Below, piece after piece: positions 1 through 64,000 of a DNA stretch of 64,000 nt. Within the stretch, counting starts at the first letter, position 1. Each line of letters opens with the position of its first letter. The stretch spans positions 6,126,001-6,190,000 of the forward strand of contig NZ_CP108882.1 of NCBI RefSeq assembly GCF_036347055.1. Direction: 5' to 3'. The notes under the pieces were generated by a model that was not told where the DNA came from, did not search any database, and was given only the letters and a program-made list of their open reading frames with translations. Origin of the DNA: Streptomyces sp. NBC_00820 (lineage in GTDB: Bacteria; Actinomycetota; Actinomycetes; Streptomycetales; Streptomycetaceae). Made by a program: the position numbers and the translations under genes.

Positions 1-1
1 T

Positions 2-562
2 GCCGACGACCGCACCTACCGGGTCGGCAGCGGCGGCTTCTGGCAGGTCCACCCGAAGGCCGCGGACACCCTGGTCAAGGCCGTCATGCAGGGCCTGCTG
101 CCCCGCAAGGGCGAAATGGCCCTCGACCTCTACTGCGGCGTGGGCCTCTTCGCCGGCGCCCTCGCCGACCGCCTCGGCGAGCAGGGTGCGGTCCTCGGCA
201 TCGAGTCCGGCAAGCGTGCGGTGGAGGACGCCCGCCACAACCTGGCGAACTTCCCCCGGGTCCGCATCGAACAGGGCAAGGTCGAATCGGTCCTCCCGCG
301 CACCGGCATCACCGAGGTCGACCTCATCGTGCTCGACCCGCCCCGCGCGGGCGCCGGCAAGAAGACCGTCGAACACCTCTCCTCCCTGGGCGCCCGCCGC
401 ATCGCCTACGTCGCCTGCGACCCCGCTGCGCTGGCCCGCGACCTCGGCTACTTCCGCGCGAACGGCTACCGGGTGCGGACGCTGCGGGCGTTCGATCTGT
501 TCCCGATGACGCATCACGTGGAGTGCGTGGCGATTCTGGAGCCGGTGAAGAAGGACGTCTGA
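2..562 (+). CDS. TrmA/RumA-type RNA (uracil-5-)-methyltransferase, C-terminal part
   Basis: The gene enters from the left edge, and only the last 186 residues or so are present. The reading frame is open from base 2. A class I SAM-binding motif (DLYCGVGLFAG, around bases 122-154), the catalytic-domain motif LDPPRAGAG (331-357) and YVACDPAALARD (about 408-443) are visible. In this family the Cys of that last motif attacks C6 of the target uracil. The upstream motif FWQVHP is also typical. The enzyme would make 5-methyluridine in tRNA or rRNA in the cytoplasm. The N-terminal TRAM region lies outside the window, so tRNA and rRNA specificity cannot be separated here. Confidence 0.9.
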   Translation, partial: ADDRTYRVGSGGFWQVHPKAADTLVKAVMQGLLPRKGEMALDLYCGVGLFAGALADRLGEQGAVLGIESGKRAVEDARHNLANFPRVRIEQGKVESVLPRTGITEVDLIVLDPPRAGAGKKTVEHLSSLGARRIAYVACDPAALARDLGYFRANGYRVRTLRAFDLFPMTHHVECVAILEPVKKDV

Positions 563-600
563 CCTGCGGTTTTAATGGGTGCGCATGATGTGCGTCATGT

Positions 601-637
601 GCGTTACGGGCGACATCTTGACGCTGAAATGACGCTC
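601..637. repeat. Copy 1 of a 37-bp dispersed direct repeat
   Basis: This stretch matches 6091-6127 at 34 of 37 positions in the same orientation. Both copies end in two TGACGCT heptamers 11 bp apart (here at 619 and 630). A second, slightly degenerate heptamer pair follows at 650 and 661, and an inverted copy GCGTCA lies at 680-685. The phasing of about one helical turn suggests binding of a tandemly arranged regulator, but its identity is unknown. Confidence 0.6.
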
Positions 638-648
638 TCAGGGGTATC

Positions 649-677
649 TTGACACTCATCTGACGCTCGTTCTGATA
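649..677 (+). promoter_or_regulatory. Promoter-like element inside the TGACGCT array
   Basis: A perfect TTGACA -35 hexamer (649-654) is followed after 17 bp by CTGATA (672-677), a plausible -10. The promoter sits inside the phased TGACGCT repeats and is followed by the arm pair CTGACGC/GCGTCAG (660-666 and 680-686), so operator and promoter overlap. Downstream lies only decayed DNA before the gene at 1180. Confidence 0.4.
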
Positions 678-730
678 GGGCGTCAGGTGAGTTCCGGGAC
701 GGGTCGGACCAGCGGCCCTGAACACTCCCG

Positions 731-822
731 GTCGCTCCCAACGCGTACGGGGATGGTCCGCTTGGCCGCGTCGTCCCGTTCCAGGACCATCCGTCGCCCC
801 CGCACCCGCGGGGGTGGTCCTC
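731..822. CRISPR. Degenerate two-repeat type I-E-like CRISPR remnant
   Basis: Two imperfect palindromic repeats of about 30 bp (731-760 and 793-822) are separated by exactly 32 bp, the usual spacing of type I-E arrays. Both follow the actinobacterial I-E pattern GT-N3-CCCC ... GGGG-GTGGTCC with a GC-rich central hairpin. They have diverged from each other at several positions and no cas gene is in the window, so this is an orphan decayed fragment and not a working array. Confidence 0.55.
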
Positions 823-839
823 GACTGCCGTTCGCTGTG

Positions 840-1077
840 CGCCGCGCCCTGCTGGACCGGCACACCTGCGTCGGCGGCGAGGAAGTTACCGGCTGGGACC
901 CGCACGAGTTCCAGCACTCCGGCCTGGCCCACCTCGGCGAGCAGGATGTCTCTCTGCTGCTGCTCATGGCGAAGTCGCGGCACAAGTCGGTCAGCGCCGC
1001 CCGGAAGTACTTCAAGCCCGGCGCGGCCGCGCTCGCCGAGGTCACCAGCCTGCTCGCCCCAGCGACCGCTGAACCGC
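840..1077 (+). pseudogene. Tyrosine-type site-specific integrase, C-terminal remnant
   Basis: The translated stretch keeps the C-terminal catalytic box of actinobacterial phage/plasmid integrases: WDPHEF-x-HSGL-x-HLGE, then LMAKSRHK, then ARKYFKP with the presumed nucleophile Tyr. The Arg of the normal HxLR box is replaced (HEFQH), and the N-terminal arm- and core-binding domains are missing, replaced upstream by CRISPR-like repeats. The frame stays open beyond the homology but the sequence after about 1077 no longer looks like integrase. It is a dead remnant of an integrated element. Confidence 0.7.
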
Positions 1078-1179
1078 GACACGGGCCACGCCGCAGGCTG
1101 TACAGCCCATGGCGTGGTCCGTGTCGGACCGGTCAACGCGGGCTGTCGGAAGGCCGGTTGAGATCCCTGGGCTCTGCCC

Positions 1180-1947
1180 ATGTCGAAGCAGCAGCGGGGC
1201 AAGAAGCACCGGACACCGCAGAAACGGGTCTCCCGTCCCTCCGTACCGCGTCCACACAGGGCAACTCCGGAACTGCCGGGGAGCATCGATCACACGGCAC
1301 GGATGCTGGAGCACGCCAAGCCGGACCAGATCGTGGAACTGGTGCTGCCCTTCCTGTGGGCGGCCCTCTCCGACGGCCGCGCGCCGGCGAACATCTGCGT
1401 CGATGCGTGCCTGACGCTGCGCAACGCCTACGGCCGGCTGGGAGTGCGGGCCGAACTCCTGCCGGTCACCGTGGCCATCCGGAAGAAGAACGGCACCGGA
1501 ACCCTCTACGGCTCGCTCACACCGACCTGGACGGGAACCTCGTGGAACGGGCACTGCGCCCTGGTGCTCCCCGGCTCCGAGCGGTTCGTGGACCCGACGA
1601 TCGAGCAGTTCGACGAGGTCCGGACGATCGGCATGGGCCCGATGGTCGGCAAGGTGGCCATGTCGACGCGCGAGGACGGCTCGCTGATGGAGCCGGGAGC
1701 GCAGGTGATGCTGCAGCGCGGAGACCTGGTGCTGACGTACACCGTCGCCGGCCCCGAGGCCCTGGCCTCCATCGTGGAACACCCGGACGAGGCGCAGGAC
1801 GTGCGGTTCCGCCTGTTGGATCAGAGCGGACAGGAACAGTGGCTGCGTGGCTGCGACTGGACGAGATCTCGCTGCCGCCGAACACTCCGGCCGCCTGGCC
1901 GCGCTGAGGATCGGAGCAGCGCGAAGCCCCAGGAACTCATGCCATGA
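1180..1947 (+). CDS. Hypothetical protein with transglutaminase-like Cys-His-Asp signature
   Basis: The 255-residue protein has a basic N-terminal tail (about 30 residues). A folded region follows with a Cys in [17 protein letters not shown] and a downstream GHCALVLP...RFVDPT segment. This order (Cys helix, then His strand, then Asp) is that of papain/transglutaminase-fold proteins. I do not recognise the exact family. After about base 1835 the assigned frame becomes Arg/Cys-rich, while the frame ending at the TGA at 1907 has normal high GC3 and reads [11 protein letters not shown], so a single-base frameshift near 1830-1845 is likely and the native C-terminus is probably at 1907. The start ATG has only a weak ribosome-binding site. 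Confidence 0.55.
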
Positions 1948-1974
1948 CGCCCCCGCGCCCGCGGGGGCACCCAC
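1946..1974. repeat. Isolated CRISPR-repeat-like palindrome
   Basis: GACGCCCCCGCGCCCGCGGG and its continuation share the hairpin core of the repeat at 793-822, but no second repeat lies one 61-62 bp unit away. It is either a stray repeat or the terminator of the preceding gene. Confidence 0.35.
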
Positions 1975-2031
1975 CAGACCACCCCCGCACATGCAGAAAG
2001 CAGTCCTTCCGAAGCCAGAGCGCCGGGTGGT

Positions 2032-2065
2032 CCGGGACCCTCCCCGCGCGCGGGGAGGGTCCCGG
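2032..2065. terminator. Perfect 34-bp palindrome
   Basis: The arms CCGGGACCCTCCCCGCG and CGCGGGGAGGGTCCCGG pair perfectly with no loop bases. There is no T-tract, which is usual for Streptomyces terminators. The core also resembles the type I-E-like repeats at 793 and 3587, so it could be an amplified CRISPR repeat. Confidence 0.4.
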
Positions 2066-2240
2066 GAGGCCGTACCACTCGCACCACCTGCGCCGTTGCT
2101 CCCCGCGCCTGGGATGAGCGGCTGGGCTGGGCGTTCGGGCTGACAGCAGATGATCCGGCTGCGAGGAGTGCGGCACGCGCCGGCCGTCGTCCTCGACCTG
2201 ACCGCGTGCGCGGTGGTGGACCGACAGCGCACCCCGCGCT

Positions 2241-2366
2241 ATGGCGACCTGGCGCAACCTCGCGGTCGCCGCCCTGCGACTGAACGGCGCGAAGAACATC
2301 GCCTCCGGCCGTCGCCGCAATGCGCGTGACGCCCGCCGACCCCTCACGCTCCTCGGTCTTGCCTGA
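2241..2366 (+). pseudogene. ISAs1-type transposase, C-terminal fragment
   Basis: The 41-residue stretch reads [19 protein letters not shown] then a [17 protein letters not shown] ending. This closely follows the conserved tail of ISAs1-family transposases (ATxRNLAI-ALR-GxxNIA-RHNARD-RPLxLLG). Nothing in the preceding 300 bp continues the frame as transposase, so the catalytic DDE part is lost. No clear terminal inverted repeats are visible. Confidence 0.65.
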
Positions 2367-2596
2367 GCAAGGAGTGGACGTCACTCGACCACGCCGAAGC
2401 CCTGAGGGCTGTCGCAGAATAGCTTCAGGCTTTGATCTCGGTCAGGCGGCCTGTCTCACGAGGTCATCGAGCGGAACGGCGCTTCGGCGGTCGTGAGTTG
2501 TTTTCCGACGGCTCCATGGGCCGCTCAGGGGTCGACCGAGTGCGGCGCATGCGTTCTCGGCGTTCTCTCAGGCCGAGAACGAGAGGTGACGCCGCC

Positions 2597-3205
2597 TCAG
2601 ATGGTCGGGGTGTTGTCAACAACCGGCCTGTGAATCTCAACGACCGGCTTCCACCCCGCGGTGAACTCGATGAAGTCCGCACGGGTGGGGTAGGTGTCGA
2701 TCGCGCGACGGTCGCGCTTGGGGCTGTCGCCCCCCTTGCGCCCCCGGGGAATCTGCTCCTCGAAGATGTCGACCTTCACGTCGGGAACCTCCTTGAGGCC
2801 CTGGCGCCAGATCTGCACGACGTCGGCGCCGAACGCCTGCCGGGCCGCAGCGTAAAGGGCCGTGAGGGCCCCCTTGTCCCCGTTAGGGACGAAAAGTGCC
2901 AGGTCCAGCACGACGCCGGCGGACTGGAGGACCTCGATGGTCACCGAGCCGTTCTCGTCGGCCAAGTAGATTCCGGCTTCATTCTCGTCGTCGGGAAGGC
3001 AGGAGACCTCTTCCTGGAATATGGTTCTCGCCGTGATCGAGCCACCATCGAAATCCTCGCCGGACTTGGTCAGGAAAGCAGGGACATAGCAGCCGGGAAT
3101 CTTGAGTTCTGCCGTGTCGGCGGAAACGAAGAGCCGGTCCTTCATGTCGAGCTTCGTCACCTCTTCCAATGAGAGGCGGCGAGCGGCGATCTTCTCCGTG
3201 TTCAC
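2597..3205 (-). CDS. Hypothetical protein, 202 aa
   Basis: The start is set at the GTG whose coding strand is preceded by AAAGGGA five bases upstream. An ATG 48 bases further out lacks a site and its leader does not look coding. The protein is acidic and soluble, without signal peptide or membrane segment. The N-terminal stretch NTEKIAARRLSLEEVTKL is helical, a central part is rich in beta-type residues, and the C-terminus is charged (GRKGGDSPKRDRRAIDTYP). I recognise no family. Its GC is lower than its neighbours', consistent with acquired DNA between the ISAs1 and TnpB remnants. Confidence 0.6.
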   Translation of the reverse strand: MNTEKIAARRLSLEEVTKLDMKDRLFVSADTAELKIPGCYVPAFLTKSGEDFDGGSITARTIFQEEVSCLPDDENEAGIYLADENGSVTIEVLQSAGVVLDLALFVPNGDKGALTALYAAARQAFGADVVQIWRQGLKEVPDVKVDIFEEQIPRGRKGGDSPKRDRRAIDTYPTRADFIEFTAGWKPVVEIHRPVVDNTPTI

Positions 3206-3586
3206 GATTTCCCTTTCAGGTTGCTCTGTTCCTCCGAACAAGAACGCTACCACGAAAACCTGAGGTCAACTGCCCAGTAATCGTTGGGTAAATGGCCTCC
3301 GATGGCCTGCCCGGGAGGATATCGAAGCGAGTCCCGCTCGGTCGGGAACGCGCATCCGCCAGGCAGTGTCCCTCGTCATGGTGTTGGGGATCAAATGGCG
3401 GTTGCATTTCGGTGCGTTGGGTGGCGCGGAGGAACTAAAAGAGAGTTTACGGTAGATATCACCCATAGCGCCTTCAGGGGGGCGAGGTAAGGCGTTTCAT
3501 TCGTCGTGCATATCGAAGAGCGCAGCGGAAACAGGCCGGATGGGGGATGGGCCCAGGCGCATGGTGTCGATCCGGATGTACGAGTG
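3206..3586. other. Gene-free, relatively AT-rich spacer
   Basis: Short open frames exist on both strands but none has normal Streptomyces codon bias or a convincing ribosome-binding site. The sequence around 3420-3470 is unusually AT-rich for this genome. The part near 3240 is the likely promoter of the leftward gene at 2597-3205. Confidence 0.4.
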
Positions 3587-3643
3587 CTGCTCCCCGCGCC
3601 CGCGGGGATGGCTCTGCGGTCGCTCCCCACGCGTACGGGTCGG
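3587..3643. CRISPR. Two abutting type I-E-like repeat relics
   Basis: A near-canonical actinobacterial I-E repeat (3587-3616, core CTCCCCGCGCCCGCGGGGAT) is followed, only 32 bp after its start, by a second repeat beginning GTCGCTCCCCACGCGTACGG (3619). The first 21 bases of that second copy match the repeat at 731 at all but one position, tying the two loci together. A normal spacer is missing between the copies, so a spacer has been deleted or rearranged. Confidence 0.45.
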
Positions 3644-3663
3644 ACACTTCCTGGGCTGGGGCT

Positions 3664-3993
3664 CTAGGAGCGCTTTGATAGCTCGTGTCCGTTGTCGTCG
3701 AGGGTGAAGAGCGTCAGCGGATCGCTCCGCCGAGGTGGCACGGGCCGTGGTGGGTCGGTGTCTTCCCGTTTCTTCGCCTCTTGCCGTCCGGCCCGTGGGC
3801 CAGGTGGTCTTATAGAGGCTCGGCGGGCGTTTTGTGTCTCCTCTTTACCAGGGGCGACGGGTTGATCGGTGGGGACCGCGTGCTGGGCGATGTTGCGTGC
3901 GGCGTTGAGGTCCCGGTCGATCGTGAGGGTGCAGTTGGTGCAGTGGAACGTCCTGTCCGCGAGCGTGAGGCGTGGGTTCGTGCAGGGCGGGAT
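3664..3993 (-). pseudogene. IS200/IS605-family TnpB, C-terminal remnant
   Basis: The reverse strand encodes ADRTFHCTNCTLTIDRDLNA followed by ARNIAQHAV, the second half of the TnpB zinc ribbon and the conserved DRDxNAAxN end of the RuvC-like domain. A typical Streptomyces tail follows (NARRASIRPPGPRAG ... GHEL). The catalytic RuvC core, the DNA-binding part and the first CXXC pair are missing, so guide-RNA-directed nuclease activity is lost. In intact elements the reRNA/omegaRNA and right end lie just past the tnpB stop, here toward 3540-3663, which is where the CRISPR-like relics sit. Confidence 0.75.
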
Positions 3994-4046
3994 TCCAACC
4001 GGGGACGGCCACCTGGCCCCGGCGGAGCAGATCAGATGAGGCACGG

Positions 4047-4802
4047 ATGGCCATGAAACTGTCCTTCGACGGCGACTGGGGCGCGACGGTCACGGACGAT
4101 CCGCTGCACATCATCCCCCGCTTCACGGGCGACTCCGTGGATGTCGTGCGGTACGCGGACGTGGTGGAGCGTGAGCGGTTCCTCGCGGACACCTTCGGCA
4201 GCCAGGACCGGTTGTGGGACACGCCCGACGTCCTGCGGTTCGACCCGGACAGCCGGAAGCTGGTCGGGGCCGAGTTCCAGATGCCGTACGTCTCCGCGTA
4301 CGCCGAGACGTCCGTCCGTGTTCCGGCCCTGCCCGCGGTGCGCCGGGGCGGGCTCTGCGCGGACGAGGTCCGGGACTTCCGGCGGGAGACTTGCACGGTG
4401 CTGTGCCGCGTTTCCGGGGACACCGTGCTGACCTGCCTGCGCGACCTCGACGTCCTCGACGAGCCGGTGGACGCCTGTATCGGCATCGCCCCCGACGTGG
4501 CGCTCCTGGTCCAGCACGGCACCGTCACCGGCTGGAGCCTCACCGACCCCGCGCGCTACCTGACCACCGCCTACGCTGCTCCTGACCCCGCTCCGCCGTC
4601 CCAGGCCACCCGCGCGCTGCTCAGTTCCTGCCTGGATCTGATCACGGTTCCGCTGTTCGAAGAGGTGCAGGACGGCGAGCCGGCCGCCCTGGCCCGGCTT
4701 CGGGAGGTCCACCAGGCCCTGGTCGCCCAGCGCGAGGACCGGCACCGCGCCGACGTGACGCTCCGGGCGTCCGCCAGGTCGCTCAATTTCAGGCGGGTCT
4801 AG
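4047..4802 (+). CDS. Hypothetical protein, 251 aa
   Basis: The start is the ATG with GAGG seven to ten bases upstream, and a second ATG two codons later is possible. The protein is acidic and cytosolic with several Cys (LCADEV, ETCTVLCRVSG, TCLRDL, VDACIG, SSCLDL). The C-terminal 40 residues are helical and rich in Arg/Glu. I recognise no domain. It begins right beside the TnpB remnant and stands alone. Its size and position near two immunity-like genes make a role in the same conflict locus possible, but nothing in the sequence proves it. Confidence 0.6.
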   Translation: MAMKLSFDGDWGATVTDDPLHIIPRFTGDSVDVVRYADVVERERFLADTFGSQDRLWDTPDVLRFDPDSRKLVGAEFQMPYVSAYAETSVRVPALPAVRRGGLCADEVRDFRRETCTVLCRVSGDTVLTCLRDLDVLDEPVDACIGIAPDVALLVQHGTVTGWSLTDPARYLTTAYAAPDPAPPSQATRALLSSCLDLITVPLFEEVQDGEPAALARLREVHQALVAQREDRHRADVTLRASARSLNFRRV

Positions 4803-5168
4803 CGACAGCGGTGCAGGCCGTGTGCGTGCGTTCCTTGGGCTGCTGACGCTCGCATGACGCTCGTTCCGAAGCTCCGTCACATCAGCAGGTCGTGTCCGAC
4901 GCGGCTGTGCGGCTCTGCCGACGCGGCCGCGTCGGACCTGACCGGTCCGCCGGCGCGGTCCAAGGATCTTCTCCTCTGGCGTGAGTGAGGGCAGCCGGGT
5001 CTGGCTGGTCGTCCGTGAGGTGTTCGGCTCTCTGAGCGCGCTGGTCGGCTCTCTGTACGCTGCCCGAGCCGGGGCATGAACAGCTTGCCCAGCCGGGGCA
5101 ACGTAAGGGCGGCGTGGGGGACAGGCTGAAGCAGTCCCGATCATCGAGCGTGCCGAGGCGACACGCTG
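4803..5168. other. Spacer with a third phased TGACGCT pair
   Basis: Two TGACGCT heptamers start at 4844 and 4855, exactly 11 bp apart, followed by CGTTCC as at 668. This repeats the arrangement at 619/630, 650/661 and 6109/6120. No gene with normal codon bias is visible in the rest of this stretch. Confidence 0.45.
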
Positions 5169-5437
5169 TTGGAAGTCGCCCACCCCGGCGGCTACCGCCT
5201 CACGATCACCACCGCCCCGGACAGCAACCGCGTCACCGGCCTGTACGTCGTCACCGAGGACGGACCCGGAGCGACGAGCATCTCCAGAGCGAGGTACGGC
5301 AGCTCACGGCGCGTGGGCCCAACACCGCTACCATCGGCAACCGCCTCAAAGCGGAGCTGAGTCGTATAGGTTCCGAGATCCTGCACGAGCTTCGGAACGG
5401 CGCTCCTGATTCGACGGTAGTTCGGACAGCACCATGA
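5169..5437 (+). pseudogene. Frameshifted 3' end of an upstream gene coupled to the immunity-like gene
   Basis: The first frame (from TTG at 5169) gives a plausible beta-rich segment YRLTITTAPDSNRVTGLYVV. At about 5265-5275 the coding signal jumps by one base into the frame that reads EVRQLTARGPNTATIGNRLK and ends at the TGA 5435-5437. That stop overlaps the ATG of the next gene (ATGA), the usual coupling of a toxin tail with its immunity gene. I interpret it as the decayed C-terminal end of a polymorphic-toxin gene. No toxin motif can be named. Confidence 0.45.
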
Positions 5438-6111
5438 CTCAGCACACGGCCGCTCCCATCGAGGTGTTCCGCATCGTGCCGCGCTTCCACGACTCCTTCA
5501 AGGGCGTTCTCCTGGAAGACGACCAGATCCTGCGATGGGAGCTGGACGAGCAGGCCGCGCCCCTCCCTGCCGGGATCCCGGGGTCGCTGGACGTGGACCT
5601 CGGGGGAACACCGGCTGACTACCCCACCGCGGATCCCGCGTGTCCCGTCCTGAGCGCCGCCCTGCTGCAAGCCGTCAGGGACCGCTTTTCCGGCACCGGC
5701 CATTTCATTCCGGTGACCATCCCCGGGCTCGCCACCGGCACCTGCACGGCATACGTGCCCACCACCGTCTCCGACTGCCTGGACCGGATCGACTCCTCTG
5801 CTCCCGAGGCGACCGGAAAGGTCAGGAGGGCCGTATTCCATCCCGACCGGGTACCCCTGCAGGTCCCCGCGTTCCGTCTCCTGGAGAACAAGACCTACGT
5901 GTACTGGAACGCCTGGGCCGCGCGCCTGATCGAGTCCTCGGCCGCGCCTGGGAGCGTAGAGCTGCGCTTGGCATGGTCGAGCGACCCGACGGCAACTCCT
6001 CACCGGGATCCCATGGGGTTCTGGTGCCGACTTCGTCAGACAGGGGGCCTGTGCCGGATTTGCGTCTGTGCGGAATGCACGGCGTGGGCGGCGTTACGGG
6101 CGATGTCCTGA
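5434..6111 (+). CDS. Imm11-like (DUF1629-type) immunity protein, paralog 1
   Basis: The protein shows the layout of DUF1629/Imm11 proteins: an N-terminal VFRIVPRF segment, then PVLSAALLQAVRDRF-x-FIPV (the 'PVLSxxLxxxL...IPV' block), a CLDRIDSS box, then FHPDRVP...FRLLENKTYVYWNAWAARLIES. It is clearly paralogous to the gene at 10331-10987; the final VELRL-x-WSSDP-x-ATPH-xx-PMGF block is nearly identical. Where the paralog stops (TTCTAG) this copy has TTCTGG (6019-6024), so the frame runs on for 29 Cys-rich residues into the 37-bp dispersed repeat. In this family such proteins neutralise a cognate toxin in the cytoplasm. The start ATG overlaps the preceding decayed frame. Confidence 0.6.
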   Translation: MTQHTAAPIEVFRIVPRFHDSFKGVLLEDDQILRWELDEQAAPLPAGIPGSLDVDLGGTPADYPTADPACPVLSAALLQAVRDRFSGTGHFIPVTIPGLATGTCTAYVPTTVSDCLDRIDSSAPEATGKVRRAVFHPDRVPLQVPAFRLLENKTYVYWNAWAARLIESSAAPGSVELRLAWSSDPTATPHRDPMGFWCRLRQTGGLCRICVCAECTAWAALRAMS

Positions 6112-6127
6112 CGCTGAAATGACGCTC
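6091..6127. repeat. Copy 2 of the 37-bp dispersed direct repeat
   Basis: This copy matches 601-637 (34/37) and carries TGACGCT at 6109 and 6120. It overlaps the extended 3' end of the preceding gene. Confidence 0.6.
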
Positions 6128-6316
6128 CCGGAAGGCCGGCCCGGCTTTGCTCGGCGAGAAGACGCCGGAAGTGGGGCCTGGGCGGGCGAGGCGGCGTTCC
6201 GGCGCATGGGGACCTTGCCCACAGCGCCCCATCCATGACCCCGGCCCCGCACCCGGGTCGTGGGTGCGGGGCCGGAGCCTGCGGGGCCGGAGCCTAGGGA
6301 CGTACCGTCGTACGGG

Positions 6317-8650
6317 TCACCTCCGCGCGGATTCGCGGCGGCGCTTGAGCCACATCAGGGTCGCGCCGGATCCGAGGAGGAGCACGGCGAGGCCGGCCAC
6401 GATGCTCACCTGTGTGCCGGTGTCCGCCAGACCGCCACCGTCGTTGCCGCCTCCGGTGGGCGGGACCGGGTTGCCGCTCGTCCCGGCCGAGGCCGTCGGC
6501 AGCGGCGACGACGTCTGCGAAGGCACGCCGGTCGGCTTCCCGGTCGGCGTCTGCGTCGGCTTGTGCGACGGCGTCGGCGTCGGGGACGGCTTCGGTGGGT
6601 TGCCGCCGCCGGTACCGGTGTCCGTCGCGTTCGTGTTGCCGCCGAGGAGGTCCAGGCCGTCGTCCTTGGCGTCGTCGGTCAGGGTCTTCACGCTGGTCCG
6701 CGTCTGCCGGGGCAGGTAGCGGTGCTGTGTGGTGAAGGTGACCTTGGGGATGTTCCGCTTCGGTGCCTTGGAGAAGTCGACACCGCCGACGATGTACACC
6801 ATGACACCCTGCGCGGTGTCCACGTCGTACGTGAACTCGCCGTTGAGGAAGATCTTCCGGTACCGCTGGAACAGTTCGTCCTTGTCCCAGTTCTGGTTGG
6901 GAGCGCGCAGCGGCCACGACTTCACGTCGTCGCTGTTGACGACCTTGTGGTAGTCGGTGGGCGACTTCGCGTCCTGGAGACGGATCCACTCCGCCGCCAC
7001 ACGGGCGGTGTAGACGCGACGCAGATCCGCGTACTGCGGGGCCGTGTTGACGGTCTTCTCCACCGCGGGGACGATCATCCGGTCGATGACCGCCTGGGCC
7101 TGCTGCCGTTCGGCGTCGCTGGGGTGACAGATCGCTTCGCCGCCGGGCTGCGTGGAGAAGTCCTGCGGGGTGGACTTCAGCCTCAGCGGGGCGTCCAGGA
7201 TGTAGATCCCGCCGTCCTGCTCGCGGACCTGCGCGGGCTTGGGCTCGATCCAGTTCCGGATCCCGCCGAAGCACGGCCGGCCGTCCTCCCGCGGCAGCGC
7301 CGCCCAGAACCGCTTGCCGAGATCGGTCTTGGGGTCCATCGTCTTGAAGAAGTCGTGCTTCATCTGGAGGTCGGCCTCGAGGAGCACGCGACCCGCGTCG
7401 GTGGACGCGAACTTGTCGTCCATGACCCGGTCCGGCTGGTCCGGGTTGAGGTTCACCCAGAACTTGTCGGGGGTCAGCGCCAGCCAGGTGAAGAAGGCGT
7501 CCGAGATGAGCTGCGACTTCGCCTTGCCGCCCCAGCCGGAGTGCTCGGTGGGGTCATCCGTCGCGGAGAACCCGTAGTCCAGGCCCTTGCCCTTGACCGG
7601 CTTGCCCACGTACCGCAGTTCGAGGGTGGTGAAGTCGATCCCGCCCGGCCCCCTCGGTGACAGCCTGCTGGGGTCGGCGGCGTTCTTCTGGTTCAGGAAG
7701 TCCGCCATGCTCTTCGGGTTCGGCCGCGACTCGCGGATCAGGTCCGTGGCCCCGCCACGCGAGATGCCCGACTGTCCCGGGGGCTGCATCAGGGTCGACC
7801 TGCTCCTGGTGCCGCCGCTCGGGGCCTGCTCCACCCTGTCGGAGCGGTAGTTGTACTCGGTGACCCGGCCGGCGCCGGCGTTCTTGCGCAGCGTCTCCTT
7901 CAGGTCACGCGCCGACTTGTCCTGCGGCTCGGCGTAGACGTACTTCATCTTCGAATCGGACCACTTCGGGTCCTTCGACCACGCGACGTCCTTGGGTATC
8001 TGCTTGGGGTCGGGACTCCCGTTGGACTTGATCTCCAGGATCTGCTTGGTCCTGGTGTTGTAGGCGTCGAGCTGCCGCCGGTACGTCTTGCCGGTGTCCG
8101 GGTCGGTGAACTCCACCTCCTTCTGGCAGATCCACTCCGGCCCGGTCAGACCGTGGTCCTTGATCACCTTCTTCTCGAAGGCCTTGCCGCGGGGGTCGTT
8201 GCCCGCGTTCCGGATCAGCCGGACGTCACGCCAGGTGTCGAAGTCACCCCAGGCGTTCGGGTTCTTCTCCTTCGCCCGCAGCCAGGTCCACCAGATCCGG
8301 TCGACAGGCTTGCTCTTCGGTGGCTGCCGCGGCAGATCCTTCAGCCTCGCGACGTCCGCCTCGGACGGCGCCTGAAGCCCGTCCCACTTCTTGCCCGGGT
8401 TCTCGTAGTCGTACGTGTCCCACTGGGACTTGGCCCGCGAGGCGTCGAACTCCGGCAGTTTGCTGATGGCCTGTATGTCGTCGGCAAGGCTGTAGTAGTC
8501 CTTGCACGGCATCCCGGGGTCCAGCGGCTTCGGCGCCGCGTCCGCGTAGCTGTGCAGGCCGGGGAGCCCGGCGAGCAGGAGACCCGCTGCCGCGGCGACC
8601 GCAGCGGCCGAGGCCAGTCGCGCCCTGACGCGTAAACGTATGGTTTTCAA
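6317..8650 (-). CDS. LAXTG-anchored surface protein with restriction-endonuclease-like domain
   Basis: From the TTG at 8650 (GGGGAC upstream) the protein has 777 residues; in-frame ATGs at 8713 and 8734 are alternatives. A signal peptide covers about residues 1-38 (Arg-rich start, long Ala/Leu core). Residues about 155-215 carry E159, D195 and E206-I-K208 (QLDAYN ... ILEIKSNG), the E/D-Xn-EXK pattern of PD-(D/E)XK nucleases such as Tox-REase domains. A second domain (about 315-660) is of unknown function. A Pro/Thr/Gly-rich wall-spanning stalk follows, then LADTG (741-745), a hydrophobic helix and an Arg tail, the LAXTG sorting signal of Streptomyces class E sortases. It is therefore expected to be covalently attached outside the cell. 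It lies between two Imm11-like paralogs on the opposite strand. A structural rather than toxic role remains possible. Confidence 0.7.
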   Translation of the reverse strand: MKTIRLRVRARLASAAAVAAAAGLLLAGLPGLHSYADAAPKPLDPGMPCKDYYSLADDIQAISKLPEFDASRAKSQWDTYDYENPGKKWDGLQAPSEADVARLKDLPRQPPKSKPVDRIWWTWLRAKEKNPNAWGDFDTWRDVRLIRNAGNDPRGKAFEKKVIKDHGLTGPEWICQKEVEFTDPDTGKTYRRQLDAYNTRTKQILEIKSNGSPDPKQIPKDVAWSKDPKWSDSKMKYVYAEPQDKSARDLKETLRKNAGAGRVTEYNYRSDRVEQAPSGGTRSRSTLMQPPGQSGISRGGATDLIRESRPNPKSMADFLNQKNAADPSRLSPRGPGGIDFTTLELRYVGKPVKGKGLDYGFSATDDPTEHSGWGGKAKSQLISDAFFTWLALTPDKFWVNLNPDQPDRVMDDKFASTDAGRVLLEADLQMKHDFFKTMDPKTDLGKRFWAALPREDGRPCFGGIRNWIEPKPAQVREQDGGIYILDAPLRLKSTPQDFSTQPGGEAICHPSDAERQQAQAVIDRMIVPAVEKTVNTAPQYADLRRVYTARVAAEWIRLQDAKSPTDYHKVVNSDDVKSWPLRAPNQNWDKDELFQRYRKIFLNGEFTYDVDTAQGVMVYIVGGVDFSKAPKRNIPKVTFTTQHRYLPRQTRTSVKTLTDDAKDDGLDLLGGNTNATDTGTGGGNPPKPSPTPTPSHKPTQTPTGKPTGVPSQTSSPLPTASAGTSGNPVPPTGGGNDGGGLADTGTQVSIVAGLAVLLLGSGATLMWLKRRRESARR

Positions 8651-8827
8651 TCTTCGTCCCCGTCTGTGGGGGCTGATGGGACAGACGGTGAGCGGTGTGA
8701 GCCCCCGTGACATGACACCGCCAACGGGAAACACCCTAGAGGGTCAACTCTTTCCCAAAGCAAGGGCTTTGACGGGGTGTCGCCCCGATCGCTGCCCGAC
8801 AGTGCCCAAGCCCTAAGCTCGACCGTC

Positions 8828-9517
8828 ATGCGCCCGCTGCCTCACAGCCTCACCCGGATCACCCGCATCCACCCCCCGGCCCCGCACCGCTACGACCAGC
8901 ACTCCATCCGCAACGCCCCAGCTCACGACCCCGAGCGCGCCCGTCGCGTCGTCCGTGAACTGTCCACGGTCGCCGACGTGGTCGAGGAAGTCGCGCCCAT
9001 CGCGCGCAGGGACATCGGCTCACCCAAGAACCTCGGCGACCTCGACATCGTCACCATCGGTTGCTGGGGCAACGCCATCCAGATCACCGACCCCGCCTTC
9101 GCGGAGAACGGCACCACCACCTACAACCTCGACAACGCCTTCGACGCCCAGGTCCAGGCCCACCCCGACGCGCGTATCGCCGCCGCGTGCGAGATGGACT
9201 TCTCCCAGACCTACGCCAAGTACCTGATTCACGTCCCCGGCGCCCCCCGCGTCTCCGCGGACGGCTGGGACGAGACGGACGTCACCGGCGACCTCGTCGA
9301 AGCCCTCCGGGCCTGCGGCATCGACCCGAGCGGTCCCGGCACCGAAAACCTCGACTACGACGACCCCGACACCTTCGTCTGGGGCGACTACCTCGATCTC
9401 GTCGCGTGCGGCCTCCACATCCCCTTCGCCACCGAGTCCTTGCAGGTGTCCGTCTTCAGGGTCACCCGCCCCGAGGAGACCCGGGACGACATGGAAGAGG
9501 CCTGGCAGCAGGACTGA
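8828..9517 (+). CDS. Hypothetical protein, 229 aa (possibly DUF6333-like)
   Basis: The ATG at 8828 was chosen because upstream codons look non-coding. The protein is acidic and cytosolic, with LGDLDIVTIGCWGNAIQI, a YLIHVPG segment and an Asp/Glu-rich C-terminus. The pattern resembles Streptomyces-restricted proteins I recall as DUF6333, which I cannot verify here. It is divergent from the LAXTG protein gene, with 177 bp between the starts, and could share its promoter region. Confidence 0.6.
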   Translation: MRPLPHSLTRITRIHPPAPHRYDQHSIRNAPAHDPERARRVVRELSTVADVVEEVAPIARRDIGSPKNLGDLDIVTIGCWGNAIQITDPAFAENGTTTYNLDNAFDAQVQAHPDARIAAACEMDFSQTYAKYLIHVPGAPRVSADGWDETDVTGDLVEALRACGIDPSGPGTENLDYDDPDTFVWGDYLDLVACGLHIPFATESLQVSVFRVTRPEETRDDMEEAWQQD

Positions 9518-9915
9518 ACGCCCGGGCATCCGCCGGAGGCGGGCGAGCACCGATCGGCGCCGGCCGCACAGCGCCCGTCGGCTGCCACGGGTCATGCCGG
9601 GTCCCGCTTTCGGAGTGTCTGATGGGGGCTGCCAAGTGGTGTTCGGGACGGATGTCACGGCCAGTGACGGCGAGTTGCGGCGGGAGCCTGGGCTCGACGT
9701 CCTGCGGAAGGGGTCGGTCACGTCGGGGCGCGGTACGTCCTGGCCGTAGTAGCTGTGTCCGCGTGACCGGGTCGTCGGCGCCTTGACCTCGGACGTGCGG
9801 ACGCAGGCGGTCTGCACGTCGAGGAAGAACCGTCCTTCCCCGCCGACCATGAGACCTGTACTGACGTGACCGGCGCTCGCCTCATGCTCAGACGCGGGTC
9901 CGGCAGACTGATCGC
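9518..9915. other. No gene seen
   Basis: Open frames here are short or lack codon bias. The reverse strand at about 9700-9850 encodes a short stretch (EGRFFLDVQTACVRTSEVKA) that might be a gene relic, but neither start nor end is supported. Confidence 0.3.
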
Positions 9916-10244
9916 ATGAACCGCGACACCCTGCGCTCCATACTGGCCCGCGACGGCAGCGTCTCCGCGCGTGCAGCCCTCACCGAGCTGGAGGCAGGCG
10001 CGACTTCGAATTCACCCTGAACAGAACAGCTTCCGCCAGCCTGCTCTGGGCCAACTGGTCCTCGCGCCAAGAAACCATGCGCGAGCTGGGCATCACCCCC
10101 TTCCGGCCCGGACTGGCCGAAGCCGTCGAAAGACTCCACGCCGCAGGAACGGCCCGGGTCCACATGGCGACCATCACCGGACCACAGAGGCGTTTCCTCC
10201 TCTTCCTCTCGGAAGACCTCACCCAGTGCGTCGCCTCTTGGTAG
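9916..10244 (+). pseudogene. Frameshifted small hypothetical gene
   Basis: Translation starts at an ATG (MNRDTLRSILARDGSVSARA ending LTELEAGA). After about 9997 the coding signal moves one base into the frame reading DFEFTLNRTASASLLWANWS and onward to RFLLFLSEDLTQCVASW with a TAG at 10242-10244. Joined, this would be about 109 residues, a two-helix start followed by a beta-rich end. The family is not recognised. Either the gene is broken or a base is missing from the assembly. It lies directly upstream of the second immunity-like gene. Confidence 0.5.
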
Positions 10245-10259
10245 CACCACCCCTTTGTG

Positions 10260-10290
10260 TCAGGCGCTCCAATTTGTTCAGGCGCTCCAA
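10260..10290. repeat. Tandem 13-bp direct repeat
   Basis: TCAGGCGCTCCAA occurs twice with an 18-bp period just upstream of the immunity-like gene. Confidence 0.5.
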
Positions 10291-10330
10291 GAGCCGAGTC
10301 CGGCATCCGCTGCCCGGTGTCTCACTGGGC

Positions 10331-10987
10331 GTGCTGTCCGTTGTCAGCATCCATGAAGAGCGGGTCTCCCGGCCCGACCGCGCATTGGACCGAACCCTGA
10401 CTCCTGAAACCTGCGGGACGCTCGACGTCTTCCGTCTCACTCCGTCTTTCGGCAGCCATTACAGGGGCCTCCTCGTGGATGCGCTTCCTGTCATCCGCTG
10501 GGAGATGGACGGCAGTTCCCATCCGCCTCCTGGCGAGGTCGACGCCGATTGGCACGGCGATCCCCGGCGAAAGGTGTCGGACTACCCCAGCGGGCACGCC
10601 GTGGTCCCGGTGCTGAGCCGACGGCTGGCGGAGGAGACGCGTCGGCGCTTCGAGGCGTTCGGGAACTACATCCCCGTGCGCGTGCCCGAGGTAAGGGAAG
10701 GCGCCTACCTCGCGTACATCCCGAGTGTCGTCGCAGACTGCCTCGACAGGGACGCTTCGTCACCGCCGAGCGCGGTCGGGGAGATCGAGCACGCCGAGTT
10801 CGTCCCGGAGGGGCTGCCCCATGACGCCCCCTGCTTCCGGTTGACGGACAACAGGACGTACGTCTACTGGAACGGCTGGGCCGCGCGGCTCATCCAGTCC
10901 ATCGCCGGACCGGAGAACGTCGAACTCCGACTGGTCTGGTCCAGTGATCCCGGCGCCACACCGCATCCGCGGCCGATGGGGTTCTAG
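10331..10987 (+). CDS. Imm11-like (DUF1629-type) immunity protein, paralog 2
   Basis: The start is the only in-frame GTG/ATG before the homologous region; its ribosome-binding site is poor, so the N-terminus is uncertain. The 218-residue protein shows LDVFRLTPSF, PVLSRRLAEETRRRF...YIPVRVPEV, VADCLDRDASS and FRLTDNRTYVYWNGWAARLI in the same order as the gene at 5434, with about half of the residues shared by eye. It ends at PMGF-stop, which looks like the native end of the family here. It probably protects the cytoplasm from a cognate toxin. Its position 1.7 kb from the surface-anchored nuclease-like protein is the main context clue. Confidence 0.6.
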   Translation: MLSVVSIHEERVSRPDRALDRTLTPETCGTLDVFRLTPSFGSHYRGLLVDALPVIRWEMDGSSHPPPGEVDADWHGDPRRKVSDYPSGHAVVPVLSRRLAEETRRRFEAFGNYIPVRVPEVREGAYLAYIPSVVADCLDRDASSPPSAVGEIEHAEFVPEGLPHDAPCFRLTDNRTYVYWNGWAARLIQSIAGPENVELRLVWSSDPGATPHPRPMGF

Positions 10988-11322
10988 CGAGGCGGTCGAG
11001 CTGTTCGGCTGCCGTCGCGACGTGGGGCGGAGGGCGTTTACCCCGGTCAACTCCGCCGGGAGATCCCACAGGTGTGCCGTCTGCTACGGGTCCGTCGCTT
11101 GCACACCAGCGGCCCGGCCGGCAGCCGTTGCCGAGGGGTGAACCCGGGTGGTGGCCGACGCGACGCGGACTGTCGGCATGGCTGCGTCGGCGTCGAGGCG
11201 GTCGCCGACTGTCTCCGGAGTGTCTCGCGCAGTCAGCGGGTGATGGTGCGTCAAGGTCGTTGTCAGTGGGTCCCCATAGGGTTCAAGTATCACTCGGGGA
11301 GCCTCGGAGAAGGAGCGGAAAC
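10988..11322. other. No gene seen; leader of the vWA gene
   Basis: No frame has convincing codon bias. The last 60 bases contain a TAGGGT -10-like hexamer (about 11275) upstream of the vWA gene and a purine-rich ribosome-binding site. Confidence 0.35.
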
Positions 11323-12381
11323 GTGTCCGCCAACAAGATCCAGCACAAGGTCAATCACGTCGCGCTGGTAGTGGACTGTTCGGGTTCCATGCGTCAGCAC
11401 CAGGGTCAGCTCGTACGCGTCGTGGACGAGTTCGTCGCGGGTCTGAAAGCCGAGTCGGACAGCCTCGGCCACGAGACCCGGATCAGTCTCTACTCCTTCG
11501 ACCACAAGGTGGAGAACCTGGTCTGGGACATGGACGTGAAGCATCTGCCGTCCATGCGGGGGCTGTACAAGGTCAACAATGGCGCTACGGCCCTCATCGA
11601 GGCTTCTCTGAAGTCCCTGGACGACCTGGGCCACATCTGGGAGGAGTACGGCGAGCACAGCTTCCTCCAGATCGTGGTCACGGACGGCGAGGAGAACGCC
11701 TCCGGCGGCGACAGGCGGCACGACGGCGACATGGCCATCCTCGGCCCCTGGCTCGACAGGATCACGGCGAAGATGGGCGGCCTGCCGGGCCACTGGACGT
11801 CCGCGATCCTCGTTCCGAACTCCCTGGCGAAGCGCACCGCCCAGAACTACGGTTTCCCGGCCGGAAACATCGCCATCTGGGATGCGGATTCCCAGGAGGG
11901 TGTCGAGGAGGCGATCGGCACCGTGCGCGCTGCCGCCACCAGCTTCCTCCGGGGCCGCGAGCAGGGTGTGCGCGGCACGAAGAACCTGTTCGCCGTCGGC
12001 CAGGACATATCGGTTGACGAGGTGCGGGCGAACCTCGAACCGATTCCGGTCGACAAGTACCGGCTCCTCAAGGTCGACAAGGAGGTCGAGATACGGCCCT
12101 TCGTCGATTCGCATCCGGGCGTGAAGTACGAACGCGGCGCTTGCTACTACCAGTTGGGCGCCCGCGCTCAGGTTCAGCCGAACAAGGAAGTCATCGTCGT
12201 CGAGAAGGAGACCGATCGCGCCTACACGGGCGACGCGGCGCGCAGCCTTCTGTTCGGTACGGGTATCCAGGGGACCGTCTCCGTGAAGGCGGGAAACAAC
12301 CCCAAGTTGGAGGTGTACGTGCAGAGTCGTTCGGTGAACAGGAAGCTCAAGCCGGACACGCGTCTGCTCATCATGCTCTGA
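11323..12381 (+). CDS. von Willebrand factor A (MIDAS) domain protein
   Basis: The GTG at 11323 follows GGAGAAGGAG. The 352-residue cytosolic protein has a complete metal-ion-dependent adhesion site: D18-C-S20-G-S22, T89 and D121 (VVTDGEEN). The vWA fold spans about residues 10-205. The C-terminal part (about 235-352) is a separate domain with CYYQLGARAQVQPNKE, AYTGDAARSLLFG and VQSRSVNRKL that I cannot assign. Stand-alone vWA proteins of this size usually organise metal-dependent protein complexes. The gene is monocistronic, ended by the hairpin at 12472. Its job here is unknown. Confidence 0.8.
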   Translation: MSANKIQHKVNHVALVVDCSGSMRQHQGQLVRVVDEFVAGLKAESDSLGHETRISLYSFDHKVENLVWDMDVKHLPSMRGLYKVNNGATALIEASLKSLDDLGHIWEEYGEHSFLQIVVTDGEENASGGDRRHDGDMAILGPWLDRITAKMGGLPGHWTSAILVPNSLAKRTAQNYGFPAGNIAIWDADSQEGVEEAIGTVRAAATSFLRGREQGVRGTKNLFAVGQDISVDEVRANLEPIPVDKYRLLKVDKEVEIRPFVDSHPGVKYERGACYYQLGARAQVQPNKEVIVVEKETDRAYTGDAARSLLFGTGIQGTVSVKAGNNPKLEVYVQSRSVNRKLKPDTRLLIML

Positions 12382-12471
12382 CAGGCCGCTTCGGCCTCAG
12401 ATGCTGACGGGGACGGCCGTGACGCTCCGGGCGTCCGCCGGGCATGCTTGCGGCAGCCGAAAACCCGCCCG

Positions 12472-12509
12472 CCGGGTCTCCAGCCGTGCGTGAAAGGCCG
12501 GAGACCCGG
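12472..12509. terminator. Bidirectional hairpin between convergent genes
   Basis: Arms CCGGGTCTCC (12472-12481) and GGAGACCCGG (12500-12509) with an 18-base loop lie between the vWA gene and the convergent rifamycin phosphotransferase gene. Confidence 0.6.
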
Positions 12510-12566
12510 TAACTGCTTGGCGCTGTTCTGCCGGAAGCTACGGACTGAGCCTCTCGGTGTGGCCGG

Positions 12567-15218
12567 TCAGGACAGGATCTCGACGTACCCGTCGGTTCCG
12601 TGCACGCGGATCCGCTGCCCGTCCCTGATCCGCCGGGTGGCCTGGTCCACGCCCACGACGGCCGGCAGGCCGTACTCCCGGGCGATCACCGCTCCATGGG
12701 TCATCGTGCCGCCCACCTCCGTCACCAGGCCCGCGACCGCGACGAACAGCGGCGACCAGCTGGGATCCGTGAAGGTCGTGACCAGGATGTCGCCCGCTTC
12801 GAGGTCGGCATCCGCCATGTCGAGGATGACGCGGGCCCTTCCCTCGATGGTCCCGGCGGACACCGGAAGGCCGACGAGGGCGCCCGCCGGCACGTCGTCG
12901 CGCCGGTACGCCCCGGTGACGGCCTCACCGTCCGAGGTGAGCACCCGGGGCGGTGTGAGGGCCTCGTACGACCGGAACGCGTCCTTGCGCTGCTGGATGA
13001 GCCGGCCGTCCACCTGGTTCGAGCGTACGACGTCGTGGAGTTCCTGGAACGTGAGGTAGAAGGCGTCCTCCTTCTCGGGAAGCACACCTGCCCGCACGAG
13101 GCGCTCGGCCTCCTCCAACAGGGCCCGCTTGTAGACGAAGTAGCGGCTGACGATGCCGTACTTCGGGTACTCCCGGTACCCGATGAAGGCCCTGACCTGG
13201 TCGATCATCCGCTTGGCCTCGTCGGCCCTCCGGTCCCCGTCCGGCAGGGCCCGCAGGCGTGACAGCACGTCCTGTTCCTTCTCCCGCGCCTTCTGCCGCC
13301 CTTGTTCGAAGCGCAGCCCGGCGGCGCCCGGCTCGAAGTTCCTGACGTTGTCGAGGATCACGGGCACGAGCGTGCTGGGGCGCTCGCGCCACCGTGGCCT
13401 CGTGATGTCGATCTCGCCGACGCAGCGCATGCCGTACCGCTCGAGGTAGGCCTCGATGGCGTCGCGCGCCTCAGTCCCGCCCGCGAGCTTCGCCAGCTCG
13501 TCCAGGAAGGTCTCGTCCGCGCCCTGCTCGACGCCCCGCAGGAACGCCACCACCTCCGGCCACGGGCGGATCACGTCCGCGACGCCGAGCAGCGCCAGTC
13601 CCATCTCCGACGTGATGTTGCCGGGGGCGGACAGCGTCAGCGTGTCAGCCGCGTTCTTCTCGCCCAGCCACTCCCACAGCTTGTCGTTGAGCCACCAGGA
13701 GGCCTCCATCCCCGCCATGATCGCCTGAATGTTCAGCGGGTCACCGAGGACTCGTTTGTGCTCCTCGAAGGCCTCCAGCAGGAAGTCGAACAGCGCCGAT
13801 CCGGTCTTCGTCCGGATGCCGCGCTCCAGGGCGGCGACGGATGCCTGGCTGCGCTCGATCAGCTCGGTGACGATGGCCGGATCGGGTTCGACCGGGGCGG
13901 GCGCACCTCCGGCCGGAGGCCCACCGGTCGGAGGTGCGCCCGCCGGAGGTCCGCCGGCCGGAGACCCGACGGGGCCCGTGTCCGGGAGCGACGGGACGAA
14001 ATCGTCGCGGCCGAGGACGGTCTCCAGAGCATCCCTGACCAGCGGATCGCCTCTCCCTATGAGGTCCAGGAGGCCGGACCGGCTCGCGGGCGAGGCCAGG
14101 CGCCGGGTGACGTCGACGAACAGCCTCCCGCCGGCCTCGGGCATCGGCACCATGGCCGTCAGCTGCCACATGGAGAGCCCCAGGGGCTTCATGGGATCGG
14201 TCATCATCTGCTGATGGCCGACGGAGACGTAGACGTGATTCTCCTGGTCGTCGGTCTCGGGGATGGGGAACAGCGTCGTGATCGGCCGGCTCTGGACGAT
14301 CTGGAAGCCGTCGTCGGCCAGGCACCACTCGATGTCCTGCGGTCGGCCGAAGTGCGCTTCGATCCGGCGTCCGAGCTGTACGAGCCGTACGACCTGCGCG
14401 TCCGTCAACGACGGCCGCTCCTGCCGCCCCGAGTCGATCGCCACTTCCCGCGTACCGCCGGCCGGCAGGGCGTGAACGGCGCGCTGTTTGGCGGCGATCG
14501 CCTTCTCGACGACTTCGCCGTCTCGCACCTTGAAGACGTCCGGGTTCACCAGGCCGGAGACCAGGGCCTCACCGAGGCCGAAGCCGGCGTCCACGGTGGC
14601 GACCTTACGGTTGCCCGTGACGGGGTCGGCCGTGAACAGGATGCCGGCCGCCTGCGGGAAGACCATCCGCTGCACGACCACGGCCATGTGGACCGTACGG
14701 TGGTCGATGCCGTTGCGTTGGCGGTAGGTCACGGCCCGCTCGGTGAACAGCGACGCCCAGCACCGGCTGACGTGCTGGAGGATCGCCGTCGGCCCCACCA
14801 CGTTCAGGTACGTGTCCTGCTGGCCGGCGAAGGACGCCGTCGGCAGGTCCTCCGCCGTCGCGCTGGACCGGACGGCGTAGGCGGCCTGCCCGCCGAGCCG
14901 GTCGAGCGCGCCGGTGATCGCCGCCGCGAGATCGCCGGGGATGGCGATCCCTTCGATGGTTCGACGAATCTCCGCACTGAACGTGCGGATCGCCTCCCGG
15001 TCGTCCGGGTCCGAGCGCGACAACTGATCGAGCCGATCGTCGATCGACGGGGCCTGCGCCATGATCCGCCGGAAGGCGTCCGTCGTCACGCAGAAGCCCT
15101 CCGGCACGCGGATGCCGTCGATCCGAGACAGCCCGCCCAGGTGCGCGCCCTTGCCGCCGACGACCGCGACCTGCGTCTCGTCGACCTCTCGAAGATCCAG
15201 CACGTACTGCTCGGTCAT
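12567..15218 (-). CDS. rph: Rifamycin-inactivating phosphotransferase
   Basis: The ATG at 15218 has GGAGGT upstream, giving 883 residues, close to the usual length of about 865-870. The N-terminal ATP-binding domain is typical (YVLDLREVDETQVAVVGGKG, AYAVRSSATAEDLPTASFAG). The RIF-binding domain follows, then the swivelling His domain with GGTMTHGAVIAREYG, in which H841 would carry the phosphate. The enzyme transfers the beta-phosphate of ATP to the C21 hydroxyl of rifamycins, inactivating them. An unusual Gly/Pro-rich insertion (about bases 13885-13965, GGPPAGAPPTGGPPAGG) interrupts the middle domain. Control by rifamycins is suggested by the RAE at 15553. Confidence 0.9.
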   Translation of the reverse strand: MTEQYVLDLREVDETQVAVVGGKGAHLGGLSRIDGIRVPEGFCVTTDAFRRIMAQAPSIDDRLDQLSRSDPDDREAIRTFSAEIRRTIEGIAIPGDLAAAITGALDRLGGQAAYAVRSSATAEDLPTASFAGQQDTYLNVVGPTAILQHVSRCWASLFTERAVTYRQRNGIDHRTVHMAVVVQRMVFPQAAGILFTADPVTGNRKVATVDAGFGLGEALVSGLVNPDVFKVRDGEVVEKAIAAKQRAVHALPAGGTREVAIDSGRQERPSLTDAQVVRLVQLGRRIEAHFGRPQDIEWCLADDGFQIVQSRPITTLFPIPETDDQENHVYVSVGHQQMMTDPMKPLGLSMWQLTAMVPMPEAGGRLFVDVTRRLASPASRSGLLDLIGRGDPLVRDALETVLGRDDFVPSLPDTGPVGSPAGGPPAGAPPTGGPPAGGAPAPVEPDPAIVTELIERSQASVAALERGIRTKTGSALFDFLLEAFEEHKRVLGDPLNIQAIMAGMEASWWLNDKLWEWLGEKNAADTLTLSAPGNITSEMGLALLGVADVIRPWPEVVAFLRGVEQGADETFLDELAKLAGGTEARDAIEAYLERYGMRCVGEIDITRPRWRERPSTLVPVILDNVRNFEPGAAGLRFEQGRQKAREKEQDVLSRLRALPDGDRRADEAKRMIDQVRAFIGYREYPKYGIVSRYFVYKRALLEEAERLVRAGVLPEKEDAFYLTFQELHDVVRSNQVDGRLIQQRKDAFRSYEALTPPRVLTSDGEAVTGAYRRDDVPAGALVGLPVSAGTIEGRARVILDMADADLEAGDILVTTFTDPSWSPLFVAVAGLVTEVGGTMTHGAVIAREYGLPAVVGVDQATRRIRDGQRIRVHGTDGYVEILS

Positions 15219-15552
15219 CGCGACACCTCCGAGGCGGCCGCGCTCCGTCGCACTGCGGTGGCGGATCGGATCACCGGCGCCTCCCACTCCGTCGAACCTC
15301 TTGTCGAACACGTCCTCATCCCTGCTTTCCTTCCCTCTGGCGAGCCGGCCGGCCGCTCCGCCCGGTCGGGCGGCGTGCACCCCCGCACCCCCGCACACCG
15401 CACCTCGGCGCCGAGCCGCCGCAACCGCACTGCCGGTCCCACCACTGGTTCGACGCCACAGCGTCCCGCCCGTACGGCGACAACGACACACGCGCGGCGT
15501 GCCCCCGTTTCCGCAGGTTGTGGCATCGGCCGACGATTGTGCGCCATCACCA

Positions 15553-15571
15553 GGGCCTTGCGGCAAGCCCC
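15553..15571 (-). promoter_or_regulatory. Rifamycin-associated element (RAE)
   Basis: On the rph strand the 19-mer GGGGCTTGCCGCAAGGCCC is an almost perfect inverted repeat. It agrees, to my recollection within one base, with the published RAE found upstream of rifamycin-inactivation genes and helR in actinomycetes. It implies rifamycin-inducible expression of rph. Confidence 0.75.
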
Positions 15572-15596
15572 CCGGTGCGCTATATGTTGAGAGTGG

Positions 15597-15616
15597 CAAG
15601 GAGAGCGCTCTCCTTG
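15597..15616. promoter_or_regulatory. Perfect 20-bp palindrome with LacI-type core
   Basis: CAAGGAGAGCGCTCTCCTTG is fully palindromic. Its core GAGAGCGCTCTC is shared with the site at 63561 and resembles operators of Streptomyces LacI-family regulators. It sits 25 bp beyond the RAE on the side away from rph. Confidence 0.5.
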
Positions 15617-15832
15617 CCTTTGCCGTTTCACGGGCAGCCCTGTTGCTCCTGCCCCTGCTCCTGCCCTGCCCCGGCCGTCGCGGCGTCGGTGGTGTCCCGG
15701 ACGGTCGCCCTCGCTTCCTTGTGTCGTGTCCGTGGTGATCCTCGCTCCGCTTCGTGCAGGGCCCACTCGGCCGAACTACTGGCCGCAGGCGCGTGATCCA
15801 ATGGGCGGAGGTGGCAAGGGAGGACAGGGGTC

Positions 15833-16249
15833 ATGGACGGATGGCTTGCGGCGGGTGTACCGCTGCTGCTCGGGGCGGTGTTCATGACCGTCGGCGTCAC
15901 CATCCGGCGGGGGACACGGAGGCTGCGGGAGCAGGGGGCGAACGCCCGCGGCACGGTTGTCGGGTTCCGGACCCGGCGCGACTTCGATTCCAACAGCACG
16001 ATGTACCGTCCGGTGGTCCAGTGGGTGACCGGTGACGGCCGGACGGTGGAGGTGGTGTCCTCGACCGCCAGAAACACGGTCGGCGATCTCCACCGGGGCG
16101 CGGCGGTGACGGTCTTCTACGACCCGGACGACCCGGAGCGGATGCTCATCGACGGCTACGACGGCGGCGTGCTGGCCGGCGTCTTCTGCCTTCTGGGGGC
16201 TGTGGGGCTGGCGGCCGCACTCCTCGTCGTCTGGTGCCTCGCCACCTGA
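15833..16249 (+). CDS. DUF3592-type membrane protein
   Basis: The 138-residue protein has a membrane helix at each end (about residues 5-25 and 110-135). Between them is a beta-rich extracytoplasmic or cytoplasmic domain (ARGTVVGFRTRRD...YRPVVQWVTGDGRTVEVVSS...VTVFYDPDDPERMLID), the standard DUF3592 layout. GGGAGG precedes the start. The function of the family is unknown; the gene stands alone. Confidence 0.8.
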   Translation: MDGWLAAGVPLLLGAVFMTVGVTIRRGTRRLREQGANARGTVVGFRTRRDFDSNSTMYRPVVQWVTGDGRTVEVVSSTARNTVGDLHRGAAVTVFYDPDDPERMLIDGYDGGVLAGVFCLLGAVGLAAALLVVWCLAT

Positions 16250-16429
16250 CGGGTGCCCGCACAGACACGGGCGATCTGGCTGCGCGTGCCTGCGTGAAGG
16301 CCGGGTCCCGCGTCATGCCGGTCCGGCTTCTGGGGAACGTCGCTGCGAACCGGTGGCGAGCAGCCGTGCCGGAACCCGGACGCCGCCCACGGCATGTTGC
16401 CCATAGGCTCTCGGTGAAGGGCAGGTGCG

Positions 16430-17092
16430 GTGGAGATCACGGTGCACTGGGTCAAGACGTCTTGGACGAAGCAGTCCCGGGGTGGGGAGGCCGCTGCCCG
16501 CAGGAACGCGCTCCCGGTCGGCTTCATGTTGCCACGGGTGCCCCCTGGGTTCGCTCACTTTGTCCAGATGTCCGAGCGTGACGGGTTCGAGCCGCGCTCA
16601 GAGCAGGCTGCTCTCCGCGAGGTTGGCGTCAGCCTGCGGGACGAAGGGGGCCGCCTATGGGCACTCGCACGCGTGGAGCCGCTGTTCGGGTTGCCGCCCC
16701 GGCCGCGCAGGCCCCCGGCAGTCCGGCTGCTTCCCGGGCAGTGGGTCCGGTGGCAGTTGAACTACCGGTTCTCCAGCGCCAATGGCATACGTGGCTGGTC
16801 GTACTGGCTCGACACGTTCAACAAGCCAAGGGCCCGTACCGGCAGGATCCATGTCGTTCGGCCCCGCGCGATCCGCAGTCGTGACCCGTTGAACCGTGCG
16901 GTGGTCCCGCCTGCCGCCAGCATCGTCTCCGGGCGCCCGGACGTCGCGTTGGACATGGGCGGATGGCATGCGGGAAGCGGGCCCAACAGGCCTGTTCATG
17001 CCGTGAGTTCGCGATCGGTGTGCGATTCGGCCGCGGTGTGGGTTAGCGTCTCGTCGTCCGTCCGGTACGCAACCCTGAGCCGGCCCGCGTGA
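16430..17092 (+). CDS. Hypothetical protein, probably frameshifted
   Basis: From the GTG at 16430 the first 135 codons have normal bias and include PGQWVRWQLNYRFSS followed by WSYWLDTFN. In similar Streptomyces proteins I recall, the LDT-x-N motif is followed by a HGPVP-type motif. Here that continuation (SQGPVPAG...FGPARS) is in the +1 frame from about 16835 and ends at the TGA 16890-16892, while the annotated frame runs on as an Arg/Ser-rich tail. A one-base deletion or assembly error near 16830 is likely. The function is unknown. Confidence 0.5.
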   Translation: MEITVHWVKTSWTKQSRGGEAAARRNALPVGFMLPRVPPGFAHFVQMSERDGFEPRSEQAALREVGVSLRDEGGRLWALARVEPLFGLPPRPRRPPAVRLLPGQWVRWQLNYRFSSANGIRGWSYWLDTFNKPRARTGRIHVVRPRAIRSRDPLNRAVVPPAASIVSGRPDVALDMGGWHAGSGPNRPVHAVSSRSVCDSAAVWVSVSSSVRYATLSRPA

Positions 17093-17377
17093 TTTCGGCT
17101 GTCGCGCGCGTGAGCGTCGCCGAACAGCCTGCCCTGTGCGGCCTTTTGGAGGCGCTGCGCGACGCGGCCGCCGTCGATTCCTCCGGCGGAACCGGGACGG
17201 CCTGACCGCGGACCGGGCTTCGGGGGTCTGTCCTACGCCCTTGCGCACGCATCGAGTTGGCAGGGAACTTGACCCGTCCCGGTCCCGCCCTACTCGGATA
17301 CCGGTGGCTGAAGTACTCGGGTGGAGGTGAGTACGCGCGCGCTGTGCGGTGACGGGCGGAGCGGAAATGCTTCTCGC

Positions 17378-17767
17378 ATGAGAGAAGAGATACGGAAGGC
17401 CGCTTCCCAGTCGTTGTCGATCGTCGTGTCGGCCGGCTTCGCGCTGGCGGCGTGGGTCGCCTGGCTGGGCTGGGATCAGCACCGTGATGTGCACCCCGAC
17501 GGCTCGACCACCGGCCCGTACCAGGCGTGGCAGGTGATCGGGCTGGTGCTGACACTGCTGGCGTCGGTGTACTGGGCGGTGTCCCGACGCCGGCCCGCCG
17601 GTGCTGTGCTCGGCACCTCGGCGGGCCTCACCGTCGCCGCCTATGCCGACTGGTCCGACGACGCCAGCGGGCTCTTCGTGATCGGCGTGCTGATGACCAT
17701 GATGGGGAGTCTGGCCGCGACCGGCCTCGTCTCCCTCGTGATCACCTCGATGCGGCGAGAGGGGTGA
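17378..17767 (+). CDS. Small polytopic membrane protein
   Basis: The ATG at 17378 gives 129 residues with about four hydrophobic segments (VVSAGFALAAWVAWLGW, VIGLVLTLLASVYWAV, AVLGTSAGLTVAAY, VIGVLMTMMGSLAATGLVSL) joined by short Asp/Arg-rich loops. A ribosome-binding site GGAGCGGA lies 13 bases upstream. I do not recognise a family; its layout resembles small integral-membrane proteins annotated as hypothetical in Streptomyces. Confidence 0.7.
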   Translation: MREEIRKAASQSLSIVVSAGFALAAWVAWLGWDQHRDVHPDGSTTGPYQAWQVIGLVLTLLASVYWAVSRRRPAGAVLGTSAGLTVAAYADWSDDASGLFVIGVLMTMMGSLAATGLVSLVITSMRREG

Positions 17768-17792
17768 CGGGCCAGAGGCGCGGGCATGGCGC

Positions 17793-17821
17793 GGGGCTGA
17801 CCGGTGGAGTCGGTCAGCCCC
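17793..17821. terminator. Bidirectional hairpin terminator
   Basis: Arms GGGGCTGACCG and CGGTCAGCCCC enclose a 7-base loop between two convergent genes. Confidence 0.75.
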
Positions 17822-17876
17822 GGGCCCGGACCCTGGGTGCGGGAAGCGAGCGGCGGACGGCGTCGCCCGGAGTCGC

Positions 17877-18752
17877 TCAGTAGCGGTCGAGGACCAGCTG
17901 GGTCTTGAGGACGTCGCCGTGGTACAGCCAGCCGTGTGCGTCGGCCACGGCGATGGCGTCGGAGTGGAGCTGGGCGGCGTCGGCGTAGTCGTCGGTCTTG
18001 AACGACAGCTCGACGACGTACTCGGTGCCGGTTCCGCTGGAGTTCTTCACCGGCAGCACCTCGATGGCGGCGTCGTCCGACGACTCCCACGCACCCGACC
18101 AGACCTGCGAGGTCACCGGACCGTGGGCGCGGGAGGCCGACAGGGTGTCCGAACCCCAGTTGCCGGAGAGCCAGTCGTCGAGTTTGCCGGGGATCTCGTT
18201 GACCAGCCAGCCTCGGCCGGTGCCGGCGGCCGGCAGGGAGGTGCCGGAGTAGCCGCTCGCGCTGTGGCTCTTCTCGTTGCTGAAGCTCAGGGTCTGCTTG
18301 GCGTAGCCCCAGTCCACCTCGGCGTCGTAGTTGGTGTCGCTGCTGTCGAAGCCTTCCGCGTTCGCCTCGTCCAGGGCGCCGTCGATGTCGCCGTTCGACA
18401 CCGGGAAGCGCTTCTTGTAGCTCTCCTCGAAGTCCGAGCCCGACTTGTGACGGAGCCGGACGTCCCAGCCCTCGGCGTCGAGGTCCAGCGCGTCGGTGTC
18501 GAAGTACTCGTAGGAGCGTGCCTTGGCGGAGCCCGTGATCCCGAAGGCCGCCTTCACAGCCGAGGTCGGGGCGTGCGAGGCGTCGAGTGCCGCGGTGGTG
18601 AGATTGATCTTCACCTCGTACGTCGGTGCGGCGTTGGCGTCGGCGAACGCCGGTGTCGCGGGGGCGAGGACGGCGAGCGAGACGGTGAGCGACGCGGCAA
18701 GGCCCAGCGCGGACGCGGTGAGCGAGCGACGGGTCGGGGAGGTAATGGCCAT
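17877..18752 (-). CDS. Secreted CYTH-like protein
   Basis: The ATG at 18752 gives 291 residues starting with a clear signal peptide (MAITSPTRRSLTASALGLA...PAFA, cleavage near residue 37). The mature N-terminal half reads YEVKINL...AVKAAFGITGSAKARSYEYFDT, then LDAEGWDVRLRHKSG and DFEESYKKRF. This order (EVK strand, YFDT, VRLRxK, YKKRF) matches CYTH/triphosphate-tunnel proteins that bind polyphosphate-like ligands, but the protein is exported, which is uncommon. The C-terminus has further beta-rich segments. The gene is monocistronic. Confidence 0.65.
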   Translation of the reverse strand: MAITSPTRRSLTASALGLAASLTVSLAVLAPATPAFADANAAPTYEVKINLTTAALDASHAPTSAVKAAFGITGSAKARSYEYFDTDALDLDAEGWDVRLRHKSGSDFEESYKKRFPVSNGDIDGALDEANAEGFDSSDTNYDAEVDWGYAKQTLSFSNEKSHSASGYSGTSLPAAGTGRGWLVNEIPGKLDDWLSGNWGSDTLSASRAHGPVTSQVWSGAWESSDDAAIEVLPVKNSSGTGTEYVVELSFKTDDYADAAQLHSDAIAVADAHGWLYHGDVLKTQLVLDRY

Positions 18753-18906
18753 GTCAGGAAGGTCACCCCGGCCGGTGATCGGCACATGGTCAACAGGGGT
18801 GATCTGCATGAAGCGGAGACGTCGGGCAGGGCACGCGTCCTCCCCGGGGCCTGAGCGACCCCGTGGGAGCGAGCCGCCGGCCGTCGGGAGCCGCCATCCG
18901 GACACG
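18753..18906. other. Promoter side of the CYTH-like gene
   Basis: No gene is seen in the 336 bases between the CYTH-like gene and the chitinase stop. This part carries the presumed promoter of the leftward gene. Confidence 0.35.
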
Positions 18907-18941
18907 CCGGGAGCCGGGAGCCGGGAGCCGGGAGCCGGGAG
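18907..18941. repeat. Five tandem copies of CCGGGAG
   Basis: A 7-bp unit is repeated five times without change just past the terminator hairpin of the chitinase gene. Confidence 0.8.
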
Positions 18942-18974
18942 CCACGACCGCGACGGTAGGTGTCGCGGTCGTGG
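18942..18974 (-). terminator. Terminator of the chitinase gene
   Basis: A perfect 13-bp stem (CCACGACCGCGAC / GTCGCGGTCGTGG) with a 7-base loop lies 115 bp downstream of the chitinase stop codon. Confidence 0.7.
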
Positions 18975-19088
18975 CGGGCACGGCGTGGTCACGGCAAGGG
19001 TGTGGCGGGGGTGCGGCATGGGGCCATGACGGTGTGTCGTCGGCCCGGCCGACGCCGACGAGGAGCGGTGCCGGGGGTGGAGGCGCCC

Positions 19089-19985
19089 TCAGCAGTAGAG
19101 GTTGCCGCCGGGGGAGACGCCGAGGATCTGGGAGAAGCGCTGGTAGGCGTCGACGCGGCTCTGCACCTGGGCCGGGTTGCGGCCGTCGCACTCCAGGGAG
19201 CCGTTGATGCTGCGGATCGTCTGGCCGAATCCGGCCTGGTTCACCATGGCGTTGTGCGGCGTCATGGAGCCGGGACCGGACTGGGTGTTCCAGTACCACA
19301 GGCCGGTCTTCCAGGCGACCGCCGCGTCGTTCTGCACCAGCCAGGGGTTGTTGAGCAGGTCGATGCCGAGCGCGTCGCCGGCGGCCTTGTAGTTGAAGTT
19401 CCAGCTGAGCTGGATCGGCCCGCGCCCGTAGTAGGCGGCCTGGCCCGCGGGACAGCCGTAGGACTGGCTCCAGTCGCAGTAGGTGGGGTAGTTGGCCGTG
19501 TTCTGCTCGACCACGTACACCAGACCGCCGGTCTCGTGGTTGACGTTGGCGAGGAAGGCCGCCGCCTCCTGCTTCTTCACCGCGTCGCTGCCGGTGTGGG
19601 CGAAGCCCGGGTAGGCGCTGAGGGCCGCGACGAACCCGCTGTACGTGTAGAACGAGTTCCGGTTCGGGAACATCTGGTTGAACTGCGCCTCGCTCACGAC
19701 GAAGTCGCCGGCCGGCGTGCCGGTGCCGCTGTCGCAGGCGTAAGGGTCCCAGTACCAGGTGCTGATGATGGGGTCGTAACCCGGGTTGTCGTGTTCGGCG
19801 ATGTACGTCTTGCCGTCGGTGTAGCGGACGACGTCGCCGGTGGCGTACGACCTTCCGGCCACCCAGGCCGGGTAGCTGGAGCAGGAGGCGGCCGACGAGG
19901 CCGAAGCGGCCGGGGCCGGCAGTAGCAGCGGGGCCGTCGCGAGGGCGAGGGCGGTCAGCGCGGCGGAGATGTGTCGTCTCGACAC
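19089..19985 (-). CDS. GH19 chitinase with N-terminal chitin-binding domain
   Basis: The GTG at 19985 follows GAGGAG by eight bases; the open frame further upstream is not coding-like. The 298-residue protein has a signal peptide (about 1-30). A CBM5/12-type chitin-binding domain follows (about 36-84: YPAWVAGRSYATGDVVRYTDG ... WYW). The GH19 catalytic domain comes last, with NVNHETGG and VVEQN. E151 and E160 are spaced nine residues apart like the acid/base pair of Streptomyces ChiC enzymes. It is secreted and hydrolyses beta-1,4-linked GlcNAc in chitin with inversion. A DasR-like site 134 bp upstream indicates control by GlcNAc status. Confidence 0.92.
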   Translation of the reverse strand: MSRRHISAALTALALATAPLLLPAPAASASSAASCSSYPAWVAGRSYATGDVVRYTDGKTYIAEHDNPGYDPIISTWYWDPYACDSGTGTPAGDFVVSEAQFNQMFPNRNSFYTYSGFVAALSAYPGFAHTGSDAVKKQEAAAFLANVNHETGGLVYVVEQNTANYPTYCDWSQSYGCPAGQAAYYGRGPIQLSWNFNYKAAGDALGIDLLNNPWLVQNDAAVAWKTGLWYWNTQSGPGSMTPHNAMVNQAGFGQTIRSINGSLECDGRNPAQVQSRVDAYQRFSQILGVSPGGNLYC

Positions 19986-20517
19986 AGGATCAACTCCTCT
20001 GTGGGCCACGGCCTTACCGGGGCGGAGCGGAAGGGGACCAGCTTCCTGCGCGCGCCAGTGAACACCGGACATGGCGTGGGGGTGGCCGTGGTGGGGGGTG
20101 AGGGCCACACTCAACTGCATTGGTATGTACCAGTCAAGCGGAGGGGGCGTTCGGGGGTGGAGATCGGTCAACCTGCCTGTTGCGCAAGGGAGTTGTCCCC
20201 GCCTCTGCCGCTCCGGCCGCGACGATGCCGACGGCAGAGTCTGCGTGTGGGCGTTTCGGCCCGTGAGCTTGGCGGCTTCTGGGCGCAGGGTTTCGCTGGA
20301 GGGGGCGGCCGGCGATCACCTGGTCGGGGGGCGGGTGGCCGGTGTGAGGGCGCGGGTGGCGTCCTGGATGGCCGAAAGTGCTTGATGTGGAACGCACTTG
20401 GGCGCACCGTCGGCTTCGGCGGCGAGGGGATTCGCGAGCTCCGGATGTCGTCGTACGACTTCAGTCGGGGCTGCCTGCCTCCGTCAGTCGGGGCCGCCTC
20501 CGTCGGCCGGGGCTGCC
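19986..20517. other. Chitinase promoter region and gene-free spacer
   Basis: The DasR-like site at 20119 is the only recognisable signal. Near 20464-20520 the motif CGGGGCYGCCTC recurs about three times. No frame has the codon bias of a gene. Confidence 0.4.
20119..20134. promoter_or_regulatory. DasR-responsive element (dre)-like site
   Basis: ATTGGTATGTACCAGT matches the dre palindrome ACTGGTCTAGACCAGT at 12 of 16 positions, including both TGGT/ACCA-type half-site cores. DasR is the GntR-family GlcNAc-responsive repressor of Streptomyces chitinase genes. Confidence 0.6.
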
Positions 20518-21810
20518 TCAGGCGGGGGCGGCGGAGTGGGTGGCGGAGCGGGATGCGTGGCGGGCGATGCGGGTGGCGGCGTACTCCGTACCGGCGACGA
20601 AGCGCATCATCGGGCCGAACATCGGTGCGGCGAGGGAGCCGGTGAAATACAGGCCCGGTGTCGAGGACTCGAACGCCGCCGAGAGGTGCGGTGCTTGCGA
20701 ACCCGGCACGCGCACGACGGAGTTGCGCAGGCTGGGGGACAGGAAGGTCAGCGCGTCCAGGTCGAGTCGGTAGCCCGTCGCCGCCAGGACGTGATCGGTG
20801 GTCAGGGTTTCGGGGCCCTGGTGCCCGGAGACGGACAGGTGTACCCCGGAGTCGTCGGCTTCGGCTGCCGTCACACGGCACGACGTGCGGATCGGGACGA
20901 CGTCCTCGACGCGGTCGCGCAGCCACCAGCCGCCCGACGGGCCCAGCGCCTTGCGGAACAGCAGCATCCGGGCGGCGGCGGGCAGCCGGCGCACGCCGCC
21001 GGGGGTGGCGCAGACCGCCGCCAGGATCCAGCCGGTGCCGAGCGGCGAGGCGGGCTTGGACAGCCGTTCCGTCCAGGGGCGGGACAGCGCGGGCTTCTGC
21101 CCCCACAGCACGTGCGACTCGCGGACCAGGACCTGTACGTCGGCGCCTGCCTCATGCAACAGGGCCGCGCTCTCCAGGGCGGACTGGCCGCCCCCGATCA
21201 CCGCGACCCGTCGGCTGGCGTACGGGGAGAGGTCGGTGTGGTGGCTGGTGTGGGACACCCGGGCGTCGGCGCCCGGCCCCTGCGGGGCCAGGTTCCGCAG
21301 CTCCACCGGGATGTGGGCGAGGCCGTTGAGGCCGGTGGCGACGACGACGGCCGCCGCCGTCAGCTGCTGTCCGTCGTCAAGGCGCACCGTGAAGTGCGGC
21401 CCCGACGGGGCGCGTTCGACTGCCGTGGCCCGGCCCGGTTCCACCTCGCCGACGTACCGCTTCTGGAACCACAGCCCGTACCGCACGAACACGTCGCACG
21501 GAATCGGTGTCAGCTCGGTCAACTCCGGCTCGCCGTGCGCCCGGCGGAAGTCCGCCAGTCGGCCGCCCGGCTCCGGCGCCGACAGGTCGGTGGCGTCCGG
21601 TGTCGACTTCAGGAACATGCCGGTGGCCATGGCGTGCCGCCAACTGCCCAGCACGTCACCGAAGATGCGGACCTTCACCCCGGCGGCCCGTAGGTGTGCG
21701 GCCACCGACAGGCCGTACGGGCCGGCGCCGATGACGACGACGGGAGGGGCTCCGCCCCCGGTGAACTCCTGCTCATGGTCACAGCGTCGCTCCGGAAGCG
21801 ACTGCGTCAT
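20518..21810 (-). CDS. FAD-dependent oxidoreductase (flavin monooxygenase-like)
   Basis: The ATG at 21810 follows GGGGGA and gives 430 residues. Two Rossmann motifs are visible: an N-terminal FAD site (VVVIGAGPYGLS) and a mid-protein NAD(P)H site (VAVIGGGQSALES). The ATGY segment (LAATGYRLD) and a C-terminal FTGSLAAPMFGP block are typical of Pyr_redox_3/FMO-like proteins related to lysine/ornithine N-monooxygenases. The substrate is unknown. The gene stands alone, divergent from the copper operon, with 284 bp between starts including the CsoR-like site. Confidence 0.8.
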   Translation of the reverse strand: MTQSLPERRCDHEQEFTGGGAPPVVVIGAGPYGLSVAAHLRAAGVKVRIFGDVLGSWRHAMATGMFLKSTPDATDLSAPEPGGRLADFRRAHGEPELTELTPIPCDVFVRYGLWFQKRYVGEVEPGRATAVERAPSGPHFTVRLDDGQQLTAAAVVVATGLNGLAHIPVELRNLAPQGPGADARVSHTSHHTDLSPYASRRVAVIGGGQSALESAALLHEAGADVQVLVRESHVLWGQKPALSRPWTERLSKPASPLGTGWILAAVCATPGGVRRLPAAARMLLFRKALGPSGGWWLRDRVEDVVPIRTSCRVTAAEADDSGVHLSVSGHQGPETLTTDHVLAATGYRLDLDALTFLSPSLRNSVVRVPGSQAPHLSAAFESSTPGLYFTGSLAAPMFGPMMRFVAGTEYAATRIARHASRSATHSAAPA

Positions 21811-22030
21811 GCGTCCCCCACTGATCCCGACGTCGTCTCCCCAGGACAACGCGAATCCCCCGGGATGGCGCGCCGACAGAAGTCGTCACACACCGGTCCC
21901 CCTCCGACGCTCAGTGTGACGCGTCGTACGGCATCGGTTGGTGATTTCGCCGTACGTTGGTCAAAACATGGCCGAACTGTAGGGCGGCGATGGGCTCCAC
22001 GTGGTTTCTGTCGACCTTGACTCGTCACTT

Positions 22031-22047
22031 ATACCCGGCGGGGGTAT
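22031..22047. promoter_or_regulatory. CsoR-like copper operator
   Basis: ATACCCGGCGGGGGTAT has the arms ATACCC/GGGTAT around five bases, the pattern of CsoR operators that are released by Cu(I). It lies 48 bp before the first gene of the operon, which encodes metal-linked proteins. Confidence 0.65.
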
Positions 22048-22094
22048 TCTCCGGTGTGCGTGCGGGTAGGCAGCGGTGGAGGGAAGGGCGCATC

Positions 22095-22538
22095 ATGGGT
22101 GGCGGACAGGCGGCCGAGCGGGGCGTTGCCCGGCTGCTCGCTCTGTGCGCGGTCCTGTGCGGACTCTTCCTCATGCACGGCGCTCCGGCCTCCGCCGCCG
22201 GGGGCTGTCACGGGGGCATGCCGGTGATGTCCGCGTCGTCAATCGGTGTTCATCACGGTGCGGCGACGGACGCGGTCCATGCCGGGGCGGCCACTCTGCT
22301 CCGGCCTGACTTCCAGGTCGGGGAAGTGGGCGGTACGCACGGCGAGTTGTGCGTGTCGACGCCGGCGCACGAGCGGTTCCCCGTCCCCGGACCGCGCCTG
22401 CTCGCGGTGGCCGAGGGCGCGGTGCCGGCTGCCTGGGCCGCCGCACCGCCGCGGGCGGCCATGGGACGGGCCGCGTGGCGGGGACCGCCGCCAGGCGGAC
22501 GGGATCTCCTGCTCCAGGTGTGCGTCGCGCGGACGTGA
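22095..22538 (+). CDS. Small exported His/Cys-containing protein (DUF6153-like)
   Basis: The ATG at 22095 follows a GGAGGGAAGGG region. The 147-residue protein begins with an uncleaved or cleaved hydrophobic segment (VARLLALCAVLCGLFLMHG). A segment with possible metal ligands follows (GGCHGGMPVM, GVHHGAATDAVHAG, GELCVS). The layout matches proteins I recall as DUF6153, which commonly precede copper-handling genes in Streptomyces. Its position behind a CsoR-like operator supports a role in copper binding at the membrane; direct evidence is lacking. Confidence 0.65.
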   Translation: MGGGQAAERGVARLLALCAVLCGLFLMHGAPASAAGGCHGGMPVMSASSIGVHHGAATDAVHAGAATLLRPDFQVGEVGGTHGELCVSTPAHERFPVPGPRLLAVAEGAVPAAWAAAPPRAAMGRAAWRGPPPGGRDLLLQVCVART

Positions 22539-22578
22539 CAGGCGCGCCGCCGGTCCGGCCGTACGGCCCGATCGGCTC

Positions 22579-22720
22579 CGTGTCCTGCCGCAGAGCGGCT
22601 GGGACCGGCTCGGTGCCGTGCCGCAGAGCGGCTGGGACCGGATCTGTGTCCTGCCGTTCAGCGGCCTGGACCGGGTCTGTGTCCTGCCGTACGGCTGGGA
22701 CCGGCCTCGTGTCCTGCCCT
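22579..22720. repeat. 33-bp minisatellite between two operon genes
   Basis: Around four and a half copies of a 33-bp unit (core TGTCCTGCCG...GCGGCTGGGACCGG) fill most of the 231-bp gap between the DUF6153-like gene and the lipoprotein gene. Copies differ at a few bases and the last ones are shortened. Confidence 0.75.
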
Positions 22721-22769
22721 TCCCGCGCGCCACCGGTGTGGCGCGCCCACCCGGAAAGACCCCTGTCTG

Positions 22770-23759
22770 ATGTTCACTTCCTCCCGGTGCGCAGTTTCCC
22801 GGTTCACCTTCTCCCGGTTCGCCTCCTCCGGGCTCGCCTCACGCCGTCCGGCCTCACGCCGCCGTGCCCTCGCCGTGGCCGGTGCCACCGCCGCCCTCGC
22901 GCTGGCGGTGAGCGCCTGTGGCTCCTCCGGCGGGTCCTCGTCCATGCCCGGCATGGACCACGCCACCGGGTCCTCCGCATCGTCCTCGTCCGGAACCTCG
23001 ATGGGGGACATGCCGGGGATGGGCCACGGGGCGTCCGGCAACGGCGGCCTGTCCGACACGCGGGACGGGTACCGCCTCGTCTCCAAGGACCGCCGGCTCC
23101 CCGCCGGGACGCGGGCCGCGTACCGGTTCACCGTCATCGGTCCGGACGGAAAGCCGGTCACCGGCTTCGCGCTCGACCAGACCGAGCGAATGCACTTCTA
23201 CGCCGTCCGCTCCGACCTCACCGGCTTCCAGCACCTGCACCCGGTCATGGCCGCCGACGGCACCTGGACGGCCGAGCCGGCCTCCCTGGCGCCAGGCTCC
23301 TGGCGTGTGTTCGCCTCCTTCACGCCCGATGCCGGCGCCGGAAAGGGGAAGGACCTCGTCCTCAGCCGTGGCCTCACCGTTCCCGGCCGCACCGCGAAGC
23401 CGGCGCCGCTGCCCGCGCCGGCCACCTCGGCCCGGGCCGACGGATACACCGTCACGGTCAAGGGAGAGCTGACGGCGGGTACGGCCCGCCCGCTGACCGT
23501 CTCGGTGTCCAGGGGAGGGAAGCCGGTCACCGACCTGCAGCCGTACCTCGGCACCTACGCCCACCTGACGGCCTTCCACGAGGGTGACCTCGCGTTCGCC
23601 CACCTCCACCCGGCCGCCGCCGAGGTCACCGGTGACCGCGGCGGCCCGGACCTGTCCTTCCACGCCGAACTGCCCACGTCCGGCGACTGGCGGCTCTTCC
23701 TCCAGTTCAGGACCGGCGGAAAGCTGCACACCACCGCGGTGACCCTGCGCGCCGGGTGA
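22770..23759 (+). CDS. Met/His-rich lipoprotein, probable periplasmic-side copper binder
   Basis: The 329-residue protein has a long Arg/Ser-rich N-terminal region and a lipobox ending ALAVSAC with Cys50. Next comes a linker with methionine/histidine clusters (SMPGMDH, MGDMPGMGHG) of the type that binds Cu(I)/Cu(II). The rest (about residues 95-329) forms two beta-sandwich-like halves, each with an H-L-H-P motif (FQHLHPVM and FAHLHPAA). It would be anchored on the outer face of the membrane. It sits second in the CsoR-type operon. A metallochaperone or metal-sequestering role is inferred. Confidence 0.7.
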   Translation: MFTSSRCAVSRFTFSRFASSGLASRRPASRRRALAVAGATAALALAVSACGSSGGSSSMPGMDHATGSSASSSSGTSMGDMPGMGHGASGNGGLSDTRDGYRLVSKDRRLPAGTRAAYRFTVIGPDGKPVTGFALDQTERMHFYAVRSDLTGFQHLHPVMAADGTWTAEPASLAPGSWRVFASFTPDAGAGKGKDLVLSRGLTVPGRTAKPAPLPAPATSARADGYTVTVKGELTAGTARPLTVSVSRGGKPVTDLQPYLGTYAHLTAFHEGDLAFAHLHPAAAEVTGDRGGPDLSFHAELPTSGDWRLFLQFRTGGKLHTTAVTLRAG

Positions 23760-23818
23760 CGTCCGGCGGGGCGCCACCACCGGGAGAGAGCGGGGCGCCC
23801 CCGCCGCGTCGTGCCCCC

Positions 23819-23940
23819 GTGCGGATACGTCCACGGGGTGCGCCTGCCCCATGCGGACACGTCCCTGGGGTGCGTGCCCCGTGCGGATACGTCCACCGGG
23901 CGCGTGCCCCATTCCGATACGTCCCCGGCGCGACGTGCGT
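23819..23940. repeat. 30-bp minisatellite before the permease gene
   Basis: Four units starting GTGCGGATACGTCC (or a close variant), of 32, 30, 30 and about 30 bp, lie between the lipoprotein and permease genes. Confidence 0.8.
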
Positions 23941-23982
23941 GTCCGGGGCCGTGCGCCGCGTCGGGGAGGGAAGGCTGCACAG

Positions 23983-25200
23983 ATGCACGCCGTACTGCAC
24001 GCCCTGTCCATCGCCGGTGCCATGACCTGGGAGATCACCTGGGCTCTGATCCTGGGCTTCGCGCTGTCGGCCGTCGTCCAGGCCGTGGTCCGCAAGTCCA
24101 CGGTCGTCTCCCTCCTCGGTGACGACCGTCCCCGCACACTCGCCGTCGCGGCCGGCCTCGGCGTCGCCTCCTCCTCGTGCTCCTACGCGGCGGTCGCGCT
24201 GGCGCGCTCGCTGTTCCGCAAGGGGGCGAACTTCACCGCCGCGATGGCCTTCGAGATCGCCTCGACGAACCTCGTCGTCGAACTGGGCGTGATCCTGGCA
24301 CTGTTGATGGGCTGGCAGTTCACCGCCGCCGAATTCGTGGGCGGGCCCGTCATGATGGTGCTGCTGGCGGTCCTGTTCCGCCTCTTCCTGCGCGACAGTC
24401 TGCTGCGGCAGGCCCGTGCGCAGGCCGAGCGGGGGCTCGCCGGGTCGATGGAGGGTCACGCGGCGATGGACATGTCGGTCCACGCGGAAGGGTCCTTCCT
24501 CCGGCGGCTGTTGTCCCGGGACGGTTTCACCGCCACCGCGCACGTCTTCGTCATGGAGTGGGCGGCGATCCTGCGCGACCTCGTCCTCGGCCTGCTCATC
24601 GCCGGTGCCGTCGCCGCCTGGGTGCCCGACTCCTTCTGGCGTGCCTTCTTCTTCGACGGCCACCCGCTCGCGGCCAAGCTGTGGGGTCCCCTCATCGGCC
24701 CGCTGGTGGCCATCGCGTCGTTCGTGTGCTCCGTCGGCAATGTGCCGCTGGCCGTGGTGCTGTGGAAGGGGGGTATCAGCTTCGGCGGTGTCGTGTCCTT
24801 CATCTTCGCCGACCTGCTGATCCTGCCGATCCTCAACATCTACCGGAAGTACTACGGCCCCAGGATGGCGCTCTTCCTCCTCGGCACCTTCTACGTCGCG
24901 ATGGTCGTCGCCGGGTACGTCGTCGAACTCGTCTTCGGCGCCCTCGGACTCGTCCCCGACCGTGGGAGTGCCCGGATTCCGATGGGCGGTGTCTCCTGGA
25001 ACTACACCACCTGGCTCAACATCGCCTTCCTCCTGCTGGCCGTGGTGCTCCTCGTGCGCTTCTTCCGTACGGGCGGGCTGCCGATGCTCCGCATGATGGG
25101 TGGGGCGCCGGATGCGGGTCATGATCGCGGAAGCCATGGAAGCCATGGAAGCCATGGAAGCCATGAGGGGCGGGAGGGGCAGGAGGGGCAGGAGGGTTAG
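23983..25200 (+). CDS. ArsP/UPF0718-type permease
   Basis: The ATG at 23983 is preceded by GGGAGGGA; the frame upstream belongs to the minisatellite. The 405-residue protein has about eight to ten membrane helices in two halves. The halves carry the paired signature motifs SSCSYAAVALARSLF...FTAAMAFEIASTNL and CSVGNVPLAVVLW-x-GGISFGG...FADLLILP. Members of this family (PF03773) export organoarsenicals or other soft ligands through conserved Cys residues. The C-terminus ends in a cytosolic repeat-derived tail (GSHGSHGSHGSH then EGREGQEGQEG). With its neighbours it probably forms a metal-efflux unit; the substrate is not fixed by the sequence. Confidence 0.78.
   Translation: MHAVLHALSIAGAMTWEITWALILGFALSAVVQAVVRKSTVVSLLGDDRPRTLAVAAGLGVASSSCSYAAVALARSLFRKGANFTAAMAFEIASTNLVVELGVILALLMGWQFTAAEFVGGPVMMVLLAVLFRLFLRDSLLRQARAQAERGLAGSMEGHAAMDMSVHAEGSFLRRLLSRDGFTATAHVFVMEWAAILRDLVLGLLIAGAVAAWVPDSFWRAFFFDGHPLAAKLWGPLIGPLVAIASFVCSVGNVPLAVVLWKGGISFGGVVSFIFADLLILPILNIYRKYYGPRMALFLLGTFYVAMVVAGYVVELVFGALGLVPDRGSARIPMGGVSWNYTTWLNIAFLLLAVVLLVRFFRTGGLPMLRMMGGAPDAGHDRGSHGSHGSHGSHEGREGQEGQEG
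25129..25164 (+). repeat. Four tandem GGAAGCCAT units within the permease gene
   Basis: The 9-bp unit is repeated exactly and encodes the Gly-Ser-His triplets of the permease tail, so repeat number directly changes the number of potential metal-binding His residues. Confidence 0.85.
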
Positions 25201-25272
25201 AGGGGGTCGGGGTGACCGGGGTGGCCGGGGTGACTGGCGCCGGTCGGATGAGGGGTGCCCGGCTCCGGTAGG

Positions 25273-25294
25273 CTGTTCGTGAGTGGACGAACAG
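25273..25294. promoter_or_regulatory. ArsR-type operator
   Basis: A perfect inverted repeat CTGTTCGT-N6-ACGAACAG lies 26 bp before the start of the ArsR-family gene, the usual place for autoregulation. Confidence 0.6.
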
Positions 25295-25319
25295 TTGGAG
25301 CCGGGAGGGAGCACCCGCC

Positions 25320-25679
25320 ATGGAGGCGCAGGCCCAGCAGCAGCCGGAGGGTACGAGCCACCGGACTCCGCCGGTTCACGCGAACCCCGCTGACGTGGCG
25401 CTGGAGACGGCCCTGCTCGCCCTTGCCGATCCTGTGCGCCAGATCCTGGTGAGGGAGCTGGCGGGTGGCGGGGACTGGGAGCGGGCGTGCGGCAGCTTCG
25501 ACGTTCCTGTCACCAAGGCGACCCTCAGCCGGCACTTCGCGGTGCTGCGTGAGGCAGGGCTCCTGGAGCAGCGTGACGCCGGGCCGAAGCGGCTCAACCG
25601 GCTGCGCCGGGCCGAGTTCGACGCCCGCTTCCCCGGACTGCTCGACCTGGTGCTCCGCCAGGAGGGCACCGTCCAGTAG
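25320..25679 (+). CDS. ArsR-family transcriptional repressor
   Basis: The 119-residue protein has a winged helix-turn-helix (about residues 27-105: LALADPVRQILVRELA...VTKATLSRHFAVLREAGLLEQ, then KRLNRLRRAEFDARFPGLL). No metal-binding Cys pair is present in the recognition region, so the inducer may not be a metal. GGGAGGGA precedes the start. It follows the permease gene by 119 bp with its own operator. Confidence 0.85.
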   Translation: MEAQAQQQPEGTSHRTPPVHANPADVALETALLALADPVRQILVRELAGGGDWERACGSFDVPVTKATLSRHFAVLREAGLLEQRDAGPKRLNRLRRAEFDARFPGLLDLVLRQEGTVQ

Positions 25680-25910
25680 TGCTTCGGCGCGTCGGGAGCC
25701 ATGAGCTCCCGCGCGAGTGGCCGGCGATCCTCCACCGGAGGGCACGCGACGTGGGCCTGTAGCCGCCCCGTCACGCCCGAGAGCCCCGGGCGGGTCCGGC
25801 CTTCCCCTCACGCCGGCCGGCCCGCCCGCCCGGATCCGCAGGCCGCCTCGGCCGCCGCGAGCCCTCAGCCGCCGTACCCGCGTCGCCCCAGCAGCCGTAC
25901 CCGCGCCGCC

Positions 25911-26897
25911 TCAGCCGCCGTACAGGGCGCCCTTGATCACGGCGATGGCGATCTCGCGGGCCACGTTGGCGCCGTGGGTGAGGCGGAGGGCGTCGAGCAT
26001 CAGGAAGTCGTGCACCATGCCCAGGACACGGACGGCGGTGACGGGTACGCCCGCCTCCCGCAGGCGGGCCGCGTAGGCCTCGCCCTCGTCGCGCAGCACG
26101 TCGGCCTCATCGGTGATCACCAGGGCGGGCGGCAGCCCCTTCAGCTCGTCGAGGGAGGCGCGCAGCGGGGCCGCGTACCGTTCCTTGCGCTGGTCCTCGT
26201 CGGTCGTGTACTGGTCCCAGAACCAGACCATGCCGTCCCGGGTGAGGTAGTAGCCGTCGGCGAACTGCACGTAGGACGGGGTGTCGAAGTCCGCGTCGGT
26301 GACGGGGTACAGCAGCACCTGCGCGGCGAGGCGGACATCGCCCCGGTCCTTGGCCATCTGGGCCAGCACCGCCGACATGTTGCCGCCTACGGAGTCGCCG
26401 CAGACGACCATCCGCGAGGCGTCGAGCCCGTGCTCGGCGCCGTTGGCCACGACCCAGCGGGCGACGGCGTAGTTCTGCTCGATCTGGGTGGGGTACCGGG
26501 CCTCGGGCGCGAGGTCGTAGACGGGGAAGACGGCGGCCGCGCCGGAGCCGACGGCCAGCTCGCGCACCAGACGGTCGTGCGTCTTCTCGTCGCCGAAGAC
26601 CCAGCCGGCGCCGTGGATGTAGAAGATGACCGGCAGCGCTCCGGTGGCGCCCGCGGGTCTGATGATCCGGGTGCGTACGGTGCCCCACTCGCCCGCGTCG
26701 ACGTCGATCCACTCCTCGTCGACGTCCGGCTTTGCCACGCCCTCCCCGGACTGCAGGCCGTCGAGGAGCTCACGGCCCTGGGCGGGCGGAATCTCGTAGA
26801 TACGGGGGTGCGGGGCGGTGGCCTCGGTGAGTTCCCTGGCGGCGGGCTCCAGCGTCGGAGTGGGCGGCGGGGGCAGATGCGCGGGCAGATCGTTCAC
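25911..26897 (-). CDS. Alpha/beta hydrolase of the hormone-sensitive lipase family
   Basis: The GTG at 26897 is preceded by GGAGG. The 328-residue cytosolic enzyme shows the HSL oxyanion motif (YIHGAGWVFGDEKTHD), the nucleophile elbow GDSVGG, the acidic residue in ITDEADVLRDEG and the terminal His in MVHDFLML. These are the classic parts of carboxylesterases of family IV, acting on short-chain esters. It is transcribed alone, and the natural substrate is unknown. Confidence 0.85.
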   Translation of the reverse strand: MNDLPAHLPPPPTPTLEPAARELTEATAPHPRIYEIPPAQGRELLDGLQSGEGVAKPDVDEEWIDVDAGEWGTVRTRIIRPAGATGALPVIFYIHGAGWVFGDEKTHDRLVRELAVGSGAAAVFPVYDLAPEARYPTQIEQNYAVARWVVANGAEHGLDASRMVVCGDSVGGNMSAVLAQMAKDRGDVRLAAQVLLYPVTDADFDTPSYVQFADGYYLTRDGMVWFWDQYTTDEDQRKERYAAPLRASLDELKGLPPALVITDEADVLRDEGEAYAARLREAGVPVTAVRVLGMVHDFLMLDALRLTHGANVAREIAIAVIKGALYGG

Positions 26898-27387
26898 GGT
26901 GAACCTCCAGAAGTGACCGGTCGGTCGCGCCCTGTGCGGGGCGGGCCGGTCGCGCCCGGCCGTCGCCAGACGGCCTCCTCGGGCACGGCCCGGCACTCGG
27001 CCGACGCCGCCCGCGAGGGCGGTGACACCGCGGGCCGCCGGGCACCCCGCGGTACGGCGGGTACGACGGGCGCGCGGTGCTACGACTGATGCGACGGGTA
27101 CGACGCGCGCGCCGGGTGGTGCTCGGCCTCGGCCGAACACACGGCACCGCCTCTCAGTCTCGCGCGACACCGGGCACACGGCATCACGGGGCCCGTCCCG
27201 ACGGCCGTGACGGCGGGTGCCCAGGGAGGCCCGGCCCAGGCCCGGACCTGCGGTTCTTCCCGCGGGGCGGGCCGGGGTCCGGCGCCCGGGGAGAAGCCGT
27301 CCCGCACGGCCCCGCCCCGCGCCCGCACACCCCGTCACGAGCCGCCCCGCCCCACCTCCTCCCAGCCCCGCCCCACCCCGCCCCGTC
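26898..27387. other. 490-bp GC-rich spacer
   Basis: It separates the 3' end of the SDR gene from the 5' end of the esterase gene. A GACCGGTCGGTC palindrome-like stretch (26915-26926) near the esterase start may be a TetR-type operator. No gene is supported. Confidence 0.35.
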
Positions 27388-28095
27388 TCACCAGGGCAGC
27401 ACGCCCGCCGCGTTCTGGAAGGTGCCGGTGGGACCGTCGGCGTCGATGCGGGCGAGGCGGACGATGACCTCGGCGCCCTCCTCGACGGTCTGGGTGCCCT
27501 GGTTGTGGTTGAGGTCGGTGGCGGTGAAGCCGGGGTCCGCGGCGTTGATCCGGATGTCGCCGAACGCCTTCGCGTACTGCACGGTGAGCATGTTCACCGC
27601 CGCCTTGGAGGACGGGTAGGCGAGGCCGGGGTAGAAGTGCTCGGGGGCCGCCGGGTCGGCCAGGGCGGGGGCGTGGCCGAGTCCGCTGCTCACGTTGACC
27701 ACGACCGGGTTGGCCGAACGGCGCAGCAGGGGCAGGAAGGCGTGCAGGACGCGGACCATGCCGAAGACGTTCGTCTCGAACACGGACCGTACGTCGTCGG
27801 CGGTCGTCGCCGCGGGGAGGACGAACCCGCCGTCGGCCTGGCGCGGCTCGACGCCGGCGTTGTTGACCAGGACGTCCAGGCCGCCCTCGGCCTCGATCGT
27901 CTCGACCGCGGCGGCGACGGAGACGTCGTCGGTGACGTTGAGCCGCACGAACCGCGCGCCCAGTCGTTCGGCGGCGCGCATGCCCCGCTCGGGGTCGCGG
28001 GCACCCACGTAGACGGTGTGTCCCGCGGCGAGGAGGCGGCGGGCGGTCTCGAATCCGAGACCCTTGTTGGCTCCGGTGATCAATGTCTTCGTCAT
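27388..28095 (-). CDS. Short-chain dehydrogenase/reductase
   Basis: The 235-residue protein has all classical SDR motifs: TGANKGLG near the N-terminus for NAD(P), NNAG, the catalytic Ser in NVSSG and YPSSK. ADPGFTATDLN matches the carbonyl-reductase-like subgroup. An Arg just after the first beta strand region (GARDPERG) suggests NADP(H). It is divergent from the XRE regulator gene with an inverted repeat between them, so the regulator probably controls it. Confidence 0.88.
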   Translation of the reverse strand: MTKTLITGANKGLGFETARRLLAAGHTVYVGARDPERGMRAAERLGARFVRLNVTDDVSVAAAVETIEAEGGLDVLVNNAGVEPRQADGGFVLPAATTADDVRSVFETNVFGMVRVLHAFLPLLRRSANPVVVNVSSGLGHAPALADPAAPEHFYPGLAYPSSKAAVNMLTVQYAKAFGDIRINAADPGFTATDLNHNQGTQTVEEGAEVIVRLARIDADGPTGTFQNAAGVLPW

Positions 28096-28140
28096 GGTCC
28101 AAGCGTCCGCCGCACCCGGAACACCAGCCAGTAGGCGCTT

Positions 28141-28167
28141 TTTCCTGGGAATGGCAGTACCAGGAAA
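28141..28167. promoter_or_regulatory. Operator between SDR and XRE regulator genes
   Basis: TTTCCTGG and CCAGGAAA form a perfect inverted repeat with an 11-base spacer in the 102-bp divergent gap; a likely binding site for the adjacent regulator. Confidence 0.6.
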
Positions 28168-28197
28168 GGCCGCACGTCCCCGGGCACACTGGAAGCC

Positions 28198-29043
28198 ATG
28201 GCGACTGCGGAACTCGGAGCGGCGATCCACCGCTGGCGCGACCGGCTCTCACCCGGCGACGCCGGCCTGCCCCCGGGCGGCCGCAGGCGCGCCGCCGGGC
28301 TGCGCCGCGAGGAGCTGGCACATCTGGCCGGGATCTCCGTCGACTACGTGACGCGGCTGGAGCAGGGCCGCGCCACCAACCCCTCGTCCCAGGTCGTGGA
28401 GGCGCTGACGCGAGCGCTGCGCCTCTCGGCGCCCGAACGGGACCACCTCTACCGGCTGGCCGGCCTCGCGCCCCCCAGCCCGAAGACGGTGCCCGTCTTC
28501 ATCCCGCCCAGCGTGCAACGCCTCCTGGACCGGCTCGCCGGGACCCCGGTCGCGGTCTGCGACGCCACCTGGACGCTGCTTGTCGCCAATCCGCCGTACG
28601 CGGCCCTGATGGGCGACCCGTCCGGCCTGCGCGGCAACGAACTCAACGGCGTGTGGCGCCACTTCCTCAGCCCCTCGGACCGAGTCGCCTACACCCCCGA
28701 GGCGCTCGCCGCCTTCGAGGCCGCCCTCGTCGCCGACCTGCGCACGGCGGCCCAGCGCTATCCGGCCGACCGCCGTCTACGGGCCCTGCTCGCCGAACTC
28801 CGCGACCGCAGCGCCCGGTTCGCCGCCCTCTGGGACAGCGGCACGGTGGGCATCCACGACGCGGCCCGCAAGACCGTCACGCACCCCGTGGTGGGCCCCC
28901 TCACCCTCGACTGCGACGTCCTCTCCGTCGCCGGCAGCGACCTGCGCATCATGGTCTACACGGCCGAGCCCGGCACGGAGGACGCGGAGCGGCTCTCGCT
29001 GCTGATGGTGCTGGGGACACAGGACGTCACCTCGCCCCACTGA
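28198..29043 (+). CDS. XRE-family regulator with MmyB-like ligand domain
   Basis: The 281-residue protein has an N-terminal helix-turn-helix (about residues 28-85: RRAAGLRREELAHLAGISVDY...RLEQGRATNPSSQV). A C-terminal MmyB-like PAS-type domain follows (about 105-270: VAVCDATWTLLVANPPYAALMGD...LDCDVLSVAGSDLRIMVYTAEPG) that is thought to bind fatty-acid-like ligands. The diagnostic order matches many Streptomyces regulators that flank and control divergent SDR genes. Confidence 0.88.
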   Translation: MATAELGAAIHRWRDRLSPGDAGLPPGGRRRAAGLRREELAHLAGISVDYVTRLEQGRATNPSSQVVEALTRALRLSAPERDHLYRLAGLAPPSPKTVPVFIPPSVQRLLDRLAGTPVAVCDATWTLLVANPPYAALMGDPSGLRGNELNGVWRHFLSPSDRVAYTPEALAAFEAALVADLRTAAQRYPADRRLRALLAELRDRSARFAALWDSGTVGIHDAARKTVTHPVVGPLTLDCDVLSVAGSDLRIMVYTAEPGTEDAERLSLLMVLGTQDVTSPH

Positions 29044-29234
29044 ACCCCCACGCCCACGAGGGCGGCCCGCCCGTGCGGCGGCCCAGGCAGCCCCGGACGT
29101 CGGGGATCGGTCACCGGATCTGGTGTATCCCACCGTCGCGCTCCTCGCCTGGTCCGGGTCCGGCTTCCGGAACCGTTCCCGTCAACCGCTCGGGCACACC
29201 TTGGCCCAGCCGGCCGTTTCGGGGTGGGGTGTGA

Positions 29235-29615
29235 TCAGGCCGGGGGTGTGTCGCTGCTCGGCGGGCGGTGGAGCGTGGACATGCCCCGGAGTTCGGCGAT
29301 GCGGCCGTCGCGCACGTGGAAGATCTCCATCATCGAGGGCGGAGGCCGCTCCCCGGTGCCCGCCGGGATGCCGTGCAGGGTCGTGCGGACCGCGACCCTG
29401 TCCGCGTCCACCAGCATGTCCTCCACGACGACCTCGATGCCGGGGAACGTGGCGTGGAGGCCGCTCCAGGCCTTGACGACGCTGTCGACCCCGACGGTTC
29501 CCAGGGGGTGGCTCACGAAGTCCGTGGAGAAGATCGCCTCCGCCGCGGTGAGGTCACGGGCGTTGAACGCGTCGTACATGCGCCGAGCGATGGCTCGTAC
29601 GTCGTCCTCTGGCAT
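29235..29615 (-). CDS. SnoaL-like / ester cyclase family protein
   Basis: The 126-residue protein has the cone-shaped SnoaL fold pattern: MYDAFNARDLTAAEAIFSTDFVSH, then GLHATFPGIEVVVEDMLVDADRVAVRTTLHG and MMEIFHVRDGRIAELRG. GGGAG precedes the start. These proteins bind or cyclise small ligands, but most have no known substrate. It is monocistronic. Confidence 0.8.
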   Translation of the reverse strand: MPEDDVRAIARRMYDAFNARDLTAAEAIFSTDFVSHPLGTVGVDSVVKAWSGLHATFPGIEVVVEDMLVDADRVAVRTTLHGIPAGTGERPPPSMMEIFHVRDGRIAELRGMSTLHRPPSSDTPPA

Positions 29616-29770
29616 CCCACACTCCCCGAATCGACCATGAACGTTGATCAGTCTATGAGGGCAGTGGGGGTGGGGGTGACGCTCAACTCGACGCCAGGTA
29701 GCGGTAGTTGGGTGTGGTGGAGGGTCGGCCGGCCGCTCGCACTCGGTGCGGTGAGGCGGCCGGCGTCACC

Positions 29771-30775
29771 TCATTCCTCCGGAGCCGGGCGCGTTCCCGT
29801 CTCGAACGCCCGCAGGATCCGTTCCGCCGCCAGCGTGGCCGTCAACGAGCCGTCCCTGACCTGCTGTTCGAGGAGCGGGGCGGCCTCGCGTACGGCGGGG
29901 TCGGCGTGCAGGCGGCCGAGGAGTTCGTCGCGGACCATGGTCCAGGTCCAGCCGACCTGCTGCTCCCGCCGTTTGGCGGCGAGGCGGCCGGTGGCGTCGA
30001 GCAGGGTGCGGTGCTGTTCCAGCCGCTCCCACACCGTGTCCAGGCCCCTGGACTCCCGGGCGCTGCAGTGCAGCACCGGCGGCGTCCAGGAGGCGTCCTT
30101 GCCGTGCATCAGGCGCAGTGCGCCCGCCAGTTCACGGGCGGCGGTCCTCGCGTCCCGCTCGTGCGGACCGTCCGCCTTGTTCACGGCGATCACGTCGGCC
30201 AGCTCCAGGACACCCTTCTTGATGCCCTGCAGCTGGTCGCCGGTGCGGGCCAGTGTCAGCAGGAGGAAGGAGTCGACCATGTCGGCGACCGCGGTCTCCG
30301 ACTGGCCGACGCCCACGGTCTCCACGAGGATCACGTCGTAGCCGGCCGCCTCCATGACCACCATGGACTCCCGGGTGGCCTTCGCGACCCCGCCCAGCGT
30401 GCCCGCGCTGGGGGAGGGACGGACGAAGGCGGCGGGGTCCACCGCCAGGCGTTCCATCCGGGTCTTGTCGCCCAGGATGGAGCCGCCCGTGCGCGTGGAG
30501 GAGGGGTCCACGGCGAGGACGGCCACCCGGTGGCCCAGCGAGGTCAGCAGGGTGCCGAACGCGTCGATGAACGTCGACTTGCCCACGCCCGGCACCCCGC
30601 TGACGCCGATCCGCCGCGCCCGGCCGCTGTGCGGGAGCAGCTCGGTGAGCAACTCCTGGGCCAGTGCCCGGTGCTGGGGCCGGGTGGACTCGACGAGCGT
30701 GATGGCGCGGGCCACGATCGCCCGCTTCCCGTCGAGCACACCCTTCACGTACGTGCCGAGATCGATGGGTGCCAT
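29771..30775 (-). CDS. meaB: Methylmalonyl-CoA mutase-associated GTPase
   Basis: The 334-residue G3E GTPase has the Walker A motif GVPGVGKST, the VETVGVGQSE switch, the NKADG base-specificity motif and the dimerisation C-terminus. It gates cofactor loading of, and protects, the adenosylcobalamin-dependent mutase. It lies seven bases after the mutase large-subunit gene in the same operon, as is common in actinobacteria. Confidence 0.93.
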   Translation of the reverse strand: MAPIDLGTYVKGVLDGKRAIVARAITLVESTRPQHRALAQELLTELLPHSGRARRIGVSGVPGVGKSTFIDAFGTLLTSLGHRVAVLAVDPSSTRTGGSILGDKTRMERLAVDPAAFVRPSPSAGTLGGVAKATRESMVVMEAAGYDVILVETVGVGQSETAVADMVDSFLLLTLARTGDQLQGIKKGVLELADVIAVNKADGPHERDARTAARELAGALRLMHGKDASWTPPVLHCSARESRGLDTVWERLEQHRTLLDATGRLAAKRREQQVGWTWTMVRDELLGRLHADPAVREAAPLLEQQVRDGSLTATLAAERILRAFETGTRPAPEE

Positions 30776-30782
30776 CGTGCGG

Positions 30783-32956
<2,174 letters not shown>

Positions 32957-32957
<1 letters not shown>

Positions 32958-34771
32958 CAGGACACTCCCATGCGGTCGAGGGTCGCGGACAGCACGGCTA
33001 CGGCGTCACAGCCCGCGAAGACGTACGAGTCGATGCCGGAGTGGTCCCCGCGGCCCGCGAGGGCCACGTGCCGGGCGCCGGACGCGCGCAGCGACTCGGC
33101 GGCCGGCTCGGCCTGTTCGGCGTACACGGCGTCGCTGGAGCACAGCACGGCCTCCGTGGCGCCGCTGTCCTCGAAGGTGCCGTCGGTGACCGGCTCGATG
33201 CCGCCCGCCTGGAAGAGGTTGGCGGCGAACGTCGCGCGGGCGGTGTACTCGGCGGCCGAGCCGAGCGTGGCGAGGAAGACGCGGGGGCGGGCGCCGGTCG
33301 CCGCGAGGTGGGCGTCGGAGCGGGCGCGCAGGGCCTCGTAGGCCTCGTCCCGGCGCACCCTGGGCAGGCCGCCGGACGGCGGCTCGGGCGCGGGTTCGCG
33401 CTCCACCGGCTTCTCGGCGAGGAGCGGGAACTCGCTGACGCCGGTGATGGGTTCGCGGCGCTTGGCGAGCCGCGCCGTGCGCGCCCGCCAGGTCGACGCG
33501 AGGTCCTCGCGGATCCGGCCCGAGCGCAGTACGGCCGCCATGCCACCGTCGCGCTCGATCGACCGGAAGAACTCCCAGGCGGCTTCGGCGAGTTCGTCCG
33601 TCAGCCGCTCCACGTACCAGGAACCGCCCGCCGGGTCGACGACCCGGGCCAGATGCGACTCCTCGACCAGGATCGTGGAGGTGTTGCGCGCGATACGCCT
33701 GCCGAACGCGTCCGGCAGGCCGAGCGCGTGGTCGAACGGCAGCACGGTCACGGAGTCGGCGCCGCCCACCCCGGCCGCGAGCGTCGCGACCGTCGTGCGC
33801 AGCATGTTCACCCACGGGTCGCGGCGGCTCATCATCACCGGCGACGTCACCGCGTGCTGCACCTGCGCGCCCGCGCCGGGCGCCCCGCACACCTCGGCGA
33901 CCCGCGCCCACAGCCGGCGCGCCGCGCGCAGCTTGGCGATGGTCAGGAACTGGTCGGCGGTGGCCGCGTACCGGAACTCCAGCTGGGCGACGGCCTGCTC
34001 GGCCCCCAGCCCCGCCTCGGTCAGCTCCCGCAGGTAGGCCACACCGGTGGCCAGGGAGGCGCCCAGCTCCTGCGCGGCCGAGCCGCCCGCCTCGTGGTAC
34101 GGCAGCGCGTCCACGGTCAGCGCGCGCAGTCCGGGGTAGTGCTCGGCGCAGCGCGTGGCCAGGGCGGCCACGGGCGTGAAGTCCAGGGGGGTGCCGGTGC
34201 GGGCCTCGTGTCCGAGCGGGTCGGCGCCCAGGCTGCCGCGTACGGCCTTGGGGTCGACGCCCTTCTCCTCGTACAGCCGCAGCAGCGCCTCGGCGGCGGC
34301 CTCGGTGTCGCGGCCCGCGTCCAGGGCGACCGGCGCCAGGTCGAGGAAGACGCCGTCCAGGGCGCGGCCCAGCTCGGAGACCGGGATGCCGCCCTCGCCC
34401 AGCACCAGCCACAGCGAGGTGACGCCGTTCTCCAGGTCGGCCAGCACCGCGCTGTCGGCGCCGTCACCGAGCGCCGCGTGCCGCTGCCGTACGTCCCAGC
34501 CGCCCGCGGTGTTCCCCTCGGGGCGGCCACCGCGCACGAAGGGCGCGAACCCCGGCAGTCCGGGCTCGGGCGCGCCGTCGCGCGCGGTGTACAGAGGCCG
34601 GGTGCGCAGCCCGTCCTCCAGCGTCGTGGACAGGGCGTCCTCAGCTGCCGCGCCAGAGACTTCCTTGCCCGACTTGCGCAGCACACCCTCCACCAGGCGT
34701 TGCCACTGCTCGTGCGTCGTGTCAGGGAACTCGGCGGCCAGGGAGAGCCCGTCGTCAGGCAGGACCGTCAT
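32957..34771 (-). CDS. mutA: Methylmalonyl-CoA mutase, small subunit
   Basis: The 604-residue protein is homologous to the large subunit but lacks the DXHXXG cobalamin motif in its C-terminal domain ([20 protein letters not shown]), as expected for the non-catalytic partner. Motifs such as [19 protein letters not shown] remain. It is the first gene of the mutA-mutB-meaB operon. Confidence 0.93.
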
Positions 34772-34965
34772 GCTCGGATGCTAGGGCAGGGTGCTCAAGT
34801 GTCAGCAGAACGTGGCCTGTGACGTTTCCCTCGTTGCGGCTGTGAGCTGCGCCTCTCGGCGTCCGGGGGCTTCCGTTTTCCTCCGTTCGGCGCGAGTCGT
34901 CCCCCGGATCGCGGCCGCAGGACGCCGCCGGCGCGACCGGTCCCTGAGGACGATGCGCGGGCCGA

Positions 34966-35003
34966 TCTTCCTTCCTAGGCTCTACAGGGCCAGGGAAGGA
35001 AGA
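34966..35003. promoter_or_regulatory. Long-spaced inverted repeat before the NmrA-like gene
   Basis: TCTTCCTTCC (34966-34975) and GGAAGGAAGA (34994-35003) pair perfectly across 18 bases, directly upstream of the ribosome-binding site. It could be an operator or an mRNA leader hairpin. Confidence 0.5.
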
Positions 35004-35027
35004 CCACTCCGAGCCCAGGAGACCGCT

Positions 35028-35903
35028 GTGATCGCAGTTACCGGCGCCACCGGCAATGTCGGCCGCGCCCTCGTCGAACGTCTCACCGCCGCCCACCATC
35101 CCGTGCGCGCCCTCACCCGTGACCCGGAGCGCGCGGGGCTGCCCGGGAGCGCCGAGGTGGTGAAGTTCCGGCCTGACGACGCGGCCGCCCTGTTCGAGGG
35201 GACGACCAGGCTGTTCCTCTACGTGCAGGCGGCCGGCCCGCACACCCCCGCCCTGCTCGCCGCCGCCCGCGAGGCTGGTGTGCGGCACGTCGTCCTGCTC
35301 TCCTCCGGCATCATCGAGGACGGCGCCGACGAGACCCACCCCATCCACGTCATGCACGCGACGGCCGAACGCCAGATCCGGGACAGCGGCCTCGCGTGGA
35401 CCTTCCTGCGCCCCAACGCCTTCGCCGCGAACGCCCTCCAGTGGGCCCGTCAGCTCCGTACCGGCGACACGGTCCGCGGCGTCTACGCGAACATGGTCAC
35501 GGCCCCCATCCACGAGGACGACATCGCCGCCGTCGCCGAACGGACCCTCCTCGACGACGGCCACGAAGGCGCCGTCCACCGCCTCACCGGGCCCGAAGCG
35601 ATCACCACCAGCGAACAGATCGCCGCGATCGGCCGGGCGACCGGCCGCGACCTGACCTTCACCGAGGTCCCGCCGGACGAGGCGGGACCCGAACTGTTCC
35701 CCCAGGCCCCGCCGGAGTTCGTGCGAGCCCTCCTGAAGACCTTCGCGGACGCCGTCGACGTCCCACCGGAGATCACCACCACGGTGGAGAAGATCACCGG
35801 CACCCCCGCTCGCGCCTTCGCCCGCTGGGCCGAGGACCACGCCGCCGACTTCCGGAAGGTCCAGGACGCAGGCGGGCCCGGGGGCGGTGCCGGGAGCCGG
35901 TGA
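35028..35903 (+). CDS. NmrA/YesF-type NAD(P)-binding oxidoreductase
   Basis: The GTG at 35028 follows CAGGAG by six bases and starts exactly at the Rossmann strand (VIAVTGATGNVGRALVERL). The 291-residue protein lacks an SDR YxxxK pair and instead shows HVVLLSSGI...RPNAFAANALQWARQL and an HEDDIAAVAERTLLDDGHEG segment, typical of atypical SDRs of the NmrA/NAD(P)H:quinone-reductase-like group. It acts in the cytoplasm; the substrate is unknown. Confidence 0.85.
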   Translation: MIAVTGATGNVGRALVERLTAAHHPVRALTRDPERAGLPGSAEVVKFRPDDAAALFEGTTRLFLYVQAAGPHTPALLAAAREAGVRHVVLLSSGIIEDGADETHPIHVMHATAERQIRDSGLAWTFLRPNAFAANALQWARQLRTGDTVRGVYANMVTAPIHEDDIAAVAERTLLDDGHEGAVHRLTGPEAITTSEQIAAIGRATGRDLTFTEVPPDEAGPELFPQAPPEFVRALLKTFADAVDVPPEITTTVEKITGTPARAFARWAEDHAADFRKVQDAGGPGGGAGSR

Positions 35904-36010
35904 CGGGGCGGTGTCGGCGTCGGTGTCGGTCACTCACGGTTCCGGGTCGGCGCCGGTCACTTCCGGTTCCGCGGCGGCATCGGCCTTGTCCGGTGACGGA
36001 CCTGCGTCGG

Positions 36011-37783
36011 TCACTTCCGGTTCCCGGTCAGCTCCGTCCGGGTGACGTCGCGGGTGGAGAGCGTCTGCGGGCCGTCCGTGAAGGCGCGCAGGCGGATGGG
36101 GGACTTCACGGACGGCATGGTGAAAGTGCCCGCGGGGGCCCGGAGGGTGACGGTGGCGGTGGTGTGCGGCGGAACGGTCGCCGGGCCGCGGACGAGGGAC
36201 CAGTACCGGCTCATGCCCTGGCCCCGGGTGAGCATGTAGTGCGGGGTGAGCGGGTCGGAGCCGGTGTTGGCCACCCGCAGGGTCAGCGTGGACACCGTGT
36301 CCGCCTCCGAGCCGCGCGCCGCGGCGATGTCCATCCGCAGGGGCGGCCGTCCTGTCACCGCGAGGGTCGCGCTCACCAGCGCGGGGAGCACCAGCAGGAA
36401 CGCCGCGGCGACCAGCGCCTGACGGCGGCGGGGCCCGGTGAGCCGGCGGGGGCGGGGCTGCCACGCGCGGGCGAACTCCGGCAACGGCGCGGTGACCGCC
36501 GCCGCGAGCCAGAGCGGGGTCATCATCAGGTAGTAGCCGTCCTGGGAGCGGGTCGCCAGGTAGAAGGCGCACCAGGGCAGCACGGTCGCCGCCGGGCCCA
36601 GCCGGCGTACGAACAGTGTGAACAGCGCGAGCAGGGCCGCGGCGAGCAGCATGCTCGCGTGGCTGTACCAGTCCAGCCGGTCGCTGCCGTGGGTGAAGTA
36701 CAGCGAGACGTCCACCAGGCCCTGGCCGTGCAGCACGGCACCCTGGGTCAGGGGCAGGGCGATCCCGTCGAGCCAGGGGCCCGGCTCCCGCACGACGAGG
36801 TACGCGTTGATCACCAGCCAGGCCGCGACGGCGACCCCCAGCACGCGCAGCACCACGAGGCAGGCGGCCCTGGCGCCCAGCTCGCCCCGGCGTACGGCGT
36901 AGAGGCCGACGAGCAGGAACGGCGTGACGAACCAGGGCAGTTGCTGCGCCGCGCACGCGGCACCCAGACACACTGCCCGCGCGATCCCCGGCGCGCCCAG
37001 TCGCCCGCCGGCGCCGATGCGCGGCCAGCACACCACCACCGGGATCAGCAGGGCCATGGCGATGATCGCCGGATAGCCCTGGCGGGCGTACGACGGAAGG
37101 AAACCGAACCCCAGACAGACCATGGTCGCGGCCGGACGCCACGGCACGGGCAGCATCCGCCACAGCACCACCGCACCGGCGAGGAGCATGACCGTCGCCG
37201 CGGCCGTCGCCGGGGCGCCGCCGTGGCCCAGCCACAGGAACGGCACGGTCAGCAGCGGGGCGAGCGGGGGATAGCCGTAGGTGAAATCGTAACCGCCGTC
37301 TATGGTCGGCGTCACGGCGACGCCCTTGCCGTGGAACAGCCAGGGCCACGGCTGGTCGTACACCTGGTGACCGGCCATCAGTTCCCGCGCGGCCTGGGCG
37401 GTGAGGGCCGCCTCGTCGCCGCCGGCGTGGTTCAGCGCCCAGTTGCACAGGGCGAGCGTGATCGCGGTGACCAGCACCACGACGTCCAGCCGGACCAGGG
37501 AACGCGTGCGGCGGACCGCCAGGGTGAGGACGCCGCACACCAGGATCGACGCGTAGCAGAGCGAGATGACCGCGGCGAGGGCGAGGCGGTGCGTGGCGGC
37601 CTGCGTCCACACCGCGCGCGTGCCGATGAACAGGCTCACGACGGCGAGCAGGGTCAGCACGCGGTGCCACTGCGCGGGAGATCCGGGCGATTCGGGGACT
37701 TTCGAGGGGGCGCGCGGGACGGTGGTCACGATCGACCACGTCCGCCGCCCGGATGTCATCCGCTGTGTTTCTGCCAAGTGCAC
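36011..37783 (-). CDS. Polytopic membrane protein, GT-C-like
   Basis: The protein has up to 590 residues (an ATG eight codons later is also possible). About eleven hydrophobic helices span residues 40-465, with an NHAGGDEAALTAQAARELMAG loop after the third. A beta-rich extracytoplasmic domain follows from about 480 (TLTLRVANTGSDPLTPHY, TVPPHTTATVTLRAPAG). A DUF2029/GT87- or ArnT-like topology is suggested, so it may be an envelope polyprenyl-phosphate-sugar glycosyltransferase. The usual DD/DE loop motif is not obvious. The first 100 bases after its stop contain degenerate GGTCACTTCCGG repeats. Confidence 0.65.
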   Translation of the reverse strand: MHLAETQRMTSGRRTWSIVTTVPRAPSKVPESPGSPAQWHRVLTLLAVVSLFIGTRAVWTQAATHRLALAAVISLCYASILVCGVLTLAVRRTRSLVRLDVVVLVTAITLALCNWALNHAGGDEAALTAQAARELMAGHQVYDQPWPWLFHGKGVAVTPTIDGGYDFTYGYPPLAPLLTVPFLWLGHGGAPATAAATVMLLAGAVVLWRMLPVPWRPAATMVCLGFGFLPSYARQGYPAIIAMALLIPVVVCWPRIGAGGRLGAPGIARAVCLGAACAAQQLPWFVTPFLLVGLYAVRRGELGARAACLVVLRVLGVAVAAWLVINAYLVVREPGPWLDGIALPLTQGAVLHGQGLVDVSLYFTHGSDRLDWYSHASMLLAAALLALFTLFVRRLGPAATVLPWCAFYLATRSQDGYYLMMTPLWLAAAVTAPLPEFARAWQPRPRRLTGPRRRQALVAAAFLLVLPALVSATLAVTGRPPLRMDIAAARGSEADTVSTLTLRVANTGSDPLTPHYMLTRGQGMSRYWSLVRGPATVPPHTTATVTLRAPAGTFTMPSVKSPIRLRAFTDGPQTLSTRDVTRTELTGNRK

Positions 37784-38008
37784 GGCACCTGACGCTAGTG
37801 GTGAGCTGTGAGCGAGGTGGGGAGCGACGTGAAAAATCGGGTGTGAGGGCGGTAAGAAACGGTCTTATTCGTACATCTGACCCATGATGTGGGGGCGCGA
37901 GGGTGTGCGGGGCGATCGCGCAGTGTGTCGCTGTTGGGCCGAACGGGTGACTTGGCGTAAGAATTGGCTGGTGCAGGCAAGGAACGCGAGTCAGGTCGGG
38001 GGGAGCCG

Positions 38009-38389
38009 GTGAGCCGTTACGACGTCACCGATGAACAGTGGGAAGGGCTCGCCCAGGTCGTGCCGCTGCGGGGCCGGGACGCGTGGCCGTCCGCGGTGAA
38101 CCACCGCGCGATGCCGGACGCCGACACGGAGACGCGGCGGCGGTTCGTCGTCCTGCGGGTCAACGTGTTCGCGGACGCCCGGGAAGTCGCCGAGACGCTG
38201 ATGGCCGGGATTCCGGTGCTGCTGGACCTGTCCAGCGCGGAGGGCGAGGTCGCCAAGCGCGTCCTCGACTTCAGTACCGGCGTCGTCTTCGGCCTGGGCA
38301 GTGGGATGCACCGGGTGGACCGGAATGTTTTCCTGCTGACGCCACCCGGGACCGAGGTCAGCGGGCTGATGGAGGCGTCCGGAGGATGA
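38009..38389 (+). CDS. SepF-like cell-division protein
   Basis: The GTG at 38009 follows a CGGGGGGA site and gives 126 residues. The core (RRRFVVLRVNVFADAREVAETLMAGIPVLLDLSSAEGEVAKRVLDFSTGVVFGL...RVDRNVFLLTPPG) is the SepF fold that dimerises and binds the FtsZ C-terminus. The N-terminal membrane-targeting helix and long linker of full-length SepF are absent, as in the SepF-like proteins SflA/SflB of Streptomyces. I recall SflB being encoded near arginine genes as here, but have not checked this. Confidence 0.8.
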   Translation: MSRYDVTDEQWEGLAQVVPLRGRDAWPSAVNHRAMPDADTETRRRFVVLRVNVFADAREVAETLMAGIPVLLDLSSAEGEVAKRVLDFSTGVVFGLGSGMHRVDRNVFLLTPPGTEVSGLMEASGG

Positions 38390-38393
38390 ACGG

Positions 38394-38423
38394 GGTCCGG
38401 CGCGCCCTTCGGCGCGCCGGACC
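38394..38423 (+). terminator. Strong hairpin after the SepF-like gene
   Basis: A perfect 13-bp stem GGTCCGGCGCGCC / GGCGCGCCGGACC closes a CTTC tetraloop four bases after the stop codon. Confidence 0.85.
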
Positions 38424-38513
38424 GCGGGATGTGAACCGCGGGATGTGAACCGCGGGATGTGAACCGCGGGATGTGAACCGCGGGATGTGAACCGCGGGAT
38501 GCGGACCGCGGGA
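38421..38513. repeat. 14-bp minisatellite
   Basis: ACCGCGGGATGTGA is repeated about six and a half times in perfect phase (five exact copies, then a variant). It begins inside the 3' arm of the terminator hairpin, suggesting that the hairpin end seeded the expansion. Confidence 0.9.
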
Positions 38514-38629
38514 GTTCCGGGGGGGGCTGTGCCCTCCGGCCGGTCAGCCCGCGCGTGGCCGTCCCCCGATCGTGGGAAGGTCTGAGGGCTGAACGGTTCG
38601 CCACCTCGGCGGAGTCCTACGGTCCGCAT

Positions 38630-39979
38630 ATGGCCGTGTCTTCCGCGCCCGCCGGGCCGCCCGTACCCGCCGTGCCCGCCGTAGCCGTCGTACCCGCCGT
38701 GCCCGACGTACCCGTCGTGCCGTACGGGTCCTCGACGGGCGCCCTCGCGGCGTCCGGATCCTCCGTGGGTTCCGATCCCGGGGTGTCGTGCTCCGCGCCC
38801 GTCGTGCCGGCGCAGTTCGCCCGGAGTACGGCTCCGGTCGGACCGGCTTCCGGGGGTGCTCCCGTCGACGTACGCGCCCGGATCACCGAGTTACGGCTGT
38901 CCGCGTTCGCCGGGCACCGGCGGGCCGCGTTCCCGCTGGGGGCCGTCACGCTGTTCGCGGGGCCGAGCGGGGCGGGGAAGTCGACCGCGTTCGGCGCGCT
39001 GGAGGCGCTGGCCCGGCTCGGGAGCGGGGCGCCGCTGGCGCAGGTGTTCGCGGACCCGCTCGCGTGGGTGCCGGAGCGGGCGCGGCCCGACGCGGAGGGC
39101 CGGCGGGGTTTCCGGATCGGCTGTACGGCCGACGGAGCCGAGGGGCCGGTCCTGCTCGACCTCGCCGTACAGGCCGAGCCCTGTCTGCGGATCGTGGGCG
39201 AGCGGCTGACCGCGGGCGGAGTCGTCCTGCTGCAGACCGCGCTGCGCGATCCCGCCCGCCGGGCCGTGCAGGCGGCCTGGCACACCGCGGGCTCCTCGCC
39301 GGTGACCCGCGCCCCGCTGCCCGACGACCGGCTCGGCACCGCCCTGCTGCCGCTGCGCGTGGCGGGCAAGACGGACGGGCAGCGGCAGGTGCTCGCCGCG
39401 GCCGAGCAGATGGTCGTCGCGCTGCGCTCCGTCTTCGTCTGCGATCCGCGTCCCGAGCACATGCGCCTCCCCGTCCCGACGGGCTCGGGACGCCTGCTGG
39501 CCGGCTGCGGCAACCTGGCCGACGTGCTGGCCCGTACCCGGTCGGAGTGCGGGCGCCGGCACGCCCGCCTGGTCGAGTTGCTCCGCGCGGGCTGCGTGGG
39601 CCCGGTGGCCGACCTGGTCGCCGACCGGATGCCCGACGGCACGGTGCGGGCGCTGCTCGACCGGGGCGACGGCCACCGGACCGAGCTGGTCCGGCTCGGC
39701 GACGGTGAGCTGCGCTACATCGCGCTGGCCCTGGTGCTGCTGACCGGGCCGGGCGTCCTGGACGTGGACGCGCCCGGCGAGGTGCCCGACGCGCTGCGCA
39801 CCCTCACGGTCCTGGCCGACGGCCTCGACCGGTGCCTCGACCCGGGGCAGCGCCGCGAACTGCTGCGGGCGGCGGCCCTGATGGGCGAGCGTGGCCACAT
39901 CCGCTGCGTGGGCGCGGTGAACGACGCCTCGTGGGCGGTGGGGACGCGGGGCGTCACGGTGGTACACCTGAGCGCGTGA
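38630..39979 (+). CDS. AAA-type ATP-binding protein
   Basis: The 449-residue protein begins with a roughly 90-residue Pro/Val/Ala-rich, probably disordered region (PVPAVPAVAVVPAVPDVPVV). Then comes a RecF/SMC-like ATPase: ITELRLSAFAGHRRAAFPLG, Walker A GPSGAGKST, and a LGDGELRYIALAL signature-like block followed by LDVDAPGE where Walker B is expected. The layout resembles overcoming-lysogenisation/SMC-type ATPases without a coiled coil. Its stop overlaps the start of the MazG-like gene (GTGA), so the two are translated together. Confidence 0.7.
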   Translation: MAVSSAPAGPPVPAVPAVAVVPAVPDVPVVPYGSSTGALAASGSSVGSDPGVSCSAPVVPAQFARSTAPVGPASGGAPVDVRARITELRLSAFAGHRRAAFPLGAVTLFAGPSGAGKSTAFGALEALARLGSGAPLAQVFADPLAWVPERARPDAEGRRGFRIGCTADGAEGPVLLDLAVQAEPCLRIVGERLTAGGVVLLQTALRDPARRAVQAAWHTAGSSPVTRAPLPDDRLGTALLPLRVAGKTDGQRQVLAAAEQMVVALRSVFVCDPRPEHMRLPVPTGSGRLLAGCGNLADVLARTRSECGRRHARLVELLRAGCVGPVADLVADRMPDGTVRALLDRGDGHRTELVRLGDGELRYIALALVLLTGPGVLDVDAPGEVPDALRTLTVLADGLDRCLDPGQRRELLRAAALMGERGHIRCVGAVNDASWAVGTRGVTVVHLSA

Positions 39980-40326
39980 CGGAACACTCTGACCTGGCCG
40001 GACTCCAGCGCAGGCTGGCCGAGTTCGCGGCGGTGCGCGACTGGCAGCCCTACCACACGCCCAAGAACCTCGTGTCGGCCCTCAGCGTGGAGGCCTCCGA
40101 ACTGCTGGAGATCTTCCAGTGGCTGACCCCCGAGCAGTCGGCCCGGGTGATGGACGACCCCGGCACCGCCCACCGTGTCACCGACGAGATCGCCGACGTC
40201 CTCGCCTACCTCCTCCAGCTCTGCGAGGTCCTCGGCGTCGACCCGATTGCCGCGCTGTCCGCCAAGATCGACCGCAATGAACACCGCTTTCCGGCACCGG
40301 GGTCGGAAGGCGAGGGCACCTCGTAA
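39976..40326 (+). CDS. MazG-like nucleotide pyrophosphohydrolase
   Basis: The GTG at 39976 overlaps the preceding stop. The 116-residue all-helical protein has the divalent-metal motif of the MazG/RS21-C6 superfamily: LSVEASELLEIFQW and, one helix later, DEIADVLAYLLQLCE. Such enzymes hydrolyse (d)NTPs, often damaged or modified ones, to monophosphates. Coupling to an ATPase gene is its main context. Confidence 0.85.
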   Translation: MTEHSDLAGLQRRLAEFAAVRDWQPYHTPKNLVSALSVEASELLEIFQWLTPEQSARVMDDPGTAHRVTDEIADVLAYLLQLCEVLGVDPIAALSAKIDRNEHRFPAPGSEGEGTS

Positions 40327-40558
40327 GTCGTGTTGAGTGGCCGGTGTTCGCCCGCAGGGTGGTGCCGCATGCCGAGTCGATGCCCTGGAATCCGAGGCGG
40401 TGGTCGAAGGCCGACCCGATCCGGCCGGCCGGTCAACGGCCGGACGCCGACACTCCGTTATCACGCTCCGCAGTCAACTCCTGCGGCGAAACCGAATTGT
40501 TGTCCATAATTTCCCGTCTTCCTCTGGCTTTTCGTCTCAAGCACCCTCACTCTGGGTA
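40327..40558. other. Gene-free promoter region
   Basis: The last 110 bases are AT-rich for this genome (ATTGTTGTCCATAATTTCCC) and probably hold the promoter of the next gene. The 293-bp gap ends with the inverted repeat at 40559. Confidence 0.4.
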
Positions 40559-40576
40559 GTGAACGAGGGAGTTCAC
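40559..40576. promoter_or_regulatory. Inverted repeat upstream of the DUF6099-like gene
   Basis: GTGAAC-GAGGGA-GTTCAC is a perfect six-base-arm palindrome 44 bp before the start codon. Confidence 0.45.
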
Positions 40577-40619
40577 ACGCGCGTGCGACGGCGCACGGCG
40601 GACCGGACGGGGGCAGCCG

Positions 40620-41093
40620 ATGGATGCGATGCGGCTCATCGAGGCGAGCAGGCGGGCCCTGACCGGGGGTGCCGACGCGGCCGAGGCGATGGCGGAGGTG
40701 TGGCAGGCCCAGGCGCTGGCGCAGGCGATCGGCAGCCGGCTCGCGGTGTCCGGGCCGCCCGAGCTGCGGGGTGAGGCCCTGGGGCTGACCGAGCTGGCGG
40801 GCCGCGGCTGCGGCGTCCTGGACCCTCCGGACCTGGACCCCGGCGACCTGCGCGCCGCCCAGCTCACCGAACTGGCCGACGCCCGCCAGACCCTCCTCAG
40901 CCTCGGCGGACTGCTCGGCGAGGTGGGCATGGCCCTGGTCGGGATGGCCAGTGCCGCGGCCGACGAGGCGACGTACTGGCAGTGCATGGAGGCCATCGAC
41001 GCGGCTGACGAGTCCCGCGACCGGGTCCTGGAAATGCTGCGCAAGCTGGCGGCACGGGAGGAGGCGGAGCTGCGCGAGCGCGAGATGGGGTGA
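40620..41093 (+). CDS. Helical hypothetical protein (DUF6099-like)
   Basis: The 157-residue protein is entirely helical (RLIEASRRALTGGADAAEAM, WQAQALAQAIGSRLAVSGPP, ELRGEALGLTEL, then long Ala/Glu-rich helices to the end). It matches a Streptomyces-specific family I recall as DUF6099; no function is known. It is soluble, without signal peptide. Confidence 0.65.
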   Translation: MDAMRLIEASRRALTGGADAAEAMAEVWQAQALAQAIGSRLAVSGPPELRGEALGLTELAGRGCGVLDPPDLDPGDLRAAQLTELADARQTLLSLGGLLGEVGMALVGMASAAADEATYWQCMEAIDAADESRDRVLEMLRKLAAREEAELREREMG

Positions 41094-41348
41094 GCGGGCG
41101 GGCGGGGACGCGTCGGAGGCCGGAGGCCGGGCTGGAGGCCGCAGGTCAGGGGGCGGGGCCCCGGTGGCCCGTGGAGGGCCGGCGGAGGCCCGGTGGTGGC
41201 GCCGAGGCGGTCCGGTGGGCGGCGCTCCGGCGTCCGGTGACTCGTACGGCGCTTCGCGTGTGCGGCGGCGAATTCCACCCGGCCGGGGACGGCAGTGCCG
41301 GGTGGTGCCGATGAGGCTCTCGGGGCGGGTGGCGTGCAGGATGGAGGT

Positions 41349-42272
41349 ATGGACCTGCGCATCTTCACCGAGCCCCAGCAGGGGGCGACCTACGACACGT
41401 TGCTCACCGTGGCGAAGGCCACCGAAGACCTTGGATTCGACGGTTTTTTCCGTTCTGACCACTATTTGCGCATGGGGGACGTGAGCGGCCTGCCGGGCCC
41501 CACCGACGCCTGGATCACGCTGGCCGGCCTGGCCCGCGAGACCGAGCGCATCCGCCTGGGCACCCTCATGACCGCGGCCACCTTCCGGCTGCCCGCCGTG
41601 CTCGCCATCCAGGTGGCCCAGGTCGACCAGATGTCCGGCGGCCGCGTGGAACTGGGCCTCGGTGCGGGCTGGTTCGAGGAGGAGCACAAGGCGTACGGCA
41701 TTCCGTTCCCGAAGGAGAAGTTCGCGCGCCTGGAGGAGCAGCTGGAGATCGTCACCGGCCTGTGGGCGACGGAGGCCGGCAAGAGCTTCGACTTCCACGG
41801 CACGTACTACGACCTCACCGACTCGCCCGCGCTGCCCAAGCCGGCCCAGCGCAAGGTCCCGGTGATCATCGGCGGCCACGGCGCGACCCGTACTCCGCGC
41901 CTCGCGGCCCGTTATGCGGATGAGTTCAACATCCCCTTCGCCTCGGTCGAGGACTCCGCGCGCCAGTTCGGCCGGGTACGCGCCGCCGCCGAGGAGGCGG
42001 GCCGCGCCGCGGACGACCTGACCTACTCCAACGCGCTCGTGGTGTGCGTTGGCCGCGACGACCAGGAGGTCGCCCGGCGCGCCGAGGTGATCGGCCGCGA
42101 CGTCGACGAGCTGAAGGCCAACGGCCTGGCCGGCTCCCCGGCCGAGGTCGTCGACAAGATCGCCCGCTACGCCGCGATCGGTTCCGAGCGGCTCTACCTC
42201 CAGACCCTCGACCTGCACGACCTCGACCAGCTGGAGCTGATCTCGACCCAGGTCATGCCGCAGCTGCCGTAG
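41349..42272 (+). CDS. LLM-class F420-dependent oxidoreductase
   Basis: GGATGGAGG precedes the ATG. The 307-residue protein has the luciferase-like TIM barrel with EDLGFDGFFRSDHYLRMG, RIRLGTLMTAATFRLPAVLA, GGRVELGLGAGWFEEEHKAYGIPF and VPVIIGGHG, which are typical of F420-dependent enzymes that reduce or oxidise small molecules. The substrate is unknown. It may be co-transcribed with hen1 but a 149-bp gap separates them. Confidence 0.85.
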   Translation: MDLRIFTEPQQGATYDTLLTVAKATEDLGFDGFFRSDHYLRMGDVSGLPGPTDAWITLAGLARETERIRLGTLMTAATFRLPAVLAIQVAQVDQMSGGRVELGLGAGWFEEEHKAYGIPFPKEKFARLEEQLEIVTGLWATEAGKSFDFHGTYYDLTDSPALPKPAQRKVPVIIGGHGATRTPRLAARYADEFNIPFASVEDSARQFGRVRAAAEEAGRAADDLTYSNALVVCVGRDDQEVARRAEVIGRDVDELKANGLAGSPAEVVDKIARYAAIGSERLYLQTLDLHDLDQLELISTQVMPQLP

Positions 42273-42421
42273 GCGATCCCTCCGTGCCGGCCCCCGCGCT
42301 CCGCAGAGTGAAACCGTGCGGGGCCGTGCGGGGCCGTGCGGCGGGGCAGGGGAGTGGAACGCGGCGGTGCCGCCCGGAAAACCTGTGGTCGGACGGTCGT
42401 CGAGCCGCGAGACTCGGACAT

Positions 42422-44041
42422 GTGTTCCTGACGATCTCCACGCGCGGCACAGCCGCCTCCCCAGCCACCGACCTCGGGTTCCTGCTGCACAAGCACCCCG
42501 ACAACGCCCAGGCGTTCTCCACGTCCCACGGCACCGCGCACGTCTTCTATCCCGAGGCGGACGCGGATCGCTGCACGGTGGCGCTGCTGCTCGAGGTCGA
42601 CGCGGTCGCGCTGGCTCGGCGGGGCAAGGGAAAGGGCCGTGGCGGAGCGCCCGACGCGGCGCTCGCGCAGTACGTCAACGACCGCCCCTACGCGGCCTCC
42701 TCGCTGCTCGCGGTCGCGCTGAGCGCGGTGTTCTCCAGCGCCATGCGAGGCCTGTGCAAGGCCCGCCCGGAGCGGGCCGCCGCTCCGCTGCCGCTGCGCG
42801 TCGAGGTGCCGGTGCTGCCCGCACGCGGCGGTGCGGAACTCGTACGAGGCCTCTTCGAGCCACTCGGCTGGGAGGTGACCACCGAACCCGTCGCCCTCGA
42901 CACCGAGTTCCCGGAGTGGGGCGACTCGCGGTACGTCCGCCTCGTCCTGGAGGCCGAAGGACTCACCCTCGCCGAGGCGCTGCGGCACCTGTACGTCCTG
43001 CTGCCGGTCCTGGACGACGCCAAGCACTACTGGGTCTCCTCCGACGAGGTCGACAAGCTGCTGCGCGCCGGCGAGGGCTGGCTGCCGGACCACCCGGAGC
43101 AGAAGCTGATCACCAGCCGTTACCTGTCCCGCCGCTGGTCGCTGACCCGGCAGGCGATGGAGCGGCTGGAGCTGGCCCGCCTGGCCGAGGCCGACGACAG
43201 CGAGGTCGAGGACTTCGACAACGCGGTCGAAGAGGACGCGGAGGCTGCGGCGGAGGCGGCGGAAACGGCGGCGGAAACCGCCGCGGAAGCGCGGACGGAA
43301 GCCGGGGCCGAGGAGACCGGCGCCGGCACCGACGGCAACGCCGGTGCCGGTGCCGACCCCAGCACCGGCACCAGAACGGACACCGACACCGTTCCCGATG
43401 AGCGCAAGGGTGCCCCTCTCGCCGTGCTGCGCCGGGAGGCGATCCTCGGCGCCCTGCGCGAGACCGGGGCCACCCGGGTGCTCGACCTCGGGTGCGGGCA
43501 GGGCCAGTTGGTGCAGGAGCTGCTGAAGGACGTGCGGTTCACCGAGGTCGTCGGGGTCGACGTGTCGCTGCGGGCCCTCGCGATCGCCTCGCGCCGGCTC
43601 AGGCTGGACCGCATGGGGGAGCGGCAGGCGTCCCGGGTCAAGCTGTTCCAGGGCTCGCTGGCCTACACCGACAAGCGGCTGGCGGGCTATGACGCGGCCG
43701 TGCTCAGCGAGGTGATCGAACATCTCGACCTGCCCCGGCTGCCCGCCCTGGAGTACGCCGTGTTCGGCTCGGCGCACCCCCGATCGGTCCTCGTGACGAC
43801 CCCCAACGTCGAGTACAACGTCCGCTGGGAGACCCTGCCCGCAGGGCACGTCCGGCACGGCGACCACCGCTTCGAGTGGACCCGCGAGGAGTTCCGCGCC
43901 TGGGCGGCGTCCGTCGCCGAACGGTACGGGTACGAAGTCGAGTTCAGGCCGGTCGGACCGGACGACCCCGAGGTGGGGCCGCCCACGCAGATGGCCGTGT
44001 TCCACAGAAACGCGAACGAGAAGGAGGCGAAGGCGGCATGA
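42422..44041 (+). CDS. hen1: Hen1 RNA 3'-terminal ribose 2'-O-methyltransferase
   Basis: The GTG at 42422 starts the conserved VFLTISTRGTAASPATDLGF. The 539-residue protein has the bacterial Hen1 N-terminal half (about 1-250), which stimulates the partner ligase. An Ala/Glu/Thr-rich linker of about 70 residues follows (bases about 43200-43400), then the methyltransferase with LDLGCGQGQL (near residue 355), EVIEHLDL and RHGDHRFEWTREEF. Those residues supply the SAM site and the Glu/His ligands of the catalytic metal. It marks the 3' end of broken RNA before ligation so that repaired RNA resists renewed cutting. It overlaps pnkp by four bases. Confidence 0.92.
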   Translation: MFLTISTRGTAASPATDLGFLLHKHPDNAQAFSTSHGTAHVFYPEADADRCTVALLLEVDAVALARRGKGKGRGGAPDAALAQYVNDRPYAASSLLAVALSAVFSSAMRGLCKARPERAAAPLPLRVEVPVLPARGGAELVRGLFEPLGWEVTTEPVALDTEFPEWGDSRYVRLVLEAEGLTLAEALRHLYVLLPVLDDAKHYWVSSDEVDKLLRAGEGWLPDHPEQKLITSRYLSRRWSLTRQAMERLELARLAEADDSEVEDFDNAVEEDAEAAAEAAETAAETAAEARTEAGAEETGAGTDGNAGAGADPSTGTRTDTDTVPDERKGAPLAVLRREAILGALRETGATRVLDLGCGQGQLVQELLKDVRFTEVVGVDVSLRALAIASRRLRLDRMGERQASRVKLFQGSLAYTDKRLAGYDAAVLSEVIEHLDLPRLPALEYAVFGSAHPRSVLVTTPNVEYNVRWETLPAGHVRHGDHRFEWTREEFRAWAASVAERYGYEVEFRPVGPDDPEVGPPTQMAVFHRNANEKEAKAA

Positions 44042-46641
44042 GCGGGACGAACCCCGGCACCAGCACGAACCCCAGCACCAGCACGAACCCCGGCACCAGC
44101 GGGACGAACCCCGGCGGCGGTCGGCTCCTGCCCGTCACCGACCTCTCCCTCGTCGTCCTCGTCGGCGCCTCCGGCTCCGGCAAGTCGACCTTCGCCCGCA
44201 GGCACTTCAAGCCCACCGAGGTGATCTCCTCGGACTTCTGCCGCGGTCTCGTCAGCGACGACGAGAACGACCAGAGCGCGACACGGGACGCCTTCGACGT
44301 CCTGCACTACATCGCGGGCAAGCGGCTGGCCGCCGGCCGCCGTACCGTCGTCGACGCCACCAGCGTGCAGCAGGACAGCAGGCGCCAGCTCGTCGACCTG
44401 GCCAGGACGTACGACGTGCTGCCCATCGCCATCGTGCTCGACGTACCCGAGGAGGTGTGCGCCGAGCGCAACGCGGCCCGCACCGACCGCGCCGACATGC
44501 CCCGCCGGGTCATCCAGCGCCACATCCGCGAACTCCGGCGCTCCCTGCGTCAGCTGGAGCGCGAGGGCTTCCGCAAGGTGCACGTGCGGCGCGGAGTCGA
44601 GGAGGTGGAGAACGCCACCGTCGTCACCGAGAAGCGGTTCAACGACCTGACCCACCTCACCGGCCCCTTCGACATCATCGGCGACATCCACGGCTGCTCG
44701 GCCGAACTGGAGGCGCTGCTGGTCAAGTTGGGCTACGTGGACGGCGTCCACCCCAAGGGCCGTACCGCGGTGTTCGTCGGCGACCTGGTCGACCGCGGCC
44801 CGGACAGCCCCGGCGTGCTGCGCCGCGTGATGGCCATGGTGAAGTCCGGCAACGCGCTGTGCGTGCCCGGCAACCACGAGAACAAGTACGGCCGTTACCT
44901 CAAGGGCCGCAACGTGCGGCACACGCACGGACTCGCCGAGACCATCCAGCAGATGGAGGGCGAGAGCGAGGAGTTCAAGCAGGAGGTGCGGAGGTTCCTG
45001 GACGGGCTGGTCAGCCACTACGTCCTGGACGGCGGACGGCTCGTCGTCTGCCACGCCGGCCTGCCCGAGAAGTACCACGGCCGTACCTCGGGCCGGGTGC
45101 GCTCGCACGCCCTGTACGGCGAAACCACGGGCGAGACGGACGAGTTCGGGCTGCCCGTGCGCTACCCGTGGGCGGAGGACTACCGCGGCCGGGCCGCCGT
45201 GGTCTACGGCCACACCCCGGTCCCCGAGGCCTCCTGGCTGAACAACACCATCTGCCTGGACACCGGAGCCGTCTTCGGCGGAAAGCTGACCGCGCTGCGC
45301 TGGCCGGAGCGCGAACTGGCCGACGTGCCGGCCGGGAAGGTCTGGTACGAGCCGGCGAAGCCGCTGCGTGCCGAGGCGCCCGGTGGGCACGACGGCCGGC
45401 CGCTGGACCTCGCGGACGTGCACGGGCGCAGGGGAGTGGAGACGCGGTACGCCGGCCGGGTGGCCGTCCGTGAGGAGAACGCGGCCGCCGCCCTGGAGGT
45501 CATGAGCCGTTTCGCCATCGACCCCCGCCTGCTGCCGTACCTGCCGCCGACCATGGCGCCGACGCCGACCTCGCAGGTCGACGGCTACCTGGAGCACCCG
45601 GCCGAGGCCTTCGCGCAGTACGCGCGGGACGGCGTCGCGCGCGTGGTGTGCGAGGAGAAGCACATGGGCTCGCGGGCCGTGGCCCTGGTGTGCCGGGACG
45701 CCGAGGCGGCGCGTGAGCGGTTCGGGGTGGACGGGCCGACCGGCTCGCTCTGCACCCGCACCGGGCGGCCGTTCTTCGACGACGGGACGGTGACCGAGGA
45801 GATCCTCGGCCGCCTCCGCTCGGCCGTCACGGACGCCGGCCTGTGGGAGGAGCTCGACACCGACTGGCTGCTGCTGGACGCCGAGCTGATGCCGTGGTCG
45901 CTGAAGGCCTCGGGCCTGCTGCGCAGCCAGTACGCGGCCGTGGGCGCCGCGTCCGGCGCGGTGTTCCCGGGCGCGCTCGCCGCCCTGGAGGCCGCCGCGG
46001 CCCGCGGCGCCGACGTGGGCGGACTCCTCGCCCGGCAGCGGGAACGCGCCGCCGACGCGGGGGCGTTCACCGACGCCTACCGCCGCTACTGCTGGACCAC
46101 CGACGGCCTGGACGGGGTACGACTGGCCCCCTTCCAGATCCTGGCCGCCCGCGGCCGCAGCCTCGCCGCGCTGCCGCACGACGAGCAACTGGCCCTCATC
46201 GACCGGATGGTGGAGAACGACGGCACCGGACTGCTGCAGACGACCCGGCGGCTGTACGTCGACACCGGCGACCCCGAGTCGGTGCGTGCCGGCGTCGACT
46301 GGTGGCTGGAGATGACCGGCCGCGGTGGCGAGGGCATGGTCGTCAAGCCGGTCGGCGCGCTCGTCCGGGACGAGCAGGGACGGCTGGTGCAGCCCGGCGT
46401 CAAGTGCCGTGGCCGCGAGTACCTGCGGATCATCTACGGCCCCGAGTACACCCGGCCCGACAACCTCGCCAAGCTGCGGCACCGGTTCCTGAACCACAAG
46501 CGGTCGCTGGCGATCCGCGAGTACGCCCTCGGCCTGGAGGCCCTGGACCGGCTCGCGGAGGGCGAGCCGCTGTGGCGGGTGCACGAGGCGGTGTTCGGCG
46601 TGCTCGCCCTGGAGTCGGAACCGGTCGACCCGCGCCTGTAG
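44038..46641 (+). CDS. pnkp: Polynucleotide kinase-phosphatase-ligase (RNA repair)
   Basis: The 867-residue protein has the three-domain Pnkp order. A 5'-kinase has Walker A GASGSGKST (43-51). A binuclear metallophosphatase begins near residue 211 (DIIGDIHGCS, GDLVDRGPDS, GNHENK, VCHAGLP, YGHTPV). The C-terminal ligase/adenylyltransferase has the nucleophile in EEKHMGSRA (K541) and GGEGMVVKP. It heals 5'-OH and 2',3'-cyclic phosphate ends and, with Hen1, seals RNA cut by ribotoxins. The first 28 residues are a repeat-encoded GTNPGTSTNPST tract not needed for the fold. ATGA overlap with hen1 implies coupled synthesis. Confidence 0.95.
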   Translation: MSGTNPGTSTNPSTSTNPGTSGTNPGGGRLLPVTDLSLVVLVGASGSGKSTFARRHFKPTEVISSDFCRGLVSDDENDQSATRDAFDVLHYIAGKRLAAGRRTVVDATSVQQDSRRQLVDLARTYDVLPIAIVLDVPEEVCAERNAARTDRADMPRRVIQRHIRELRRSLRQLEREGFRKVHVRRGVEEVENATVVTEKRFNDLTHLTGPFDIIGDIHGCSAELEALLVKLGYVDGVHPKGRTAVFVGDLVDRGPDSPGVLRRVMAMVKSGNALCVPGNHENKYGRYLKGRNVRHTHGLAETIQQMEGESEEFKQEVRRFLDGLVSHYVLDGGRLVVCHAGLPEKYHGRTSGRVRSHALYGETTGETDEFGLPVRYPWAEDYRGRAAVVYGHTPVPEASWLNNTICLDTGAVFGGKLTALRWPERELADVPAGKVWYEPAKPLRAEAPGGHDGRPLDLADVHGRRGVETRYAGRVAVREENAAAALEVMSRFAIDPRLLPYLPPTMAPTPTSQVDGYLEHPAEAFAQYARDGVARVVCEEKHMGSRAVALVCRDAEAARERFGVDGPTGSLCTRTGRPFFDDGTVTEEILGRLRSAVTDAGLWEELDTDWLLLDAELMPWSLKASGLLRSQYAAVGAASGAVFPGALAALEAAAARGADVGGLLARQRERAADAGAFTDAYRRYCWTTDGLDGVRLAPFQILAARGRSLAALPHDEQLALIDRMVENDGTGLLQTTRRLYVDTGDPESVRAGVDWWLEMTGRGGEGMVVKPVGALVRDEQGRLVQPGVKCRGREYLRIIYGPEYTRPDNLAKLRHRFLNHKRSLAIREYALGLEALDRLAEGEPLWRVHEAVFGVLALESEPVDPRL

Positions 46642-46650
46642 GCGGCCGCC

Positions 46651-46713
46651 GGCAGCTCCGGCAGCTCCGGCAGCTCCGGCAGCTCCGGCAGCTCCGGCAG
46701 CTCCGGCAGCTCC
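46651..46713. repeat. Seven tandem GGCAGCTCC units
   Basis: A perfect 9-bp microsatellite starts ten bases after the pnkp stop codon. Confidence 0.9.
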
Positions 46714-47046
46714 GGACGTCGGCGGGCCGCGCTGGACGCCCGCCGATCCGGCGCCCGCCGATCCGGCGCCCGCCGACCCGGCACCCGCCGACCCGGCACC
46801 CGCCGACCCGGCGGGCGTCGGGCGGCTCGGCCTGATCGGCGGCGGCCGGGCGGCGACCCTTCCCCGGCTCCTCCGCGCTTCCGGAGCCGCCCCCGTGCCG
46901 CCCCGTGCACCGCGGTCCGAGGGGCGGGGGAGGGGACCCCTGGACGTACGCTGCGGCCCCGCTTGTCGTCGACCTGACGAAAACAGACGGCGGCGGAAAC
47001 CGCCGAGAAGAGCGTGAACCGGGGTGTCCGTGGCCAGGATGGAGAC
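46714..47046. other. Repeat-rich spacer between pnkp and arcA
   Basis: The 405-bp gap holds two minisatellites and GC-rich filler. The part after 46920 (GGGGCGGGGGAGGGG, then the less GC-rich CGTCGACCTGACGAAAACAG) should carry the arcA promoter. No gene is supported. Confidence 0.4.
46741..46815. repeat. Five tandem 15-bp units
   Basis: The unit CGCCGAYCCGGCRCC is repeated five times with a stepwise change from the first two to the last three copies, and the last copy ends variantly. Confidence 0.85.
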
Positions 47047-48270
47047 ATGGCATTCCACGTCGACTCCGAGGCCGGGCGCCTGCGCCGCGTGATCCTGCAC
47101 CGGCCCGACCTCGAGCTCAAGAGGCTCACCCCGAGCAACAAGGACGCCCTGCTCTTCGACGACCTGCTCTGGGTGCGCCGGGCGCGCGCCGAGCACGACG
47201 GGTTCGCCGACGTCCTGCGCGACCGCGGGGTCGCCGTCCATCTCTTCGGCGACCTGCTCACCGAGACCCTGGCGATCCCCGCCGCCCGGTCGCTCGTCCT
47301 GGACCGCGTCTTCGACGAGAAGGAGTACGGCCCGCTCGCCACCGACCACCTGCGCGCCGCGTTCGACCGGATGGCCCCGGGCGAACTGGGCGAGGCGCTG
47401 GTCGGCGGCATGACCAAGCGGGAGTTCCTGGAGGGGCACGCCGAGCCCGCCTCCGTCCGCTTCCACGTCATGGAGCTGGACGACTTCCTGCTCGGCCCGC
47501 TGCCCAACCACCTCTTCACCCGTGACACCTCGGCGTGGATCTACGACGGCGTCTCCATCAACGCCATGCGCTGGCCGGCCCGGCAGCGGGAGACCGTGCA
47601 CTTCGAGGCGATCTACCGGCACCACCCGCTGTTCCGTGACGAAACGTTCCACGTGTGGTCGCGCGGACAGGCCGACTACCCCTCCACCATCGAGGGCGGC
47701 GACGTCCTGGTGATCGGCAACGGCGCCGTCCTCATCGGCATGAGCGAGCGCACCACCCCGCAGGCCGTGGAGATGCTGGCCCACAAGCTGTTCGCGGCGG
47801 GCTCGGCCCGCACGATCGTGGCGCTGGACATGCCCAAGCGGCGCGCGTTCATGCACCTCGACACCGTGATGACCATGGTGGACGGCGACACCTTCACGCA
47901 GTACGCCGGGCTCGGCATGCTGCGGTCGTACACCATCGAGCCCGGGGCCGGGGAGCGCGAGCTGAAGGTCACCGACCATCCGCCGGAGCACATGCACCGG
48001 GCGATCGCCGCGGCGCTCGGTCTCGGCGAGATCCGGGTGCTGACCGCGACGCAGGACGTGCACGCGGCCGAGCGCGAGCAGTGGGACGACGGCTGCAACG
48101 TGCTCGCCGTCGAACCCGGCGTCGTCGTAGCCTACGAGCGCAACGCCACCACCAACACGCACCTGCGCAAGCAGGGCATCGAGGTGATCGAGATCCCGGG
48201 CAGCGAACTGGGCCGGGGCCGGGGCGGGCCGCGCTGCATGAGCTGTCCGGTGGAACGGGAGGCGGTGTGA
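47047..48270 (+). CDS. arcA: Arginine deiminase
   Basis: GGATGGAGAC precedes the ATG. The 407-residue guanidino-modifying enzyme has all ADI motifs: [20 protein letters not shown], the catalytic His in [12 protein letters not shown] and the nucleophile Cys400 in RCMSCPV. It converts arginine to citrulline and ammonia in the cytoplasm. The next gene encodes ornithine carbamoyltransferase, which in the catabolic direction splits citrulline. No carbamate kinase gene is in the window, so ATP formation by a full ADI pathway is not established here. Confidence 0.95.
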
Positions 48271-48280
48271 GCGGACCCAC

Positions 48281-48324
48281 TGCATAAACGCTGAATATCC
48301 ATGCTATATGTCGTATAGAATTCC
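48281..48324. promoter_or_regulatory. AT-rich, ARG-box-like control region of argF
   Basis: This 44-bp stretch in the 87-bp arcA-argF gap is about two-thirds A/T, exceptional for this genome. It holds TGCATAAACGC, TGAATATCCATGC and CTATATGTCGTATAG half-site-like elements. ArgR/AhrC boxes are 18-bp imperfect palindromes built on TGAAT/TGCAT-type half sites, so arginine control is plausible. Confidence 0.45.
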
Positions 48325-48357
48325 AGAGTCTGTGCACCCGTACCTCTGGAGCGCCCC

Positions 48358-49365
48358 ATGGCGACAGTCCCGACAGCCCTCACCGGCCGCCACTTCCTCA
48401 AGGAGCTGGACTTCACCGGTGAGGAGTTCCGCGGCCTGATCACGCTTGCCGCGGAGCTGAAGGCTGCCAAGAAGGCCGGGACCGAGACGCGGCACCTGCG
48501 GGGCCGGAACATCGCCCTGATCTTCGAGAAGACCTCGACGCGCACCCGCTGTGCGTTCGAGGTCGCCGCCGCCGACCAGGGTGCGCACACCACCTACCTC
48601 GACCCGGCCGGCTCGCAGATCGGACACAAGGAGTCCGTGAAGGACACCGCGCGTGTCCTCGGGCGGATGTACGACGCCATCGAGTACCGGGGGCACGGGC
48701 AGGGCGTGGTCGAGGAGCTGGCCGTGCACGCCGGGGTCCCCGTCTACAACGGCCTGACCGACGAGTGGCACCCCACCCAGATGCTCGCCGACGTGCTCAC
48801 CATGACCGAGCACAGCGACAAGCCCCTGGGTCGGATCGCCTTCGCCTACCTCGGCGACGCCCGCTACAACATGGGCAACTCCTACCTGGTCACCGGCGCC
48901 CTGCTCGGCATGGACGTGCGCATCGTCGCGCCCCGGGTGCTGTGGCCGGACGAGACGATCGTCGCGCTGGCCCGGCGGCTCGCCGCCGCCTCCGGTGCCC
49001 GGATCACGCTCACCGACGAGGTGGCGGAAGGGGTGCGCGGCTGCGACTTCCTCGCCACCGACGTCTGGGTGTCGATGGGCGAGCCCAAGGAGGTCTGGGA
49101 CGAGCGCATCGCGCTGCTCGGTCCGTACGCCGTGACCATGGACACGCTGCGCGCCACCGGCAACCCGGACGTGAAGTTCCTGCACTGCCTGCCGGCCTTC
49201 CATGACCTCGGCACCGCTGTCGGCCGTGAGATCCACGAGCGGCACGGGCTGACCGAGCTGGAGGTCACCGACGAGGTGTTCGAGTCCGAGCACTCCGTCG
49301 TCTTCGACGAGGCGGAGAACCGGATGCACACGATCAAGGCGGTGCTCGTGGCGACTCTCGCCTGA
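48358..49365 (+). CDS. argF: Ornithine carbamoyltransferase
   Basis: The 335-residue enzyme has the carbamoyl-phosphate site [12 protein letters not shown], the HPTQMLAD motif, the ornithine loop and the catalytic LHCLPAFHD. It makes citrulline from ornithine and carbamoyl phosphate or runs the reverse reaction. Being next to arcA and separate from other arginine biosynthesis genes points to the catabolic type (arcB), but the sequence alone does not decide this. Confidence 0.95.
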
Positions 49366-49441
49366 TCGGCATCACGAATCTCGCCTGAGCTACGTCACAA
49401 ACCCCTTCCTGACCGGCCGTATCGCCCTTTATCCTGACAAA

Positions 49442-49469
49442 CGGCCCGGTGCCACCCCCGCCCGGGCCG
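49442..49469 (+). terminator. Hairpin after argF
   Basis: CGGCCCGG and CCGGGCCG pair across a 12-base loop in the 157-bp gap before the transporter gene. Confidence 0.5.
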
Positions 49470-49522
49470 CTGTCGCGCCCCCACAGGTCGCGCCCGCACC
49501 ACCAGAAACGAGCACCACCCGT

Positions 49523-50971
49523 ATGCCCGCTCCCCGTATCAAATCCCCACACCTGCTCGTCGCCGAATCCGGCGCCGACCGCGAGGGGCACGGCCTGAAG
49601 CGCACCATGGGCCTGTTCCAGCTCATCTGCTTCGGTGTCGGCGCCATCGTCGGAACCGGCATCTTCGTCGGCCTGTCCGGCTCCGTGGCCCAGGCCGGTC
49701 CCGGCGTGGTCGTCTCCTTCGTCCTCGCCGCGCTCACCTGCGTCTTCACCGCCTTCTCCTTCGCCGAGCTGGGCGGCGCGATACCGGTCTCCGGCTCCTC
49801 CTACTCCTTCGCCTACGCCGGCCTCGGCGAGTCCACCGCCTTCCTGGTCGGCTGGTGCCTGCTGCTGGAGTACGGCGTGTCGATCTCGGCCGTGGCCGTC
49901 GGCTGGAGCCAGTACGTCAACGAGCTGCTGCACACCCTCACCGGCTGGCAGCTGCCCGCCGTGCTCTCGAACGGACCCGCCGACGGCGGGTTCGTCAACC
50001 TGCCCGCCGTGATCGTCATCGCGATGGCCGCCGTCCTGCTGGTGCGCGGTGTGCGCGAGAGCGCCCGGGCCACCGCCGCCATGGCCGTCGTCAAGATCGG
50101 CATCCTGATCGCCTTCTGCGTCATCGGCTTCAGCGCGTTCAAGCACGGCAACCTCTCGCCGTTCTCCCCGGCGGGCCTCGGCGGCATCGGCGCGGGCACC
50201 ACGGCGGCCTTCTTCTCCTACATCGGCTTCGACGCGATCACCACCGCCGGCGAGGAGGCCAAGAACCCCCGCCGCGACATCCCGGTCGCGATCCTCGTCT
50301 GCCTGGGCGTGGCCACGCTGCTGTACTGCGCCGTCGCCGTCGCCGCGATCGGTGCCGTCGGCGGCCACCAGGTCGCCGGCCGGTCCGCCGCGCTGTCGTA
50401 CGTGGTGAACCAGGTGACCGGGTCGCACATCGGCGGCGGGATCATCGCCTTCGGCGCGGTCGTCGCCATCGCCTCGGTCGTGCTCGCCGTGATGTACGGC
50501 CAGACCCGCATCCTGATGTCGATGGCCCGCGACGGACTCGTCCCGCGCGCCTTCGAGAAGGTCTCGCCCCGGACCTCCACGCCGGTCAGGGGCACCGTGA
50601 TCACCGCGATCGTCTTCGCGCTGCCGGCGGCCTTCTGCCCGCTGGACGCGGTCGTCAACCTGAGCACCATCGGCACGCTCGCCATCATGGCGGTGGTCAA
50701 CATCGTGGTGATCGCCCTGCGCCGCCGTGAGCCGGGCCTGGCCCGCGGCTTCCGGGTGCCGCTCTACCCGGTCATGCCGCTGCTCGGCGTCGCCTTCTGC
50801 CTCTACCTGATGTACGAGACGGGCTGGAAGACCTGGATCCAGTTCGCGGTGTTCCTCGCCGTGGGCCTGCTCGTGTACGTCGGCTACGGGCGCCGGCACT
50901 CCACGCTGGCCCGCGCCGCCTCCGCCGAGGTCACCTCGGCCGACGCTGAGCGGGAACCACAGGCAGTCTGA
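49523..50971 (+). CDS. APC-superfamily amino acid permease (CAT type)
   Basis: The 482-residue protein has twelve predicted membrane helices, starting with the substrate-binding first helix LICFGVGAIVGTGIFVGLSG. An FAELGGAIPVSGSSYSFAYA segment and the CAT-type FIGFDAI-like SYIGFDAITTAGEEAKNPRRDIP loop follow. Such permeases take up or exchange cationic amino acids. Directly downstream of arcA and argF, arginine/ornithine transport is the likely job. Its 3' end overlaps the convergent ATP-binding gene by 41 bp. Confidence 0.88.
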   Translation: MPAPRIKSPHLLVAESGADREGHGLKRTMGLFQLICFGVGAIVGTGIFVGLSGSVAQAGPGVVVSFVLAALTCVFTAFSFAELGGAIPVSGSSYSFAYAGLGESTAFLVGWCLLLEYGVSISAVAVGWSQYVNELLHTLTGWQLPAVLSNGPADGGFVNLPAVIVIAMAAVLLVRGVRESARATAAMAVVKIGILIAFCVIGFSAFKHGNLSPFSPAGLGGIGAGTTAAFFSYIGFDAITTAGEEAKNPRRDIPVAILVCLGVATLLYCAVAVAAIGAVGGHQVAGRSAALSYVVNQVTGSHIGGGIIAFGAVVAIASVVLAVMYGQTRILMSMARDGLVPRAFEKVSPRTSTPVRGTVITAIVFALPAAFCPLDAVVNLSTIGTLAIMAVVNIVVIALRRREPGLARGFRVPLYPVMPLLGVAFCLYLMYETGWKTWIQFAVFLAVGLLVYVGYGRRHSTLARAASAEVTSADAEREPQAV

Positions 50972-51383
50972 ACCACACCGCCTTGCCCGACGAGGTAGGG
51001 CGGTGACCACAGGACGAACTGAGGGCGCGGATCAGCAGCAGACCGCGCCCTCCTTCCTGCCACGGGTCGGGCGCCTCGAGCACGGGACGCGTGAGATGGC
51101 CGGGCGGCTCGGGGTCCGGATCGTGGACCTCGACCTGGCAGCCGGTCGGCCGCAGCTCCACCACCAGCTCGATCGGGCCGCTCCCGGCGGTGTGCTCCAC
51201 CGCGTTGGCCACCAGCTCCGCCGTGAGCAGCTCAGCCGTGTCGCTGTCGGGGGTGTGCTCCACCTCGGCGAGCGCCGTGCGCACCAGCGCACGCGCGACC
51301 GGCACCGCCGCGGCGGTGTGCGGCAGCGCGATACGCCAGGAGGCCGATTCGGTGGGGCGTTCGTGCAAGGCGAGTCCGTTCAT
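50931..51383 (-). CDS. RsbW-like ATP-binding protein (HATPase_c_2)
   Basis: The 150-residue protein has a GHKL kinase fold: AELLTAELVANAVEHT (N box), VEVHDPDPEPP (G1-like) and GGRGLLLIRALSSSCGHRP (G2). Streptomyces have dozens of such short anti-sigma-factor-like kinases, many without a known partner. No anti-anti-sigma or sigma gene is adjacent. It is convergent with the permease gene. Confidence 0.85.
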   Translation of the reverse strand: MNGLALHERPTESASWRIALPHTAAAVPVARALVRTALAEVEHTPDSDTAELLTAELVANAVEHTAGSGPIELVVELRPTGCQVEVHDPDPEPPGHLTRPVLEAPDPWQEGGRGLLLIRALSSSCGHRPTSSGKAVWFRLPVVPAQRRPR

Positions 51384-51690
51384 GAAGCAGGCTGTCCCGC
51401 TTTCGACTGTAGGAATGGTACGGGTCCGGACATGAAGATCGTCTTCGGGCGCCGTCGGGGCGCCGAGGACAACTCCGTCTCCGGCAGGGGGTGCCCTACC
51501 CGGCCGGACATCCCGCCTCCCACGGCCGCGCGCACTGTTACGCCGCCGTGGCGGACCCGTGACGCGAGTGACGCCGCCGGACCGCGCGCGACGCGCCCTG
51601 TCGCGTACTCGTGACGACAGTCACAAATGGGTGATAGCTTCGTGGGGTAGCGCAACGTGAGGTACCGCCCCCTCTAGGAGGCCGCACGTC
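51384..51690. other. Promoter region of the aromatic-CoA cluster
   Basis: No gene is convincing. A short reverse frame (51380-51655) lacks codon bias. The operator at 51611, GATAGCTTCG and the ribosome-binding site AGGAGG (51676-51681) lead into the enoyl-CoA hydratase gene. Confidence 0.45.
51611..51624. promoter_or_regulatory. Probable PaaX-family operator, copy 1
   Basis: GTGACGACAGTCAC is a perfect five-base-arm palindrome. It agrees at 12 of 14 positions with GTGACGGCAGTCAA at 57975, in the divergent promoter of the same pathway. This suggests one regulator for both transcription units. Confidence 0.6.
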
Positions 51691-52518
51691 ATGAGTCCCT
51701 TCACCGGCTCCGCCGCCCGCACCGGCGACTGGGAGCACCTGCGGGTCCAGATCGCCGACGGGGTCGCCACGGTCACCCTGGCCCGCCCCGACAAGCTCAA
51801 CGCCCTCACCTTCGGCGCCTACGCCGACCTGCGCGACCTGCTCGCCGAGCTGTCCCGCGAGCGGTCGGTCCGGGCCCTGGTGCTGGCCGGCGAGGGGCGC
51901 GGATTCTGCTCCGGCGGCGACGTGGACGAGATCATCGGCGCCACCCTGTCCATGGACACCGCCCAGCTGCTCGACTTCAACCGGATGACCGGGCAGGTCG
52001 TACGGGCGGTACGCGAATGCCCGTTCCCGGTGGTCGCCGCCGTGCACGGGGTTGCCGCGGGTGCCGGGGCCGTCCTCGCGCTCGCCGCGGACTTCCGGGT
52101 CGCCGACCCCTCGGCCCGGTTCGCCTTCCTCTTCACCCGCGTCGGCCTGTCCGGCGGCGACATGGGCGCGGCCTACCTGCTGCCGCGGGTCGTCGGCCTC
52201 GGCCACGCCACCCGCCTGCTCATGCTCGGCGAGCCGGTCCGGGCGACGGAGGCCGAGCGCATCGGCCTGATCAGCGAGCTGGCGGAGGAGGGCGGCACCC
52301 ACGAGGCCGCCCAGGCGCTGGCCCGCCGCCTCGCCGACGGCCCCGCTCTGGCGTACGCGCAGACGAAGGCCCTGCTCACCGCCGAGCTGGACATGCCCCT
52401 GGCGGCGGCGATCGAACTCGACGCCTCCACCCAGGCCCTGCTGATGAACGGCGAGGACTACGCGGAGTTCCACGCGGCGTTCACCGAGAAGCGCCCCCCG
52501 AAGTGGCGGGGGCGATGA
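51691..52518 (+). CDS. Enoyl-CoA hydratase/isomerase family protein
   Basis: AGGAGG precedes the ATG. The 275-residue crotonase-fold protein has the CoA oxyanion-hole segments (LVLAGEGRGFCSGGDVDEI and HGVAAGAGAVLALAADFRVA). The following catalytic loop reads FLFTRVGLSGGDMGAAYLLP, where Asp rather than Glu is at the active-site position, as in several ring-fission or isomerase-type members. Its stop overlaps the start of the monooxygenase gene. It probably hydrates or opens the dearomatised ring product made by that enzyme. Confidence 0.85.
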   Translation: MSPFTGSAARTGDWEHLRVQIADGVATVTLARPDKLNALTFGAYADLRDLLAELSRERSVRALVLAGEGRGFCSGGDVDEIIGATLSMDTAQLLDFNRMTGQVVRAVRECPFPVVAAVHGVAAGAGAVLALAADFRVADPSARFAFLFTRVGLSGGDMGAAYLLPRVVGLGHATRLLMLGEPVRATEAERIGLISELAEEGGTHEAAQALARRLADGPALAYAQTKALLTAELDMPLAAAIELDASTQALLMNGEDYAEFHAAFTEKRPPKWRGR

Positions 52519-54860
52519 CGGTGGGGGCAGGCCGCCCGCACCCGCACGCGGACCCGGACCCGCTCCCGTCGGAGGGGGGCGCCGGCCGCCCGCAGCGCAT
52601 CGCGATCATCGGTGGAGGACCCGGCGGCCTCTACGCGGCGGCGCTCCTCAAGCGCCTCGACCCCACCCGCGACATCACCCTCTGGGAACGCAACCCCCCG
52701 GACGAGACCTTCGGCTTCGGGGTGGTCCTCTCCGACGAGACCCTGGGCGGCATCGAGCACGCGGACCCGGTGGTCTACGCGGCCCTCCGGGAGGAGTTCG
52801 TCCGCTGGGACGACATCGACATCGTCCACCGGGGCACGGCACACCGCTCGGGCGGCCACGGGTTCGCCGCCCTGGGCCGCCACCGCCTCCTGGAGATCCT
52901 GCACGACCGCTGCCGCTCCCTCGGCGTACGGCTCCGCTTCCGTACCGAGGCACCGGACCTCGACCGGCTCTCGGCGGACCACGACCTCGTCATCGCCGCC
53001 GACGGTGTGCACAGCACCACCCGCCAGGCCTACGACCATGTGTTCCGCCCCCATGTGGCCACACACCACTGCCGCTATGTCTGGCTCGCCGCGGACTTCG
53101 CCTTCGGCGCCTTCCGCTTCGAGATCGCCGAGACCGGACACGGCGTGATGCAGCTGCACGGCTACCCCTTCTCGGCCGACGCCTCGACGGTGATCATCGA
53201 GATGCGCGAGGAGGTCTGGCGGGCCGCCGGCTTCGACGAACTCGCCGAGCACGAGTCCGTGGAGCGCTGCGCCAAACTCTTCTCCGACGCCCTCGGCGGC
53301 CGCCCGCTGCGCTCCAACGCCTCCTCCTGGACCACCTTCCGCACGGTGGCCTGCGAGCGCTGGTCGCACGGCAACGCCGTCCTGCTCGGCGACGCCGCCC
53401 ACACCGCCCACTTCTCCATCGGCTCCGGCACCAAGCTCGCCGTGGAGGACGCGCTGGCGCTCGCCGCGTGCCTGGAGGAACAGCCCGACGTGCCCCGGGC
53501 GCTGGCGGCGTACGAGGAGGAGCGGAGGCCCGTCGTCGCCTCCACCCAGCGCGCCGCCCGGGCCAGCCTGGAGTGGTTCGAGGACCTGCGCCTCCACCTC
53601 GACCGCCCGCCCCGCCAGTTCGCCTTCGACCTGCTCACCCGCAGCCGCCGGGTCACCCACGACAACCTGCGGCTGCGCGACGCCCACTTCACCGAGGCGG
53701 TGGAGCGCGAGTTCGGCTGCCCGCCCGGCACGCCGCCGATGTTCACCCCGTTCCGGTTGCGCGGCCTGACCCTGCGCAACCGGGTCGTCGTCTCACCCAT
53801 GGACATGTACTCGGCGACCGACGGCGTCCCCGGCGACTTCCACCTCGTGCACCTCGGCGCCCGCGCCCTCGGCGGCGCCGGTCTGGTGATGACCGAGATG
53901 GTCTGCGTGAGCGAGGAGGGCCGGATCACCCCCGGGTGCACCGGCCTGTACACCGGCCGCCAGGGCGAGGCGTGGCGGCGGATCACCGACTTCGTGCACA
54001 CCCGGGCCCCCGGCACCGCCATCGGCGTGCAGCTCGGGCACGCGGGACGCAAGGGCTCCACGAAGCTGATGTGGGAGGGCATCGACGAGCCGCTGCCCGA
54101 GGGCAACTGGCCGCTCGTGGCCGCCTCCCCGCTGCCGTACAAGCCGGGAAGCCAGACCCCGCGCCAGCTCTCCCGTGCTCAACTGACCGATATCCGCGAA
54201 CAGTTCACCGCAGCCGCCTGGCGGGCCACCCGGGCCGGCTTCGACCTGCTCGAACTGCACTGCGCCCACGGTTACTTGCTGTCCGGTTTCCTCTCCCCGC
54301 TGACCAACCACCGCACCGACGCCTACGGCGGATCACCGCAGAAGCGGCTGAGGTTCCCGCTCGAGGTCTTCGACGCCGTACGCGCGGTGTGGCCGGCCGA
54401 ACGGCCCATGACCGTGCGCGTCTCGGCGACCGACTGGGCGGACGGCGGCACCACGGCCGAGGACGCCGTGGAGATCGCCCGCGCCTTCGCGGAACACGGC
54501 GCCGATGCCATCGACGTCTCCACCGGCCAGGTGGTGGCCGAGGAACGTCCCGAGTACGGGCGGTCGTACCAGACACCGTTCGCCGACCGCATCCGGCAGG
54601 AGGTGCGCGTCCCGGTGATCGCGGTCGGCGCGATCTCCTCCTGGGACGACCTCAACTCCCTGATCCTGGCCGGGCGGACGGACCTGTGCGCCCTGGGCCG
54701 CCCCCACCTCTACGACCCCAACTGGACCCTGCACGCGGCCGCCGAGCAGGAGTACGAGGGCCCCGGGGCCGTCTGGCCGGCCCCATACCGCGCGGGCGGC
54801 CGACGCCCCCGCACCGGCCGCGGCGACGCCCCCAAGCCCCGTCTGTCGCTCGGCCGCTGA
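52515..54860 (+). CDS. Aryl-CoA monooxygenase/reductase fusion (2-aminobenzoyl-CoA or salicylyl-CoA type)
   Basis: The 781-residue protein joins two flavin enzymes. Residues about 27-400 form a class A FAD monooxygenase (GGGPGG at 33-38, GDAAHTAHFSIGSGTKLAVE). From about 410 an old-yellow-enzyme domain follows (TPFRLRGLTLRNRVVVSPMD, GVQLGHAGRKGS, LHCAHGYLLSGFLSPLTNHR, VGAISSWDD). This fusion is known from 2-aminobenzoyl-CoA monooxygenase/reductase of Azoarcus and from proteins annotated as bifunctional salicylyl-CoA 5-hydroxylase. It hydroxylates and then reduces the CoA-bound ring. The RidA and ligase partners favour the aminobenzoyl substrate. ATGA overlap couples it to the hydratase. Confidence 0.87.
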   Translation: MTVGAGRPHPHADPDPLPSEGGAGRPQRIAIIGGGPGGLYAAALLKRLDPTRDITLWERNPPDETFGFGVVLSDETLGGIEHADPVVYAALREEFVRWDDIDIVHRGTAHRSGGHGFAALGRHRLLEILHDRCRSLGVRLRFRTEAPDLDRLSADHDLVIAADGVHSTTRQAYDHVFRPHVATHHCRYVWLAADFAFGAFRFEIAETGHGVMQLHGYPFSADASTVIIEMREEVWRAAGFDELAEHESVERCAKLFSDALGGRPLRSNASSWTTFRTVACERWSHGNAVLLGDAAHTAHFSIGSGTKLAVEDALALAACLEEQPDVPRALAAYEEERRPVVASTQRAARASLEWFEDLRLHLDRPPRQFAFDLLTRSRRVTHDNLRLRDAHFTEAVEREFGCPPGTPPMFTPFRLRGLTLRNRVVVSPMDMYSATDGVPGDFHLVHLGARALGGAGLVMTEMVCVSEEGRITPGCTGLYTGRQGEAWRRITDFVHTRAPGTAIGVQLGHAGRKGSTKLMWEGIDEPLPEGNWPLVAASPLPYKPGSQTPRQLSRAQLTDIREQFTAAAWRATRAGFDLLELHCAHGYLLSGFLSPLTNHRTDAYGGSPQKRLRFPLEVFDAVRAVWPAERPMTVRVSATDWADGGTTAEDAVEIARAFAEHGADAIDVSTGQVVAEERPEYGRSYQTPFADRIRQEVRVPVIAVGAISSWDDLNSLILAGRTDLCALGRPHLYDPNWTLHAAAEQEYEGPGAVWPAPYRAGGRRPRTGRGDAPKPRLSLGR

Positions 54861-54941
54861 GGCCGTCCCTTTCCGTCCGTACGGTGGACGGACGGGCCCG
54901 TCTGGTGTACTTCGGTCACAGCGCGATCGGACGGAGATCTC

Positions 54942-55445
54942 ATGGGTGTGCTGTACGACTACTTCCACGCGGCCGACCAGGCCACGGCGGTGGACTGGGC
55001 GATCGGGCCCGCCGGGGACCGGCTGAACGGGCGGTCCCTGGACGAGGCGGGCGCGGACTGGTTCGACGCCAAGAACATGGACCCCAACGTCGTCCTGGGC
55101 CAGCTCGTCGCCTTCGCCGAGGGCATCCCGTTCGGCAGTCTCACCGACCCGGAGATGGTCTGGCCCGACCCCGTGGAGTGGCCCTACGGCCGTCCGGCAC
55201 CCTCCGGGACCGAGTCCCCTTGGGACACCGGGCTCGTCCTGCAGCAACTGCCCGACGGATGGCGGGACGCCCTCGCCGGGGTCGTGGAGGACGCGGTGCC
55301 CATGCTCGCGCTCCAGTGGTACGACATCGAGGAGATCCGGTTCGCCGACTTCCTGCACGCGCAGAGCAGTGTCCGTACCTTCGTCGGTCTGGCCCGCCGT
55401 GCCAGGGCGGCGCGGGCGAGCCTGTACTGCCGCTGCGTCGTGTGA
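54942..55445 (+). CDS. Hypothetical protein, 167 aa
   Basis: The protein starts MGVLYDYFHAADQATAVDWA and ends in RASLYCRCVV. Between lie KNMDPNVVLGQLVAF and WPDPVEWPYG segments and a charged C-terminal helix. It resembles Streptomyces proteins of similar size with the same MGVLYDYF start; the family has no known function. CGGAG precedes the ATG. It is probably read from its own promoter in the 81-bp gap and need not belong to the catabolic pathway. Confidence 0.7.
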   Translation: MGVLYDYFHAADQATAVDWAIGPAGDRLNGRSLDEAGADWFDAKNMDPNVVLGQLVAFAEGIPFGSLTDPEMVWPDPVEWPYGRPAPSGTESPWDTGLVLQQLPDGWRDALAGVVEDAVPMLALQWYDIEEIRFADFLHAQSSVRTFVGLARRARAARASLYCRCVV

Positions 55446-55448
55446 GCC

Positions 55449-56261
55449 TCACACCCCGGCGAACTCCGCCCCCGCGTCCCGCAGTCGCTCGTGCAGCCCC
55501 CGGAAGACCCGCGCCGAGCGGAACCCCGGCCAGTCGGCGGGGAGCAGCGGGGTGGGCAGGCCGGGGTCGGTGTAGGGCAGGTGGCGCCAGGAGTCCAGGG
55601 CGAGGAGGTAGTCGCGGTACGCCTCCTCGGGCGGGGTGTCCGGGCGCTGCTCCCAGGCGTGCAGGACCGGGGCGTGCGTGTCCAGGAAGCGCTCGTGCTC
55701 CTTGGCGATCGCCGCGAGGTCCCACCAGCGGGTGACGGCGTCGGGTGTCGGGGCGAAGCCGAGGTGGTCACCCCGGAAGAAGTCGACGTACGCCTCAAGA
55801 CGCAGTCGGCTGAGCGTGTGCCGGGTCTCCTCGTACAGCCGGGCCGGGGCGATCCACACCCCCGGCGCAGCCGTGCCGAAGCCCAGGCCGGACAGCCGGG
55901 AGCGCAGCACGTGCCGCTTCTGCCGCTCCGACTCGGGCACGGAGAACACCGCGAGCACCCAGCCCTCGTCCCGCGGGGGCGCGGTGGCGTAGATGCGGAG
56001 GTCGCCGTCGTCCAGCAACTGGCGTGCCTCGGCCGAGAGTTCGTACCCTGCCGCGCCCTGCGCCGTACGGCCGGGCAGCAGCAGGCCGCGGCGTTTGAGC
56101 CGGGACACCGAGGAGCGCACACTCGGGGCGTCCACGCCGACCGCGGCCAGCAGCCGGATCAGCTCGGCGACGGGCACCGGGCCGGGCATGAAGCGGCCGT
56201 ACGCTCCGTAGAGCGTGACGATGAGGGACCTGGGGGCGTGCTGCTCGGACACGTTGATCAT
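55449..56261 (-). CDS. PaaX-family transcriptional repressor
   Basis: The 270-residue protein has the PaaX N-terminal winged helix (RSLIVTLYGAYGRFMPGPVPVAELIRLLAAVGV, SVRSSVSRLKRRGLL), the central domain (WVLAVFSVPESERQKRHVLRSRLSGLGFG...GVWIAP) and a C-terminal domain with a YRDYLLALDSWRHLPYTDPGLP block. PaaX is released from DNA by phenylacetyl-CoA, so this protein is expected to sense an aryl-CoA of the pathway. It follows the ligase gene by 31 bp, making a ligase-repressor operon. Confidence 0.9.
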   Translation of the reverse strand: MINVSEQHAPRSLIVTLYGAYGRFMPGPVPVAELIRLLAAVGVDAPSVRSSVSRLKRRGLLLPGRTAQGAAGYELSAEARQLLDDGDLRIYATAPPRDEGWVLAVFSVPESERQKRHVLRSRLSGLGFGTAAPGVWIAPARLYEETRHTLSRLRLEAYVDFFRGDHLGFAPTPDAVTRWWDLAAIAKEHERFLDTHAPVLHAWEQRPDTPPEEAYRDYLLALDSWRHLPYTDPGLPTPLLPADWPGFRSARVFRGLHERLRDAGAEFAGV

Positions 56262-56292
56262 TTTAGGTCTTCGGCATCACTGCTGATCACCA

Positions 56293-57885
56293 TCATCGCT
56301 GGTCACCGTCGGTGCGCAGGCGGAACCGCTGGAGCTTTCCGGTGGCCGTGCGCGGCAGCGCGTCCACGAAGACGAACACCCGCGGGCACTTGTACGGAGC
56401 CAGCTCGGCGGTGAGGAACGCGCGCAGCGCCTCGGGGTCGCGCCTGGCCCCCTCGCGCAGCACGGTGTAGGCCACCGTCACCTGGCCGCGTGCCTCGTCG
56501 GGGCGGCCGACCACCGCCGTCTCGACCACGTCCGGGTGGCGCAGCAGCGCGTCCTCCACCTCGGGCCCGGCGATGTTGTACCCGGCCGAGACGATCATGT
56601 CGTCGGCGCGGGCCACATAGCGGAAGTAGCCGTCGCCGTCGCGGACGTAGGTGTCCCCGGTGACGTTCCAGCCGCCGCGCACGTACTCCCGCTGCCGGGG
56701 GTCGGCGAGGTAGCGGCAGCCGACCGGGCCGCGGACGGCCAGCAGGCCCGGCTCGCCGTCGGGCAGGGGCGTGCCGTCCGCGTCCTGCACGCGCGCCTGC
56801 CAGCCCGGCACGGGGACGCCCGTGGCGCCGGGTCTGATCCGTTCGTCGGCCGCGGAGATGAAGATGTGCAGCAGCTCGGTGGCGCCGATGCCGTTGATGA
56901 TGCGCACCCCGGTCCGCTCGTGCCAGGCGTGCCAGGTGGCCGCGGGCAGGTTCTCGCCGGCCGACACGCAGCGGCGCAGCGACGACACGTCGTGGCCGTC
57001 CAGCGCGCCGAGCATCGCGCGGTACGCGGTCGGCGCGGTGAACAGAACCGACACCCGGTGCTCGGCGATCGCGGGCAGCAACTGCCGGGGGCCGGCCTGT
57101 TCCAGCAGCAGGGAGCTGGCGCCGGCCCGCATCGGGAAGATCACCAGACCGCCCAGGCCGAAGGTGAACCCGAGCGGCGGACTGCCGGTGAAGACATCGT
57201 CCACATGGGGGCGCAGCACATGTGCGGAGAAGGTGTCGGCGACGGCCAGCACATCCCGGTGGACGTGCATGCACCCTTTCGGGCGACCCGTGGTGCCGGA
57301 GGTGAACGCGATCAGGGCCACGTCGTCGGCCGCCGTGTCGACGGCCTCGAACGGCGTGCCGGGCGCCGGGCGGCGCAGCAGGTCGTCCGGGCCGTCACCG
57401 CCGTACGTCGTGACGCGCAGGCCGGGCACCTCCGCCTTCGCGAGGTCGTCCACGGACCGGACGTCGCACAGCGCGTGCCGCACCCGGGCGATCTCGCAGA
57501 TGGTCGCGAGTTCGTGCGGGCGCTGCTGGGCCAGCACGGTGACCGCGACCGCGCCCGCCTTCAGCACCGCCAGCCAGCAGGCCGCGAGCCAGGGCGTGGT
57601 GGGGCCGCGCAGCAGCACCCGGTTGCCCGGGACCACACCCAGGGCGCCGGTGAGGACATGGGCGATGCGGTCGACGCGGGCGCGCAGGTCGCCGTACGTC
57701 CAGACGGGGCCGTCCGGGGTGCGGAAGACGGGGCGTGCGGGGTCGGTGTGGCCGAGGAGTTCGGCGGCGCAGTTCAGCCGTCCGGGGTAGGCCAGCTCCG
57801 GCAGGTCGAAGCACAGCTCGGGCCACTCCTCCCGCGGCGGGAGGTGGTCGCGCGCGAAGGTGTCGACGTGGGCCGAGTCGTGCAT
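56293..57885 (-). CDS. Aryl-CoA ligase (benzoate/2-aminobenzoate-CoA ligase type)
   Basis: The 530-residue ANL-family enzyme has the P-loop-like FTSGTTGRPKG, the GIGATELLHIF adenine motif, the GGWNVTGDTY hinge and the catalytic Lys in LPRTATGKLQRFRL. The N-terminal DHLPPREEWPELCFDLPELAYP stretch is characteristic of benzoate- and 2-aminobenzoate-CoA ligases. It activates the aromatic acid to its CoA thioester with ATP, the entry step of the pathway. An AAGGGG site precedes the ATG. It is divergent from the acyl-CoA dehydrogenase gene. Confidence 0.88.
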   Translation of the reverse strand: MHDSAHVDTFARDHLPPREEWPELCFDLPELAYPGRLNCAAELLGHTDPARPVFRTPDGPVWTYGDLRARVDRIAHVLTGALGVVPGNRVLLRGPTTPWLAACWLAVLKAGAVAVTVLAQQRPHELATICEIARVRHALCDVRSVDDLAKAEVPGLRVTTYGGDGPDDLLRRPAPGTPFEAVDTAADDVALIAFTSGTTGRPKGCMHVHRDVLAVADTFSAHVLRPHVDDVFTGSPPLGFTFGLGGLVIFPMRAGASSLLLEQAGPRQLLPAIAEHRVSVLFTAPTAYRAMLGALDGHDVSSLRRCVSAGENLPAATWHAWHERTGVRIINGIGATELLHIFISAADERIRPGATGVPVPGWQARVQDADGTPLPDGEPGLLAVRGPVGCRYLADPRQREYVRGGWNVTGDTYVRDGDGYFRYVARADDMIVSAGYNIAGPEVEDALLRHPDVVETAVVGRPDEARGQVTVAYTVLREGARRDPEALRAFLTAELAPYKCPRVFVFVDALPRTATGKLQRFRLRTDGDQR

Positions 57886-57974
57886 GGCGGTGCGCCCCCT
57901 TGCCGTGACAAGCGTCGAGACGGGCGTCCTCGTGGGCTCGGGCGTCCTGGGCTCGCATCGAGCGTATCGTGTTG

Positions 57975-57988
57975 GTGACGGCAGTCAA
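57975..57988. promoter_or_regulatory. Probable PaaX-family operator, copy 2
   Basis: GTGACGGCAGTCAA lies in the 183-bp divergent gap between the ligase and dehydrogenase genes and matches the site at 51611 at 12 of 14 positions. Confidence 0.6.
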
Positions 57989-58068
57989 CTGTGCGCGATA
58001 ACGTCGGGGGAGGTGCCCCGCGGTGCCGGCCGCGACGGCGGCGCGCCGCCCCGGAGAGAGGACCGGCA

Positions 58069-59205
58069 GTGCTCGCATTCTCACTCGAACCGGAACAGAC
58101 CGCCTGGTGTGCCGAGCTGCGCGCGCAGGCCGCCGACCGGCTGCGCCCGCTCGCCGACAAGGGCGAACCGGGCCGCGTCAACCGTCCGCTCCTCGCCGGG
58201 CTCGGTGAACTCGGGCTCCTCGCGAGGCTGTTCACCTCCGGCGCGCTCGACCTGTGCCTGATGCGGGAGTCCCTCGCCCAAGCCTGTACCGAGGCCGAGA
58301 CCGCGCTCGCCCTCCAGGGCCTGGGAGCCCGTCCGGTGTACGCCCACGGCACCGCGGCCCAGCGGGAGCGCTGGCTGCCCCGGGTCGCCGACGGCAGCGC
58401 GGTGGCCGCGTTCGCGCTGAGCGAGCCGGGAGCCGGTTCGGACGCCGCGGCCCTCGCCCTCGCCGCCGACCCCGACGGTGAGGGCGGCTGGCGGCTCACC
58501 GGCGCCAAGTGCTGGATCTCCAACGCCCCCGAGGCCGACTTCTACACCGTCTTCGCCCGCACCACGCCCGGCGCCAAAGCCCGCGGGGTGACCGCCTTCC
58601 TGGTCCCCGCCGACCGGCCCGGACTCACCGGCACCGCCCTGGAGATGATCTCGCCGCACCCCATCGGCGCCCTCGCCTTCGACGCCGTGCCCGTCACCCC
58701 GGACGACGTACTCGGCGACGTCGACCGGGGCTTCGCCGTCGCCATGGGCACCCTCAACCTCTTCCGGCCCAGCGTCGGCGCCTTCGCCGTCGGCATGGCC
58801 CAGGCGGCACTCGACGCCACCCTCGACCACACCCGTGCCCGGGAGGCGTTCGGCGGCACGCTGAGCGACCTCCAGGCGGTCTCCCACCAGGTCGCCGAGA
58901 TGGCCCTGCGCACGGAGGCGGCCCGGCTGATGGTGTACGCGGCCGCGGCGGCGTACGACCGGGGCGCCGCCGACGTCCCCCGGCGCGCCGCGATGGCCAA
59001 GCTGCTCGCCACCGAGACCGCGCAGTACGTCGTCGACACCGCCGTCCAGTTGCACGGCGCCCGCGCACTGCGCCGCGGCCACCTCCTGGAGCACCTCTAC
59101 CGCGAGGTGCGCGCGCCCCGGATCTACGAGGGCGCCAGCGAGGTCCAACGGGGCATCATCGCCAAGGAGTTGTACGCCATGACCCGTGAGGGGGAGACCC
59201 GGTGA
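58069..59205 (+). CDS. Acyl-CoA dehydrogenase
   Basis: The GTG at 58069 has GGAGAGAGGAC upstream; the ORF further 5' is not coding-like. The 378-residue flavoprotein has the FAD/substrate motifs AFALSEPGAGSD and GAKCWISNAPEAD, the C-terminal QLHGARALRRGHLLEHLYREVRAPRIYEGASEVQ and a four-helix end. The usual catalytic Glu position near the end lies in YEGASEV. It probably oxidises a CoA intermediate formed after ring reduction. Its stop overlaps the RidA start. Confidence 0.87.
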   Translation: MLAFSLEPEQTAWCAELRAQAADRLRPLADKGEPGRVNRPLLAGLGELGLLARLFTSGALDLCLMRESLAQACTEAETALALQGLGARPVYAHGTAAQRERWLPRVADGSAVAAFALSEPGAGSDAAALALAADPDGEGGWRLTGAKCWISNAPEADFYTVFARTTPGAKARGVTAFLVPADRPGLTGTALEMISPHPIGALAFDAVPVTPDDVLGDVDRGFAVAMGTLNLFRPSVGAFAVGMAQAALDATLDHTRAREAFGGTLSDLQAVSHQVAEMALRTEAARLMVYAAAAAYDRGAADVPRRAAMAKLLATETAQYVVDTAVQLHGARALRRGHLLEHLYREVRAPRIYEGASEVQRGIIAKELYAMTREGETR

Positions 59206-59600
59206 CGACCGAGCGCGTCAACCCGCCCGAGCTGTCCCCGCCCGCCGGGTTCTCCCACGCCGTCGTCGCGGCCGGCTCCCGCGTGGTGTTCCTGGCCGGG
59301 CAGACCGCCCTCGACACCGACGGCAAGGTCACCGGCGCCACGCTCCCCGAGCAGTTCGAGAAGGCGCTCACCAACCTCCTCACCGCCCTCCGCGCGGCCG
59401 GCGGCACCCCGGCCGACCTCGCCCGTGTCACCGTCTACGCCACCGACGTCGCCGCCTACCGCGCTCACGCCCGCCAACTGGGCCGGATCTGGCGGGAGCT
59501 GGCGGGCCGGGACTATCCGGCGATGGCGGTCGTGGAGGTCGTACGACTCTGGGACGAACAGGCGCTGGTGGAGCTGGACGGGTTCGCGGTGCTGCCGTAG
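59202..59600 (+). CDS. RidA-family enamine/imine deaminase
   Basis: The GTG overlaps the preceding stop (GTGA). The 132-residue protein has the YjgF/RidA pattern: FSHAVVAAGSRVVFLAGQTALD, QFEKALTNLLTALRAAGG, LARVTVYATDV and YPAMAVVEVVRLWDEQALVELDGFAVLP. The usual Arg of the IEV-x-A-x-A motif region is replaced (VEVVRLWDEQALVELD), so it may belong to a subgroup specialised for a pathway substrate. In an anthranilate-type route it would release ammonia from an enamine CoA intermediate. Confidence 0.88.
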   Translation: MTTERVNPPELSPPAGFSHAVVAAGSRVVFLAGQTALDTDGKVTGATLPEQFEKALTNLLTALRAAGGTPADLARVTVYATDVAAYRAHARQLGRIWRELAGRDYPAMAVVEVVRLWDEQALVELDGFAVLP

Positions 59601-59674
59601 CCGAGACGTTCGCGCGGTAGCGGGAGCCGTAGCCGACCCGTTCGCGCCCAGGCCGAGACGTTCGCGCCGGAACC

Positions 59675-60536
<862 letters not shown>

Positions 60537-60545
60537 CGCCCGACG

Positions 60546-60583
60546 CGAGGGGCCCGGCACACGGACGTGCGCCGGGCCCCTCG
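60546..60583. terminator. Bidirectional hairpin terminator
   Basis: CGAGGGGCCCGGC and GCCGGGCCCCTCG form a perfect 13-bp stem over a 12-base loop between convergent genes. Confidence 0.85.
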
Positions 60584-60713
60584 GCGTGCGAGACACCCGG
60601 TGCCGGGGCCGCCGAAGAAGCGACCCGCCCGGGCCCCGCGACGAGGCGTGGCCCCAACTCCCCCGGGGGCGAGGGGAACCACGCCCCCGGAACCCGCCCG
60701 GACCGCCGCGGGC

Positions 60714-61124
60714 CTACGCCCCGTGGGACATCGTGTCGTCCGTGCACACCAGGTGAATGCGCAGGTCGGCCGCTCCGGCCGGGCGCTCCTTGCCCTGGGT
60801 GGTGTGCCAGACCTGCGGCTTGCGGACGGCGATGATCCAGCCGCTGGCGAGGTCGTTCGGGCGGCTCTCGATCAGGTCGGCCGCTTCCTTGCCGAGCCGC
60901 CGCCCGGACCCCGCGGAGAGCGTGTAACCGCCGCTCTCCACATGCTGCATCGCGGGACAGTCCAGCTCGTGCCGGCGGCCGTCGGCGCCGCCCACGAGGA
61001 GGGCGCCGGACATGTGCATCGGGGGCTGCGGCGGGTCCGCGGCGGCGGGCGCGGCGGAGCAGAGCAGCGCCGTGGCGGCCGCGCAGGCGGCGAGGGGCAG
61101 GCGTGACAGGCGTGTTCCCGGCAT
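60714..61124 (-). CDS. Small secreted hypothetical protein
   Basis: GAGGAG precedes the ATG at 61124. The 136-residue protein has a signal peptide ending near AAPAAA and a mature part with two Cys (ELDCPAMQHVESGGY and HLVCTDDTMSHG) and a WIIAVRKPQVWHTTQGKERP segment. No family is recognised. It is monocistronic, with a short gap of less than 250 bp to the divergent oxidase-like gene. Confidence 0.75.
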   Translation of the reverse strand: MPGTRLSRLPLAACAAATALLCSAAPAAADPPQPPMHMSGALLVGGADGRRHELDCPAMQHVESGGYTLSAGSGRRLGKEAADLIESRPNDLASGWIIAVRKPQVWHTTQGKERPAGAADLRIHLVCTDDTMSHGA

Positions 61125-61367
61125 GGCGGGACTCCTCGCGACGGGAGGGAGGGGACAGAGTCCGACCATTGGAGCCGCCGACCGGCACCCCGCTTCGATG
61201 GACACGCAGCGTTACCGCCCATCGGGGTAAAACGGTCAATCTTTCGAGCTGGCGACACGGGATCGCTATGGTGTGTGATTAAGTGTGGGCGTTCCGTCAC
61301 TCTACGTGGTCGCCTCCCGTGCTGCTCCGTGCCGCCCACGGCGCCCCGTGCTCTCACGAGGAGTTCC

Positions 61368-62159
61368 ATGTCCCGCAGAGGGATCCTCGCCCACAAGGGG
61401 AGGTGGACGCTCGCGGCCGGCCGCGCCGCGCTTGTCCTGTCCGTCACCGCACCCGCCCTGCTCGCCCCCTCCCCGGCGTCCGCCGCCGGTTCCGCCCCGG
61501 GCGGCGTACGCATCACCCGCGACCAGCTCCGGGACGAGGTGCGCGCCGACGAGGTCGAGGCCTTCGGCCGGCCCCGCGCCGAACGGCTCGCCCGGGACCG
61601 CGTCGGCTACAACCCCAACGCCGACGAGAAGTACCGGCAGACCGAGATCCGCGGCACAGACGGCGCCTGGCGCCCCGGCCCGCACGAGCGGCTGCCGCGC
61701 GGCTACCACTCCAACGCCTTCCTGCTGCCCGACGGCCGCATCATGGTCACCGGCGACGAACTCCAGGAGATCGCCAACAACCCCGACATCAAGTCCGGGC
61801 TGAACGGCACCATCGAGATCTACGAGTCGCCGTACCTGCACCAGGGCGGTGCGCGGCCCATGCTGACCGGTGTCACGAACGGCTCCGTCGGCTACGGCAC
61901 GAGCCTGCGGGTCAGCACCGGCACACCCGAACTGGCCGAGAAGGCCGTCCTGATGGCGCCCATCACCTCCACCCACTCGGTGGACACCAGTCAGCGCCGC
62001 ATCGAACTGCCCATCACCAGCCGGGCCGGCAACAAACTGGTCCTGCAGACCCCGGCGTCCGCCAAGGACGCCCCGCCCGGCTACTACCTGCTGTTCCTGC
62101 TCGACTCGCGCGGCGTGCCCAGCGTCGCCAAGTGGGTTCAGCTGCGCCCCGGTTCCTGA
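61368..62159 (+). CDS. Galactose-oxidase-like C-terminal (DUF1929) secreted protein, lacking the propeller
   Basis: GAGGAG precedes the ATG. The 263-residue protein has a signal peptide (about 1-42) and a helical spacer. Then come RGYHSNAFLLPDGRIMVTGDE, IEIYESPYLHQGG, ITSTHSVDTSQRRIELPI and GYYLLFLLDSRGVPSVAKWV. These match the last propeller blade plus the immunoglobulin-like DUF1929 domain of GlxA-type radical copper oxidases. The Tyr-Cys cofactor blades are missing, since the full-length enzymes have more than 600 residues. The remaining His residues in RGYHSN and THSV could still bind metal. It may be a binding-only relic or a fragment. Confidence 0.75.
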   Translation: MSRRGILAHKGRWTLAAGRAALVLSVTAPALLAPSPASAAGSAPGGVRITRDQLRDEVRADEVEAFGRPRAERLARDRVGYNPNADEKYRQTEIRGTDGAWRPGPHERLPRGYHSNAFLLPDGRIMVTGDELQEIANNPDIKSGLNGTIEIYESPYLHQGGARPMLTGVTNGSVGYGTSLRVSTGTPELAEKAVLMAPITSTHSVDTSQRRIELPITSRAGNKLVLQTPASAKDAPPGYYLLFLLDSRGVPSVAKWVQLRPGS

Positions 62160-62285
62160 CCGGACCGGACCCTCCCGCTTCCCCTGCCGCCGGAAGAAGA
62201 GTCCCGGGCGGCGTCGCCCACGCGCCGCCCGGGACGGTCCGTCCCCGACCGTCCCCATCCAGCAAGGGAGTCACATGGCAACGCC

Positions 62286-63421
62286 ATGCCGCTGCGCGAC
62301 AGCACCGAGATCCAGGGCGACGTTCTCGCCGGGTTCAAGAAGGACCACATGACCCTGCTCCTCCTCCAGTTCGGCGACATGACGGCCGCCCGTAACTGGC
62401 TGGCGGGGCTGGTTCCGAGCATCGCCACCACCCGGCAGGTCGCCGCGTTCAACGCCAAGTTCAACGAGGCCCGCAGGAACTCCATGGGTGACGATCCGAA
62501 GAGTCTCAAGGCCACCTGGCTCGGGCTGAGCCTCACCCACCGGGGGTGCAGTTCCTCACGGGCCGGGAGACGGTCTTCGGCGAGGTGCCCACGGGAGGCA
62601 CGATCGAGGCGTTCGTGCAGGGGTCGGCCCTGCGTTCCGAGGCGTTCGGCGACACCGGCCCCAACCACCAGAAGCACTGGATCTCCGGCGCGGACCACCG
62701 GCCCGTCGTCCACGCGGTGCTGACCCTCGCGGCCGACGACAAGGACGACCTCAAGGCCGAACTCGCCCGGCAGACGGAGGCGGCCTCCCGTGCCGGGATC
62801 GTGATCGTCCACCCGCAGGACGCCGAGCTGTCCTCCTGGCCAGCGCTGGAGGGCGTCGAACGGGTCGACGTGATCCTGCCCGTGCCGGACGAGCAGGGCG
62901 TCAACGGCGAGAGCGGCTACTGGCTGTTCCACACGATCGACGGCACCCAGGTCTACCGCCGGATCGACATCGCCCACGACGCCCGCCACACCAGCCGGCG
63001 CGTCGGCGGCGACCAGCCGCTGTCCCGCTGGAACTCCCTCGGCGGCGTGACCCACGTCGACGCGGTGCTGCCGGTGCCCGACCAGCGCCGGGTCGATGGC
63101 ACGACGCAGTACTGGCTCTTCCACACCACCCCGCAGGGGCAGCGCTACCGGCTGATCTCCGTCGCCGACGGCGGCATGCACACCGACATCCTGGAGCGCA
63201 CCGACCGCGACCTCACCAAGTGGGCCTCCCTGCAGGGCGTCGGGGAAGTGGAGGACTTCCTGTTCGTCCCGCAGAAGTACCGCGTGAACGGGCAGACCTT
63301 GGTGCGGGTCTTCCACGACGACCGGCGGTACCGGGTGATCTCGGTCGCGGACGGACCGGGCCATCCCGACACCCTGGTCCGCGAGTCCCGCCCGAACACG
63401 CCGTGGTTCCGCCGCGGCTGA
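62286..63421 (+). pseudogene. Frameshifted DyP-type peroxidase N-half fused to a three-repeat C-terminal domain
   Basis: The first frame reads STEIQGDVLAGFKKDHMTLL...KATWLGLSLTHRG, the classic DyP N-terminal domain. At a run of five G (62542-62546) coding continues in the +2 frame as VQFLTGRETVFGEVPTGG and onward. A sixth G would restore HRGVQF. The start is also odd: the ribosome-binding site AAGGGAG matches an ATG at 62275 that is out of frame by one base (MATP...). Where DyP enzymes carry GXXDG and the heme-binding half, this protein instead has three repeats of about 60 residues (around 62831, 63023 and 63214), each with W-x2-L-x-GV...VD-x-LPVP...W-x-FHT...YR-x-I. Peroxidase activity is unlikely. 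Confidence 0.65.
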
Positions 63422-63447
63422 CCGACCGGCGGCGAGACCCGACTCAG

Positions 63448-63500
63448 GCCGGGCGTACGGCACTTGCGGTGACACATGGTGCCGGACGCCCGGCCTTTTT
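63448..63500 (+). terminator. Hairpin with T-tract
   Basis: GGCCGGGCGTACGGCAC and GTGCCGGACGCCCGGCC pair with one mismatch around a 14-base loop and are followed by TTTTT, a rare U-tract terminator in this genome. Confidence 0.85.
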
Positions 63501-63560
63501 CGGTGGCTCCATTGGCATGGACCTGACTTGCCGCCTCGGCTAGGATCTGCCCCGCACGCT

Positions 63561-63574
63561 TGAGAGCGCTCTCA
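63561..63574. promoter_or_regulatory. LacI-type operator
   Basis: TGAGAGCGCTCTCA is a perfect palindrome 52 bp before the protease start, resembling Streptomyces LacI/CebR-family sites. The core equals that of the palindrome at 15597. Confidence 0.55.
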
Positions 63575-63625
63575 GACATCGGCTGTTCCACCCCCACCCA
63601 GATGGAACGACGAAGGGCAACCCCC

Positions 63626-64000
63626 ATGAGACGCACCACACTCGTCCGCGTCGGCCTGGCCGCACTCCTCACCCTCGGCGGCCTCACCGCCGCCGGCACC
63701 CTCCCCGCGTCGGCGAACCCCGCCCCCACCCCGCACACGACGGCGGCGGACGCGCCCGCCTCCGACGGCCTGCTGGCCGCCATGCGGCGCGACTTCGGCC
63801 TCACCCGGAACCAGGCGGAGGCACGCCTCAAGGCCGAACGGGCCGCCACCGCGCTCGCCCCGAAGGCGCGCAAGACCGCCGGGGACGCGTACGGCGGCTC
63901 CTGGTTCGACGCGCGCAGCGGCCGGCTCACCGTGGCCGTCACCGAGGACGCCTCCACGGCCACGCGCCAGAGCCTGCGGGCCGCGGGCGCCGAACTCCGC
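63626..64000 (+). CDS. Secreted S1-family serine protease precursor, N-terminal part
   Basis: The gene runs out of the window; 125 codons are present. A signal peptide (MRRTTLVRVGLAALLTLGGL ... ASA) is followed by an alpha-lytic-protease-type propeptide. Its markers are GLLAAMRRDFGLTRNQAEARL...KTAGDAYGGSWFD and LTVAVTEDASTA. The catalytic domain is outside. Such pro-regions fold the chymotrypsin-like protease after export. Control by a LacI-type sugar regulator is suggested by the operator upstream. Confidence 0.85.
   Translation, partial: MRRTTLVRVGLAALLTLGGLTAAGTLPASANPAPTPHTTAADAPASDGLLAAMRRDFGLTRNQAEARLKAERAATALAPKARKTAGDAYGGSWFDARSGRLTVAVTEDASTATRQSLRAAGAELR

Follow-up and report, generated by a model that had tools for sequence, protein, structure and literature searches.

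A predicted wall-anchored nuclease-like protein and its co-inherited partner gene in Streptomyces suggest a toxin-first variant of toxin-and-immunity weapons

Barnase and barstar form a pair in which an exported nuclease is accompanied by an intracellular inhibitor, as is proposed here, and orphan immunity genes occur in other systems. In polymorphic toxin systems, as far as the accessible text of the survey of Zhang et al. (2012, PMC3482391) goes, the toxin domain is C-terminal, and the words 'sortase' and 'LPXTG' are absent from that text. Class E sortase acts on LAXTG proteins in Streptomyces coelicolor, according to the available part of PMC5148588. The nearest precedent found is the sortase-linked Rhs/WapA toxin of Streptococcus suis, which has a different layout in the available part of PMC12704120. 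In our study, a locus in a 64,000-nucleotide stretch of Streptomyces sp. NBC_00820 (the window) has been compared with these systems. Its features are as follows.

5267..5437, plus strand: toxin remnant, similar to the C-terminal end of Rhs-type toxins, from a separate system (tblastn; ends in an ATGA overlap)
5434..6111, plus strand: Imm-like paralogue 1; the family length of 196 residues reaches to about 6021, and the stop has been lost
6317..8650, minus strand: surface protein of 777 residues, predicted to be wall-anchored (open reading frame)
6317..6430, minus strand: LADTG sorting signal (6416-6430), transmembrane helix and basic tail
6659..7651, minus strand: C-terminal domain of about 330 residues (334-664), also present in deaminase proteins (conservation, searches)
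7781..8533, minus strand: N-terminal PD-(D/E)XK nuclease-like domain, residues about 40-290 (structural matches over 43-273, conservation)
8027..8068, minus strand: catalytic-type motif D195-x10-E206-x-K208 (invariant in 101/101)
8540..8650, minus strand: predicted signal peptide, residues 1-37 (19-residue hydropathy of 1.9 from residue 12)
8651..8827, no strand: intergenic region separating the divergent surface-protein and DUF6333 genes
8828..9517, plus strand: DUF6333 (PF19859) protein of 229 residues, proposed cognate immunity protein or inhibitor (Pfam, E 2.5e-77)
10376..10987, plus strand: Imm-like paralogue 2, of the same separate family; start codon uncertain, TTG at 10385 possible

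The surface protein and its two domains

The LAXTG-type surface protein at 6317-8650, first claimed in a reading of the sequence only, was found to be real. It consists of a hydrophobic N-terminus, the nuclease-like domain, the C-terminal domain (C-domain), a Pro/Thr-rich linker, LADTG, a hydrophobic helix and a basic tail, and the last three are the features of class E sortase substrates (LAxTG, here in the form LADTG, with helix and tail). L[AP]xTG is present in 99 of 101 homologues, six of the 99 having LPxTG, and the NCBIfam anchor models scored below their cut-offs on the protein. These features point to export and to attachment to the wall by a class E sortase. The protein is the single match in its genome (8.1 Mb, one contig), and 295 homologues were obtained at E<=0.001 among 7,996 candidates scored; those named among the 120 matches listed are mostly from Streptomyces, with some from Micromonospora, Actinoplanes, Actinokineospora and Kitasatospora. 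The Pfam scan gave no family match and recognised no delivery domain, Rhs repeats or LysM, and the search against phage records gave no match. A match to the PD-T4-6 defence model (E 0.0017) covers residues 614-740 only, where the C-domain runs out into the low-complexity linker.

The restriction-endonuclease-like motif (D-x10-ExK) noticed earlier in the N-terminal half has held up, as D195, E206 and K208 are invariant in all 101 aligned homologues. Structure prediction around these residues, which had been proposed as a check, gave a confident model of the 777 residues (pLDDT 85.5, pTM 0.81) resembling PD-(D/E)XK nucleases across residues 43-273. RecE, Can2, Cdn1, Card1, EndoMS and BsoBI were the structural matches, with modest scores. 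The D...ExK motif lies on the characteristic alpha/beta core, which places the domain in the PD-(D/E)XK superfamily, and the N-terminal domain probably acts as a nuclease. In the viral library the model is best matched by a protein from an uncultured phage, labelled 'Type VII secretion protein' (E 3.4e-4). The structural matches listed rarely reached the C-domain.

Searched alone, the C-domain was found in 99 proteins, many of them fragments because the candidates were limited to about 183-581 residues; their database annotation includes PF14440 in 10 and DUF11 in 8. For the Pfam scan 37 of the 99 were chosen, mostly those which have sequence before the C-domain and in which the nuclease domain had no match, and PF14440 (XOO_2897-like deaminase) precedes the C-domain in 12 of them at E<=0.1 (best 2.4e-18). 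XOO2897 is listed among the toxin deaminases in the accessible text of the 2012 survey (PMC3482391). The same C-domain is therefore preceded by either a PD-(D/E)XK domain or an XOO_2897 deaminase, which is the pattern of one region with different toxin domains seen in polymorphic toxins. N-terminal HSE and paired-cysteine motifs, deaminase-like by eye, are present in four C-domain proteins, one from the genus Streptomyces (L102) and three from Streptomyces plasmids (L105, L106 and L107, the first two being close relatives); Pfam gave no support for a deaminase in L105 and L107. Among 72,556 plasmid records the C-domain occurs in six, all from Streptomyces, of which four were opened. A diverged nuclease domain (E 3e-10) stands before the C-domain and a C-terminal helix in L112, from another family of the class. 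The C-termini of eight C-domain proteins show LAxTG in one, a hydrophobic helix only in five and neither in two.

Four further proteins (P0173, P0198, P0224 and P0226) carry other N-terminal regions before the C-domain, for which Pfam gave no significant match and some of which look papain-like, deaminase or restriction-type by eye. The C-domain also occurs, at 32% identity, in a eukaryote transcriptome set, in a protein of 371 residues (P0218) which is a possible contamination.

Partner genes and their co-inheritance

The gene neighbours were surveyed at 80 fetched loci, the best 80 of 196 confirmed matches; being close relatives, they do not count as independent, and 11 are shorter than 15 kb. 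With the window added, gene calls placed a partner gene upstream of the surface gene in 79 of 81 loci. It encodes either DUF6333 or c1, an unnamed family of about 170 residues. The c1 gene is divergent from the surface gene in 54/54 loci, and DUF6333, at 25 loci, is divergent in 7 and codirectional in 18; at one of the 81 loci (L038) a single called gene lies between partner and surface gene. When the 80 loci were scanned with profiles in six frames, c1 and nuclease were detected together in 55, DUF6333 and nuclease in 24 and both partners in none, so that exactly one partner family is present in 79/79 fetched loci that keep the nuclease domain (L041 has c1). The sole exception of the 80, L055, is truncated, and its surface gene has no nuclease-domain match and is accompanied by a partial c1 match (E 3e-7). 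The window is one further DUF6333 locus beyond the 80. Judged by adjacency and co-inheritance, the candidate partner of the surface protein is DUF6333 here and c1 at other loci.

Nuclease loci opened later agree with this, c1 being present in 3/3 (L103, L104 and L112; the L112 protein, immediately upstream, is a double c1, E 1.7e-40). The stretches examined around the four C-domain loci without a nuclease-domain match (L102, L105, L106 and L107) contain neither partner family. In the reverse direction, c1 matched in 15 of 61 related genomes, and a nuclease domain was within about 1.5 kb at 7 of the 10 best c1 loci; none was within this distance at L095, L097 and L098. Some species of the 80 may recur among the later nuclease loci (L103, L104, L112 and L089-L098), of which L094 and L103 are one and the same place. 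Double c1 proteins were observed in L097 and L098. At 8965-10245 of L103 the c1 gene is overlapped by another, partial c1 frame, which may reflect a frameshift or tandem immunity genes.

DUF6333 gave one match in the window's genome, was present in 3 of the 61 related genomes and was absent from 14 control genomes. In the two other related genomes no surface gene was found in the 17-19 kb opened, so orphan partners exist. An orphan DUF6333 gene in L087 (6434-9936) is divergent from an apparently exported protein of 858 residues which is unrelated to the surface protein, and in one Streptomyces protein (P0222) DUF6333 is fused to a C-domain fragment, as if a deletion took the signal peptide and nuclease.

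The two partner families were not accepted as one, as homology between them was not detectable (hhalign probability 4%), and sequence searches gave no convincing solved relative for either. Identification of c1 as DUF6278 (sub-cut-off Pfam matches in 8/49 members, best E 0.013) or as the helicase-associated HA domain (6/49, best E 0.0032) was also not accepted. Only 1/54 c1 and 1/25 DUF6333 proteins pass the hydropathy threshold of 1.6, and most of them therefore look cytoplasmic.

Partner identity was found to follow the nuclease more closely than the C-domain, with partial correlations of 0.63 vs 0.34 at 51 c1 loci (L034, L039 and L045 dropped as truncated or over-long) and 0.70 vs 0.22 at 25 DUF6333 loci (truncated gene calls kept); this order was reversed in 0/300 subsamples for each family. 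The nuclease and C-domain trees, each a single FastTree run, reject each other (AU p 7e-68 and 9e-62). The c1 tree shares 27 of 51 splits with the nuclease tree and 19 with the C-domain tree, and the DUF6333 tree shares 17 of 22 and 9. Over 79 loci, 6 changes between c1 and DUF6333 are needed on the nuclease tree and 9 on the C-domain tree, vs about 21 when the labels are shuffled. Among 68 pairs of loci with C-domain identity >=0.70 and nuclease identity <=0.40, the partners belong to different families in 31; in the remaining pairs they are of one family, with an identity of <=0.40 in 27 and >0.40 in 10. Where the nuclease identity is instead >=0.60, again with C-domain >=0.70, the corresponding numbers are 6, 5 and 125 of 136 pairs. 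The correlation could in part reflect nuclease and partner evolving at similar rates, but the swapped pairs are not easily explained in this way. The window locus itself displays the exchange of nuclease and partner on a conserved C-domain, its C-domain being 71-77% identical to those of L022, L038, L044, L014 and L017, with 27-30% in the nuclease and 25-36% in DUF6333.

Proposed function and competing explanations

From the computed architecture, the invariant catalytic-type residues, the either/or partner, its co-inheritance and the use of the C-domain with deaminases, we arrive at an explanation which we consider rather probable, namely that the module is a polymorphic-toxin-like pair of nuclease and partner with an inverted layout and a wall anchor. 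The exported protein would carry the PD-(D/E)XK nuclease at its free N-terminus, followed by the domain of about 330 residues, the Pro/Thr-rich linker and LADTG; class E sortase would link it to the peptidoglycan and the nuclease would project outward. The cytoplasmic neighbour (DUF6333 here, c1 in most relatives) would bind and block the matching nuclease, and this block would protect the producer and its kin. Lineages would swap nuclease and partner on the conserved C-domain. Entry of the nuclease into neighbouring cells, with antagonism, is a presumed step, and so is the inhibition by DUF6333 or c1; in the window DUF6333 would be the cognate immunity protein or inhibitor.

A wider view, somewhat less likely than not, is offered tentatively. 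The locus may represent contact weapons of a hitherto undescribed class, displayed toxin-first on the wall of actinomycete hyphae. In these the C-domain would present, and might deliver, interchangeable nucleases and deaminases, and DUF6333 and c1 would be two mutually replacing new immunity families. The sequence-only reading had suggested a wall-anchored nuclease toxin of an undescribed kind; nuclease exchange, deaminases on the same C-domain and a co-inherited partner speak for this part, and its pairing with Imm11-like genes was lost (0/80 loci, see below).

An unlikely but serious competitor is an extracellular wall nuclease degrading DNA or RNA from the environment, or DNA arriving with phages or plasmids, without entry into other cells, the neighbour acting as a barstar-like intracellular inhibitor before export. 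It is in line with the wall anchoring, which holds the enzyme on the producer, with the likely disulfides of the surface protein, with the lack of a recognised delivery domain in the Pfam scan and with the deaminase-like C-domain loci that have no partner. However, domain exchange and deaminases on a shared C-domain are hard to square with a nutritional enzyme. The patchy coverage of the C-domain also speaks against this competitor; samples of 148 genomes from the class and 396 from the phylum contained it in 3 and 4, respectively, the window's genome being counted both times.

We find it improbable that the surface protein is catalytically idle and has a part in adhesion or in the development of hyphae, together with a regulator linked to it. 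Developmental chaplins are among the class E sortase substrates of Streptomyces coelicolor in the available part of PMC5148588, and the weak helicase-associated matches of c1 would allow a nucleic-acid-binding role, but the triad is fully conserved although the nuclease domain averages only 39-41% identity among loci.

The Imm-like family was found in 29 of 392 sampled Streptomyces genomes, the window's own counted, and a single locus was opened in each of 14 other genomes. A protein of 1,442-1,526 residues is upstream of the Imm-like gene in nine of the 14, ending directly before it in seven (L129, L130, L132-L135 and L138) and after a gap of 0.6-0.7 kb in L131 and L136; L125-L128 and L137 lack this arrangement. 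The L130 protein, the only one scanned, has WXG100 (below cut-off), T7SS-signal, RHS and AHH nuclease domains. When 10 tails of the large proteins were compared with the window by tblastn, five matched from position 5267 and ended in the ATGA overlap (L130 best, 45% over 56 residues, E 5.7e-7; the other four 8e-6 to 0.05). The decayed frame which had been seen to overlap paralogue 1 by ATGA thus matches Rhs-type toxin tails. Because of this match upstream and the large toxin-like proteins before the family elsewhere, paralogue 1 is viewed as a probable orphan immunity gene, left over from a system whose Rhs-type toxin has decayed, with paralogue 2 as its relative. Before paralogue 2, the stretch 10305-10397 weakly resembles Rhs-type toxin tails (E 0.12 to 0.90) and is perhaps a second remnant.

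Pfam did not confirm the Imm11 (DUF1629) label of the paralogues. Neither matched this or any other Pfam family up to E=10, in a search where weak matches may be filtered, and the structure model, with a pLDDT of 34.6, was of no use. On the other hand, Imm11 is listed with Tox-AHH in the accessible text of the 2012 survey (PMC3482391), and in L130 an AHH toxin, the one toxin scanned, lies directly before the family gene.

As partners of the surface protein the paralogues were not upheld, since tblastn with both found Imm-like genes at 0 of the 80 homologous loci, where 10 kb of each flank, or less at a contig end, was read; homologues consistently without such neighbours are what the sequence-only reading had itself named as its refutation. 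Neutralisation of the surface nuclease by two Imm11-like paralogues, suggested by their proximity in the window's genome alone, is hardly credible and is rejected in view of these loci, of the family's position directly after a toxin-like protein of about 1,500 residues in 7/14 loci (one scanned, Rhs/AHH) and of the toxin-tail match that persists upstream of paralogue 1.

Comparison with described systems

Searches of the open-licence literature found no description of a sortase-anchored or N-terminal-toxin polymorphic system in Streptomyces and no papers on DUF6333; the matches for class E sortase with toxin and immunity concern other subjects, and that for polymorphic toxin and sortase in Streptomyces concerns papain-like proteinases. 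In the broader literature, no title among the matches listed describes a toxin-first wall-anchored system. If the toxin-and-immunity explanation is true, a covalently wall-anchored, toxin-first layout would be added to the interbacterial toxins, DUF6333 and the unnamed c1 would gain a testable role as immunity proteins, a new presentation domain common to nucleases and deaminases would be recognised, and contact-dependent antagonism between hyphae would be directly testable in laboratory strains of Streptomyces.

The WXG100/T7SS-signal Rhs-AHH toxins with their immunity genes account for the two Imm-like paralogues of the window and are separate from the surface protein. Barnase and barstar differ from the surface protein and its partner in having a soluble enzyme of another fold, one inhibitor family and no wall anchor. 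Polymorphic toxin systems, in the accessible text of PMC3482391, resemble the locus in a shared region with exchanged nuclease and deaminase domains, in nucleic-acid enzymes and in an adjacent, co-inherited candidate immunity gene; adjacency and co-inheritance are both seen here, with a putative immunity role. Their toxin domain is C-terminal, whereas here the nuclease (40-290) is N-terminal and the domain 334-664 and LADTG are C-terminal. The Rhs/WapA toxins of S. suis, linked to SrtB, have in common with the surface protein the Sec export, wall association and sortase involvement predicted for it, but from the available part of PMC12704120 they are 350-kDa Rhs proteins with a C-terminal toxin, a LysM wall domain and their own SrtB. 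Hence, our comparison suggests a hitherto undescribed toxin-first variant of toxin-and-immunity weapons.
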